DNA of 64,000 bases from the NCBI GenBank assembly GCA_021927905.1, contig BLLK01000047.1, positions 3,038,001 to 3,102,000 on the forward strand. Direction: 5' to 3'. The position numbers were made by a program, and so were the translations under genes. This document shows, piece by piece, positions 1-64,000 of the stretch; positions within the stretch are counted from its first letter, which is position 1, and every line of letters starts with the position of its first letter. The stretch comes from Chaetoceros tenuissimus. Lineage: Eukaryota; Bacillariophyta; Thalassiosirophyceae; Chaetocerotales; Chaetocerotaceae. Under the pieces are notes generated by a model, which was not told where the DNA came from, did no database searches, and saw only the letters and a list, made by a program, of their open reading frames with translations.

Positions 1-3000
1 TTGGATCGTCCAATCTCTCATAAATACAGATACTCAACATAGCGCTATTTTCATTAGCACTGTCTTCATTCAAAATTGTAGATTGGAGGCGTGTATTCTT
101 TTGGCAGATCAATGACGAGGATAATTTGAATATGCGCACAGTATTGCCAAATATTTCCAAAGTTTGTTCGTCCCAAACCACAATCCCTCCATCGCCATCG
201 GACTTGAACGGCTCTAGATACGCATCAATATTTTTTTCAAGACTTTGCGTATGATCTACTATACTGAGAGTCTAGAGGATCATACAGTTAGAATCAGAAA
301 TTACTTCATCACTGTACCATATCGAAAGATTACATACCTTGCCCTTACAATGATTGCTGACACAGTTGAACGACGCACATTCGTTATTGAACCTGCACAT
401 ATCTCCATCGTAAATAGTGCCATATGATGAGGGCCTTGCTGTTGGAGAAACTGTGGGAAAGTGAGATGTAGATGGAACAATTGATGAAAGTGAAGATGTA
501 GGTTTTTGACTTGGATTCTTGGAGATTGAAGGTGACAATGATGGTAGTAAAGATATTGTTGGGTGATTCGACGGGGATAGAGACTGTGTTGGACTAGTAG
601 TTGGCGAAGTTGTTGGTCTTTGTCCACAGTCAGTATCGAGACATATCATACAATGATCATCTTCACCTTGAAGTATATCATCTGTGCTACCTTTTGCCGA
701 TTTGAAGCCACTGATACATTTACATTGCGAAATAAATGCGTTATGATCAGCCGAGTTTGGCTCTGAGTAAACATCTTTGCATTGATATTTATACTGAGCT
801 CAATAAAATTGCGTTGGTAAATTGCAGAAATATTTCAACAAATCAAAATCTGGGAACTTACAACAAATGAAAAAACGTTGTCATTGTAGTCGTGAGCATC
901 TACGCGGCCTTCTATACTATGCACAGTAAGGGAACCAAGCCCAATATTTCTCATTCCTCTACTGTCCCTTCCGTATAGAATTTCTACATGATCTCCCCAA
1001 CCACTTCCTTTAATCCATGGATATACGTAGATTGCACCTACTTCGATGTTATCATATGTCATGAGAGGGTCGGCAACTGCTATGCTTTGCGCGTCATTGG
1101 AAATAGCAACTTTCGTTCCGAATGTTCCAGCTCTTGAGTCATGTCTAATAGTTTCACCTAGAGCAGGAATAGATTTATCTGCCTCCAAAGAATATGTGTA
1201 TACCTTTTGCTCAATAGGACTGCCTACAATAATCACATTCAAGGATGATGCAATATCCACCCCAGTACCGAAACCTTGAAGCCAAAGCTTTTTATCGATC
1301 GGATCGACAGTCAATTTGTTTCTGCTACCAATTGAAATCATATGCACATGCAATATTCTCACAAAGCCATGGCTGCTGTCGACATTTCCATTGAGATATT
1401 CATCAAAACCGGCTATTACTACTCCTGCATCTGACACAGCAAGACTTCGAAGCTTACCACTTAGTTCGATATAAGAAGCAATTAATCCTCCATGATGAAC
1501 AATAATCTCATTATCCTTTGCTCTAATTACAAAAAAGTCTCCATTATCGCTCATTGTGCTGATTCCATCTCCTTGAATGTTGTTTCTATCATGGTTTGGA
1601 ATCTCGGTCCAAGTATCAGCCTAGAGAAGGAGAAAAATTCGAACTAAGTGCCATGCAAAAAAATTAGTTGAACAAATCTGAAATGCGTGAATAAGGTACC
1701 TACCGATGAAAATTTATCAGTTCTTGTATCAAAAACTAAATTTTCGATACATGTTGCCTTCTCTATTGGGTTGAAATGATCTTGCACAAACATCATATGG
1801 CTTATAGTCTTGCCACTTGGTACAAAACCTCGCAGTGGGATTTCATAATTTAAAGCGACTCCAAAAATTTCTACTTCCGCAAGACTTAATATTCTTTTTC
1901 CATCACCATTCAAAGTGATCCTCACTCTTCTGCCGATCACATTGTCGATTGGAATCGTGAACATAGCACCATCAAAGCTATCGTAGCTATTCGTGAAAAT
2001 TTCCCTTCCATTTTCTTTGTAAATTTTAATTTTAAGATCCCTTAGGTCATCTCCATATTTGTCTGATCTCTTGGTAATACTGATTGCTTCAATTCTCGAG
2101 GAAATGTTGAGATCTACTTCCCACCAGGGATTCTTCTCGCTAAGTGTTTGAGTCACGCTATTAGTTTCCCACGAGTCCAGATGAAAGAGTGCATCGACAT
2201 TCCCATCTACAGCGAGATTCGACTTACTCGCAAGAGAGAAATCTGAAGATTGTTTCGATTCTTTTCTAAGTGCAATATTCTTGATTTCATTGAGCACAAA
2301 ATCATATCTTGGATGAATCATAACGTTCTTGTTGTACATTTCAAGGGGTGTGCCGTTCAAAGAAAAACAGTAAAAAGGTGTCAAATCCCATGCACTTGAT
2401 TCATTTTGATATAAGCACACACCAACACCACTGACGTCAGAATTTTGAGACAGATCTAGACGAAGAGTTGTGTCAGATGTTATTGGAATGGCCTCATTAA
2501 GTTCAAATATTTCGCGAGTTTTGCCATACAAACATAGTTTATTTTTGTCTTCTGATGACACCCCTCCGCTATTCTCAAAATTGTCATCCCAACTTTGCAG
2601 GTATGATAATGATCGTTCGTTCTCCTCTCCATTCAAACTAGTCACGCTTGCGATGATACTCTGGTTATCAAGATCTTTAGTGATCAATTAAGAATGAAAA
2701 AGTAAATAACATCAAATAGTGAAACTTACACTAGATTGGCACAAACCATTCCTACATGACAAACTCATACATGAAGAATCATCGGTACATGGACGCCCAT
2801 CGAAAATCGATCTATATCCGGTCATTGTTGGTGGTGTGGTTACTAAACTGTACGTTGGCCTCCAAGATGGGCTTTGAGTTGGTGGAGCTGTGGAAGATGG
2901 AAGACTGGAATGTGTGAAAGACGGCGAAATTGATAATGGTGGTGGGGATGAAAAGCGTTTTGATGGAGCGTCTGACATCGTTGGGAAATTGGAATGTTCC

Positions 3001-6000
3001 AGTGATGGTGATGACGAGGATGTTGGGCTTTCAGTAGGAATATGGGATGGCTTGATTGTAATGGTTGGAGATGATGAAGACAGGCTGCTTGGACTAGACG
3101 AGGATAGGATAATTGGACTAGACGAAGGCTCTTTACTTCTCAACGAAGGGAACTGAGACAGACTAGATGATGGCCTTGCTGTATGCTTGATTGTCGGCTA
3201 GAAGCAAGAAAACACAAATTAGCAATTTGACGATGCAAAGACAAATCTGCATAATTAACTATTCCACATTGTAGAGATTTTCCAACATACTTACTGTTAC
3301 TGTTGGCGAAGCGGAAGGAGTTGCTGTCTCACTTGTAGGCTTTAGGAAGAAGAGTTACAAAGAAGGTAGACACTGATTAGTTGACGCACAGATGGTACAT
3401 GAATGAAGACCATATTATTGGAATACTTACTGCTGCTGTAGGCGAAACTGAAGGACTTGAAGTTGGAACAAAGGAAGGTAACAGCGAAGGCTTCTTGCTT
3501 GGTGATTCCGTTGGTGAAAATGTAGGTGACATTGTCTCTGACCCTCCTCCACATGCACAGCATGCTTGTGAAGCTGTTAGTCCATAGTTCGGTGCTAAAT
3601 TTCCATAAGTGGCACAATTTCCGCCGATTGAGTAAAAATCACAATCATACTAAAGGATCGGAAAGAGTAAGATCCTGACAAATGTAAAGCGAAGCTTAAA
3701 GATATACTGGCGATTAGACTTACCGCTTCTCCATCAGCATCGTGCCATTTATTACCATTAGGGCTGATATCAAAACATTCTACTGGAGACATTGACGGTT
3801 TGCTACTTGGTAACACGGTAGGAGAGCTTGTCGGCTATAGAGGTCATTATAAATAATCATTAGCGACATCAAACGATGCAAGAAAAATAGTTAAGTTATG
3901 CCACTAAAGAGATCTTCGAAATACTTACCGCTGCTGTTGGCGAAGCTGAAGGGCTTGCTGTCGGGGCGCTTGTTGGCTAGAGTCAAAGAAGAAAATAAAC
4001 ATTAGCAACATAAAATGATATTGAGAAGCAACGTGTAAACTGTCGTCAACTTTATCTTTCATGTGACTTACCGCTGCTATTGGCGAAGCTGAAGGTGCTG
4101 ATGTTGGAAATTTTGAGGGCTTGTCACTTAGCTTCAATGAGGGTTTACTCGAAGGTACTCCCGATCCAGTCGTACTTGGGCTTGATGAAGGCGAAGGTGT
4201 CGGGGAGCTAGATGGTTTTGATGAAGGTTTACTCGAAGGTACACCCGATCCAGTCGTACTTGGGCTTGATGAAGGCGAAGGTGTCGGGAAGCTAGATGGT
4301 TTTGATGAAGGTTTACTCGAAGGTACTCCCGATCCAGTCGTACTTGGGCTTGATGAAGGCGAAGGTGTCGGGGAGCTAGATGGTTTTGATGAAGGTTTAC
4401 TCGAAGGAACACTTGATCCAGTCGTACTTGGGCTTGATGAAGGCGAAGGTGTCGGGAAGCTAGATGGTTTTGATGAAGGTTTACTCGAAGGAACACTTGA
4501 TCCAGTCGTACTTGGGCTTGATGAAGGTTTACTCGAAGGTACTCCTGATTCAGTCATACTAGGCCTTGATGAAGGCGAAGGTGTTGGGAAGCTAGATGGT
4601 TTTGATGAAGGCTTACTCGAAGGAACTCCTGATCCAATTATACTTGGGCTGGATGAAGGCGAAGGTGTCGGGAAGCTAGATGGTTTTGATGATGGTGAAA
4701 ATGTCGGCAAACTACTTGGTTTGATTGACGGAGACATGGAAATAGTCGGAGATGGAGAGACACTTGGAGCAGTGCTAGAAAGTGGAACACCAAATACTTG
4801 AACCTCCGTCATCGATAAAACTCGATTTACACCTTCCAACTGTATATGAATACTATCTGCGGCTATACCCCCTGCGTACGATTGAGCAATCAAGAAATAA
4901 TATCGAAGAGTAAAAGTAGATGTATCTTGAGCTCCATCTTTCGCATTGACAAACGCAGCGAAACTATTGTATACTTCTACACCACCTCTATACAAGGATA
5001 CAACCATGTCAATATTTCCATCGTATCCAGGTATACCTCCACCGTCTGGACATTTGGTATTAGTATTATGAACCATTACATCTGTAATCACTATTTCTTC
5101 TCCAAATTCCCATTTCCACCACGGGTCAGTTTCTTGTAGTGTCTGTGTCCTGTCACATGTACCTGTAGTTAAATCAAGTGCTTTCTCTGGCCCTGTATCA
5201 AAACTGCTGCTTGAGCTCTGTGTGATTGTACCCATTGATAAAAGATGTTCCGGCAATGTGGCAATCACCTCTACTTCAGCAATGGTTACTTGTGTGGAAG
5301 GCTCCGATATGTGGATCTCGTCTCCTGAAAGATATGAGGCGATATTTTCCATATCAAATACATATGTACTTGCTGTAACACTTGTATCAGGACCACCAGC
5401 TGTTACAGTGCTATCATATACAGGATTCGTATAAACGCCACCTCTTAGAAATACTTGTAATTTGAAGTTCAGCATATTGATTTCCAAACCAGAAACAGTG
5501 TAAATCGTTATTGAATGTATCACATAACCAGTATTGGAAGTTGGAAGCGAGAGGTTCCACCAAGGAGAAACATCGGCTGTGGAAGCGTATGTTCCAAAGT
5601 TACCATCTATAGCAAGTTCAGGTGAAAATCCTAAATCTACAGAAGATGAAGATGCAGTTGATAGTGGTGCAATATTTGTCCCTAGTCTTCTACTACTTTG
5701 CAACCAGCTGTTCGTATTGGGTATTTTGAAGGATTCTGAGGATTCGTCATTCACTAAAACTCTTGTTTTTTCCACTGATACAATATCATTTGATGCTTTT
5801 AAGGAAATTTTATTCCATCCATATTGTAGGTCTAAATGCTTAACAGTCGACCATTCTGAGTTGAAGAATTGCAAATCCACTTTAAGACTGGTTGGATTTT
5901 TCTGCAAAATGTTCAAGCATGACACTCCATACTTATCAATCTCATTCATTTCTCGTTCCAGTTTTATTGAATCATCATCTATAAACATATGAGGATCACT

Positions 6001-6261
6001 TTCGATTTGTGATGATGGTAGAAATGTTCGAAGCTTATTTTCAAGACAGTGACTATCACCGTAGTACTCAATCATAACAATGTTATTCATCAACTGTACT
6101 TTTTGTGCAGATTGGTTTGTAGATTGTTCTTGATTGAATGTGACTAGCCTCCAACATGAATCATCGGGACATGCTTTTGCCAGCACAATAATGCAGAACC
6201 AGAATAGAAACCGAGATATGTAACACTGCACCATTGACTTTCTCATCAGTCGCTCTCTCAT
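1..6261 (-). CDS. Large secreted mosaic protein: discoidin/fucolectin-like, Ser/Pro repeat, FG-GAP-like and Cys modules (3' end beyond window)
   Basis: Model from splice sites, exons in transcript order: 6261-4072, 3976-3929, 3834-3724, 3649-3431, 3339-3295, 3197-2732, 2674-1704, 1620-862, 793-338, 271-1; open at the left edge, at least 1,845 residues. The 6261 ATG gives a signal peptide of about 30 residues ending AKA|C. Two F5/8-type-C-like domains (about 195-333 and 343-490; motifs SPWWNLSLP and DPWWKWEFG) are followed by a 28-residue Ser/Pro repeat. A Cys-rich module spans two exons (CFDISP...ACCACGGG). The 2674-1704 exon has a fucolectin-type domain (NPWWEVDL, SLAEVEIFG); 1620-862 looks FG-GAP-like (GAIYVY). 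Two short Cys motifs (FDGRPCTDDSSC, YDGDMCRFNNEC) recur. All junctions are phase 0 except 2732/2674, where an A|GTGTAAGT donor is needed. Probably an extracellular glycan-binding or adhesive protein; function inferred. Confidence 0.75.
4142..4693 (-). repeat. 84-bp tandem coding repeat (28-residue Ser/Pro unit)
   Basis: Seven units begin at 4142, 4226, 4310, 4394, 4478, 4526 and 4610. Spacing is 84 bp except the unit at 4478, which is only 48 bp and has lost its SKPSSFPTPSPS-type part. On the minus strand each unit encodes a 28-residue Ser/Pro/Lys stretch with PSSKPSSKPSS and PSTTGSGV blocks. Units differ by a few bases, mostly silent. The array is inside the first coding exon of the secreted mosaic gene and probably forms a glycosylated stalk. 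The plus strand is also open through it, a by-product of codon composition. Confidence 0.95.
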
Positions 6262-6627
6262 TTTATTCACAGACGAAAATTGAAAGAAATTGCGTTTCAA
6301 AGAACCTGGTCAAATTCAATGTTCTCAATACGAAAGTTCATTTCTTCGATACATTAGATGTGATCCGTCTTGATAAGAAGGAACATCATGTAGATGAAAT
6401 GGAAATATGCGGTTGAAAGGAAAGCAATCGTGTGTTCTGGAGAAGAGAAGCCTAAACTTCTTGGACGTTGTCGTCTGTCCTTTCTCCATTTCACATCTAT
6501 CATCTCATCCAAGCAAAAAAACACAGGACATCACGAAAAACTCAACACAGTATCTTTTCATTATCGTTCAAACATACAAAAGTAATCATTTTCCTTCACT
6601 CTCTCTCGAACACTCTTTATTTTCAAA
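6262..6627. promoter_or_regulatory. Divergent intergenic region between the mosaic gene and P5C reductase
   Basis: 366 bp separate two start codons that point away from each other, so both promoters should lie here. Short ORFs cross it but have no recognisable product. No clear TATA box; just before the P5C reductase ATG there is a C/T-rich stretch containing CTCTCTCGAACACTC. Promoter role is inferred from gene orientation only. Confidence 0.4.
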
Positions 6628-7557
6628 ATGCTTGACTCAGTAGGATTTATTGGAAGCGGAATGATGGCCTCTGCTCTTATGGATGGATTACTTGCAAAGA
6701 AATCTCTATCAAGCCCAGCTTCAATTTCGTGTTCAGATGTCTGGCAGCCATCTCTTGATCGTGCTGCTGAGAAAGGTTACAATGCATACCCAACCAATGA
6801 CAAAGTATGTGAATCCGCAAAGACTGCTATAATTTTGGCAGTTAAGCCAAATATTATTGAAACTGTTTGTAAAGACATCATGGCAGCAAAGGATGAGAAT
6901 GATGCAGTCATTATTAGTATTGCAGCTGGAGTTACACTAAAGACTCTCGAGGCAAGTTTACCAGGAAGAAGAGTAATCAGAGTAATGCCAAACACACCTT
7001 GTCTTGTAGGAGAAGCAGCTGCTGGATTTGCATTAGGATCTCTTGCAACAGATGCAGATCGTGAAATTGTAAAAACTATCTTTGGAAGTGTTGGTTTGGC
7101 TGTAGAAGTTGCGGAGAAATTGCTTGATGCTGTAACAGGTGTTTCAGGGTCTGGACCTGCATATGTCTTTCAATTTATTGAAGCCTTGAGTGATGGTGGA
7201 GTAAGGGCAGGACTGAGCCGTGATGTCGCCACTAAGCTTGCAGCCCAAACTGTGAAGGGTGCTGCAGAGATGGTTCTTCAGACAGGAAAACATCCTGGAC
7301 TTTTGAAAGATGGAGTCACCTCTCCGGGGGGAACCACTATAGCTGGAGTTGAAGCTTTGGAGCAAGGGTAAGTGCTGAAGAAATGTAGAAATATCGTTTA
7401 GTCTGTGTAAATATTTCAACTTATATATAATTTAAACTTCCTTTCATACAGTGGGTTTCGTGCGGCTACTATCGCAGCTGTGAAGGCTGCAACAAAGAGA
7501 TCTTTACAATTGGGCGGAGTTTCTTCAGAAGACATTGAGCACAAATATAATCTTTAA
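6628..7557 (+). CDS. P5CR: Pyrroline-5-carboxylate reductase
   Basis: Two exons, 6628-7367 and 7452-7557, joined as ALEQG|GFRAA across an 84-nt GTAAGT...CAG intron; 281 residues, the usual family length. It catalyses the last step of proline synthesis, NAD(P)H-dependent reduction of 1-pyrroline-5-carboxylate. The N-terminus has the Rossmann motif (GFIGSGMMASALMDGLL). The middle has VMPNTPCLVGE, and the C-terminal half has the P5CR signature (LLDAVTGVSGSGPAYVFQF, then DGGVRAGLSRDVATKLAAQT) and SPGGTTIAGV. No targeting extension is visible, so a cytosolic enzyme is most likely. Transcribed divergently from the mosaic gene. Confidence 0.97.
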
Positions 7558-8128
7558 AGCTTCAATGTTCAGTGAAAAAACTAAACCTACTTATTTTTAT
7601 CTACTAGTTTGCACATGCATTGTTGTAGATGTGAATTCAAAGAAAAATAGATTGGAAATCGATTTTAAGCACAGGCAAAAATGAATTGGTGTATTGAAAT
7701 CGGACTATGAAAAATCATTGTTTTCGAGGTATCAAATTCGAAATTGTCGTTTGTCGATCCCTTCAGACTGATCTATAGAAATCCAGATTTTCACATATGA
7801 AATTCTACGCAGGATGTTTTTAATTCGATCATAAATAAGAAAGAACAAGATCTATTAGCGGGAGCAATAAAGCCACATACACTGGTCGGTGGTCTGGGAG
7901 TTTTTTTTTGCATTTCGAAAGGCACAAGTACGTAATAGGGAACCCATTTAGATTTCCCTCTTTTCTTTCCCTTTCTTTCTTTTCCCCTCCGTACGTACAT
8001 TCAATAGTGGATAGTGCTGAACCCCTAATTTTTGTTGTTATATTTTCAGAAGAATCTTTGAATACGTAGACTACGCAAAAGTTTTCACAAAAGCATTGTT
8101 TTAGAAAGTGTTATTTGTGTAGAAATCA
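7558..8128. other. Intergenic, 571 bp, with a pyrimidine tract and GTACGTAC palindrome
   Basis: Same-strand gap between P5CR and the PhoD-like gene. No convincing ORF or RNA gene. A C/T-rich tract at about 7952-7990 runs directly into GTACGTAC at 7991-7998, about 130 bp before the next ATG, so the 3' part is the likely promoter of the PhoD-like gene. Confidence 0.5.
7991..7998. promoter_or_regulatory. GTACGTAC palindrome, candidate promoter element
   Basis: Eight-base palindrome 130 bp before the PhoD-like ATG, directly after a polypyrimidine tract. Related elements lie at 23412-23425 (before the armadillo gene) and 36901-36908 (before CysRS), all about 115-130 bp from the start codon. Function is inferred from this shared position. 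Confidence 0.3.
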
Positions 8129-9514
8129 ATGCCAATGGTTCAAATTGATAACGAATATCCAGACGTGAAAGCCACAGTCATTGCTTTTGGTTCATGCCAT
8201 GCTACGAAAAAAGTGAAACCTAACAGACCCAACATTTGGGATGCAATTTCCAAATTAGAGCCAGATGCGTTTATCTGGACAGGTGACACCGTCTACACTG
8301 GAGAAAAGGGTGTGAGTGGGCTTGATAGTCTCAAACAAGAGTATGAAAAGACTCTGCACAACGAAACCTTTGGTTATGTTAATTTTCTCAATGATGCACA
8401 TACAAAAGGATACCTGAAAGGTGGCATCCATGGAACGTGGGACGATCATGACTATGGTGCAAACGATCATGGAACCCAAATGTCTGAGAAGAAAGAGAGA
8501 CAAAATTTATTTCTTGATTTCCTAGGAGTAGCTGATGAAGACAAGGAAAGAAGAGAAAACAGAAATGGTGTTTACTCGTCCATTACATTTGGTGAGGCAC
8601 CACAGAAAGTCAAAGTCGTGCTTTTGGACACAAGACACTCGAGAGATAAACATTGTATTCCATCTGTAGGAGCTACACCTCTTCCATTTGGTTTGGGAAG
8701 CGCCTTTGCTTGTTTGACAAGATACTTCTCATCTGCACTTTCCATGCAAAATTGGATATCTAAATGTAAAAATGGCAAGGTATTGAGTGATGAACAATGG
8801 ACTTGGCTAGAAGATCAGATTCAAAATACGGATGCACAGGTCAATATTGTCGTCAGTTCTATTCAGGTACTTTCATCGAATCCAATGATGGAGACTTGGG
8901 GACAATTTCCAAATGAAAGAACAAAATTACTAAAATTGCTCAACAGCCTTGACGAGGGTAAAAGTGTAGTTTTACTGAGTGGCGATGTGCACCACGCTGA
9001 AATAGCTGATTCGTCTGCAAAAGTCAGAAAATCTATGGGAAGGCTGATCGAAGTAACGAGCAGTGGACTCACACATACATGTACAGATCCGTTTTATGGT
9101 TTTCTGTGCAGTCCAATCTTGAAGAAATGGAGCGATCATCGATTCCGTAATCAGATGGAGACAAACTTTTACACTGGGAAAAACTTTGGATCTATAGAAA
9201 TAAATTGGGCAAATGACAGTGATGAAGGAGCGGAAAGTGAAATGAAAATCAACGTGCATGATGCACTTGGAAGACCAGTACTGACCACTGGATCTTTACC
9301 AATATCATCGTATGAAAGTCATTTTGATGCTAGACAAATAAGAGAGATTCCATCCCCGATTGACGGGCATTTGGTTGAACCTGCTGCCAGACTATTTTCG
9401 GCCTTATTCTTAATCTTGGTTAGTCTCTTCCTGAAAAAGTTCTTATTTCAAAAAGCATTTGACGAACAGAGGGCTCGCAAGTTGAAAGAAGAAGTAAAAA
9501 TGAAGGATGACTAA
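8129..9514 (+). CDS. PhoD-like metallophosphatase, C-terminally membrane-anchored
   Basis: Single exon, 461 residues. PhoD-family phosphatases hydrolyse phosphomono- and diesters with a two-metal centre. The expected metal-ligand blocks appear in order: AFGSCHATKK, WTGDTVYTG, HGTWDDHDYGANDHG, LLDTRHSRD and LLSGDVHHAEIA. No N-terminal signal peptide is visible. A hydrophobic segment at about residues 422-443 (LFSALFLILVSLFLKK) followed by a charged 18-residue tail suggests a tail-anchored protein with the catalytic domain on the cytosolic side, unlike classical secreted PhoD. A second Met at residue 3 is an equally good start. Substrate unknown; a link to phosphate scavenging is only inferred. 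Confidence 0.88.
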   Translation: MPMVQIDNEYPDVKATVIAFGSCHATKKVKPNRPNIWDAISKLEPDAFIWTGDTVYTGEKGVSGLDSLKQEYEKTLHNETFGYVNFLNDAHTKGYLKGGIHGTWDDHDYGANDHGTQMSEKKERQNLFLDFLGVADEDKERRENRNGVYSSITFGEAPQKVKVVLLDTRHSRDKHCIPSVGATPLPFGLGSAFACLTRYFSSALSMQNWISKCKNGKVLSDEQWTWLEDQIQNTDAQVNIVVSSIQVLSSNPMMETWGQFPNERTKLLKLLNSLDEGKSVVLLSGDVHHAEIADSSAKVRKSMGRLIEVTSSGLTHTCTDPFYGFLCSPILKKWSDHRFRNQMETNFYTGKNFGSIEINWANDSDEGAESEMKINVHDALGRPVLTTGSLPISSYESHFDARQIREIPSPIDGHLVEPAARLFSALFLILVSLFLKKFLFQKAFDEQRARKLKEEVKMKDD

Positions 9515-9694
9515 GGATACGAGTAAAGCCTATCAACGTCAAAAAAGAATTGCAGCTGCTTTTTCTCAAACAGATGAAAGATAAAAAGAAAAATTGACTA
9601 CTTTTATTGCCCTAATACTATCTCTGATTATAAAATATCATAGTAATTAAATAAAAGCTATCGATAACGGTACTTAGCCTTTGATCTAGTCTAG

Positions 9695-10330
9695 CTAGAA
9701 CAGAGTTTCAGCTGCGATTCTGAAGATTGGCCCCCAAACAGACATTGACCAAAGTGAGAAAATAAGTGCTATAGGTCCCAACAACATTCTCAATTTACCC
9801 TTGAACTTGAGAAAGATAGAAACCACAAAAGATGACTGCATGGAATACTGTGATATGAGCATAGCCTTAAACCCGATCTTTCTAATGTTTGCAGTCTGCT
9901 CAATGAAGTTGATGTATCCAAGATCATTACCCATTCCAACAGCATTACGCGTATACATGCCACAAAGCGCAAAGATGAATGTCGTTGTCAAACATGCAAT
10001 GACTGAAACCAAAGATGTTACCGCAAGCAATACTGTCGCAGAGTCTTCAACCCAGTGATTTTCTCCATCATCATCTTGCATCTTTTTTGGTATAGAATTA
10101 AACATACTCATTGATTGACTAAAGAGCAATGCAGATACTACACCATATCCTGATAGGGCTTCCGTTCTAAATTTTGCTCTCGTTAGATTTACGAGAGCTT
10201 CGCCTCCTCCCCGTACAGCTAGAGCAACCATTTGTGAGGAAGTTTCTTGAGTCGCGATATTAGCTAGTGTTGTTGGGAAAGAGGCAGAGGAAGCAATTAC
10301 TTTTGCAACAAGAGAAGGATTTACGACCAT
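9695..10330 (-). CDS. Small multi-pass membrane protein of unknown function
   Basis: Single exon, 211 residues. I do not recognise the family. Hydrophobic segments are visible near ALSGYGVVSALLFS, VLLAVTSLVSVIACLTTTFI, KAMLISQYSMQSSFVVSIFL and LLGPIALIFSLWSMSVWGPI, suggesting about four membrane spans with an acidic loop (KKMQDDDGENHW) between the first two. No clear targeting peptide. Its tail faces the 3' end of the PhoD-like gene about 180 bp away. It is called a gene because the ORF is long, starts with ATG and has a coherent membrane topology. Confidence 0.65.
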   Translation of the reverse strand: MVVNPSLVAKVIASSASFPTTLANIATQETSSQMVALAVRGGGEALVNLTRAKFRTEALSGYGVVSALLFSQSMSMFNSIPKKMQDDDGENHWVEDSATVLLAVTSLVSVIACLTTTFIFALCGMYTRNAVGMGNDLGYINFIEQTANIRKIGFKAMLISQYSMQSSFVVSIFLKFKGKLRMLLGPIALIFSLWSMSVWGPIFRIAAETLF

Positions 10331-10829
10331 ATTGATTATTTACTTCGAGGTTTTGTGGGGGGTTGTTGTGTTTATTTGATATAGCTGGGTGAAAGAATAA
10401 TAAGCCCAAAGCACACAAAAGCATAAAACTTCACAAGTAAAACCTAGTAAATCGTCGAGTGGCACAATGACGGGGGACGGGAATAGAATAGCTAGGCACA
10501 ATGCTGCGTAGTAGCAGCAAGATAAGATGTATTTGAACGAAGAGGAAAGCAATACACAACGGTTCAAATACATCAGTTCTTTTCTAGAACTAGGTAGTAA
10601 CATAGATATGGAATGATTGGAAAGAATCTTTATTTCCGGGTCGTCTGGCTATTTTCATAGGATTCTTGGTATGACTAAAGAAGAAAGTTGTCGGACATGT
10701 TCAAAGTAGGACAGGAACATCACTTTCAACTTTCCTCAAACAAACAACAGACGACAACAGAAAAAGTAACTTTTCCTTCTCTCCCATTTACTGCCATAAT
10801 CTTTATTAAATGTAAAATGTACTTGAAAA
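10331..10829. promoter_or_regulatory. Divergent intergenic region, 499 bp
   Basis: Lies between the starts of the small membrane protein (-) and the phosphatase-like gene (+). A minus ORF at 10340-10603 would end 10 bp before the membrane-protein ATG and shows no domain, so I treat it as leader sequence. Both promoters should be here; no clear motif seen. Confidence 0.4.
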
Positions 10830-12881
10830 ATGAAGCGTCTACATATATGGATGACAGTGCTAAACGTAACCTTTGTGTGCGGTTTCCGTGCAGGTAAAAC
10901 ATATCCAGAACTTTGCTCCACGACAGAAGAACATGCCAAGAGGGAAATACCAGATGTAAATGATGCCCTTTTCATAAGCTCGGGTGTGACACTAAATCTG
11001 GTACATGTAACATCAATTATAAGTGAAGGCATCAAGACTCCATCAACTATAAATAATTGCTGGCCTGGATATGAAGACTTGATATGGGATTGCTCCTTAT
11101 CCACCCTCACAAGTCCGCCATCATTGAATGCTGTGGAATATCTCGAAGATGAAGAACAAATAGGTAGGATAAACTATGGTGAAGCTCCCACTGATCCAAC
11201 CATCACGAAAACAGCAACTATGAAATCTGGTGATAACCCAATGTTTCTGTTTGAAAAACGATACGATGCAACTTATTCTCCGTCAGGAAGTGATCAATAT
11301 CCGAAAAGAATACGGAATGAATTACAAGGCACATGCGAACTTGGTCAACTCACGACTAGAGGATTCCGTCAGCAAAGATTGAATGGTATACTTTTACGCA
11401 AAGCATATGTCAAGTCAAATACGATATCTTTAAATCAGAATAAAGACTCTAGTAGAATTCTGTTTGATTTCGATGAGGAAGCAGTAAGAACAGAAATGGG
11501 AGTTAGAGCCTATGACGAACCAAATTTATATTTTCGAAGTGATGATAAATCAGCCAATCTCATGTCTGGCATGGGTCTAATACAGAGTTTTTTTGGAGAT
11601 CTCATGAAGAAACATGCTACAATCAGTAATCTTGAAAAGAATCCAATCATACCCGTCCACATGGCTGATTGGAAGAAAGATGTGATATTACTTGGCCATG
11701 ATCAGTGTCCAGCGTTGAAAGAGATTGAAAGCAAAGCTTTAAATAGTGAACGATATTACCTTGATTATCTTCACTCTATGGAATCCATATCGATGAAAGA
11801 ATTGGGAAGTGAATTTATGGGTGGTTATCACGAAGATCCTAAAAAGGCCATGGAATGTATATTGACGACAACTTGTTTGGACAGACCCATCCCCTATGTA
11901 TTAAACTACGACGAGAGTTCAAATGATGAGAATCTAACAAATCGTTTTGGAAGTGATTTTACAGATCGATACATTTCTTTTGTAAGTTTTACAAAGACGC
12001 ATTTTGTTTTCGAATTTTATGAAAACGGATTCTCAAGTTTTGAATCCATCCTTTAGCAATCGAAAAAAGCCTTTTTTCCGTATACATTTTCTTATAGTAG
12101 ATATGCAAAGATCGCATCAAATCCTCTCTGGAACGATATTCTCTCAGGTTTGCTAACTTTCACTGACTCCAACAATATAGACGTTAAAGAAGAATGGCCT
12201 GACCTACGAGAAAAGTCAAAACTATCAGTATATTCTGCTCGCGATACAACAATTATGGCATTATTATCAAGTTTGGGATCAACAATGGTAGATCAATCGA
12301 AATACCCACCTTATGCATCAATGATACTGATTGAATTGTATGAACTAGACATTCCTAATGACGCTGACGCGGGTGCTGTAAAAGACCTAAAAGACCTATA
12401 CCCTTCCGGAAATGCATTCCGATTTATTTACAATGGAGAAGTAATGACTCCAAAGATATCTGGGTGTCCATTATCACAAGACCTCTGTAGTTTAGAGATC
12501 TTGATCCTACATGTCTTTGAATTCGCTGATCTCACTGAATTAGATGAATTATGTGAAGTTGAGAATAACACTCCATTGGGTGACGAGAAACCAGATATAC
12601 TCAATAAGCCTCATGAACAGCTACAGAAAGGAGCTAGAGCAACCGAGGTAGTACTTACTGCATTTATCTCATTTGCTGTAGGTGCATTATTCATGTATTT
12701 CTTCATGTCGAAAAAAAGTCATCACCCTGTAGTATCTACTCATGAAAGAGACTCTCTAGAATTAGAACCACATGAAACTTTTGTACAAGGCAATGATATA
12801 GATCCTAGTCCTCATCAAAGGAATAATTCAAGCAAAAAGTCAGGTTTATATGAATTGGCTCAAATGAATCCAATCATTTGA
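10830..12881 (+). CDS. Membrane-anchored histidine-acid-phosphatase homologue lacking catalytic histidines (probable pseudoenzyme)
   Basis: Two exons, modelled as 10830-11981 and 12111-12881, about 640 residues. The donor is TTT|GTAAGT. The best-looking acceptor (TTATAG at 12097) is out of frame; AAAG at 12110 restores frame, so the 3' splice site is uncertain. A signal peptide (to about residue 18) and one membrane span at about 563-584 give a type I topology. The lumenal region matches clade-2 histidine phosphatases: VHV...KTP near 60-71, CELGQLTTRGFRQQ near 169, LYFRSDD near 233 and PPYASMILIELYE. The catalytic RHGxRTP is SEGIKTP and the HD of HDTT is RD, so the nucleophile and its partner are absent. 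Closest functional relatives are probably acid phosphatases or 2-phosphoxylose phosphatase-like proteins. A non-catalytic binding or scaffold role is inferred. Confidence 0.75.
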
Positions 12882-13148
12882 AACATGAAGCAAGAAATAG
12901 TATAAAATTATTTTAATAAAATGGGACTCAAGTTTCACGTGTAATTTTGAAAAACCCGCGCTGGTTGAAGGACCCGGATATGTAATTTCGCGCACTTACG
13001 CATCTCATCTGCCATCAAAAGCGAAGTTGAAGCTTCAAATCTATCTCTTACTGAAGAAAGAGTGCTACAGTAAGCAAGAAAGTATTCCACAAGTGCACCA
13101 ATTAATTCTATCTAAGAGAAGATAAACAAGCTATATCATCAATTCTAA

Positions 13149-14270
<1,122 letters not shown>

Positions 14271-14495
14271 GTTTGTAATTTCGAAATCTATTTATGAAGA
14301 CATCACTGGACATTATTATCGTGTGAGACCCAAGTGGCTTTTTTATTGTTTGTAACCATGATTTGATTTGTTGTTTCATGTAATTCAAATTATATGAAAT
14401 TAAACTCAGCAGAAGTTAAAGGATAAAGTAGACAAAGTGAAAGTTCTGCGCTTGTTTTATATTATTTTCAAAGGTTTAGCTATTGGAAAATAATT

Positions 14496-15839
14496 CTAAT
14501 TACTACAAGATAGCAAAGAATCTGCCGGACTATTTGCCATCAAAGCTCTCGATTCGCATCCTTTTAGACAACCGCTTGGGAAGGAAGGATCTTCATTCGG
14601 TGGAAGAGGAGTCTCTCCGAAACTCCACTGGCATTCTTGCGTCGCAAAGTTTGGACTCACTGTTAATTCAAGTCCCAACTCTTCTTTGAAGAATTGCTGT
14701 GCTGGTATCTTACATTGGTGGAGGCAAAGTCCTTTACAACCAGACTCCTGAAGGAATTTACATTTTTCAACCACAAGTCCACCACGTTCTCCGTCTTTTC
14801 TTCTGTTTGGACGGCTCGGGCCAACCAAGAATCCAAAAAATGTCGGTGTTACAATAGTTGTCAGCCAAGGTGCATAAAACCATGGCCCAATCTGCTTGCC
14901 ATCATATTCAGTGCCTAGCTTTGGTACAATTCCACTCATAAAAATTCTGTAGAATGGAGGAAGTACTGGAGTCATGAGACCACCCAAAGTATCTTTGACC
15001 ATTTTGTGCTGTGCCTCAGCTGTCTGATTTGGTTGAAGCATAAATGATCTTCCTTGATCGAGGAGACCTTCAATAGCTGGCTTTGTTGAAATAACTCCTC
15101 CAGTGTTTTCCTCAACCAAATTGCGGAAAATTTTGAGTAGAAGTTTATCTAGAAGGTTGTCATTAAACTTTTTGTCCTCGAGTGTGCAGTCGTCGACAAG
15201 TTCATCACGACTATCTGTTTCGGATGCTCTAGAAGGCTGAATATCATTGTATTTCACATCTTGCACGTTTGGAAGATCTAGTCTAGCAATACGACTAGGA
15301 CTCAGAAATCCTGCTGTTGCTACATATGCTTCATAGTCTTTCTTCATCAGTTTTACAAGGAAATGGTACCTCCCAAATTCTAAAGCCTTTTTCTTCAACT
15401 CTAGAGTCTGTGTGATTAGTTTGTTATCCTTCAACTCGTCCAAAGCTTCAAGCTGCATGTCGATCTCGTCACATAATTTTACGATACTTTCTGGAGTTAC
15501 TTCGTCTACTTTCTTAGAGAAATAGTTGAATGCGAGACCGAGGGCATCACTTGCTTCCTTTAATTCAAGAAGAATTCTTTCACCAATTTCATTTTCTTCG
15601 AGAGTTGTCGTAGATGAGATTGGCGTTGACTTTGGAATTTCCTTCTTCTCTTCCACTACAATTTCACTTTCTACTGAAGTTGGTTTTGAGTCTTTCGGAT
15701 CACCGTTGATTGAATCCTGAGCAAACAATGTTGTAGCTCTCATACGATTATTAGAATAGGATGGCGAGAAAGCATCACATTCTCCAATTAGCAAGCACAT
15801 GCTTACTGCAATATTAAGGATATTTTTTCTGAACTTCAT
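14496..15839 (-). CDS. D27: DWARF27-like beta-carotene isomerase family protein, plastid-targeted
   Basis: Single exon, 447 residues. The C-terminal third matches the D27 domain (DUF4033): VEKCKFLQESGCKGLCLHQC, then KIPAQQFFKEELGLELTVSP, NFATQECQWSFG and PPNEDPSFPSGC. The Cys pattern is preserved. Plant D27 isomerises all-trans to 9-cis-beta-carotene at the start of strigolactone synthesis; diatom homologues may act more generally on carotenoids, so the substrate is inferred. The N-terminus has a signal peptide ending GECDA|FSPS, an ASAFAP-like plastid motif. The 200 or so residues between targeting region and D27 domain are rich in Glu/Lys with helical character and are longer than in plant D27. 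It lies next to the GGPP synthase, another step in the plastid isoprenoid route. Confidence 0.87.
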   Translation of the reverse strand: MKFRKNILNIAVSMCLLIGECDAFSPSYSNNRMRATTLFAQDSINGDPKDSKPTSVESEIVVEEKKEIPKSTPISSTTTLEENEIGERILLELKEASDALGLAFNYFSKKVDEVTPESIVKLCDEIDMQLEALDELKDNKLITQTLELKKKALEFGRYHFLVKLMKKDYEAYVATAGFLSPSRIARLDLPNVQDVKYNDIQPSRASETDSRDELVDDCTLEDKKFNDNLLDKLLLKIFRNLVEENTGGVISTKPAIEGLLDQGRSFMLQPNQTAEAQHKMVKDTLGGLMTPVLPPFYRIFMSGIVPKLGTEYDGKQIGPWFYAPWLTTIVTPTFFGFLVGPSRPNRRKDGERGGLVVEKCKFLQESGCKGLCLHQCKIPAQQFFKEELGLELTVSPNFATQECQWSFGETPLPPNEDPSFPSGCLKGCESRALMANSPADSLLSCSN

Positions 15840-16174
15840 TCTGTTTTTTTAATTAGATGTCCAGAAACTGCATGAACTGAATTAAAATGTATATGTTATG
15901 TGTGACTTAGCAGTATGTAATGCAATTGAAATTGTAAATTAAAAAAACGAGAGAAAATGGATGATGGATGATGATGTCAAGAAGATCGGGTTCAAGTGTG
16001 TGCTCGTAAAGGGCTAGCTACATAGCTATCTATGTAGAAGATGGCACGACGCCAGAGAAGAAAGACACTCTCGTCTGGATTTTGCTTGTCATTGTTTCAT
16101 CTTATTCAATTCACAAGATTTCCCCCTTTCATTCGCAAGATTTTCCCCCTTCATCATAGAATGAATTTTCATTT
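15840..16174. other. Intergenic, 335 bp, with a small inverted repeat
   Basis: Between the start of the D27-like gene and the 3' end of the dehydrogenase, both on minus. An 8-bp inverted repeat with a 4-nt loop (CTACATAG ctat CTATGTAG) spans 16018-16037. No ORF or RNA gene seen. It should hold the D27-like promoter. Confidence 0.4.
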
Positions 16175-18933
16175 TCACGTTTGTATTCTCTTGCCTTTTG
16201 GATCGTAAAGAGGAGAGAAGGAAACTTTGCTTGGGTACTTTCTATTCCCAATCTCTACAGACCTCTCGCCGCTTCTAAGGAAATCCAGGTTGATAATGTC
16301 TTTGGATTCAAGCATACATAATCCAACAGCACCTTTAAGAGTATGTCCATATGATGCGGATCTTACCTCCGCAATTCTTTCTCCATCGCGCCATAGAACT
16401 TCGCCGTGATGAAGGAGTGGCTCTGGATCTTCCAATAGAATTTGGGCCATCCTCTTTGTTAAACCTCCTCTTTCTTTTGCTTCTTGTTTTTGTCTCAAGA
16501 CATGTTCCATCCCAATGAAACCTTTATCCTTGCTGAAGTCACATGTAAAAGATAAACCTGCTTCAACGATTGTATCAGTGTTATCAATATCATGACCATA
16601 GTCTCTATACGCTTTCTCTAACCTCAGACTTCCAAGAGCACGTAGCCCGGCATGTTGTAGGTCAAACTCTTTTCCTTTTTCGACGATGACTTCATATATA
16701 TGAGCTGCAAACTCTGATGGAATAAATAGTTCGTACCCTAGTTCACCTACATATGTGATACGAGTACATCTTGCAATTCCATATCCTATATCAATTTCTC
16801 TAGAAGCTCGAAAAGGAAACATCTCATCATCCAGATTAGTTGATGTAATTGACTGAAGCAATTTTCTTGAGTTTGGTCCCTGTATATTTATCTGCGCAAA
16901 TGAATTTGTGACATCATTTACAAAAACATGGTGCTGATTGGTAAGATGCTTTCTCATATGAGTAAGGACGTGATTGTGCATAGTGTCTGTTGATACGACT
17001 AGGAAATCGCCATGATCAATTTTGGTAATGGTCACATCTGCCTCTAGGAATCCTTCCTTGTTCAAAAACTGAGTATAAGTTATTTTTCCAGAGTCGCCAT
17101 CAACATTAGCTGTTGATATGTAATTGAGAAAGGCACCAGCATCATCTCCTTTCACTGAAAATTTGCTCATGAAACTCATGTCGAATAAGGCCACATTATT
17201 CCTCGTCTGCAAATGTTCTTGCTGCCAATGTCTGAAGAAACTTTGCCTTCCAAAGTTTTCTTCAGCGATGTTTGGATTTAACTCATCGCCAAACCAAGAC
17301 GGACTTTCCCATCCACTCACATCACGAAAATAAGCATTTTGCTCTAGCATTTGTTGATGGAGAGGGGATCTTTTCACATTTCGACAACTGGATAGATTGT
17401 GGTCAGGATAGTGAACCTTGTATGTCTCTCCTAAGATCTCGCCTACTCTATCCGCTCTATACTTTGGATTTCGCTGATGTTTGTGAAATCTGTCAATATT
17501 AATTCCTGTTACATCGTAGCTGCTTGGAGGCTGTTTCTGGATTATCCACTGTGCGAGAAGATCTCCAACTCCACCACCAGTGAGAATGCCTATGCTATTC
17601 AGTCCAGCTGCTACAAAATATTGCTTGAGTTCTGGTGCTTCTCCTATGATTGGGCTCCCATCAGGTGTGAATGATTCAGGGCCACAGAAAAAATTCTTTG
17701 CACCAACTTGAAGAGTTGCTGGAACTCTATTCATAGCGTCTTCTAAGTACGGTGCCATTCTATCCCAATCTGCTTCGATTTCCCCAAAGCTAAAGTCAGA
17801 AGGTACCTCTTCTACCATCCAGGGTGCTCCCATTCTCTCAAACAATCCAAGCATGAGGCCACCTCCTTCTGGTCTAATGTAAACACATTTTGAGGAGTCT
17901 TCAACCACTGGCCACAATGGATCGACTTCGGGCATTTTATCAGTAATCAAATAATAATGTTCTGCTGCTTGATTAGGCACATTTATACCACCACACTTTT
18001 CAGCGAATTGCCTTGCCCACATACCGCAGCAATTGACAACAACATTGGCTTCAATTTCATCTCCATTTTCTAAAGTCACACCAGTTACTCTTGGTATTGT
18101 ATCTTTGATTATCTTTCCAACTGTTGAAGAGCATGGACCTAAATAGTCAGTACTCGTTATTCCATTTACTACAACATTTTCATAAATTTGAGCGCCGTAA
18201 ATTTTAGCACCTCGGGCCAGAGCCATAGTTACATCACTGGGATTTGCTCTACCGTCATCATTCACAAAAAATCCAGCAAGGACGTCATTGGTATCTACCA
18301 AAGGGAATTTATCTTTGACTTCGTGAGAATTCAATTCAGAAACGTCGACACCGCAAAATCTATTAAAAGCTGCTACTCTACGATAATATTCAAGTCTATG
18401 TTTGTCACAAGCTAGCTCAATAAAGCCAATTGGCATGAATCCTGTATCCATATTTGTTTCCTCTGGTAATATTTTGGAATATAATTCTTTTGTATACTTT
18501 CGCATAGATGTCGATGTCGCGGACAAACTCCCAAATGTATTGATGAGACCTAGTGAAAAATATTTCATGAGTGATTCAATCTGACTCCATTTTCCAAGAA
18601 ATCATGAAAGTCGTACTACTAACCTGCTGCGTGCCAAGTTGTGCCGGATGTGAGCTTATCTCTTTCCAACAAAACAACATCTTTAACTCCTTTCTTTGCT
18701 AGATGATATGCCACACTAGTTCCAATTACACCACCTCCAACAATGATAACATTGGCATGATGAGGAGGACTCTTCTTGACTTTCTCATCTGGAATGTAAG
18801 TAGTCTTTGCATGTTGTGGTGATGCTCCATTCACTCCATTGACGGTAGTGGAAAAAGCTCTACTAGCTGGATGAGTCAAGCTTCTACAAGAATAGGCAAA
18901 AAGATTCTTTGTTGTATCCAATAATGTTCGCAT
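16175..18933 (-). CDS. Mitochondrial sarcosine/dimethylglycine dehydrogenase family flavoprotein
   Basis: Exons 18933-18624 and 18549-16175, joined in phase as WHAAG|LINTFG across a 74-nt intron; 894 residues, usual for the family. It oxidatively demethylates dimethylglycine or sarcosine, passing the methyl group to tetrahydrofolate and electrons to ETF. The start at 18933 gives an Arg/Ser-rich mitochondrial presequence ([12 protein letters not shown]...SRAFSTT); an upstream ATG at 18972 is possible. The FAD motif [20 protein letters not shown] is followed by [10 protein letters not shown], whose His is the covalent FAD site in this family. The C-terminal half is a GcvT/aminomethyltransferase fold ([32 protein letters not shown]). 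The tail resembles sarcosine dehydrogenase and the FAD region dimethylglycine dehydrogenase, so the substrate is unresolved. Confidence 0.92.
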
Positions 18934-19366
18934 AAGTGTGAAAAAGAAGAGACGAATTTTTAAATGGTACAATTATGGTGTGCTGAAATAAAGTTCCAAA
19001 GATAAACCAAGGCGTAAGTGTAAGATATGATTATGTAAGAAGATAGATAGGAAAAGAACAAACTCAATGATGATATGTGTCTAGGATTTTTGCCTTCAAG
19101 TTTAAAAAATGACACCTGTCAATTAGATAATTGATATTTCTCTCTTCGTCATTGTATTTCCTAATGTTTGGAATTTAAATCGAAGGTGAAGGACCAAGTC
19201 AATTATTATTTTAGTTAGACAGAAGTATCTATTACTTCGTATTCCCTAGATAATCATCTCAGCAAGCAACTAAAAATTCAATAATTTTTATTGTGAGCAT
19301 ATAGATATGATCCAAGAGATTTGATTCAATAGTGAATGTGCTGTCTGAGAGACAGCAAAAGATTTT
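18934..19366. other. Intergenic, 433 bp, upstream of the dehydrogenase
   Basis: AT-rich sequence between the dehydrogenase start (-) and the tRNA gene. Nothing coding seen; the dehydrogenase promoter should lie here. A short hairpin-like stretch (CTGTCTGAGAGACAG) sits at 19341-19355, just outside the tRNA 3' end. Confidence 0.35.
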
Positions 19367-19439
19367 CACCGAATGTGGGGATCGAACCCACGACCACACG
19401 ATTAAGAGTCGTGCGCTCTACCGACTGAGCTAATTCGGC
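19367..19439 (-). tRNA. tRNA-Lys (CTT anticodon)
   Basis: 73-nt cloverleaf on the minus strand. Acceptor stem GCCGAAT pairs with ATTCGGT (one G.U pair) with discriminator G. The A-box-like TTAGCTCAGTCGG and B-box GGTTCGATCC are intact. The anticodon arm is CACGA-CTCTTAA-TCGTG, giving anticodon CTT, which reads AAG lysine codons. No intron, and CCA is not encoded, as expected for a nuclear gene. Confidence 0.97.
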
Positions 19440-20022
19440 TGTTGATGCAACGGAAGGTGCTACTGCAAAATAACATCTCTATATATTAGTATGTTTTCAT
19501 TGTATTTTTTCAAAAAGTGCCTAAGGTACCATATGCAAAATGTGGAATGATGGAGACCAAAAAATACTTGTCTAATCAGTTTATTACTTTTATTATTTCA
19601 GGAGGAAAGATAAAGATATCAATTGATAAAGTTCAGTTCAAGCAAGCGAGGTTCAAGTAGAATGACGCACAAAATATGGCCTGCATATACTAGATTGTAC
19701 AAAGAGTATTCATTATGATAATTCATAATAATTTAATATTCGTATTCTGAATTTCAGGAGTTTTATTTTATTGAATAATCATGATAAGTAGGTATCAATT
19801 CATGTCTATTTGAGAAGTCGTCATTGTTATACAATATGTGGCTAGGTTTCTAGTCAGTTAGTGAAAAGAAGAAGAAAAACGAAAAAAGATTGCGTTCATT
19901 CGACAGACACAACAACAACAAGAGCACTAGAACATGAACACATCAACATGACACATCCAAAGTGCATTGGCATTTAAAATTCATTGTATCAGTACTTGTC
20001 CTACTCATTCGATTCAAGTATC
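19440..20022. other. Intergenic, 583 bp
   Basis: AT-rich region between the tRNA and the MYND-finger gene. No coding or RNA signal seen beyond the leader of the MYND gene; an in-frame upstream ATG at 19984 would extend that protein by 13 residues. Confidence 0.35.
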
Positions 20023-21114
20023 ATGGAATCATCACTCTTGCAGATCAAATGCAGTGGATGCGGTAAAGTAGAGAATGAGACAAAGTTCAAAGCATGTCCA
20101 ACATGTGTTGAGGTCAAAATGCTGCCTTCCGTCTATTGCTGCCAAGAATGCTTTAGGGCGGATTGAAAAACACACAAGAAGAAGCACAACGAGTTTGCCG
20201 ACAGAAGACAAGAACATGTAGAAAGTTTGAAAAAACATCCAGCAATGAAAATGGTAGTGACCAAAAAATATCGCAAAGATCTCAAGAGAATGAGTGAAGA
20301 TGAGGAAATGTCTTATTCCTATACTTTGTCTATGATATCAAGTGCAATGCTTGTAATGGATCACAACAGAGCTGAGACTTTGTGCAAAAAGGCAATTGAA
20401 CAATTTCCGTCATATCCAGACCCATATTGGGAAATGGCATGCATTCTAGTTGACCAGAACGAATTGAACGATGCCATGCGTTTCATAGCAGTATGTATGG
20501 AGAAGACTTGTCGCCTTCTACTTACTCTGGAGATAAAAACAAAAGACTCGGTTGATGACTTCAACCTTTCACACTCGGTGCAACGTAGAAAATTTCTTGA
20601 TGTAATGAATGAAATTTTCTACAATTTGCAGAATAATGTTGAATGCGTCAACACAATTGAGTGGGTAGTGAAGGAAAAACATTTGATGTCACTATGGTGG
20701 TATTATTTCGAAATTGTCAAGGATAAGAACTTTTTTGGAGAGGAAACAACAAAGTTACTAGATGCCCAGTCTGTTACTTCCTTACTACAATCAAGACGAA
20801 ACGAAACAAACCAACAAGTCAGTAGCAGTCTATCCTTGTCCTCTCCATATAATGACGGTGACTGGGTCATTGCCCATGCTCTTATTAGCCCTCTAGGTAA
20901 ACCCTTCAATCATAGAGTAGCAATGGTCAAGGGAGATGATCTGAATGAAGAAGGTCGAGTTGCTGTTGTGTTTGAGGAAGGTGGTTCCATCAAATATTTG
21001 AAGGTTGAGAATTTGAAACTTGCTAGAACTGTGAATAAAAATGCAGCACTACTTATGTTCTTGGACGAGTCAGAGCAGTGGAAGTTCATGATGGATGACT
21101 TTTTGGCAGTTTGA
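20023..21114 (+). pseudogene. MYND-finger/TPR-like protein interrupted by an in-frame TGA
   Basis: Reading frame 20023-21114 (364 codons) contains one stop, TGA at 20164-20166. Before it lies a MYND zinc finger: CSGCGK, CPTC, YCCQECF, then RAD-stop-KTHKKKH. The stop sits exactly where MYND fingers have a conserved Trp (CQ..xW..H), so one G-to-A change (TGG to TGA) would explain it. The same frame then stays open for 316 codons, with two helical TPR-like hairpins (NRAETLCKKAIEQFPSYPDP, NELNDAMRFIAVCMEK) and a C-terminal module (GDWVIAHALIS, IKYLKVENLKLAR). The gene ends in TGA, as does the neighbour ending at 12881, so TGA is a normal stop here. It could be a null allele, an assembly error or a readthrough site; translation could also restart at 20227. 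Confidence 0.75.
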
Positions 21115-21599
21115 AGAGAGGGTGAAGTTTTATATGCTCTTGGAAGAACAGGGATTCAAGTGATAGATAAGAATGTAGTCTCTCAGAAATATTTTCGACA
21201 GAACAACAGACGAGACACGAGTGGCCCGAGAAATGAATGACATGTTGAGATAAAGCAATGTAATATCAATTCTTTCATTTCAGATATAATTTTTATATTA
21301 TTCCAATATTTCAAAGCCTGGGGTGTATAGTGCATTTTTTTTACTCTTGCTCGTATCTAATCAATAGATAGTGAAATGAGGATGAGTTTTTGGGCTTATG
21401 TAGCTCAGTACTGTGCCATTCTAAACTCATCCGCTATGAGCCACACACGAAAAAAATCTTTCGACACTCTACAACACTCTCTCATCTTTCACATTTCAAA
21501 TCATCACCTTCTTTCATTTACACCATAGCGTACTCATTCAAGTAGCAACCACTAAAGTCTTTCACTCCTGCTACGATTTTTCACACAAAGATAATAGAT
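21115..21599. other. Intergenic, 485 bp
   Basis: Between two plus-strand genes. No ORF of note. The last 120 bp before the MPP-alpha ATG are rich in C/T and lack G (ACTCTACAACACTCTCTCAT), resembling leaders elsewhere in the window. No TATA box seen. Confidence 0.35.
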
Positions 21600-23306
21600 A
21601 TGCTGTCGAAATCTGTTTCAAAATCTCTATTTTTCGCAAGAAATAAGAGCTCATTTCTGTCCACTCTCAAACGAAGTGTATCAAGCTATGAATATCCAAA
21701 TCGTACTGAAGCACCGAAAATCACTAGATCCCTAGCACCAAAAGATGATGATTCACTGGTAGACTGTGTGTACTCAAAACCTGAGGTAGCGCAAATGAGT
21801 CAAGATCCATTTGACGACACAAAGTCTCTTTCTCCTGATGAACAAAAAGATATTCGTCAAAAACAAAAATCGAGTATAAACACCAAATTGCCGTCTTCTT
21901 TTGCAATCGAAACAGCTCCTCCTTCATTTATACCACCAAATCTACCAAGAGATGCAATGACTACACCAGAAACTATTGTGACAAAATTAGACAACGGAAT
22001 ACGTGTTGCATCGCAAGAAACATATGGGCAAGTGTCCACCTTTGGTCTCTTATCCAACTGTGGTTCTCGACTGGAACAAACCGATGGACCAGGTTTGAAC
22101 TCTGGAGTAAATCACTTGATGGAATTGTTAGCATTTAGTGGAACCCCATCTCTTAATTCGGTTGATTTTCAAACTACTTTGGATAATCTTGGAGGGGTAT
22201 CATTTGCAAGTTCGTCGAGGGAACAATTTTTATACTGTATTGATGTTCTCAGACCAAATGTTCGACAGGCAATGGGATTGCTACGTGATGTAATTCTTGA
22301 ACCAAGACTGGATGATTTGACTGTAGAAGAAATGAAGCGTGTGATTGAATTTCAATGGATGGATATGGTACCAGAAATGGTTTTGAGTGAGGGACTTCAA
22401 CTTGCTGGCTATGGTCCAATCAAAGGAGAAATACAACAACTAGGAAAACCACATCTTTGTCCACTTGAATCTCTTCCCTATTTGACTGCTGATGTAGTGA
22501 AAAAGTTTAGGCATGACAATTTGTTGAATCCACATAATCTTGTTGTTGCCGGTTCAGGTTTGCAACATGATGAACTTGTATCAATGGCAGAAGAAAACTT
22601 TGGACATTTGTCTTCCACGACAGAAGATGCGGATGAAATGATTGTTGCATCTACATATACTGGTGGATCGCATAGACAAATCTTACCCACCCCGGATGGA
22701 TTTACTAGAGTAGCATTGGCATTTCCTACTGGCGGTTGGCACTCGTCGGATTTGGTACCTGCTTGTGTCCTTCAAACGCTTCTAGGTGGAGGAAGCTCCT
22801 TTTCAGCTGGAGGGCCAGGTAAAGGAATGTATTCAAGATTATACCGACAAGTGTTGAATAGATATTACTGGGCAGAAAGTTGCGAAGCCTTCACTTCTTT
22901 CCATAATGAATCAGGATTGTTGGGAATCAGTGGATCTGCACCTGGAACAAAGGCAGGAGATATGACCCGAGTACTTGCGGAGAATATGATGCGTTTAGCT
23001 GTTGAAGATGTAGATGACGAGGAGCTTGATCGTGCTAAAAATATGCTCAAGAATAATGTTTTGACTCAATTGGAAAGTCGCCTAGTCCTTTTCGAAGATA
23101 TTGGAAGGCAAATCTTGACTTATGGTAAGCGAGAAGGAACAGCTGAAATGTGCGAAAAGATTGATGCAGTAGATAAAAAGGTTATCAGAGAGCTTGTTCA
23201 AAAGAGTGTCAAGGGTATGAAACCAACTTTGGTGACTGTGGGAGATGATGTAAGCTATGTCCCTGCATTTGAGGATGTAGAAAGATGGTTCCAAAGTCTA
23301 CCTTAA
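21600..23306 (+). CDS. MPPA: Mitochondrial processing peptidase alpha subunit
   Basis: Single exon, 568 residues. MPP-alpha pairs with the catalytic beta subunit to remove presequences of imported mitochondrial proteins. The M16 domain begins at about residue 122 (TTPETIVTKLDNGIRVASQE). The zinc motif HxxEH of beta is replaced by HLMEL (172-176), as expected for alpha. The substrate-binding glycine-rich loop is near-canonical: GGGSSFSAGGPGKGMYSRLY. The N-terminus (MLSKSVSKSLFFARNKSSFL) looks like a mitochondrial presequence; about 80 poorly conserved charged residues separate it from the M16 domain. A complex III core 1 subunit is the main alternative, but the loop argues for MPP-alpha. Confidence 0.95.
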   Translation: MLSKSVSKSLFFARNKSSFLSTLKRSVSSYEYPNRTEAPKITRSLAPKDDDSLVDCVYSKPEVAQMSQDPFDDTKSLSPDEQKDIRQKQKSSINTKLPSSFAIETAPPSFIPPNLPRDAMTTPETIVTKLDNGIRVASQETYGQVSTFGLLSNCGSRLEQTDGPGLNSGVNHLMELLAFSGTPSLNSVDFQTTLDNLGGVSFASSSREQFLYCIDVLRPNVRQAMGLLRDVILEPRLDDLTVEEMKRVIEFQWMDMVPEMVLSEGLQLAGYGPIKGEIQQLGKPHLCPLESLPYLTADVVKKFRHDNLLNPHNLVVAGSGLQHDELVSMAEENFGHLSSTTEDADEMIVASTYTGGSHRQILPTPDGFTRVALAFPTGGWHSSDLVPACVLQTLLGGGSSFSAGGPGKGMYSRLYRQVLNRYYWAESCEAFTSFHNESGLLGISGSAPGTKAGDMTRVLAENMMRLAVEDVDDEELDRAKNMLKNNVLTQLESRLVLFEDIGRQILTYGKREGTAEMCEKIDAVDKKVIRELVQKSVKGMKPTLVTVGDDVSYVPAFEDVERWFQSLP

Positions 23307-23411
23307 ATTCAATGAAATTATTCGGTATCTAAAAAAATCAATTCAAGACTAATTGAAAGTATTCGATTCAGTGTGATCTTTTTGACGTGGGGAACTACAT
23401 CACTACGTGAG

Positions 23412-23425
23412 TATACGTACGTATA
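23412..23425. promoter_or_regulatory. TATACGTACGTATA palindrome, candidate promoter element
   Basis: A perfect 14-bp palindrome 117 bp before the armadillo-gene ATG, sharing the ACGTAC core with 7991-7998 and 36901-36908. It also lies about 106 bp after the MPP-alpha stop. Promoter function is inferred from position. Confidence 0.3.
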
Positions 23426-23542
23426 TTTGAATTTTTCGATTCGATTTTTCCCTGGGAAGGGAAAGTGTTCTTCTCTTCCGCCAAACAAAAGCACTTCCCA
23501 TTTCATTTTTCTCTCCACCTAATAAATTGAAATGAACCAACA

Positions 23543-26500
23543 ATGGCCCATATTCTTGAACGATTAGTGGCCAAAGGGCGACGAGTCCAAAATATTCGAG
23601 ATCAACGTGAAGTGGCATTTGGTCTAGCGGACATTTCGACTCATCATGAGCTTCATCAACGCATGGTTCAAAAGGGAGGGATTAAAACGCTTCTACACCT
23701 TCTTACCTCTTCAAGGGACGTAGATGCTCAGCGCTTTGCAGTCTTGGCGATTGCAAATACATCTTGTGCGGAGAATTATCGAGTTGAAATTGCACAACAG
23801 GAAACTTGTATCGAAACATTGGTAAATTATATTCAAAATGATGAAATCGACTTAACGGTACGACAATATTGTGCCATGGCGTTGGGAAACCTTGCAGCTG
23901 ATGTTGAGAACCATGATGGTATTGCTTCGTTTGGAGGAGTTGAGGCTTCTATTTTGATTTTAAAGTCGGGTGCGAAAAATCAAGAGTTGGAATCTGGTCG
24001 ATATGCTTCGCTTGGTCTTTCAAATCTTGCAGTCGATCCAGAGCTTCGGAAACGAATTGTTCAAGGTGGAGCTATAGATCCCTTGGTTTTGATTGCGTGT
24101 GGAGATGATGTGGGAATACAGCGTCAAGCTTTAGCGGCACTTCGAGCTATTTGCATGACTGCCGAATATAGAGCACAAGTGATTGGGGCTGGAATACTGG
24201 ATCCTTTGGTGATTCTCTCTCGATCTAGTGAGACTCAGATCCTTCAGGAAGTTTCGGCTGCTCTTAATTGCTTGTCTTCGGTCGTTGAATGTAAACAGGA
24301 AGTATGTAGTCGAGCGTTGTTGACATTACTTTCGTTTTTACTCTCTGGAGATGAGATAGTGGAACGTCATGCATGCTGCGCTATCGCTAACCTTGTGGAA
24401 GAAAAAGAAATACATCAAAAGCTTTTGGAGGAAAATGGATTACCACCGATAGTTGCCATTTTCTCATCACAAGATTTGCATTCGAAAGGGGAAGCTGCAC
24501 GAGCCTTGGCAAACCTTTCGGCCAATGAAAATGTACAGTCATACTTGGTAGATACCGAAATCCTACAAGTTGTAGTGAAAGCATTGAATCACGAAGAGGT
24601 CAACTGCCAAAGGTTTGCAGCTCTATTTCTTGCAAATCTGGGAACTGTTGTCCCTTCACAGGTAAAAATAGTTCAAGAAGGAGCTTTACAGCCTCTTATT
24701 CGACTTGTTGGAAATGAAAGTGCTCAGATAGAAGCAAGGAGGTATGCTGGTTTAGCCCTCGCAAACTTGAGTGCAACAATCATTAATCACGAGATTATTG
24801 TACAAGAAGGTGCTCTTGAGGCACTTTTTACCCTTTCTAATTCACCAGATATCCTTGCACAGTACTACGTGGCTTGCACACTAGCAAATTTGGCAAGTAA
24901 TATCAAAGTTCATGAAAGAGTTGTCAATGAAGGAGGTATTCAACCTTTGATTGACCTTGCGTATAGCAGAGATCCTGATGTTCATTTGCACGCAAGCGCT
25001 GCTTTGCGAGGTTTAAGTGTTATAGGGGACTTTAAAGTCAAGATTGTGCAAGAGGGCGGTTTGGAACCGTTGCTTCGATTACTTCTTTCTAAAGATGTTG
25101 ACCTTTTACGTCAAGTTACCGCTTGTCTCTGTAACCTATCTCTTGGTGTTGAAAATAAGGTAGAACTGGGGAACTCTGGTCTAATCACACCCTTGATCAT
25201 GTTAATGCAACATGAAGATAAAGATATATCTAGTTACAGCTGTGCGTGCCTTGCAAACCTAGCTGAAATTACGTACAACCAAGAAATTATCGTAGCAGAG
25301 GGTGGAATACAACCATGTGTTGTAATGGTAAGATCAAAGTTTTTGGAGGTTCAAAGAGAAGCTGGTCGTCTTTTGGCGAATCTAGGTGCATGCGATGCAG
25401 AAATTGCATCCCAGACCATTATCGAGAATGGAGGCCACAATGTACTGATTTCATTTTTACTCTCTCGTGATGTTGCTTGTCAAAGAGTGGGAACATTTGG
25501 CATTGGTAATCTATGTACCCATGCTACTCATAGGGAGACATTGGCCATGGCAAGAGTTTTGGAACCTCTCTCTACATTGGTCCGTGATGTTCATGTAAAT
25601 ATTGAGATTAGACGCTTTGCAACCCTCGCCATTGTAAATCTATCCCATGAAGTTAAGAACCACGCAGCATTCATAAAGGATCGAGTGTTGAATGTAATCA
25701 TATCTTTGGCAAACTCGGAAAAGGAAGTGCTTCGCCAATATGCTGCTCTGGCTGTCGCAAACATTGCAAAAAATATGGACTTTCGAAAGGAAGTTACAGA
25801 AGGGGGTGGTCTAGATTCCGTTTTGTATCTTGCACGAATGTCAAGCAATGCAGTTAGGAAAGAAGTTTTAGGTGCAATATCTACTTTATCGTTTGTGGAA
25901 GAGAACCGTTTTCCTCTATGTACCAAAGGTGGATTAAATCCAATAATACAGGAGCTACAAGATGAAAATGGGAGTTATCAAACGTCACGCCTGGCCTCTT
26001 GTGCAGTCGCAAATTTATCTGAAAGGATAGGAAATATGTCAAAAATTGTAGACGCTGGAATCATTCATCTCCTAGTCAACAACTTACGAAGGAAACACCT
26101 TGAGGAGAATGACGAAACACTTCGTGCTTTGGGTAATCTTGCAACAAATCTTGACTATAGTACTCTGATCATGAAGGAAAGGGATTTACTTGATGTAACC
26201 TTCTCTACTCTACAACATGGTGGTGTGAATTCGAAACGTATGGCTGCGATGCTGTTGTCAAACTTGGCCGCCAACCTACAATATCATGACAACATTATGA
26301 ATACAGGCATTGTTGATATTATTGTTCGGGATTTTGAAATATCTCTAGATCCAAAAAGAAAATCTGATCACGAATATACAAGATTCTGTCTTTTACTGTT
26401 ATCCAATCTATGCACAAGGAAAGAAAATCATGAGATATTTTTATCCCAGACCTATGGTAAGTCAACCTTTAGATGTTTTTCTGTTATATCATGTGCTTTC

Positions 26501-29500
26501 TTAACAAAGCTCATGTCTTTTCAAGTTTTACTTTTGAAATTTGCAAAACATCGTGATATAAAATGTCGACACAATGCAATCATTGCACTTGGTAACTTGT
26601 GTTCGAATAGAGATAATCTCGAGAAATTTCAGGGTTCCGATATTTTAAACACGATGATTTCGTTTGCGTTTCCTCCAGTAAAGACTGAGCCTACGAATGC
26701 CCACTATCAAGCAATCGCTGGTATCAGGGGGCTTTCCGTCAAAGATCAGTATCGGACTCTATTGGTAAGGAAAGGATGCTGTGAACCCCTTGCTTTGGCT
26801 GCTGGTGATGAATGCATTGAAGGGATGGACATTGAAGTGCAACGGGAAGCAGCTGCTGCTTTGTTCAATTTGGCTCTATCTGAAGAAAATAGCCTTGAGA
26901 TGGCTCAATCTGGGATTGTACGCGCACTGATTAGCTTATTCAAGGTCAAGGATAGTGTAGCACAGGTCTTTGCGGTAGGGACTCTATCAAATCTTGTGGA
27001 AAAGACCTTTGAAGTACAGTCCAGATTACTTCAGGTCGGATTCCTCCAACCAATGGTAAAAATGGTAACAACTTTGAATCCTTCGAAAGAAACGTGCCGG
27101 GAAGTTTCACGATGTCTTGCTCTACTTGCCAATGAACCAAAGTCCCATTCTTGGTTGCTCCATGAAAGTGTTCTTCAATGTATTTTTGTACTCATTGAGC
27201 AGCAAGATAATCATGACTGCAACAAATTTGCGGTCCTTGCTTTAGCGAATCTCGCTTTGGAGATTACAGGTCATGCACAATTGGCAAAAGTTGACATTTT
27301 GCAAAAGTTTCAGCCTTTACTTTCGTTGAAGAAAAAAGAAATCAACCAGTGCATAGCTTTTGCTCTACACAATATTTGTAAAAATCCTAGCACGCATGAT
27401 ACGTGTATCAAGGGAGAAGTTCCTGGTCTATTGTGTCAGCTACTGCAGTTTGATGATGCCTTTGTTCATTTACATGGCTGCTTGGCCTTGCGTTATCTCT
27501 CAGTTTCGCAGAAAGCCTCTGCAAAATTTGTTGAGAATAAAGGTCTCCCTATATTGTTTTCTATATCTCAAAAGTCTGATATGGAATTGAAACTTGAAGT
27601 AGCCGCTTGTCTTCAAAATATTTCTCTTTCGGATGTGAACAAAGTGTGCATACTGAAACAACATGGGCTTCCAATTGTGACGGATTTGACTAGATCTGAA
27701 AACAACACTCTTGCTCATAATGCCTGTGGGATTATTGCAAACTTGGCTGAGATTCCTTCGAAGAGAAAAGAGATGATTACAGACGGTATACTCCATCATA
27801 TCAAATTCACACTTAGGTCAAATTGTGTAGAGGTTCAGAGGGAGTCTCTACGAGCATTGAGTAACCTTTCATCTGACTTTGAATGTATCATCTCGATCAC
27901 GGAATCCGGTCTCTTATCGCCTCTTGTAAAGTCATTGTCATCTCCAAATAGCCTGTGTAAAAGATTTTCGGCCATGGCTATCTCAAACTTGGCAACAAAC
28001 CGTAAAATTCACTCAAGATTGGTAGAAGAGGGCGCTATTGATCCTTTGATCTATATAGTTTCGCAAGACAAACTGGAAGATGAAGATGCACTGAAATTCG
28101 CATATATTGCACTGGTCAATTTGAGTTCGTCAGAATTCTACCATGATCTACTCATGGCATGCGATATCACTAGGTACTCCATGAAATTCACAAAATCTTG
28201 TGATGCTGACTTGAAGCAAAGTGCGGCTTTGTGTCTTGCCAATTTGGTTTCAAATAAGACTACACACAGTGTTCTTCACGAGGCTGGAGCTCTACCAACA
28301 TTGGAACGAATGTTGGAGAATTCAGAGAGATTCCTACATCTCTGCGCTGCGTCATTTCTGAGAGGAGCTTCTACCTCTGGGAAAATGAGAGCTTCAATAA
28401 TGAGACCAGAGATGCTTCGAATCCTGTTGCGACTGGCGAAATCAGATGATGTTGAATTACAGAGAGAAATCATTGCAACTCTGTGCAATTTGTCCTTGAC
28501 TGGATTGTTGGGAGAGAAACCCAATGCTTTTATGGATTCTCTCGGTTTACAGATATTATTGTCATTTCTTTGCAGTGCAGACTCTATATATCGCCTTTTC
28601 GGTGCAGTAGTGATTGGGAACATCGCATCGGATTCTTCATTGCATTCCAAGATTTTTAAATCTGGTACTGTGCCTCCTTTGATTCATACTACAAAGATTG
28701 CAGATAAGGAATCAAATAGATGTATAGCCTACACTCTTTGCAATTTATGTCTGGATGATCACTACAGGAATAAAATTATTCTCGAAGGGGGACTCTTTCC
28801 GATACTAACGCTGATGGGCTCAACTTCGGTTGAAGATAGAATATCCTCAATATCAACAGTCCGAGCTCTTTCTTCTAAGCCAGAGCTTCGACGATTCATT
28901 GTCGAAAATGGAGCTCTTGATTATGTTTTAGGCATGTGCAGAGATAGAGATAATCTGTTCTGTGTAGAGGAAGCATGTGAAGCACTCAGTTGGCTCAGTC
29001 TCAATGATGAAAACAAGATATCTATACTTTCTCATTCACAGGTTCAAAACCTCTTTGACTTACTAGAATTCATACCAATCAAAGAAGGAGTGACGATTCA
29101 AGTCCTAAGAATCTTGTCCAATTGTAGTGAATCTCAGATTTGCCATCCAAAGATTTTGTCTCATCTAAAGACGGAGGTTTTTGGAGCTCTATGTGATACA
29201 GAGTCAGTATCCATTCAGCAAGAGATTTCTAGATTTATGGTAAATCTCTTCTCTAACCAAAACAACCACGAGACTCTACTGGATATGATGTTTATGAAGC
29301 ATGTTTTTCTACTTTCGAAATCCAAAGAATCTGTATTACAAAAGAATGCAATGCTAATGACAATGAATTTGTCTACGAACCACAAAATTCATCAACAGCT
29401 TTCTAATTTCAAATGGGAAATTCTTGAATTCATCAGTGCATCATTGGAAACCAAAAACAACGTTGATGATATGACAGAGAAGCTACTCTGTTATTGCTGC

Positions 29501-32500
29501 TCTACTGTCGGTAATTTATTTCAAAACAGTGACGTATGCCAATTGTTGCTGAACAACAACATCCTTGAAAAGTTATTGAACTTGTTCAAGAGAGATGAAG
29601 AGGAGTTGAGTTTTTTGGTTACTTATGCGCTTCATCAAGCATTGAAAAAGTCACAAGAGATTGATCTACCAGCTTGGAACAGTTCTATTCCACTCTTGTT
29701 GCAATTTATTGAGAGGAACCCTTCAAATATTGTAGTTCATGCTCTTTGTGCATTGCGATACCTCAGCGAATGTCAGGAGAAAGCGAAGCTCATTATGAAA
29801 GAAAGTGGTTTGGCTGTATTGGAAGAGTGTTTGGAACAAGGAAATGTTGACATAGAGCGCGAAGTTACTGCAATTCTATGCCATCTTAGTTCATTCAAAG
29901 ATCTACAGGTGCCTGTTTCACGGTCAACCTTAATTGCAACAACATGTAAACTTTGCGACAATAAAGACTGTGAAACATCTCGTTTCGCTTTAGGAACTCT
30001 TGCGAATTGTATGGAGACATATGAGAGTCAGCAGCTTTTGTTAGCCTTTTCATCTGACATGATTTTGACCCTCATCAAACTCATTAAATCAAAGTTTTTG
30101 TCTACAAAGAGAGAAGCTTCTAGAGCGATATCAAATTGGTTATCATCTGATAAAGTCGTCAAGCTTTTTCTGAACAATGGAGGGTTAGATGCCATATCTT
30201 CAGCTCATCGAATAATAGACTATGAGCTTCAGTACAGCCTCAGTCTCTCACTGAGAAAACTTTCTTCATACAAACTGTCTCACGAAGAAATAATTTGTTC
30301 GAGAGGTCTCTCGTCGCTATTATTTCTCTGTCAGCTAAGCCACAATCGAGATGCTGTTCGTCATTCTGCATTGGGTCTCAAAAACTTATCCTCCAATGAG
30401 GATTTCAAGACAGTTTTGGTAAATGAAGGTGCACTGAATGTGTCTTCTTCACTGCTTACATCCAGTGACCTAATCACAACAATTGCAAGTGCTCAAACTC
30501 TAGAGAACTTGTCAATTCCACGAAACCTTAAGTTCATTATTTTCGAAAATGGAATGAACGATACAATCTGTGAGCAAATTCATAGAAATAGAGATGGAGA
30601 GTTTTTACGTCATGCTGCGGGTATCTTGGCAAATTTATCCACTCAGAAAGATATTCGAAAACAAATGTGGAAACAAGAAATTGTAGATGCCCTTGTTATT
30701 TTGAGTAAAGAACAAGACGACAACATTGATTACCAAGTTTCAAAGTGCATCTGCTTCATGTCTACTTCGCTTGAAGCGGCTAGTAATGACAAATGTAAAC
30801 TTGCCGAAACTATAATGTCGGTAGCTATTCAAATGGTTTCTTCTAGAAATACTCATATTGCAGACAACGCAGTGACATCGATTGGAAACTTTGCAAAGGA
30901 TGGAAAGAATCAACTTCATCTAGCCCAAATTAATGGATTTGACTGTATTGTGGACCTGGTGAAACAAGTTAAGGAAGACCCAAGTTCAAGCTTGAATTCC
31001 TGTTGGGCTCTTGGTCGACTTTTACTTTCAAAGGAATGTAGATATCTAAGTCAGAAAGGAAAATGTGTTTTTGGCTACCTTAATGACATTTGTCTGTTGA
31101 GATCCCAAGAAGACGACTGCGCCCATGTGTCGGCAGTGCTTTGTAATGCAGCTATCTCAAAGCCATGCCATGACTTGATTCAAAAGTCTGGTATTGTTTC
31201 AAATCTAGTGGAGACGCTCCAATCAACGAGTATCAAAACCGTCTTGTCTACTTTGAAAGCATTATGCAATCTTTGCACTACAGAAGCTATCCGTGATGAA
31301 ATTGTCGATGCAAATGGATTGAAAGTTCTTTTGAGATTGATTCATCGACATGAAAACTGTATTAGAGAACACGCAATCCTTCTTCTGGCAAATCTGACTA
31401 TTTCAGTTGAGAATTGCAAGAAGGTGGTAGCCTTGGGAGTATTGGCCCAGCTTTATGAGATTCTTGATCACACTTCATGCAGCAACATCAATGAAGCGTC
31501 GTCCACAATCATGTACAATATCTCTAGAGACATTTCTTGTCATGAATATCTTATTCATATCCCTGTTCTAAAATGCCTTCTTACTTTATGCGAAAACGAA
31601 GACAGTTCCTGCAGGGAATTTGCAATGAGAACAATGTGCAATCTTGCAGCTAACGACGACTGCAGAACAACTGTTCGAGAAGCTGGGTGTATAAAGAGAG
31701 CTATTCTCATGCTGAATGATTCGTGCTCCGATTGTAAAGTATTTGCCTCCATTTGCTTGGCAAATCTTGCAAATGAAAAGACAACACAGAGTCAAATTGT
31801 ACTACAAGGGGCATTGACAGCACTGGAACAACAACTAAGTTTTACAAATTACACTGGCTGCCGGAGTACCATCTTATGCCTTACAAACATTGCTGCCAAT
31901 TCTTCCAATCATAGTGCTTTCCTAAGCCATAATCTATTACAGAAATTGAGGGATTTGTGGAACAAGTGGAAACAAAGTGACATTAATACATATATTGCTT
32001 GCTGTTTTGTGAACCTTGTGGCAAACAGAGAACTGCTGGAAATTATTGGTAATCACAACGCATTTTCTGTTTTGAAAGAGTTTAGTCTTTCTCCTAGTAT
32101 GAATTGTCAATGTGCAGCTATGGCAGCGATTCGGCGTCTCACAGAAACAGATTCAAACAAAATCCAATTCATGGGAAACAAAAACCTGCTCAATGTCATG
32201 AATTCAAATGGGAAAATAAATCATTCTGATATGACCAATGAAATCGCCGGGTGCTTGCGAAATCTATGCCAGAGTGAAGAATATAGGCAAACAATTGCCG
32301 ATGTGTGCATTAAAACACTCAAGACCTTCCTTTCCAGCAATGACTTCAATACGCTTGAGAATACGATGGCAACTTTAGCCTATTTGGCAGAGTCAAAGCA
32401 CTGCGCAGTTTTGATCATTGAGAACATTTCTCTATCTTCTTTTGTGAGACTTTTTGAGGTTAAATCACTGCCAGTTACTCGAGAAACTTCACGAGCAATT

Positions 32501-34711
32501 TCGAATCTTCTTTCATATAGCAAGATTCATGCAGATTTTTCTCTGAATGGATTCCAAGATTTCTTGAATATTTGCTACAGATATACAGACGAAGAACTAT
32601 TTTACAGCATTTCTATAGCCTGTAGAAAAATTGTCATTTCTACTGAATCTCACGAAACTCTGGTAAAAAGTCTTGATGTCATGTCCAAACTATTGAAATC
32701 AAGAAATCTAGATACAATCAAGCATTGTTTGACAACTCTCAGAGATCTTAGCGACTGCGATGAAAACAAGCATAGAATTGCAACACACGAGACAACTACA
32801 ATCTTGATCAAGTTCTTGGAACATCACGACTTGGAGGTGAAGACAATTGTAACTGCAACTCTAAGTCATTTGGCATCAAATTATTCTCTGAAGAAGCTAA
32901 TCATGAGGAATGATGTCATTACAAAAACAGTTTCATCAATTCTCAACGCATCTCCAGAACTCTTGTTGCAACTTTCTGGTTTGATTATGAATCTCAGCGA
33001 AGAGGACTCCAATAGACTAGGTATGGTAAAAACGGGAGTGGTTCCAGCCCTTGCAGTGCTGTCCAGGGCATTAGATAACAGTATCTTGGATGTGAGTGTA
33101 TAGTTGTTATTACATTTGACTTGCCTATCACCTCTTCTTACCCATTTTCCTCCCTAGAATGTGACTCGTACATTTGCCAACTTGGGAAGTAACATCAAAG
33201 TTCAATTAGATATCCAGCAACAAGGGGGCCTAATTTGTCTCCTCAACTTGGCTTCATTAGCAGAAACTCCAGTCTGCAAACTTTATATTCCAATGGCAAT
33301 TCAGTTTCTACTAAGTAATAGTCATGTTCGCAAGATTGTCATGAAGGAAAAAGGGTTATCACAAATATCGTCCTTGCTCAATCAATCGTCGTTGGAGTAT
33401 AAACTTGGTGCAATGAGATCTTTGAAACTATTCTCTTTGGATGAAAATCATCGAGTTCATGTTGCTAAAACAGTTTTCTATAACATGGAGAAGCTGAGCT
33501 CGGTAACTGAGCTCGCTTTTCAGAGAGAATTAATTTGCACAGTCGCAAATCTAGCAGATTCATTGGACACACATGACCTTTTGATTGAAAAGAATTTTGT
33601 TGAAATAATTGCGAAGCCTATGCTCAATTCAAATGATATAGATGTGATTCGGGATCTGGCGAGATTCTGCTCGTCCATATCACTGAACATGAAAGCAAGA
33701 AGCCAAATCTTGTCATCCCAAATTTTATCAAAGATTATCAAATTGTGTAGACGTCACGATAAGGAAATACAAAGATATTCTTCCCTGACACTATGTAACT
33801 TGACTTTACTCGGTATGAAGAAACAGGTGATTGCCAAAGAAGAGGGGGTTCTCGGTGTCTTGTCATTTTTAGCGCAGTGTTCAGATGTATACGTGGAACG
33901 GTGTTCTTTGTTGTCCATAGCGGCTCTTTCATTTGGAACGCAACACGATTGTAAGCTACTCGTAGAGAATGCAGGTTTATTGACCACGATTTTGAATTCT
34001 ATTTCTTGCCCTGACTATAAAACAAAGCAATGTGCTTCATTGGCATTAAATGGATTATTACTTGACGTGGATCATCATGTAAAACGCAAGTTATGTAATA
34101 GGAGGGAAGACTTGAAGAAGCTTTTATCACAACTTGAAGTCCCTGATGACGAATGTAGACACAATGTTGTTTTTGCTCTTGGTTCATTGATTGAAGACAA
34201 GCAGACTAGAAGCCTATTGAGAGATCTAGGATTCATTTCATCCATTGTCAACGTTTTTCCAAAAGCTTCAGTAGACACCAAAAGGGGAATCGGATACATA
34301 CTCGCCATTTTATCAGAGGAAAAAGATACCCTTGTAGATTTAATAAAAAGCGGAGCAATTCAGTGTGTGGTAGATCTTGCTGCATTGGTAGATATTGAAG
34401 GGCAGCTTTATGGAGTCTTTTGTCTATTATTTCTATCATCCAACCCAAAGGTTCAAGAAGACGTTGTAAATAGGGGGGTGGTAAAGTCTCTTGTTAGCAT
34501 GATGGCCACAAAATCTGTGTGTCGTTATTACGCCTCGTTAGCTCTTCTAAAACTTGCTGAAAACGTTTCAACCCACCTGAAAATAGCTGAAGACGGAGGT
34601 CTTGAAGCCCTCCTTAAATTGGGTAAGGGAAATGAGCTAGACAGCGATGTGAAATACAAGACCAGCATGGTGGTCTCAAAGTTTGCAACAAACTTGTCCT
34701 CACGAAAGTAA
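23543..34711 (+). CDS. Giant armadillo-repeat protein (about 3,680 residues)
   Basis: Model: exons 23543-26456, 26526-33091, 33158-34711, giving 3,677 residues. Almost all of it is armadillo repeats of about 41 residues with the pattern GGIxPLxxLxxSxD..VQRxAxxALxNLS, for example EGGIQPLIDLAYSRDPDVHL and EGGLEPLLRLLLSKDVDLLR. At that period there is room for 85-90 repeats from the first residues to the last; the N-terminal third is closest to consensus and later repeats are diverged and Cys-rich. No signal peptide, membrane span or other domain is visible, so an intracellular scaffold is likely; relatives would be Vac8/ARO-type proteins. The 66-nt intron at 33092 is certain (N-VTRTFANLG continues the repeat). 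The 69-nt intron at 26457 is in frame and stopless, but its removal improves the repeat. Confidence 0.9.
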
Positions 34712-34734
34712 GAATTAAAGATCGAATTTTAAAG

Positions 34735-36775
34735 TTAATTTTCTTGAGTCTTGAGATACTTTTCATACTTTTTCTTCTGCCCTTGGAATTCTTTGTTCGC
34801 CTTTTTCATTTGACTTTTGTTTAGTTCTTCACCGGTATGAAGATGGGTAGGAAGACCAGTACTTCCATCAAATTTTGAGTATTTTGGTGTTGAAGAGTCC
34901 TCCAGAGTTAGCTGTTTCATGAAATCTTCAGGACTCAATTTGTTCATGGCGTCTTTTTTTGCCTTTTCCTCTGCAGCTGCCTTTTTCTCTGCTGCCTTTC
35001 TTTGTTTTTCTAACTCTAGAAGTTCCTTCTCTCTCAGTAATTCTGCCGGATCGGCAAGCTTCCATACAGACTTTCCTCCAGTCTTGTCTTCTAAACGAAT
35101 TCCAAGAGGTGGAAGGGAATCATCGCGGAATTTATCACACTCATCTAGAACTCCACGAGTGTCATTTGTACGAGCCTTATCACGAACAGCTGAACGGAAA
35201 TCAATCAATGCATCAAGCACTGGGGTCAATTTCTCTTCTCCACTGTCTCCTCCGCCAACAGGGAAACCAATTTCTACACCAGATGACTCTGGGATCAAAC
35301 CAAAAGTTTTGAACATCTTTGTAACAAACTTCGCTGCATTACGTACTACAAGATTCACAGGAACTCTCTTTTCTGCTTCGCACCCTTCAAGGTAAAGGTT
35401 AGTTGCTTTGACCAAATCAGCCAAAGCAGCAATACTGGTTGGTGTATCGAAATCATCCTTCAATGCATCATCTACCGCTGCAATCGCCTTATCTACAGCT
35501 AATTGCAAATCTCTTGCATTACTATCCCATCTCTGTACATCTGTGATCTTTCCTTCTCTCAAAACAGCCTTGACATTATGGAAGAATTCTGTAAAAATCT
35601 TTTCAATAGAAATAGCGTAACTCATAGTGTTGTCACCATAGTCCATAGGAGCATTATATTTCGCCAACAAGAAGCACATGCGAATTTGTCTTGCACTATT
35701 GTTTTCCAATGCTTGACGAATAGTGATAAAGTTCTTGAGAGACTTGGACATTTTGAATCCCTTGATATGCAAATGTCCAGCATGAACAAAGTAGTTCACC
35801 CACTGATTACATCCAGAATGAGCTTCTGCCTGTGCCATTTCGTTATCATGATGAGGAAACTTCAGATCTACTCCACCAGAGTGAATATCCATTCTACAGA
35901 GATCCGACTTGACTGCAGCATCCTTTGCCGATGCTCCTCCGGACATTTGAGCAAAAACATCAGAAGCCATTACAGAACATTCAATGTGCCATCCAGGTCT
36001 TCCTTCACCCCATGGACTGGACCAGGTTGGTTCACCCTCCTTTGATTTCTTCCAAAGTGCAAAGTCTCTTGGACTACGCTTATCACCGACAAAATCTTGA
36101 GTCAACTTTCCTTCTCCCTCTGCCAACAACTCTGCATTGTTCACTTGTTCTGGCGCTAATTTACAGTATGCCATACCTTCAGATTTCGAAAAAGCATCAA
36201 CATTGAAATATACACTTCCATTAGACTCATAAGCATATCCCTTCTTGATGATGGTATCAATGTACTCAACGATTTCATCCATATATTCAGTAACTCTAGT
36301 CAATACATTAGGAGGTGCAACTCCAAGCATCTCCATATCTTCATGAAATTCCAACTCAAACTTGCGTGAAAGCTCTTCACAAGTGATTCCATTTTCGTTC
36401 GCCCTTTGGATGATTTTATCATCAAGATCTGTAATATTCATACAAAGGGTCACGTTGTAATTAAAGTGATCTTGTAGGATACGACGAATGATATCGAATC
36501 CAAGATAAGTTCTAGCATGACCCATGTGTGATGGAGCATATACTGTTGGTCCACACCTATTCAGAGAAATTAAGTGAGTTTCAATGGTTATGTTGATATG
36601 TTAGTAGACAAGCCAAGAAGAGTGTATGTTGAACGTACATGTACCACTTGACTGTTCTTCCTCCATCCATGGTGACGAACTTCTCTTTTTGACGAGTCAA
36701 CGAGTTCATGACCATGAGGCCAGTGTCATGAGTGACGAGAAGAGGCGATGGTCTATGCCAATGAGGTTGAGACAT
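34735..36775 (-). CDS. CARS: Cysteinyl-tRNA synthetase
   Basis: Exons 36775-36639 and 36556-34735, 652 residues; the junction rebuilds [18 protein letters not shown] exactly, the class I zinc Cys plus the HIGH-type motif. It charges tRNA-Cys. KMSKS is present as [10 protein letters not shown]. Catalytic-core zinc ligands are seen in [18 protein letters not shown]. The C-terminus has a Lys/Glu/Ala-rich helical segment ([20 protein letters not shown]) and a basic tail, as in eukaryotic cytosolic CysRS. No targeting peptide is seen. The gene ends 23 bp from the end of the convergent armadillo gene, so the two 3' UTRs must overlap. Confidence 0.96.
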
Positions 36776-37254
36776 GGTTTTGTTGAAAGATTTATATGAA
36801 TGAATGCACTCAATTTCAATTTGTATTTACTGAATAGAATGTTCATGTCCTTCTCTTCTTTTTGCAATCTTTTTGTGGCTCTCGCCGAAAAGCATACTAA
36901 GTACGTACAGTCCATTCTTTATCCGTGACCATTAGATAATTCAATCACTTTTGGAAATAGAAAAGACAGGGAAGGAAAGGAACATACGAATAGGTCAAAC
37001 AACTATCTTCTTCGTCATTGTTTTTCCAGATGTTTGTATTATGAACTTTGAAGAAAGTTTTCGCATATAAAAACACACTGAGTAATTTTGATAAGAAATA
37101 AGTAATAATATTATGGACTTCTATGAACATGTAAAAATACGAATATAAGTGTCAATCTTCTGAGTGTCAACAAAATTTACAATATCAATGATATTTAGTT
37201 ACTCCTATCTTTAAAGAAAACCTATGGAACTTCTTGATTACAGACATTGGTGCG
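36776..37254. promoter_or_regulatory. Intergenic, 479 bp, upstream of CysRS
   Basis: Holds the promoter of CysRS (-) and, toward its other end, the 3' flank of the M23 peptidase gene (-). No ORF or RNA seen apart from the GTACGTAC palindrome at 36901-36908. Confidence 0.4.
36901..36908. promoter_or_regulatory. GTACGTAC palindrome upstream of CysRS
   Basis: Same eight-base palindrome as at 7991, here about 125 bp upstream of the CysRS ATG on the minus strand. Regulatory role is inferred from repeated position before start codons. Confidence 0.3.
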
Positions 37255-38157
37255 CTAAAACAAGTCACCTACAATATACCTCGGATCTGGATACTGCAGC
37301 AAGGATCTGGACCGATCTTCGATTTTTACTGCACCTGGCATATCGTGCGTGGATGGTTCAATGGTCGAGACTTGAAAGTGGCAATGAGGAGAAGTCCAAC
37401 CTCCATTTTCTTTGACGTTGCCAATATTACCTAATATTGCTCCCCTTACTACATTTTCTCCAACATCGTGTCTCTCAATTGTACTAGAATCCAAATGGCC
37501 ATACAAAACCCAAAATTTATCTATACCATCAGGTCCATCAGCTGAACGCATCTCCTTTAAATCATATTCGACTACAATGACATATCCATAATCACCAAGA
37601 TGAGAATTATATCCCACACTATGCACTTTTCCATTCCAAATTGAGTGGACTGCTTCACCTACAGGAGCACCTAGGTCAATTCCAATGTGCAATGTCCTCT
37701 TTCCTTCATAGCCATCTATTGCGTTGTTTTCATTTTCAAACATTTCTGATGAATACAAGTTGACTCTATTTTCATCATATTTACCAATAGTGTATTGGCT
37801 CTTTTCAGAATCTAATCGTTCCTTGTAGCTCTGAATATAGTCGTCAGCATCTTCTGGTCTAATCAGTTGCGAGGCACCAAAAGTATTGCTTAGATCTAAT
37901 TCTAGCACATCCTTATCTTTCATATCTACAACTGGGTGAAACTGTTGCCTCATTTCTGATGTGATCCCTAATACATTTGGATACTTTCCAAATGGAGCAG
38001 TGAAGTTTGGTGGAATCTCAAACTCATTGTCATGTGAAGAGATTACATGATTAGAAAACTGCCTTTTATGGGAAAGCTTAATTTTATGCAAAAGCTTTGT
38101 AGTTGAATAAGAGATCAACAGGGCAAAAGCTATTTGAAGTATTATAGTCGTGAACAT
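37255..38157 (-). CDS. M23-family (LytM-like) metallopeptidase, membrane-anchored
   Basis: Single exon, 300 residues from the first ATG. M23 peptidases are zinc endopeptidases best known for cutting bacterial peptidoglycan cross-bridges. The zinc site is complete: HIGIDLGAPVGEAV gives HxxxD, LYGHLDSS the conserved active-site His, and SPHCHFQV the HxH. The sandwich core is also recognisable (IWNGKVHSVGYNS, GYVIVVEYD, VRGAILGNIG). One hydrophobic segment near residues 3-20 is a signal anchor or signal peptide. The substrate in a diatom is unknown: bacterial cell walls, or an endogenous Gly-rich protein. Base composition looks like that of neighbours, so any transfer from bacteria would be old. 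Confidence 0.88.
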   Translation of the reverse strand: MFTTIILQIAFALLISYSTTKLLHKIKLSHKRQFSNHVISSHDNEFEIPPNFTAPFGKYPNVLGITSEMRQQFHPVVDMKDKDVLELDLSNTFGASQLIRPEDADDYIQSYKERLDSEKSQYTIGKYDENRVNLYSSEMFENENNAIDGYEGKRTLHIGIDLGAPVGEAVHSIWNGKVHSVGYNSHLGDYGYVIVVEYDLKEMRSADGPDGIDKFWVLYGHLDSSTIERHDVGENVVRGAILGNIGNVKENGGWTSPHCHFQVSTIEPSTHDMPGAVKIEDRSRSLLQYPDPRYIVGDLF

Positions 38158-38336
38158 GTTGGTCAATTTTCTATTCGTTCTATTACATCATACTGTAGTC
38201 GTAAACATAGGAAAAGGCCATACCACACGAAGTCGTGTTGAATGTGGCAAATGTGGCCTATCCAATGACGATGATCGAGCAAAGGACGACTAACTGAATC
38301 TTGTACAAAATTACACTTTTTTGGAACTTGACAGAA

Positions 38337-40229
38337 ATGACGTTTTCACTGCATTGCGAACCTCGCTTAATGACGTTGGCACCACATAGTCAACTTTCCC
38401 GAACCATTGAAATAGAAAACATGATTCTTTTCTTCTTTTCATCATTCCCATACGTTACTATCTTTACCACTCAGGCAAAGGACAAATTCAAAAAACTTCT
38501 CATGTGCAAAATCGTCAACAACACTTCTGCTTTTGAAAGGGATCATGAAGAATTTTCATCGCAGCGGTTGATTCATACGCTTGGTTCCCTCCATCATGAA
38601 GAAATCTCGAAAAATGATGAGCTATATTTGGAGTCAACGATAGAAAGTCGTCTCAGCTCTTTCCCTTTGGATACATTTGACAGAGATTTTTGTGGAAGAT
38701 CATGTCTCTATCTAGCAATTAAGTTACAGCTCTCTACCCGTGTCATAGAAATGATCTATTTGGCAAACAAGGCTGCATTTCTCTCACCAGATTTTTGTGG
38801 GTTTGCTCCGATAAGTCTATTATTCTTTGATACATGTGATATTGATGTGTTGAATTTGATGCTGGACTTATGCCCTCAAAATTTTCTCAACATAATTGGG
38901 CAACTTGAATCAGCTTGGACGCAGAAAATAGAATCCTTAAGCGCACATTATGTGTCGAAGACACCCTCCCTTATGATGCAATGGAAAAAGTATGTTCAGA
39001 CCGTCATAAAAACAAATGAATACATTTCTTTAGATGAAGACAGTGTGCGCGACTGGAATCAGACAATTGTACACTCTTTACATCTACAAGAAGAATCACT
39101 TGCTCTTCTGTATAGGCATATATGTACAAACGTTAACCAGTCATCCAAGTTGTTATTGTTTGGATTGAAAATGTACCATTCTCTGCAACATCAATGGCCA
39201 ATAGAAAATCGTCTTGTACATATACTTTCGAATTACCAGTCAGATACCACCAACGAAATTGGCGATAGTACTCTCGAAGCAATAGTGTTATATAGACTGT
39301 GGGTGTCAAAAGATGAAGCTTTTCACCAAGACTGCTTTGGACGAACATCTCTTCACTATTTGCTGAAACTCAATCCTACTGCACATACTTTACGCGCTCT
39401 TTACAGTGCCAACCCAAAGGCATTGTCAACTCAAGACTTTCTAGGAATTCACCCGATATCAATTCCTTACTTACCAGTTACATCATTACATGTATTAGAA
39501 ACTCTTCTTCGCATTCAACCTGATGCATTTTTCAAGACGGACTTGAAATCACAGTCTAATACCAGCATTATGGAAGAACTCAATAGATCTTGGACAGAAC
39601 TTATCAACACAAAGTCTATCACCATCGACACACTGAAAAGAAACATCGGGATACAAGAGCAATGGGAGAAATTCATGATTTCAATTCGGTATGCGAGTTT
39701 ATTTTATGAAAAGCACGACGAGATCATGGAGGGGAATGAGGGTATCCTAGAAGTCCACGCTGCTTTCAAATTATGGAATAAGGGCTTATTGTCTACTCAG
39801 GTGGTATCCATAATCATGAGAATTTACAGTGATCAGCTTGGAGTAGAAATGGATGACAGTGGAACATGCACTTTACCTTTGCATTATTTGCTTCAAAAGA
39901 AATCAATGTCAAAAAGTTCAGATTTGGATTTCGAAAAACTTCTTCGCGGACTTCTTGAATTATTTCCCGAAAGCGCAATCCAGAAATGTTCAATGGATGG
40001 AAGAAATGCTCTACAGAAAGCTCTTTCTTTTAATTTAGATATAGATCAAGGTATCTCAGACATTTTAGAGAAGTTCCCCGAAGCTATCATGACTGTTGAT
40101 CCCCAAAGCAATTTGTCTCCATTTTTACAAGCGGCTTCAAGTGCGTCTTGTAGTAATACAACTTGCAATCTTACAACAGTTTACAAGCTTCTACTTATGG
40201 CTCCATCAGTAATTCAAGAGAAGTACTGA
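38337..40229 (+). CDS. Ankyrin-like repeat protein
   Basis: Single exon, 630 residues from the first ATG. Spaced ankyrin-like helical pairs of the diatom type are visible: FCGRSCLYLAIKLQLSTRVI, FGRTSLHYLLKLNPTAHTLR and GRNALQKALSFNLDID, each followed by a second helix ending in P.A/P.S (ANPKALSTQD, LFPESAIQ). They are separated by long linkers rather than packed in tandem. No other domain seen. The first 80 residues include a hydrophobic stretch (MILFFFSSFPYVTIFTT) that fits poorly and could be an unrecognised intron or an upstream mis-start; an initiator near 38499 (MCKIVNNT) is possible. Role unknown, probably protein binding. Confidence 0.7.
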   Translation: MTFSLHCEPRLMTLAPHSQLSRTIEIENMILFFFSSFPYVTIFTTQAKDKFKKLLMCKIVNNTSAFERDHEEFSSQRLIHTLGSLHHEEISKNDELYLESTIESRLSSFPLDTFDRDFCGRSCLYLAIKLQLSTRVIEMIYLANKAAFLSPDFCGFAPISLLFFDTCDIDVLNLMLDLCPQNFLNIIGQLESAWTQKIESLSAHYVSKTPSLMMQWKKYVQTVIKTNEYISLDEDSVRDWNQTIVHSLHLQEESLALLYRHICTNVNQSSKLLLFGLKMYHSLQHQWPIENRLVHILSNYQSDTTNEIGDSTLEAIVLYRLWVSKDEAFHQDCFGRTSLHYLLKLNPTAHTLRALYSANPKALSTQDFLGIHPISIPYLPVTSLHVLETLLRIQPDAFFKTDLKSQSNTSIMEELNRSWTELINTKSITIDTLKRNIGIQEQWEKFMISIRYASLFYEKHDEIMEGNEGILEVHAAFKLWNKGLLSTQVVSIIMRIYSDQLGVEMDDSGTCTLPLHYLLQKKSMSKSSDLDFEKLLRGLLELFPESAIQKCSMDGRNALQKALSFNLDIDQGISDILEKFPEAIMTVDPQSNLSPFLQAASSASCSNTTCNLTTVYKLLLMAPSVIQEKY

Positions 40230-40364
40230 AAAGAAATTTAAAAGTCTAACCAAATTATATCAAGTTTTCACGTATATCTCAAGTTTTCTTAATAATTTAC
40301 TGTATAAGATTATGTAATTGTCCTATTTCTTTGAATTTATACAAAAAGCCTGCTAGCTGGAAAA

Positions 40365-41837
40365 TTATTGAATGATACATGTATTTCCATTTTTGAATTG
40401 ATTTCGTACCTTTTTCAGTGGAGATTTCGATTTGCTTTTCTTGGTTGGATAGGAAAGGGTTATTTTTTCCGAACCAACTACCACTCCTGTCTTCTTCTTC
40501 TCAAATTTTTCTTCTTTCTTTTCATGAAGCTTGGTAGTTGTTTCTTGCCTTTGCTTGCGAGTTGAATCCTCTGTCAAAGATTTTGGCATCAAAGGAAAAT
40601 TATGGTAATTATCCTCTGAAGATAAATCACTATTTCGATGACTGCCATTCCTGAGATTACTAGAGGTTCCTGCACTTCTGACTCTTCGATGTCGGTATTT
40701 CTTCTTCATATTTCTTGACCTATTTGGAGATGAGTTTGCTCTATTCAAATGTTCAAGTGCATGCTGAGGTCTGGGTCTAGCTAATTCTGGATCAACATCA
40801 GATACAATACCTACCCGTCCATCTGGTCGGGTTAAAGCATTCTCCACCATTGGGAATAACGCAGGGTCGTCGCATTCAAGGCTAAAGTCATGATAAGGCT
40901 GAAGACGATTTGGACTAGACGCATTTGCAAAAACCTCGTCTGGAAAACTAACTACACGCCTATGCTTCCCACCCACTCTTGGATTTCTAGGTGACAATCC
41001 TACTGTTCTGCGACTCATATTCACTGGAGAATAATTGATTGGCATCGGTGGTATACGGCTTGAATTACTTATCCCACGGCTGAAACCATTTGGTTTCCCA
41101 GAAGAGATTGGTGAGGGTGGAGGTTTCGATGACACGGTATATGGAGATTCTCTTCCCTTGTTTGATGAGCCAGAAGATGGATACCTTCTATGATATTTTT
41201 GCTCTTTTGACAGTAAAGGAGGCAAAGGACTCATTCTTTTACTATTGCTCTGATCATCCATTGTTGGTGATTGCGATTGCGAGTATGGGTTCAATGGAGC
41301 TGTGCCACTTTCAAAACGTGGCGCAAGACGAAGGGGAGAGGCTTCATCTCGCATAGAAGGTGACATTTTAGTCAATGCTTGGTCTTCATCATTTCTAGAG
41401 GTACTCGATCTATTCGACGATGCCTCTTTCTTGTAACGACGACTTCTTTTGGATTTAGAACTTTTTTGAGTGTCAGCATTATTGCTTCCATCATCTGATG
41501 CTTGATGAAGCACACCACCTGAAGAAATAGACCTATCTCCCCGTGTGTAACCAGAAATGGAAGATACCGGAGAAGGCTGTTCTACAACATACGGTAGAGG
41601 AATGCAGTATTCGCTTTCTCCGTAAGGATCATCATCTTGATGATTGTACTCATCTTCATTATAAAATTCACCAGAATTTGGTCTCATGAGATGAGGTATG
41701 TCATCTTCGTCGTCACTGAAACTTGTAGGTGTTTCACGGTCTTCTTCATGTTGTATGGAATCAGCAGTGTTATATTCTTTCAATAGCGTAGGAGTTATGC
41801 ATCTTGTCGAGTCTACACTTTCATGAATCGCAGTCAT
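40365..41837 (-). CDS. Intrinsically disordered Ser/Pro/Arg-rich protein, unknown function
   Basis: Single exon, 490 residues. Not recognised. The N-terminal 130 residues are acidic (DDEDDIPHLMRP, DDDPYGESEY) and the rest basic and Ser/Pro/Arg-rich, with many SP sites (MSPSMRDEASPLR, RTVGLSPRNPRVGG). The C-terminus is Lys-rich (EKKEEKFEKKKTGVVV). Predominantly disordered by composition. The many SP and RxxS sites suggest a phosphorylated regulatory or cytoskeleton/nucleic-acid-binding protein. Called a gene for its long ATG ORF. Confidence 0.65.
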   Translation of the reverse strand: MTAIHESVDSTRCITPTLLKEYNTADSIQHEEDRETPTSFSDDEDDIPHLMRPNSGEFYNEDEYNHQDDDPYGESEYCIPLPYVVEQPSPVSSISGYTRGDRSISSGGVLHQASDDGSNNADTQKSSKSKRSRRYKKEASSNRSSTSRNDEDQALTKMSPSMRDEASPLRLAPRFESGTAPLNPYSQSQSPTMDDQSNSKRMSPLPPLLSKEQKYHRRYPSSGSSNKGRESPYTVSSKPPPSPISSGKPNGFSRGISNSSRIPPMPINYSPVNMSRRTVGLSPRNPRVGGKHRRVVSFPDEVFANASSPNRLQPYHDFSLECDDPALFPMVENALTRPDGRVGIVSDVDPELARPRPQHALEHLNRANSSPNRSRNMKKKYRHRRVRSAGTSSNLRNGSHRNSDLSSEDNYHNFPLMPKSLTEDSTRKQRQETTTKLHEKKEEKFEKKKTGVVVGSEKITLSYPTKKSKSKSPLKKVRNQFKNGNTCIIQ

Positions 41838-42580
41838 GTTGGAAATAGCTTGTCTTTCTCACTGCTTTTTATGATAAGGAAACTCTTATCGTGGAGTTTT
41901 TTTTCACGCTTGTCCTAATTCACTTAGATTTTTGTTGAATAGAATTCTATTTGTCTTTCTTTTCTTTGCAGTAGATACTTCTTGTATCTTTGAATTGTTG
42001 TATCGATAATATTTGAAGAAACTATATTGTAGGTATATCGATGCTCCATGCAATACTACTTATGGGAAGAATCAGAACTACAGATTGCAGATAGAGGAAT
42101 GAAGAAGGCGATATGAGAAGAGAATTCCTTGTGACCTCCTGTGACAATTTGTTCTTTGTGAGAGGAAGGCTTTTTTTGCGGCAACTATGGCTACTTCACT
42201 ATTGCAAATCTTTTTGAATTACTTGCTTCAGATGATATGACTACCTGACTCTTATAATCATTTCTCTCTATGATATCTTCTCGAAGATTCAGAGACCAAT
42301 ATTGTAGTGTAGTAAAAGAGTGGCTCAATTGCTCATGCCAAAAGATCGATGAAGAGGAAGGTTGGTCACTGGTCACGCTGTTAAAAGGAAAATTATGTAC
42401 GTACTTACAATTACCATGCAGTCCTGTGTAATAAGAAGGCAAAAAAGAAACAGAAGGAAAGAGGAAGGGGAAAATAGTGCATGTCTATGTCATTGTTTTT
42501 GATTGTGTGAACTTGCGAACAAATACATTGAAATGTACAAAATAAAAGTCATTCAAAGGAGTTTTTAAACCAAAAACGGT
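41838..42580. other. Intergenic, 743 bp
   Basis: Between the 3' end of MCM4 and the start of the disordered-protein gene, both on minus. A GTACGTAC element at 42397-42404 continues into ACTTAC, a minus-strand GTAAGT donor, so a 5' UTR intron of the downstream gene is possible. The small ORF at 42191-42442 has no family features. Confidence 0.35.
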
Positions 42581-45500
42581 TTAGTTAGTTGGCGCCCCCT
42601 GCCTTACAAAAACTGTTTGTGCTCGCTCATTCAATTGAATCAACCCGTCGTTTTCAGCACTTCTCAAGGCCTCCAAAACGTCGTCAACACCAAACTCTTG
42701 GTTCATAAGCACTTCTTTGATCTGTCTAGTGATATCTGCTATAGCCATTCTCTTTCCTTTACGTTCATTCAGCAATTCTCTCACATTAATGTTCAACATT
42801 TGTTCAACTTCTTTCATTGCAGCACTGCGACCGGTAGAGATCATATCCATATCAATTCTCCCAGTTCGAGGATCTGTAGCCGCTGCTTGTGTTGCGACCT
42901 TCATTAATCTCACAGCTTCCTTTACATCTGCTCTTATGACTTCCTCACCTAGTCTCATCTTTGCGATTGCCTCTGATAAACGCACAAGACTTTCCAACTG
43001 TCTTGGCGTTGCTGAGATTGTTTTTGTTCCGCTGTTTCCACTGTTTTTGTATCCTTCTTTTCGCATGTCCAAGTAAGCATTGATGAGCTCTCTTGTTGCC
43101 AAATCGCTTAGTTCTGGGTGAACACACTCCCTAGCATATGCAATGTAATCGCGAAGAAGAGGCTGATCTAAAGGAGGTTGAACAACATTTGGAGTTTCAT
43201 AGTATAAGCCGACCAAGTGCTGTGCTAGTTTGCGATCACTTTCAGTGTTTGGTGCATCTAGAATAAGGTAGATTAGATCGAAACGACTCAAAAGAGTAGG
43301 AGGTAACTTGATATTTTCAACGACACTCATGTTTGGATTGTATCTCGATTCCACAGGATTCGCAGAAGCTAAAATGGAAGTTCTCGCATTTAGGGTGGCA
43401 ATGATACCTGCCTTCGCGATACTAACTGTCTGTTGTTCCATAGCTTCGTGAAGAATAGCTCTGGTAGTATCCGACATTTTGTCGAATTCATCAATACAGC
43501 AAATTCCCAAGTCTGACAAAACCAATGCTCCAGATTCTAGCACTAATTCTCTTGTCTCTGGATCACGGACAATACTAGCTGTCAACCCCACAGCAGAAGA
43601 ACCTTTACCAGATGTATATACTCCACGAGGAGAAAGCTTGTGAACATAGCTCAGTAATTGCGACTTGGATGTTCCTGGGTCTCCACACAGTAGGATATTA
43701 ATGTCTCCTCTTTTGTTTAACTTTGTTGAGGCAGATTCTTCATCGTAGTTTTCATCGTCTTCATCTTCAAAATCGCTTTCCTCATCTTGCTTTCGTTTCT
43801 TATCTGCAGTACCTTTTTTCACTCTCCTAGAGTTACCACCAAAGAGCATGCAAAGAACCCCTTTCTTCACATCATCAAGTTCCCAAATACTTGGTGCAAG
43901 ACTTTGAACTAATTTCTGGTAGATATCAGGAGACTTGGAAAGAGTCAATAATTCTTCTATTCTCTGGGGACTCAATTTACCACCAACACTCTCAACCATG
44001 CCTTTACCTCTATTTACTTCGTTATCTTCCTCTCCACCCTTCTTCTTTGAGCTAAGATTATTTGATGCACCATGTCCTTTGTCTCCACTCACTCTACGAA
44101 AATGTACAACATCAACATAGGTTCTATATACACTCTTGACCCTTGAAATCTTTGGGTTGACTCTTCTTGGCTGCGCACGGAAGACTCCAGTCACTTCAAT
44201 ACGATCTCCAGGTCTAACTGCATCAACCAAGTCATCATATGCAAATAAAACAATCGATGCAGGAGTCTCTCCTGCAGGTACTTCATTAGGTGTTTCCTGA
44301 ATTCTAACCATTTGCTTGTCTGCGAAAATGCATCGATTATGAACAAGCTCAAAACCTTGCTTAATGTTGCATTCAGGACAAACTGTCGGTTCAGAAATAC
44401 GTCCACGCTCCAGAGTAATCGCTTCTGTATGTGCACAAATGGTACATTGAAAATGAGCAACTTTCAAATCAGGAATGATTGGAGAAGTTCTGACAACCAT
44501 TCCACGGATGGATAGTAGATTATCCATAGAATGTGGATCAAGAGATCTCATATGTGCCAACGATTTGAGATGGAATGGTCTAACTTGCACTTTTGGAAGC
44601 GGGACGTCTTGAGGATGGAGAGTAGCATATGCATCTTCATCTGAAGATTCTTCCATTTCTTCAAGAAGTTCAGCGTAAATACTTTCCATTTCACGGCCAA
44701 CAATTAAATCCATGAGCGGAATTACTTCGGCAGGATACGAAATCAATTGATGGTACAGTCTCTGACAGGCTGGAGAATGGAAAAAGAGATGACTAGAATC
44801 AAGATCAAAGGCAACTGCACCATCAGTATTTTCGGTAGAAGAAGTCATTGCATCACCATCTCCAGCAGAGGTCGACTTTGAATTTCTTTGAAAAAGAATA
44901 TCACGAATTTTATCAAGATAAATAAAGCTCTTTTCTTCATTTGAATCAACTGAATCCAAAGATTCAAAACTATCATCATCGGAGTCATCATCCGGATCAC
45001 TACCGCCTCCATCTGCACCAGAAGCCTGTCTACGCTCTCTCCTTTTTTTCTTTTGTTCTTTTTCATAAGCCCTCTCCGACTCTTCCACTGAGATAAAGTT
45101 TTGTAAAAATTCTTTGAATGCAGCCGCGGCAGTAGCAACTACAATGTTAGTACCTCTAATAAAATTCTGTTCGAGTTCCATATCATCTTCGTCATTTTCT
45201 CTCATAGCGGCTGTAGCAGCTCTATTCTCACGGCCTTGATTTTGGTTTGAATCTTCTAGACGACTGTCTAAATCGCTACCATAGTCTCCAACAGCTCGAC
45301 TAGGAGAAACATTCAACACACTTCCTCCTAAACTTCCAAAGCCAGTCATTGGAGTTGAAACAGAAACATTGTCGGTCAAATTAGACAATGGATGATTAGC
45401 AGGTGTACTAGGTACCACCTCATTGTCCTCATTTTGATTCATATTATCTTCTTCATCCGATGATTCGGCCAATTGAAATCTTGCAGCTGGAGTGGAAGGT

Positions 45501-45739
45501 ATGACACTGTTATTATCGACATTTCCCGAACTTCTACGAGATGTATTTGTCATTGGCGTAGCAGGGATTGAAGATGTGTCATTGTCATCATTGTTTGTAC
45601 TTGCTGATAATCTTTGAGGAGTCGAAGGTGTGGGTGGAACAGATGGTTCTTGTTCTTCATCATTGTTGAGATCTCCACCTGTATCTTCTTGTTGTAATGT
45701 GTTGTCCAACATCATTTCATCATCTGATGAGTCAGCCAT
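42581..45739 (-). CDS. MCM4: DNA replication licensing factor MCM4
   Basis: Single exon, 1,052 residues. MCM4 is a subunit of the MCM2-7 replicative helicase. The AAA+ core shows Walker A GDPGTSKSQLL, Walker B CCIDEFDKM and the arginine finger LLSRFDLIY. The zinc finger is CTIC...CPEC. Assignment to MCM4 rests on VHNRCIFADKQMVRIQETPN and PAGETPASI. The N-terminal 200 residues are acidic, Ser-rich and disordered with about five (V/I)P(S/A)TP or PTPSTP motifs, plausible CDK/DDK sites as in other MCM4 tails. An acidic insert (DEESDFEDEDDENYDEES) sits just before the Walker A strand. It is longer than animal MCM4 (about 860), mainly in the N-terminus and this insert. Confidence 0.97.
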   Translation of the reverse strand: MADSSDDEMMLDNTLQQEDTGGDLNNDEEQEPSVPPTPSTPQRLSASTNNDDNDTSSIPATPMTNTSRRSSGNVDNNSVIPSTPAARFQLAESSDEEDNMNQNEDNEVVPSTPANHPLSNLTDNVSVSTPMTGFGSLGGSVLNVSPSRAVGDYGSDLDSRLEDSNQNQGRENRAATAAMRENDEDDMELEQNFIRGTNIVVATAAAAFKEFLQNFISVEESERAYEKEQKKKRRERRQASGADGGGSDPDDDSDDDSFESLDSVDSNEEKSFIYLDKIRDILFQRNSKSTSAGDGDAMTSSTENTDGAVAFDLDSSHLFFHSPACQRLYHQLISYPAEVIPLMDLIVGREMESIYAELLEEMEESSDEDAYATLHPQDVPLPKVQVRPFHLKSLAHMRSLDPHSMDNLLSIRGMVVRTSPIIPDLKVAHFQCTICAHTEAITLERGRISEPTVCPECNIKQGFELVHNRCIFADKQMVRIQETPNEVPAGETPASIVLFAYDDLVDAVRPGDRIEVTGVFRAQPRRVNPKISRVKSVYRTYVDVVHFRRVSGDKGHGASNNLSSKKKGGEEDNEVNRGKGMVESVGGKLSPQRIEELLTLSKSPDIYQKLVQSLAPSIWELDDVKKGVLCMLFGGNSRRVKKGTADKKRKQDEESDFEDEDDENYDEESASTKLNKRGDINILLCGDPGTSKSQLLSYVHKLSPRGVYTSGKGSSAVGLTASIVRDPETRELVLESGALVLSDLGICCIDEFDKMSDTTRAILHEAMEQQTVSIAKAGIIATLNARTSILASANPVESRYNPNMSVVENIKLPPTLLSRFDLIYLILDAPNTESDRKLAQHLVGLYYETPNVVQPPLDQPLLRDYIAYARECVHPELSDLATRELINAYLDMRKEGYKNSGNSGTKTISATPRQLESLVRLSEAIAKMRLGEEVIRADVKEAVRLMKVATQAAATDPRTGRIDMDMISTGRSAAMKEVEQMLNINVRELLNERKGKRMAIADITRQIKEVLMNQEFGVDDVLEALRSAENDGLIQLNERAQTVFVRQGAPTN

Positions 45740-47029
45740 GTTTGAACTATGCTATGTTTAGTGAGAATGTCGAAAGCTAGAGAGTATGAAGGTGACTGAT
45801 ATACTGCAATGAGATACGTTTGCAACTACGAGTATATCGCTTAAGATACAAAGTAAATTAGATGCTAGCTTGTATTTGTTGTTGAAGATGTACTTTTTGG
45901 AGGCACTTGGCGGTTTGTAGTCTTGTAAAAGAAAAATGAGCCAAAATTGCCAAATTAGTGTAATTTATTTTTTATGAAACTGAAATTATTTCGCCTCCAT
46001 CATCCATTGAAATGTTCAAACATGCATGTTTTCTGAAATTTTTGGGAGGAGTCAGAAACCCTACCATATATTACCATAGTATATAGCGTCCTTCCTAGCT
46101 TTCGATTTATCACGCCTCCATCATCCATTGAAATGTTCAAACATGCATGTTTTCTGAAATTTTTGGGAGGAGTCAGAAACCCTACCATATATTACCATAG
46201 TATATAGCGTCCTTCCTAGCTTTCGATTTATCAATGACTACTGAATCTCATACAGGTGGGCTTGGGAGTCTACACTTTCAAAACTCTTCTCGACTACTAC
46301 AATCAAGGCACTTTTAAAGTTTTGCAAAGTTATCCATTTTACCGTACTTGCTTTCATAGATCAGTTTTATAGGAGTTTGGATAAAGTAGGCGAAAAAATC
46401 TGGACAAGTATGGTAGGCGAAAAAAAATAAAAACAAATTCAAAACGCTAGCTATTACAGTAAGGTGTACTTTTTAACTTAAATTAAAATAATGGAAGTTT
46501 CATTTTCGCAAAAGTATGAGGTGAGAAGTGTCCTCTTGAATCATTCATTTTGTATTCCTAAAGAGTTATTTGAAAAGGAACAATGCTCACATAATTGAAT
46601 TGAAAAAAATGGAACAATGATTTCGATTCGATTCTGTCATTCAACTAGATTATACAAATTTAGACGTGTCATCTTAGTTTCTTAGCTTCTCCGATGGTGA
46701 TTTTAGCGAAGCGTGAATTAGTGAATGAGGTTTCTCCGTCGTTAAACCATGTGCCTCTCACTCCAATCTGGAAATCAAAATTCTACTCGTACAATAGAGC
46801 TCTCTACCCTTCCCTCTTCCTCATCAACTCCGAGAACACGTTCACGGAGAAGCATACTTCGTTACGAAAGGAGGAACAGCTTCTAATTTACATTATTTTC
46901 GCAGCGAGAGCAAAGGATCTGCAAAGATTGCAATTTGCTCATTTGGAAATCTCATTATTGTGTACTCGTAGCACTCCTGTAATTTTTATCACAAAACAAC
47001 TTCATAGGCCACACACTCATCTATATAAA
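45740..47029. promoter_or_regulatory. Long intergenic region (1.3 kb) between MCM4 and a TPR gene
   Basis: Both neighbouring genes start at its ends. It contains the perfect 121-bp tandem duplication at 45992-46233. The TPR-gene frame is open from an ATG at 46694, but the extra 112 residues have no family character. TTGGCGGTTTG near 45908, upstream of MCM4, loosely resembles an E2F site. TATATAAA at 47023 lies just before the preferred ATG of the TPR gene. Confidence 0.4.
45992..46233. repeat. Perfect tandem duplication, 2 x 121 bp
   Basis: Copies at 45992-46112 and 46113-46233 are identical at every base by direct comparison. Each contains the palindrome AAACATGCATGTTT and an AT-rich stretch TACCATATATTACCATAG. 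There are no terminal inverted repeats or target-site pattern, so it is a recent local duplication rather than a transposon. It lies between the divergently transcribed MCM4 and TPR-protein genes. Confidence 0.97.
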
Positions 47030-48400
47030 ATGAATGCATCCTCATCAGATCCAAGTAATCTCCCACGACATAGACCATCTTCAAAGGAACCTTCATGTAA
47101 TACCAACGATGATGTCGAAGTAACACCGAGGAGGTCTTTTAGGAAACGCATAAAGCAAATATTCAAGAAGCGTAAGGAGTCACGAACAGGCTTTCAGCGA
47201 AAGAACAGTATCTCCTCGCTAAAGACTGACACTAGGTCCATCAAATCATTAGGAACAATTGACCTAGATCAGAACAATGAATTATATGGTCAAACTGATG
47301 ATAATGGATTTGGTCTCTTTGCATATGAGGACATTGATCATTTTCATAGTAGGCCTAGGTGTTCTTCAAGTGCTTCCTTGCGCTTGAAGACAGGTACTGA
47401 CTCCACTATATCATTCGAGACCAAGAGCCAAAAGTCTCCTGCTTTGAATTCTCAAGAATCGTTATCTGATACGGAAGTAGAGATAAGGAGCAAACTAGAA
47501 ACGAAACAATCCCAAGTTGTCTCAGAAGAGAAAACCGCCTTTGGAATGAATATTTTGAATACAGAGTTGGCTTTAGTGGACATGGATATTTTCAGTCAAG
47601 ATATTTCAAAACTTTTTCAAGAAGGAAAGCAACAGTTCAAACTTGGGTGCTATGATAAGGCACTTTCAATACAGACCGAAGCCTTAGAGTCGGTCTCATT
47701 ATATACATCAAAAAGATCGTCCAGAGAAGACTATACCGACATTGATGAATTCAATAACTTTTCTTGCTATGGAGAAGAATCAGTACTATCTTTTGAAAGA
47801 CTAGAAGCAATGATTCGATTTGAAATTGCTCAAATAAAGTATCATCAAGCACGCGAATATTCATCTTCTTCAACATCATTCACAAAGGATAATGAGGATT
47901 CTTTGCAAACCACTGATTTTTCCAACAACAGCCAACCAAGACTATCTAGCAATTTATCAGAATTATATGACCAAGTTGAATATGCTAGGTGCAAAGTTGC
48001 CTTTTGCAATTACGAATACTATACTTCACAGTTAAGAGACGTTGAAGAATCAAGTGACAAGTCTGATTTAAATCAAATATTCAACAAGCTTTATATTCTT
48101 CACAACTTGGGAGCACTTTGCGAGAAAGATTTGCATCGATATGAAGAAGCATTAGGATATTATAAACATGCTTTGGACATTGAAGAAACAGTATGGTATG
48201 CCTACAAACAAATGGAGTCTGAAATACTTGAGAAAGAAGTTGATTCATACTTCTCATCCGATGACGAATTGAAAAATATCAGAATACAATTGAAAGATTT
48301 TGCGCAGAGAAAGAATGGAAGTAAGAGAAAGATTGGTAGAATTCATCATACATGTCTTGGACGATTTGATCTAGCTCTTTTTTCAAGTGTATCTTCATAA
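47030..48400 (+). CDS. TPR-containing protein of unknown function
   Basis: 456 residues from the ATG at 47030 (MNASSSDPSNLPRHRPSSKE). The N-terminal 150 residues are basic and Ser-rich (RSFRKRIKQIFKKRKESR), likely disordered. The second half has TPR hairpins: ISKLFQEGKQQFKLGCYDKA, then LGALCEKDLHRYEEALGYYK leading to HALDIEETVWYAY. This resembles diatom TPR/kinesin-light-chain-like proteins. A TATATAAA sequence ends right before the ATG, which would leave no leader; the 46694 ATG in the same frame would add 112 residues of unlikely sequence. The true 5' end is therefore uncertain. Confidence 0.65.
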   Translation: MNASSSDPSNLPRHRPSSKEPSCNTNDDVEVTPRRSFRKRIKQIFKKRKESRTGFQRKNSISSLKTDTRSIKSLGTIDLDQNNELYGQTDDNGFGLFAYEDIDHFHSRPRCSSSASLRLKTGTDSTISFETKSQKSPALNSQESLSDTEVEIRSKLETKQSQVVSEEKTAFGMNILNTELALVDMDIFSQDISKLFQEGKQQFKLGCYDKALSIQTEALESVSLYTSKRSSREDYTDIDEFNNFSCYGEESVLSFERLEAMIRFEIAQIKYHQAREYSSSSTSFTKDNEDSLQTTDFSNNSQPRLSSNLSELYDQVEYARCKVAFCNYEYYTSQLRDVEESSDKSDLNQIFNKLYILHNLGALCEKDLHRYEEALGYYKHALDIEETVWYAYKQMESEILEKEVDSYFSSDDELKNIRIQLKDFAQRKNGSKRKIGRIHHTCLGRFDLALFSSVSS

Positions 48401-48898
48401 AAGATGCTTGATTCGATTCTTCTGAAAGCAAAAGCACCAGCAATTCTACTAGCTAGCCGCTGATCCACCTTTCCATTTCGGAGTTTCGGACAAATAATAA
48501 CCTTTTCCAAACCCCATCCCAGCATGGATAAGAAGCACGACTTAATCAAAGATCTTTTTAAACTTTCAAATTTGCATCACTATTGCCCCTGAAAGAAATG
48601 ACAGGTTAACAAGGCTAAATCCCATTTTGACTTTCATTTTCGCTCTTTTTTATGCTCAATCCTCAAAAGATGAAGATCTTTTAAACATTTGCGTACATAG
48701 TAATTACCAGTAGGAAGTTTGAGCGCTTCTGTTTCCAAATTCAGCTATGATCTCCGTGTGACATTATCAAACAAACACAACTAACACAAACATCTACTCG
48801 TACCATATACGAGTACATCAAACAAAGCATCTTCTAGTATAATAGAGCTAAAGCTAGAAGTACAGTGAAGCTATAACTATACCGAATGAGAGTTGAAA
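48401..48898. promoter_or_regulatory. Intergenic, 498 bp
   Basis: Gap between two plus-strand genes. It includes the leader of the secreted Cys/PSxxPS gene, with short repeated words (ACGAGTACA/CTCGTACCA, AGCTAAAGCTAGAAG). No ORF or RNA seen. Confidence 0.35.
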
Positions 48899-51280
48899 AT
48901 GAAACATCACGTGATCCTAATGAGTACAATATCATTTGCTACGGCCCAGACTTGTAGCGATAATGCGTCATTCAGATTCATCAGAAACAATGGACAAGAG
49001 ACTAGTTGTGGTTGGTTAACTGAGAGGCCAGATAGAGAACAGATTAGAAAAAATAGGTACTGTCATCTAGGCCATGTAAGAGGAGGATGTCAATACACTT
49101 GTAGCTTCTGTCCTTGTGAAGATGATTCAAATTACGAATTTCCGATGATTGTGAACCCAGATAATTCTCAACCGTGTTCATGGATAACTAAAAACCCAGA
49201 CAAAGTAGAGATCAGGCGAAATAATTACTGCTATGAAAATGGGGATCCAACGATTGCAAATATTGATGTTGGTAGCAACTGTGTAGAGGCATGTGGATTC
49301 TGTTTGAATGGTGTTGTTGTCACACCACCACCGACACCTTCTCCCACTGCTGTAAACACTACAGCACCTACTGGTAACCAACCGGTTCCTGCACCATCAA
49401 GACCTCCATCTCCCATGCCATCTCCTTTCCCAACGTTGCGGTAAGTCACACAACATAATAATGGGAAAAAAGAATCGATTAACTTCTTTTAACGTATACA
49501 TTTCTAATCACGTAAATTCTACAGACCAACAAATTCACCATCAGACGCCCCTTCAATGGTACCGTCTTCAACACCAACAAACAAACCGAGCAAAAATCCG
49601 TCAGAAAGTCCATCCATGATTCCTTCCATGATCCCATCTGACAGTCCATCTATGATTCCGTCAATTTTACCGTCATCCGAGCCTTCATCTTTGCCGTCAT
49701 CTCAACCTAGTGACATCCCAAGTGGTAAGTGGAGAATTGCTGTTTCCAAAGTTGTAATCCTCTTTTTATACCATGTTACTTTTATGCTTGTTCTGTCCTT
49801 GTCTTTCGTTTTACTTGACTCAATTTTTTCATCACTAAACCAATATTCTATACAAATGCTCAATAGACATCCCTTCTGATCAACCAAGTCAGCTTCCGTC
49901 ATCTTTGCCGAGTGATATTCCAAGCGGTGAGTATTTTTATGACGACGTATCTTGTCATAGCTGATTTGGAGATATAAAAATGCAAAGGACATGATTAAAG
50001 AATAATGTATTCAGCGTATACAGGGTTAAGATTTATTCTTTAAAGTTTCTGTAATGTCACTAACTCCGATGTTTCTATATTCCAACTCAATAGATGTACC
50101 TTCAGATCAACCAAGCCAGCTTCCGTCATCGATGCCATCTGATATTCCTTCAGATTTTCCGTCAAAAGTACCATCGGATCAACCAAGTTCTATTCCGTCA
50201 GATGTACCAAGTGACATTCCTTCATACGTACCATCTAATCAACCAAGCCAGCTTCCGTCATCGATGCCATCGGATCAACCAAGCCAGCTTCCGTCATCGA
50301 TGCCATCAAATATTCCGTCAGACGTACCATCTGATCAACCAAGCAGCATTCCAAGTGGTAAGATCATCTTTTTAAGGAACGATCAATCATTTGACATGAG
50401 ATAGTCTCGATAGTCTCTGTTAATCTCATTCACTATATTTGTTGATTCCTAATTTTGATTCCACAATATACCTTCCCTAACTCTTCATTTTGTGTCTCCT
50501 TACTCAATAGATGTACCTTCAGATCAGCCAAGCTCACTTCCATCGTCCACACCATCTTTGCTTCCTTCATCTACTCCTTCAGATTCCCCGTCAAGCTTAC
50601 CAAGCTCTCTACCTTCTAACGTACCTTCAAAAGTACCCAGTTCACTTCCGTCAAATGAACCAAGTCTTCTTCCATCATTACAACCATCTACAGAACCTTT
50701 TAGTACACCATCCGCACTTCCTTCAATCCAACCATCAGACAAACCATCTCAAGTACCAAGCACTTCCCCAAGTTTGCTGCCTTCATCCACCCCAAGTGAT
50801 TCTCCTTCGCAACGACCAACTTTTATTCCGAGTGAAAACCCAACAAGTCGCCCGACTGAGTCAATCAAACCATCGCCTACACCAACCATGACTCCATCTG
50901 TAAGGAAAACTCAGATGCCAACCGCATCACCAACATCTGGTTGTACCGACGATTCAACATTTCAATTTCAGCTGGATATAGGAACCACTGTTACCTGTTC
51001 TTGGATCACAAAAAATGTTTTCAAGGTTCAAGCCCGTAAAAATAATTATTGTCCACGTGCAGAAATTTTTACAAAATGTAGGAGTACATGCGAAAGATGC
51101 ACATGTGAGGATGACGACTCGTTTCAATTTGAGTTGAATAATGGGAATATTAGGGGATGTTCATGGTTTCTATTGCAAAACACACAGATACGTAGAGATC
51201 GCTACTGTTACGATTTAGTCAACGGTGGTGGAACTTTTATCGCGGATAGTTGCCCGAAAGGATGCGGTTACTGTTCCTAG
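48899..51280 (+). CDS. Secreted protein with four Cys modules flanking a PSxxPS stalk
   Basis: Five exons: 48899-49440, 49525-49724, 49867-49926, 50094-50357, 50511-51280; 611 residues. Introns after exon 1 are phase 2, then phase 1, and the middle exons encode whole PSxxPS units (one exon is only 60 nt). Signal peptide ends SFATA|QTC. Two Cys modules at the N-terminus and two at the C-terminus share the pattern C.DD..F.F...C.W(I/L)....(I/V)..R(K/R)N.YC......C...C..C. Between them lies a stalk of about 330 residues of SDxPSxxPS-type repeats. Such six-Cys modules and Ser/Pro stalks are typical of diatom secreted, probably wall-associated proteins; the Ser/Pro part is likely heavily glycosylated or phosphorylated. 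No enzyme signature. Function unknown. Confidence 0.85.
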
Positions 51281-51387
51281 AATGAGTCTTGTTTTACAAG
51301 TATGAGTTCATACTTTGTTTTGAAGGGTTTTCCTTCTACTTTATTTCTATATGTGTAATGTAAATGATAACAACTATGATTTATTTT

Positions 51388-52839
51388 CTACAGCTCTGAT
51401 CGATTTCTTTTCCATTTGTTTACAACTTTTGTTCCAACCAACGATTTGATAGATGACGATAGACGCTTAAAATTGATTTCATTCTGATCTATTTTTGTTT
51501 TCTTTTTTGCTTTACCCTTTTTGCAAAGATCTTCCAAGCTTGAAATTCCCTCTACGACAATATCATATAAATCCTCTATTTCAGAATAGCTCAACAAAGG
51601 TTTATATGTAAAGTCTTCTTCCTCGTAATTATAATCGTCTCGTAGCTGTTCAACAACTAGAAATATCGGTAAACAAAGTTCAGCAATTGTATATGTTGGT
51701 TGCTTTGTATTTTGTATTGACAATGAAAAATCAAGGTACTGTTTTAATGCTTTCTTTGTGTTTTCATAAACGTCAAAAGTACTTGGCGATGCATGATTGG
51801 AGAGTAGTTGCTCAATTGCAACCAAGTCTAGGGGTCGCTCCAATGGATATCTTCCTGCCATGATTGAGTATATTGTAGACTTGTTATTATCATCCCCATT
51901 CGTTGAAATTAGCTTTTTTAAATGATGGATAGATTTGATACCACCATTCAGCGTGACAGTAATGTTTTCACCAAAGTCACTTTGAACTTGTTTTACAAAC
52001 TCATAGTTGAGGTTTGGAACAATTCGATTCTTTACAGGGCTTAGCCCAGATAGAATTGCTGGTCGTGCATGCAAAATGATGTGATTTGCACCTGCATCCA
52101 CAATTTTTGTGACGTAGTTCTGGAGGTAGTTATAGTGATCATCATCAAGATCCACCATGTCATCAATATGTTCAAACACGGCAATACGAGTCTTGACACT
52201 AACTCCTATTGGCAACTGTAACTCATCGGAGTTCTCTTTCATATTGAGTCCTTCTATAATGCCTTTTCTAGCTGCGCGAACCAAGTCTGATGTTAATTGA
52301 ACCTCCTTCATCAAACTAGCCCCATATGTAGTAGCGCCTCCACTTTCAATTGAAGGACAACCACAATTCAAATTTATTTCTCGCAATGATCCATGATACT
52401 TTGCAACTGTATACTTTACGCATTTTCTCAATCTCTCCGGATCATTTGAGCCAAACTGTAAAACTAGCTTTGGATCCTCATTGTTTTCTCTATAATTTGT
52501 TTCATCTCCAAGTCTTTTTTCAAGTGACTTCATGAGAAAGTCAAGGGCAACATCATCTTCCATGTTTCTAGGAAATAAATCGTCGACCTTTTCCATCTCT
52601 GTCCATATTATCGACGAAGGGGATAGAAGCGTATATAAATTCCTGAGTGGATAGGAAGTATAGCACTGCATTGGTGCTGTATGAAATTCGAAGGGAGCAA
52701 CTCTTCTCTCATGCTTTTCTGTGAAAGGCTCATTGTTACATATCTCATGGAGGGAATTCTCACTTTGAATCACATGGCTTAGACGATGAATATGACGACT
52801 CGTAAAGCACGTCGACAGTATCAAATTACTTAGATGCAT
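51388..52839 (-). CDS. tRNA-dihydrouridine synthase, DusA-like
   Basis: Single exon, 483 residues from the first ATG. Dus enzymes reduce uridines in tRNA D-loops with FMN and NADPH. Motifs in order: FEFHTAPMQCYTSYPLR (FMN site start), WTEMEKVDD, LVLQFGSNDPE, INLNCGCPS (catalytic Cys of NxGCP), SVKTRIAVFE, ILHARPAILSGLSP, VTLNGGIKS and SIMAGRYPLERP. The order and the HARPAILSGLSPVKNR stretch point to the DusA group. An acidic insert (EDDVALDFLMKSLEKRL) before the Q(F/L)G motif makes it longer than bacterial DusA. The N-terminal 50 residues (MHLSNLILSTCFTSRHIHRL) could be an organelle presequence. Stop lies about 108 bp from the end of the convergent secreted gene. Confidence 0.93.
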   Translation of the reverse strand: MHLSNLILSTCFTSRHIHRLSHVIQSENSLHEICNNEPFTEKHERRVAPFEFHTAPMQCYTSYPLRNLYTLLSPSSIIWTEMEKVDDLFPRNMEDDVALDFLMKSLEKRLGDETNYRENNEDPKLVLQFGSNDPERLRKCVKYTVAKYHGSLREINLNCGCPSIESGGATTYGASLMKEVQLTSDLVRAARKGIIEGLNMKENSDELQLPIGVSVKTRIAVFEHIDDMVDLDDDHYNYLQNYVTKIVDAGANHIILHARPAILSGLSPVKNRIVPNLNYEFVKQVQSDFGENITVTLNGGIKSIHHLKKLISTNGDDNNKSTIYSIMAGRYPLERPLDLVAIEQLLSNHASPSTFDVYENTKKALKQYLDFSLSIQNTKQPTYTIAELCLPIFLVVEQLRDDYNYEEEDFTYKPLLSYSEIEDLYDIVVEGISSLEDLCKKGKAKKKTKIDQNEINFKRLSSSIKSLVGTKVVNKWKRNRSEL

Positions 52840-53124
52840 TGGATTTTGGAAACCAGAATCCACAATCAATGTCAGAAGTAGGTATTGAAGTTCATCATAG
52901 CTTCATTTTTTCATTGGTCGTTTGTCTCATCTTTTTCACTTGTCGAAAAGAAAGAGAGAGAGAAGGAAAGGAGACAAATAGAGCAAGTCAGAAAAAATAA
53001 AAAGTGCAATTTTATTCATTCCATATTCCTTCAAGCATAATACTATTCAACAATAGAAAGAAAGTCTTAGTCAAGTGACTTGTTAGCCTGTTGGAGATTT
53101 CGATTGAGGGATGGATAGCAGGGG

Positions 53125-54153
53125 ATGGTCGTGAAAGATATTTTGGAAAGAGTAATAGATACGTCAATAGTCAGTAGTTATGAAGTCCCACACTTTGAAG
53201 TGCAACATACTAACCCATCCAATGCAGATGCTGACGGAACCAAGATAGACGATTCTAAAGGTTTCCAGAGCAATAAAAAGGAATCAAATGAATTTTCTTT
53301 TCGTCTCTCTCCAAGTGATGCCATGGAACTTCCACAACACTGTTCTTCACTTTATAAGTTGTCAACATTTCCAACTTGGAATTATCTCAACTTACGAGAA
53401 GAACAAAATAGTGCGTGGGCTAATACGCAATTCGAAAAGGGAGTAGAGTATGCAAAGGCTGCATTGTCGGCGGATAAGACGCAGTTGGAATCTTTATCAT
53501 TAGTAAAGAAAGCAGAATCGTGTTACAAAGATGGCCTGGAAATGATTCCCCATCACAAGAGAATATTGACTGCGTATGGGGCACTCTGCATCAATGATGG
53601 TCGACTAGAAATGGCGCATGAAATGCTGAAACGAGTGATTGATTACATAAATCAAGAAAGTGACGTAATTGGTAGTAGTGAAGAGACTGAAAATAAGGCT
53701 ACTTTGAAAGATGCAAAGACATATCTAGCTGTTGTTGAATCTAAGCTCCACGGGCAGAAACAGGCAAAGGCACAAGCAATAAGGAAAGAAACAACAGTTC
53801 AGATGTCGAGTAGAGCTGAGCAAAGAATGAATGATGCTTTAGCTGAACAGTCTTTTCTCTCAGGAGATGGAAAAATATCTCGAATAGGGACTTCGAAGAA
53901 ATATGAATTACTTTCATCATCAGAGGATTCAGTTTCTTCTGCTTCTTTGAATAAAAAGAAGAGGAAACACAAGCGATCTCACGAATATAGAAAACATTCA
54001 CGTAAAAGGAAAAAGGATTATAGATCACAGAATTCATCTGATGATTCGGATAGCGAAGACAGTTATGAGAAGCGAAAACGGCGAAAGCATCGAAAAGGAC
54101 ACAAGAAAAAGAAAAAGAGATACAGTAAGTCAAAATATAAAGATAAGAAATAA
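53125..54153 (+). CDS. TPR protein with Lys/Arg/Ser-rich tail, probably nuclear
   Basis: Single exon, 342 residues. The middle has TPR-like helices (NTQFEKGVEYAKAALSAD, SCYKDGLEMIPHHKRILTAY, GRLEMAHEMLKRVIDY). The last 80 residues are Lys/Arg/Ser/Asp-rich (KKRKHKRSHEYRKHSRKRKK, then SDDSDSEDSYEKRKRRKHRK), resembling tails of splicing- and chromatin-associated proteins and rich in nuclear localisation signals. I do not assign a family; the arrangement recalls TTC14-type proteins but is shorter. It is divergent from the Dus gene, with 285 bp between starts. Confidence 0.75.
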   Translation: MVVKDILERVIDTSIVSSYEVPHFEVQHTNPSNADADGTKIDDSKGFQSNKKESNEFSFRLSPSDAMELPQHCSSLYKLSTFPTWNYLNLREEQNSAWANTQFEKGVEYAKAALSADKTQLESLSLVKKAESCYKDGLEMIPHHKRILTAYGALCINDGRLEMAHEMLKRVIDYINQESDVIGSSEETENKATLKDAKTYLAVVESKLHGQKQAKAQAIRKETTVQMSSRAEQRMNDALAEQSFLSGDGKISRIGTSKKYELLSSSEDSVSSASLNKKKRKHKRSHEYRKHSRKRKKDYRSQNSSDDSDSEDSYEKRKRRKHRKGHKKKKKRYSKSKYKDKK

Positions 54154-54495
54154 GTACCCATAATCTCTTCATATGCATGTCTAAGGGATTTGAAAATAGA
54201 AGAGAAACAACTATTATTATGTCCGTTTTCCTATTATGTACTGAGAGGATAGACTACAGATTGGATTTATAACCTATTTATACCCACATTTATACATACC
54301 TACGAGAAGATGAATGTGATGGAAGCAATCTCAATCGTCGAATACACTTCCTTATTGCAAAAGTGCTTCCATTGCTTGGAAAAGAAGTTTCTTCTCATTG
54401 ATCAAATGGGATACTAGATTCTGTGTTTAGATCTGTTTGAATAAAAGAACGCTGAAAGAAAAGCTGAAAAAATTGCCGCCTTTCAACTGCTACAG
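54154..54495. other. Intergenic, 342 bp
   Basis: Between two plus-strand genes. Nothing coding seen; the last part should contain the promoter of the protease gene. Confidence 0.35.
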
Positions 54496-55419
54496 ATGAA
54501 AATGAACAAGCTTCATCTTTTCAAACCAAGCTTTAGACAGCAAAGAACATTGGAATTATCTAAAGTGTTGCTCAAACAAAACAGATTCCAAACGACATGG
54601 AAAACTAAAGTGGCGAAATTAGCAAAAAGCAAGCCAAGAATATACTCGCCAGGAGGGTCGCATAGTTTGTTTTCTGAAGAAATTGGAAAATCACTTGCTA
54701 CTAGAATACCAATGGCTATTATACTCTTGTACTGCTTGAATCATGAAGAATACTCTCCGATTCCATTTGCATTTGATTTTATGGCAGGGCCTAGTATGCT
54801 TCCCACAATATTTCCAGCAGGCGATTGTTATCTTCGTCTAAAACCATGGTTTCTTTCCGTCTTTCATAAAAATGATACGGATGTGTTTAAAGTTGGAGAC
54901 ATTATCGTTTTCAAAGATTTTCGTGGAGGCTATGCTTGTAAAAGAATATGTGGAATGGAAGGAGATATTATTTGCATACATGGTGAATACGTTGATTTGT
55001 ATAAAAATGAGCCTGATCTCGGTATCCGAGAAGTTCCTAATATCGAACGAGATGCTTGGAAAACGAATGTGGTTTCTGAAAATGGCAAAAGTACAATGAT
55101 TATTCCAAAGGGAAATATATGGGTAGAGGGTGACAATCCTCTCCATAGCATTGACTCGAGACATTGTAAGTATGGTAATATGATTCTTATTTGCATTATC
55201 CAAGGTGTTGAAACTGATATTTTTTATTGTAAAAATATAGATGGGCCAATTTCAAAACAAAAAATACTTGGAAAAGTATCATATAGAATTTGGCCACGAC
55301 GAAGGATGCATGTCAAAGATGATTTTTGTTTTATGAATAGAAATAGACCAGTTCCGTTGAGTGAAGATGAAATGTTTGGCAAAAAATATAATGTGTACAA
55401 AATCCCTTTCACAAAGTGA
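54496..55419 (+). CDS. Signal peptidase I family protease (mitochondrial inner-membrane peptidase-like)
   Basis: Exons 54496-55165 and 55241-55419, 282 residues. S26 proteases cleave sorting signals with a Ser/Lys dyad. The Ser is in GPSMLPTIF and the Lys in YACKRICGMEGD. Splicing out 75 nt joins DSRH|YGPISKQKILGKV, matching the GDN..S.DSR.YGPI box (IWVEGDNPLHSIDSRH). The intron is in frame and stopless, so the unspliced frame is also open but breaks this conserved box. A membrane span precedes the Ser (IPMAIILLYCLNH). The N-terminus is Lys/Arg-rich (MKMNKLHLFKPSFRQQRTLE), fitting a mitochondrial presequence, so an IMP1/IMP2 orthologue is likeliest; a plastid or ER form is not excluded. Confidence 0.88.
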   Translation: MKMNKLHLFKPSFRQQRTLELSKVLLKQNRFQTTWKTKVAKLAKSKPRIYSPGGSHSLFSEEIGKSLATRIPMAIILLYCLNHEEYSPIPFAFDFMAGPSMLPTIFPAGDCYLRLKPWFLSVFHKNDTDVFKVGDIIVFKDFRGGYACKRICGMEGDIICIHGEYVDLYKNEPDLGIREVPNIERDAWKTNVVSENGKSTMIIPKGNIWVEGDNPLHSIDSRHCKYGNMILICIIQGVETDIFYCKNIDGPISKQKILGKVSYRIWPRRRMHVKDDFCFMNRNRPVPLSEDEMFGKKYNVYKIPFTK

Positions 55420-56070
55420 ACTACACGTAAGGATGAAGGAAGAGGGCACTGACGAAAGAGGAATACAGTATTACGTGTTTATTGAGTATCAAGAAATACC
55501 ACCATTTGCACGTCAATTTTTGGTGGATACATCCAAATACATTTTTAGAATTTGAATGATTAGAATTACCTGCTTCCAGACTTGACCAATATTTCTATTC
55601 ATCATCTACTCGCTACATCCGATGACTTCGTGTGCAAGATTGAAAGAACAGTCCTGGAAGGGGTGAAATTTTCATCCAACGCATGCTTTTTCCTCCCTCA
55701 TTTTACATGGATGTCACCCATATCCGGGTTATTCAAAGAAGGCTTCTCTTTCTTTATTTAAGCCCCTCATTCCTCTCCGACTCTTTTGACAAATTTTGGA
55801 GCGGTCATGAAAGTCATCATACTAAAATAGTAACACATCAAATCTTGGCAAGTCTTTTCCCTGTTCATTCTTTCTTGTAGAACAAAAATGAATCGTATTC
55901 TTTAGAGGAAGGCATCGTTCCTCCAATTGAGATCCAACTGCAGCCATAAAAAACACAGAATTCCAATTCCTTCCTCTTTGACGAAGTAGAAGTGGAATCA
56001 AAACGAATTCGTCTGAATCAAATTCTAGAACTCATAGAAAGAAGACAGCCAGTTGATCACTTGCAACATC
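55420..56070. promoter_or_regulatory. Intergenic, 651 bp
   Basis: No credible ORF. The last 45 bp before the next ATG (TCTAGAACTCATAGAAAGAA, ending AGTTGATCACTT) are closely matched before the paralogous gene at 61837, so the duplicated promoter/leader begins within this gap. Confidence 0.45.
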
Positions 56071-59000
56071 ATGAAACTTATCACGGTGTCCTACTTGTTA
56101 GGTCTGTCATCCTTTTGCTTCCAATCTGTGGATGCAGAAGTGAAAGAGTTGACACAATTCAGAAAAAAGTGGCAAGGAAAAACTCAAACAAAAATCAAGA
56201 ACACTGATTGGAGAGAGGTAAAGTTCAATGAACCATATCCTAAATCATCTACGGTGGCATATAACCATGCAACCAATCCAAACAAGAAGCAATGTCGTAA
56301 CCTAGACTCTTGGAAAGTTACTCACAATGGCAACGTAGTCGACAAAGTATACTCTCCAGAGTCTGATGTTGCGAATGCATGGGAAGCATATCCTGGAGTG
56401 ACTTCTGAGGTAAGTTACAGTATTGAATCTTTCCTTTTCTTTCACCTTGTTCTCGTTCTGACTTCTTACTCAATTCCATTTCTTTAGGTTGGTATTGAAT
56501 GTAGAGCTACTTGGAATGATGATGATGTTACTTTCACGTATGATGGAGAATCAGATGTTCTCACTGAAGCAAGAGGGAAAGTTGCTGATGGTTCTACTGT
56601 GAAGGCTCCTTTTCCTCAAGCACCTCCCAACTTTCGTGAACACTGTTTCGGAGAATGGCAGGTGAATAAGTGCGTCGATATCTTGGTAACCTACACGTTC
56701 ACCATCAAAAATACGTACTCTATTCCACAAGCTATCTTCTACGATCTAAAAGATGTAGAGAAGAAAAAAATACATGTTACTTTGAAGAACTCCAACGATA
56801 CCAGTACCTTCGATAATTATGGAAGCATCCTCAAAAATACTCATAGTCACATCATCCAGCCAAATCAAACCATGCACTTAGAGGAGCAAACATTCACCAT
56901 CAATACATGTGATGAAAGTAACGACAACACAAACGCTGCTGCATTCAGAAATAAAATGACTCTTGGTATTTTCTGCAACTATGGTAATGCGACACATAAT
57001 GCGACATGCAACCATGGAAATAATGGGAATCTTGCAAACAGATGTAAGTCAATTGTTGGAACATGTATTTGTAAATCTTTTTACTTCTCTCACATTTGAA
57101 TTTTGAAAAAAGGCGGAACCGCGGATTCCATTTCATTTGAACTGAAGACTCCTGAGACTCCACCAATCATTACCGAGATTGCAAGACCAGTCATCAACAA
57201 TGAAGTCAATTACGTGGTTGAAATTTATGCACCTTCAATTACCAACATTTCCAAGGTGAGTCGTAATCATTGTAATTTTTCTACTGAGAAGTTTTAAATC
57301 TTCAATCGCTGACTTTTCCTTGCACCATGTGTTTCCAGAACTATTATTTTGTTTGGATTGATGGAAACAAGAATGTGCATAAGCAAATTCTACTCAACGA
57401 GCCTAACAATGATGGGTACTTTGTTCTTTGCCAAACAATGGAAGCTGGGGTTTGTACTCATCAGTTATCAGACCTTTCTTTTACTGGCTTCTCCTCCTTC
57501 TGGATCACTGATTGTGAAAGCACTACTACCACCGCTAAAGATTGTACCAAAATTGATACTGTCAATGATGTTGACATTACAGGCAAAATTTACCGTTTGC
57601 ACAATGTTGGGGACAGCGACGCGCCAAGTGGTGACGAAAAAGTTACTCAATACTGGGTCTTTGTAGATTCAACTTCTCCGCATATCTTGACACCTGGGAC
57701 TAGAGATGAGTTCGGGTTAATCATCACTGAGGTTACTGATCCATCTGATGGTGAAAACAAATTTATTGAATTATACTCACCAACCGGTCAAACCAACCAG
57801 GAAATTCCACCAGTTCTCGTAAGTTGAATTCTAAGTTGGAAGGAATTTCAATTATTGAATGTGTAACTAACTTAATCTCCTTCAATAGGATTTGTATCTC
57901 ATCATTAATGATGGCAGTGGACCTCAGAGACTACCTCTTGATAAAAAACCACTTGACGAGAATGGTTTTGTTGTAATTTCGATTCCTACTGACCCTCTAA
58001 ACGTGCTTTCAGGAAATTACGTTGTAAGCATTGAAAAGTGCAAAGCTGGAGAAGGATTTGATAATTGTACTGTACTTGATGTATACGGTGTTCCTGAATC
58101 AGGTAAAAGTGACTTTACTGGTGGTAGAGCATACCGTCTACCAGGATCAGAACACGATATGCCAAAATCAACATGGGATTCAAACGATTGGGTTATTGTG
58201 AAGCCATTGGATGGAGAAGATGCGACTCCAGGTAACAGAAATGACTTTGAATTGATCATTACAGAGGTCACTGACCCTACTGACGAAGGTAACGAGCTCA
58301 TCGAGTTGTTTTCACCAACTGGTCACATCAACCACCCTATCAAGGAAGTAAGTAGTTCTTCTTGACCTATATAGTCAAGTGATGAAAAGCCGCAATAATA
58401 TCTAACTCTCCTCTCTTTCTCCTCAAATACAGAATCTTTTCCTCAAGAGATATGACGATGGGCAATCCCCAGCAACAAAATCATTGCCATTGAAAGGAAA
58501 GGTGATCGACAACAAAGGCTTCATCGTGGTTTGTGATGCAGATGAGGATGAGGATGAGGATGGATGCGATCTTCGTGATACAGTAGCTGATCTTTCAGGC
58601 AAGGATGTTGTCACTATCGAGAGCTGCAGCGATGAGTCCGGTAAAACTGGATGTGTGATTGTGGACGTATTTGGACTTCTTGGAAATGCCGTAAATACTC
58701 CTGACTTCACCAATGGTAGAGCATACCGTCTACCAGGACCAGTACATGATATGCCAAAATCAACATGGGATTCTAATGATTGGGTGATTCTTGGCAATGT
58801 GGATGAGGGTGGTACTACTCCAGGTAACAGAGATGACTTCAAGCTGATCATTACAGAGGTCACTGATCCTGCTGATGATGAGAGCAAGTTCATCGAGTTG
58901 TTTTCTCCTTATCACGGTGATGAGTCAATTCCAAGTGTAAGTTATTGATATTTCTAGAGCCCATGATGCATCTCATGGTCTATTGTTTTATGCTGTTGTA

Positions 59001-61250
59001 CTAACTTGTCCTTTTTGCTTACTGCTGGTCATAGAACTACCGTGTTATAAGATACATCGATGGAAAGAATGATTCTTCGAAGCAAATTCATGACATCGGC
59101 TCAAAGGACCTCACAAGTGGTTACTACGTTGTTCCAGTCTCTTCCACTGATGATATCAAGGACCTTGATGGAGAAGACGTAGTCACAATTGAGAAGTGTG
59201 TAGACACTGTGTGTGATATTGTGGATGTGTATGGTATTCCCAACTACAGCTCTGATGACCTCAAAAAGCATGACTTTACTGATGGTAGAGCATACCGTCT
59301 TCAAGGGCCAGTACATGACGTTCCTAAGCAGACATGGATGAAGAATGACTGGGTAATTGTGAAGCCATTGGATGGAGAAGATACTACCCGAGGCAATAGA
59401 AACGACTTCGAGTTGATCATTACTGAGGTCACTGATCCGCAGGATGAGAAGAAGAGATTTGTTGAGCTGTATTCGCCAAGTGGTCACATCAATTATTCAA
59501 TTGTGGAAGTAAGTCTGCACATCTGGATCATATATTCACTATGTTATAGATATGTTTTGTTTTGTGTTGCTAATCCTTTGTTGTTGTTTCTTCTTCTTTG
59601 TGTTCAATACAGAATCTTTACCTCAAGAGATATGATGGCGATAGTCCATCTCCGTCTAAATCCTTTGAGCTCAAGGATAAGTTTGCCAACAATAACGGTT
59701 TCATCGTGATCTGTGCAAGTAATGAAGGAGGAATCTGTCAATACACCGATGACGTTGCTGACCTCAATGGAGAAAATACAGTGACAATCGAAGCATGCTC
59801 CAAGGCTGATAGTACTGATTGTGAGATTATCGATGTATTTGGTGTTCCAGGGGATAAGCCAATTGATCCTAAGGATCAGAAGTTCACGGACGGTAGAGCA
59901 TACCGTCTTCAAGGGCCAACACACGATACTCCAAAGGGTATCTGGGATAGTGATGATTGGGTGATTTTGAAGCCATTGGATGGAGAGGATACTACCCCAG
60001 GGGATAGAGATGACTTCAACTTGATCATTACCGAGGTGACAGATGTAGATAACTTCATTGAGTTGCACTCTACAAATGTCCACAATAATTACCCATTCCC
60101 AGATGTGAGTATGATGTTTGTTTTCATTTGCTTTTGTCTCTGTTTCATCGAAAGATGCATGGTTTTATTGTTATCATATTATGTTTACTGACACAATTTC
60201 TCCTCTTCTCTTGTATGTTGTGTTGTTATTGTGCAGAACTATTTTGTTGTGAAGTATACCGGAGGAAGCTTGTCTTCACCAACACCAACTGTATTCCCTC
60301 TGAAGGATGAGACTCTCGACGGCAACTCTTTCTTCGTCATTTGCGGTGCTAAATCAAACGAATTCAAAACATATTGTAATGACAATAATGCTGTTGGAGA
60401 TCTAAATGGAGGCGATGTAGTCACTATCGAGAAGTGTGTTGGTGACGAGTACTCTCGTGAGAGCTGTGAGATTGTTGATGCTTACGGTATCCCAGGAGCT
60501 TCTTCCTCTGCACACCATTTCTATGACACAAGAGCTTACAGAAAGAGAGGTAATGTGCACGATGTGGCGAAGTCAACTTATGATGGTGATGATTGGGTGA
60601 TTGCTGAGATCGGTACTACTTCCACTCCTGGAAATAGAGATGATGATAATTGCCCTGTAGCAAATACTTGTAGTGAAGGAGAGATTGGAATCTGGTTGAG
60701 CGATGATGACTTTAGCTGCTGCAAACCAAATCCTTTGTGTGGAAATGTTTGTGAAGATACTTACTGTAGTTGTTCTGTAGAAGGTAAAAACGAACTTGGT
60801 ATCCTTAACAAAGATAAAAAATGTGTAGAAGTAAAGGATGCAATCCCTACTGGGCCTTCTCCTGTTCCTACTCCTGCACCGGCACCTGGAGCAGATACTT
60901 GCGAATTAAAGAATCAGTTCTGCGTTGGAAAGTGCAGTGATGATGCTTGTGAAACAGCTTGTGAAGAAGTAGGAAAATTGTCCACTGGCGGAGATTGTTG
61001 TAGATATAGACACATGGATCTACCACTATGTCCATATCCTGAAGATGATGATGATGATAAAAAGAACAAATGTTTCAAAAATGCGTTCTGTCCTGATGTG
61101 TGTGCTGGTGAAAAATGTCCAGTGAGTCCTGACCAGGGAGGCAACAGTCCTTCAAGCCCAACCAAGGGTGGTGGAGCTCCTCCAGCAAAGGGTGGCAAAG
61201 GAGTTTCTCCTAGCAAGAAAACAACAAGACTCAGGAGAGTAAGAAAGTAA
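56071..61250 (+). CDS. Secreted protein with six lamin-tail-like (LTD) repeats and a Cys-rich C-terminus, copy 1
   Basis: Nine exons: 56071-56409, 56488-57043, 57113-57255, 57339-57818, 57889-58347, 58433-58936, 59035-59508, 59613-60104, 60237-61250; 1,286 residues. Signal peptide ends QSVDA|EVKE. A unique N-terminal Cys domain (NKKQCRNLDSW...CNHGNNGNLANRC) precedes the repeats. Each LTD-like domain has LIITEVTDPxD..N.FIELFSPTGH, then NLFLKRYD.G, GFIVVC, DLSGKDVVTIE.C, VDVFG.PG, RAYRLPGPVHDMPK and SNDWVI. Every intron from exon 3 on is phase 0 and sits at the same place in the domain, after the SPTGH strand. The C-terminus is Cys-rich with a basic Pro/Gly tail (PSKKTTRLRRVRK). LTDs mediate binding and are common in secreted bacterial proteins; a cell-surface structural role here is inferred. 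Confidence 0.87.
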
Positions 61251-61836
61251 GGATCAGAATTTGAATGATTTTAGACATTGAGAAGTCAACTTATCAGCAA
61301 GAAGAATTAGACGATCGATTCAAGAACAAAAACTATAAAAAAATACATAGATACATAGTAGAAATTCAATTAAAAAAAAATACATTCGCATACTCAGTTG
61401 GTTTTGACCAGTTTTTTATTCTTTTTAGGAGAAAAGCGAAATAAAAATAGAAAGTTGTCGGATAGGGAGAAAAAACATACACTGCGCAAAAAATAAAAAA
61501 CATGTTTTTAAAAATCCGTTCGTAGTGGGAAGGCGTGATTCCGCAGGATATCTAATGTTAGTCTTGGCACAGAAAAAAATTAGGACAATCTGTGCTTTCA
61601 ACAAGAAACAAGATTAAATCTGTCTTAATTTTAGCTAAATTAATGCTCATTTTTATGTGGTACAAGTCTGCTTAGGAAGAATGAGTCGTTTATGCAATGA
61701 ACAGGAATGAGGAAGAAAACGATCATTTCGTGAAATAACGAAATCAAGGCTCATAAAATCTACATCTTCATAAAACAACCATTATCGATCTCTAGAACTT
61801 ATAAAAGAAGACAACTAGTTGATCACTTCCATCATC
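61251..61836. promoter_or_regulatory. Intergenic, 586 bp, between the tandem LTD paralogues
   Basis: AT-rich. The last 40 bp (TCTAGAACTTATAAAAGAAG, ending AGTTGATCACTT) match the sequence before copy 1 closely, indicating that the duplicated unit includes the proximal leader. TATAAAAG at about 61799 could act as a TATA-like element. No ORF or RNA seen. Confidence 0.45.
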
Positions 61837-64000
61837 ATGAAATTCACCACAGCGTCCTACTTGTTAGGTCTCTCATCCGTTTTCTTCCAATCTGTGGATG
61901 CAGAATTGGTAGAGTTGGATCCACTCACCAAGAAATGGGGTTTGTATGAAAGAGATGACGGATCATTTACAACACCAAAAACTATTAAACAGATTCAAAA
62001 AACTGCTTGGAGAGAGGTACAGTTCGATGATCCATATCCTAAATCATCTACGGTGACATACAACCATGCAACCAATCCAAACAAGAAGCAGTGTCGCAAC
62101 CTCGACTCTTGGAAAGTCACTCACAAGGATGGGACAGTCCAGAAGGTATACTCACCAAAATCTAAAGTTGCTAATGCATGGGACGCTTATCCTGGTGTGA
62201 CTTCTGAGGTAAGTTACAGTGTTGAATCTTTCCTTTACTTTCACCTGTAGGTTTGTTTTCGTTCTGACTAATTATTCAATTCCATTTCTTTAGGTTGGTA
62301 TTGAATGTAAGGCTAAGTGGAAGGGTAATGATGCTACTTTCAAATACCTTGGAGAATCCGATGTTCTCACTACTGACAGAAACAAGGCTGCTAACGATGA
62401 TTCTAAAGTGGTAGCTCCTCAAGCAAATCCCGACTTTCGTGACCATTGTTTCGGAAGATGGCAGGTCGATAAGTGTATGGACGTTGAGGTAACCTACGAG
62501 TTCACCATCACGAATACGTACACTATTCCACAAGCAATCTTTTACGATAAAAGAAAGAAGCAAAAGTTGCAAGTTACTATAAAGAACTCCGAAGATGCAG
62601 ATACCTTCAATAATTATGGAAGCCTACTCGACGATATTCACAGCGATTTCATTGAGCCAAATCAAACCAAGCGTATTGGTAATAAAACATTCACCATCAA
62701 TACATGTGATGAAGGTGGCATGAACTTTGCTGATTTTCGAATCAAGATGACTCTTGGTATTTTCTGCAACTATGAGGATGGGACATGCAACCATGGAAAT
62801 AATGGTAATCTTGCAAACAGGTGTAAGTAAATGATTTGTGACAAACATGTTTTTTGTCACTAATTCTCAACATTTTCTTTGTATCAGGCGGGACAAAAGA
62901 TTCAATTTCATTTGTCTATGCTCCTCCTCCTCCAACGTCTGCTCCTACTCTCGAATTCATTGAAACTATTGACACTCCAAAACCAATCATCACGGAGATT
63001 GCAAGGCCTGTCATCAATACAACAGTAAATCATATCGTTGAAATTTATGTACCAACTGTTACAAACTTCGTCCAGGTGAGTCATTGCGTCTAATTGCAAA
63101 ATATTTACATTGACAAGCTACTGACAGTATATCTTTTGTCGATTATAGAATTATTATTTTGTCTGGTACGATAACACAAACGGAAGATACAATAAAATCC
63201 TCCTCAACAGTAACAACTTCAACAATAATGGATTCCTTGTTTTGTGTGAAAACAGTATAGACGACATCTGCGATATAGTGGTCCCAGAATTAACATTTCA
63301 GGAAGAACCAACTTCTTTTTGGATCACAAATTGTGAAAGTCAAACATCCGAAGAAGCAGAATTTTGTACCAAAATTGATACAATTACTAATGTTACAATC
63401 AAAGGTAAAATGTACCGTTTGGAAGGTTTCGGAAAAAGCGACTTACCAAGTGGAGAATTTTATATTCCCGATAATTGGGTCTTTGTAGATACAGCAACTC
63501 CAGAAAACATGAGCTTGGGTAACAGAGATGACTTCAAACTAATCATTACAGAAGTCACTGATCCTATTGACGAGGGTAACGAGCTCATCGAGTTGTTTTC
63601 ACCAACTGGTCACACCAACCACCCTATCAAGGAAGTAAGTAGTTCTTCTTGACCTTCACATTCAAGTAATCAAAAGCCGTAATAATATCTAACTCTCCTC
63701 TCTTTCTCCTCAAATACAGAATCTTTTCCTCAAGAGATATGACAACGGACAATCTCCAGCAACAGAATCTTTGCCATTGAAAGGAAAGGTGATTGACAAC
63801 AAAGGCTTCATCGTGGTTTGTGATGCAAATGGAACTGGATGCGATCTTCGTGATTCAGTAGCTGATCTTTCAGGCAAGGATGTTGTCACTATCGAGAGAT
63901 GCAGTGATGCGTCTGGTACTACTGGTTGTGTGATTGTGGACGTATTTGGACTACCTGGAAATGCAGCAGGTACTCCTCCTGACTTTACCGGTGGTAGAGC
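61837..64000 (+). CDS. Secreted LTD-repeat protein, copy 2 (3' end beyond window)
   Basis: Partial gene: exons 61837-62208, 62294-62822, 62888-63075, 63149-63634, 63720 to the edge; open at 64000 (about 620 residues seen). It is paralogous to copy 1 with the same intron positions and phases. Signal peptide ends QSVDA|ELVE. The first exon has an 11-residue extra stretch (KKWGLYERDDGSFTTPKTIK region) and exon 3 a longer Pro/Thr linker (PPPPTSAPTLEF). The fourth exon is a mosaic: its 5' part matches exon 4 of copy 1 (NYYFVW, SFWITNCES, TKIDT), but its 3' part, the following intron and exon 5 match exon 5/intron/exon 6 of copy 1. Cell-surface role inferred as for copy 1. Confidence 0.87.

Follow-up and report, generated by a model that had tools for sequence, protein, structure and literature searches.

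At positions 23543-34711 on the + strand of the window, which is the whole stretch of 64,000 nucleotides that was analysed, we infer one gene of three exons and two introns from splice signals, reading frame and repeat spacing. Its predicted spliced product is a protein of 3,677 aa (407 kDa, pI 6.3), and the open frames behind it run from 23543 to 33103 (3,186 aa) and then from 33161 to 34711. Exon 1 (23543-26456), delimited by its ORF, its translation and its Pfam matches to Arm and ARMC5-type models, reaches from Met1 to about residue 971 and holds armadillo (ARM) units 1-23 together with the first part of unit 24. The putative intron 1 (26457-26525; 69 nt, GTAAGT...TTTTCAAG) is recognised by its splice signals and by repeat spacing, and because it is in frame and without a stop, the ORF reads through it. 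If retained, it would break up one ARM unit with 23 non-ARM residues (GKSTFRCFSVISCAFLTKLMSFQ), and excising it brings back the ARM spacing of about 41 residues. Exon 2 (26526-33091) carries units 24 to about 76 and is followed by the putative intron 2 (33092-33157; 66 nt, GTGAGT...CCTCCCTAG, ending CCTAG), which has splice signals and contains stops. Exon 3 (33158-34711) encodes units about 76 to 88 and the stop codon; an AlphaFold model covers all of its 517 residues, and the solenoid extends to the final few residues of the protein (...ATNLSSRK). An earlier note on this DNA had described a nearly uninterrupted frame of 11 kb and a product of about 3,680 residues, and both descriptions hold, the 66-nt intron 2 being the only break in the frame that was read.

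Several features mark this frame as coding. An in-frame TGA lies at 23528, five codons 5' of the ATG, the probability of a 3,186-codon ORF by chance is extremely small (log10 P about -92), and the remaining two frames of the same strand contain 239 and 258 stops. In addition, codon usage resembles that of eight genes nearby (correlation 0.91), so the frame is coding by composition. Several separate transcripts from this locus are unlikely, given a stop-free frame of 9.5 kb and two short standard introns. Composition also shifts along the gene: first-position GC (GC1) is 0.60 in codons 1-610 and 0.42-0.48 beginning with codon 1221, the share of AGA among Arg codons rises from 18% ahead of residue 1200 to 48% beyond it, and the codon-usage correlation with the neighbours climbs from 0.62 to about 0.9.

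The genes on either side are housekeeping genes and give no functional hint; by eye, the upstream neighbour looks like a processing-peptidase-like protease, and the others are a convergent downstream gene of the cysteinyl-tRNA-synthetase type and an MCM helicase of 1,052 aa (42581-45739, - strand). Elsewhere in the window, all on the - strand, are a tRNA-Lys (CTT) at 19367-19439, a 797-aa ORF (16175-18568) that by eye resembles a dimethylglycine/sarcosine dehydrogenase-type oxidase whose C-terminal half is GcvT-like, and, at 14496-15839, a putative protein targeted to the plastid, whose start is ASAFAP-like (...CDAFSPS) and which may resemble the carotenoid isomerase D27. The ARM gene is single copy in the genome (41.03 Mb, 68 contigs). 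The only other genomic matches to its sequence are several ARM frames, a few with about 540 aa, an importin-alpha-like size, and one with 556 aa; some further short frames, small in number, match the Arm and ARMC5-type models. Many silicon transporters (PF03842, best 2.3e-211) are encoded in the genome and mark it as that of a diatom; among them are three copies head to tail at G000:C17:442278-446357 (-) that form a fused or tandem array, with two or more copies within one open frame of 1,459 aa and the third interrupted by one TGA and one TAG.

The protein consists of ARM repeats from end to end. Pfam Arm (PF00514) matches it with an E-value of 2.7e-103 and the ARMC5-type ARM model (PF24768) with 1.1e-114 when its 18 stretches are added up; further matches come from PUB-type ARM and HEAT models. 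No non-repeat domain rises above the Pfam cut-off anywhere along its length, where only families of the ARM/HEAT type appear, and a search of NCBIfam gave no meaningful match. A profile that had been trained on units of this same protein, with shuffled proteins as background, placed 83 ARM units, 78 of which score above the 99th percentile of the shuffles. Four extra units fill three gaps in the profile (residues ~1798-1841, 1924-1972 and 2431-2516), where helices are visible in the AlphaFold model, and one further unit lies at the C-terminus in the model of the last 517 residues, which brings the total to 88 consecutive units without a gap. Their spacing is 39-49 residues (mean 41.8, median 41). 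The first unit, from residue 1, is cut short by the start codon and the last stops a few residues before the stop codon; therefore the protein is ARM throughout. The units show the marks of ARM proteins, namely tandem arrangement at about 41 residues, H1-H2-H3 helices and an ALxNL core. A count of 85-90 repeats, and an array of armadillo repeats and nothing else, had been proposed from the letters, with profile counting named as the check; the profile, Pfam and the AlphaFold models agree with both. ARM proteins of known function have about 6-20 repeats, and the giant exceeds the familiar armadillo proteins about sevenfold in length.

Structure prediction, likewise proposed earlier as a check, gives the same picture in both stretches that were modelled. 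Residues 1700-2620, the region where the profile skipped four units, are predicted by AlphaFold2 as continuous ARM helices with a mean pLDDT of 82, and the last 517 residues likewise with a pLDDT of 88; the input alignment consisted of shifted copies of the same protein only, which is weaker and less independent than an alignment of orthologs. Compared with solved structures, the model of the mid-region superposes on Nvj1-bound Vac8 (5xjg_A) over 462 residues at 3.0 Å (Z 27.8, ~19% identity), on importin-alpha5 over 392 residues with the highest Z (31.9), and on designed peptide-binding ARM proteins with Z 26-30. In sequence, a designed ARM protein and Vac8 come closest among the solved structures, Vac8 being the best natural match (E 3.5e-33). 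A fold search of BFVD returned only distant alpha-solenoids and one pithovirus importin-like protein. We take these structural matches to reflect a canonical ARM superhelix in the models and not family membership, and a common ARM fold by itself does not show a binding function.

How such an array may have grown can be read from its internal similarities, which were assessed by comparing unit with unit against permuted or shuffled unit orders. Neighbouring units are only 15% identical. Within units 1-24, similarity is conspicuously high at a lag of seven units (z 6.0), and diagonal runs at lag 7 lie well over the 95% level of permuted unit orders. Block alignment divides the array after unit 11 into four adjacent blocks, all on the + strand: A1 (24902-27385; units 12-30, residues 454-1258), which opens with an ALRGLS unit and is split by intron 1; A2 (27386-29650; units 31-48, residues 1259-2013); A3 (29651-32026; units 49-67, residues 2014-2805); and A4 (32027-34708; units 68-88, residues 2806-3677), split by intron 2. 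They are preceded by A0 (23543-24901; units 1-11), which carries the seven-unit period together with the units up to 24. The opening unit of each of A1-A4 resembles 'ALRxLS', and units resembling 'CLxNLS' and 'LANLAE' come next. Against shuffled unit order, in-register similarity reaches z 3.7-3.9 for A1-A2, 2.5-2.9 for A2-A3 and 3.6-4.1 for A3-A4, and it is no greater than for shuffled order between A1 and A4 or between A2 and A4. A block period is thus supported for neighbouring blocks and, weakly, for A1-A3, and not for every pair. This pattern fits serial tandem duplication of multi-repeat blocks followed by old divergence, a reading that is statistical, at about 20% identity. What appears to be new here is that the solenoid would have grown by seven-unit blocks at the N-terminus and then by four adjacent blocks of 18-21 units.

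Several known ARM families share features with the giant. CSI1/POM2 (cellulose synthase interactive 1) has 2,150 aa with multiple ARM repeats plus a C2 domain (PMC4877384); it too is a very large ARM-based scaffold, one that links the cytoskeleton with a wall-synthesis machine, but the giant is 1.7 times longer and ARM-only, with no Pfam match to C2 and a C-terminus modelled as ARM helices. The ARM region of ARMC5 accounts for the 18 matching stretches of PF24768 (383 bits in total), but the match is distributed over the repeats of a far longer protein, and the C-terminal BTB domain of ARMC5 has no Pfam match in either exon part, the C-terminal model being all ARM. KAP3 (PF05804) gives partial matches in place of its full-length domain, the best covering 273-541 of 708 positions, with 43 bits in all.

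The comparisons with Vac8, importin-alpha and ODAD2/ARMC4 bear directly on function. Yeast vacuolar protein 8 has nine ARM repeats (PMC11514114), and its ARM fold, its Asn ladder, its place as the best natural sequence match and one of the tightest superpositions might point to a Vac8-type adaptor on the vacuole or other endomembranes, acting in organelle contact or autophagy. We regard this as improbable, since the signal for Vac8-type myristoylation and palmitoylation is absent: the protein starts MAHILERLVAKGRR, and in this start (MAHILERL) there is no Gly2 for N-myristoylation and there are no N-terminal cysteines. Moreover, Vac8 has about 9-12 repeats in ~580 residues, whereas the giant has 88 in 3,677 aa, seven to ten times as many, and shows block duplications; the closeness of the two may reflect only that both sit near the ARM consensus. 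An origin from importin-alpha, with a role in nuclear transport or NLS binding, appears extremely unlikely. The shared ARM superhelix and Asn ladder, the top Z of importin-alpha5 and the importin-alpha-like size (about 540 aa) of the frames that hold the genome's next nearest ARM proteins all speak for it, but the importin WxxxN motif, whose Trp sits four residues ahead of the ladder Asn, occurs in 1 of 88 units, there is no Pfam match to the IBB domain, with the first ARM unit already at residue 1, and the giant has about nine times the repeats. The giant thus lacks features that define Vac8 (acylation), importin-alpha (WxxxN and IBB), ARMC5 (BTB), KAP3 (a full KAP domain) and CSI1 (C2).

Centric diatoms make flagellated sperm, and the top Foldseek E-value for the mid-region model belongs to ODAD2/ARMC4 in doublet microtubules (9cpc_1A, 8j07_m7), both entries also being returned by the sequence search of solved structures. 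The giant might accordingly be read as a counterpart of ODAD2/ARMC4, an axonemal or docking protein of the male-gamete flagellum that runs along microtubules. We consider this unlikely: by Z-score, Vac8, importin-alpha and designed ARM proteins fit better, and more tightly, than 9cpc_1A, whose superposition is looser (Z 25.2, rmsd 7.9 Å), ODAD2/ARMC4 has about 1,040 aa and a much shorter ARM region, the similarity in sequence and structure runs via the ARM repeats only, and any consensus-like ARM protein scores about as well. Another reading, in which the locus is a row of separate ARM genes or an array of repeats in decay with no single translated product, would agree with a C-terminal part that deviates more from the ARM consensus, but the 9.56-kb stop-free frame with its minute chance probability, the coding-like codon usage, the standard splice signals of both short introns and the well-formed C-terminal solenoid make it very unlikely.

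A single giant ARM scaffold that binds extended partner segments is the reading we prefer, at a probability of roughly 60%; our confidence in any named process is much lower. Of the 88 units, 54 retain the ladder asparagine of ARM helix 3, with 22/29 in the N-terminal, 19/29 in the middle and 13/30 in the C-terminal third; the consensus score of the units drops in parallel. The Asn ladder grips the backbone of extended peptides, as is well known from importin-alpha, beta-catenin and designed ARM proteins, and therefore a soluble peptide-binding scaffold is judged the likeliest function. No targeting signal was seen in the protein, and a role as a large intracellular scaffold, as suggested from the letters alone, is a reasonable inference. 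By computation, the single-copy gene encodes a 407-kDa protein that forms one continuous ARM alpha-solenoid of 88 repeats; we propose that it is probably a soluble intracellular scaffold, whose groove, with the Asn ladder along it, may bind extended partner segments in the manner of Vac8, beta-catenin and importin-alpha. Because the ladder thins towards the C-terminus, a peptide groove over the full length is unsupported. The likeliest peptide-binding part would be the N-terminal third, which is nearest to the ARM consensus and has the most ladder Asn, and the C-terminal third would more likely be structural, with the parts beyond the N-terminal groove perhaps providing length, spacing or protein-protein contact. 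The joint thinning of consensus and ladder Asn looks as if the N-terminal third were more strongly constrained.

The reach of such a solenoid can be estimated. An ARM solenoid rises by ~0.9-1 nm per repeat, as in beta-catenin with ~11 nm for 12 repeats, and 88 repeats would therefore span ~80-90 nm at most. The hundreds of nanometres suggested in the earlier note are thus too long, unless the protein polymerises. Over these 80-90 nm, the solenoid might either carry several partners or clamp one long disordered partner. A bolder version, which we offer only tentatively and think doubtful, would see a lineage-specific ARM-only giant, grown by seven-unit and then ~19-unit blocks, that serves diatom cells, over its 80-90 nm, as a molecular ruler or as a rail for several partners, and for which no counterpart of such size has been described.

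The view that no named family has this size and composition agrees with Pfam, the PDB and open-access papers, within which none was found. Among the open-access papers searched, none describes a giant ARM protein from diatoms, oomycetes or other protists; the word armadillo is absent from the main text of both an oomycete flagellar proteome paper (PMC3471859) and a C. tenuissimus virus transcriptome paper (PMC12305248). A tblastn search of the giant against viral contigs and GTDB genomes, collections not meant for eukaryotes, returned no relatives, an outcome of little weight. Unnamed orthologs, among them annotated relatives from other stramenopiles, are likely, and similar giants may already be in databases as hypothetical proteins.

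An ARM-only chain of 88 units would rank among the longest alpha-solenoids of its type, and from its blocks one can read how such a solenoid grows. Provided that the gene is expressed and conserved, it would be one identified large scaffold gene of a diatom, and its loss could be put to a direct test.
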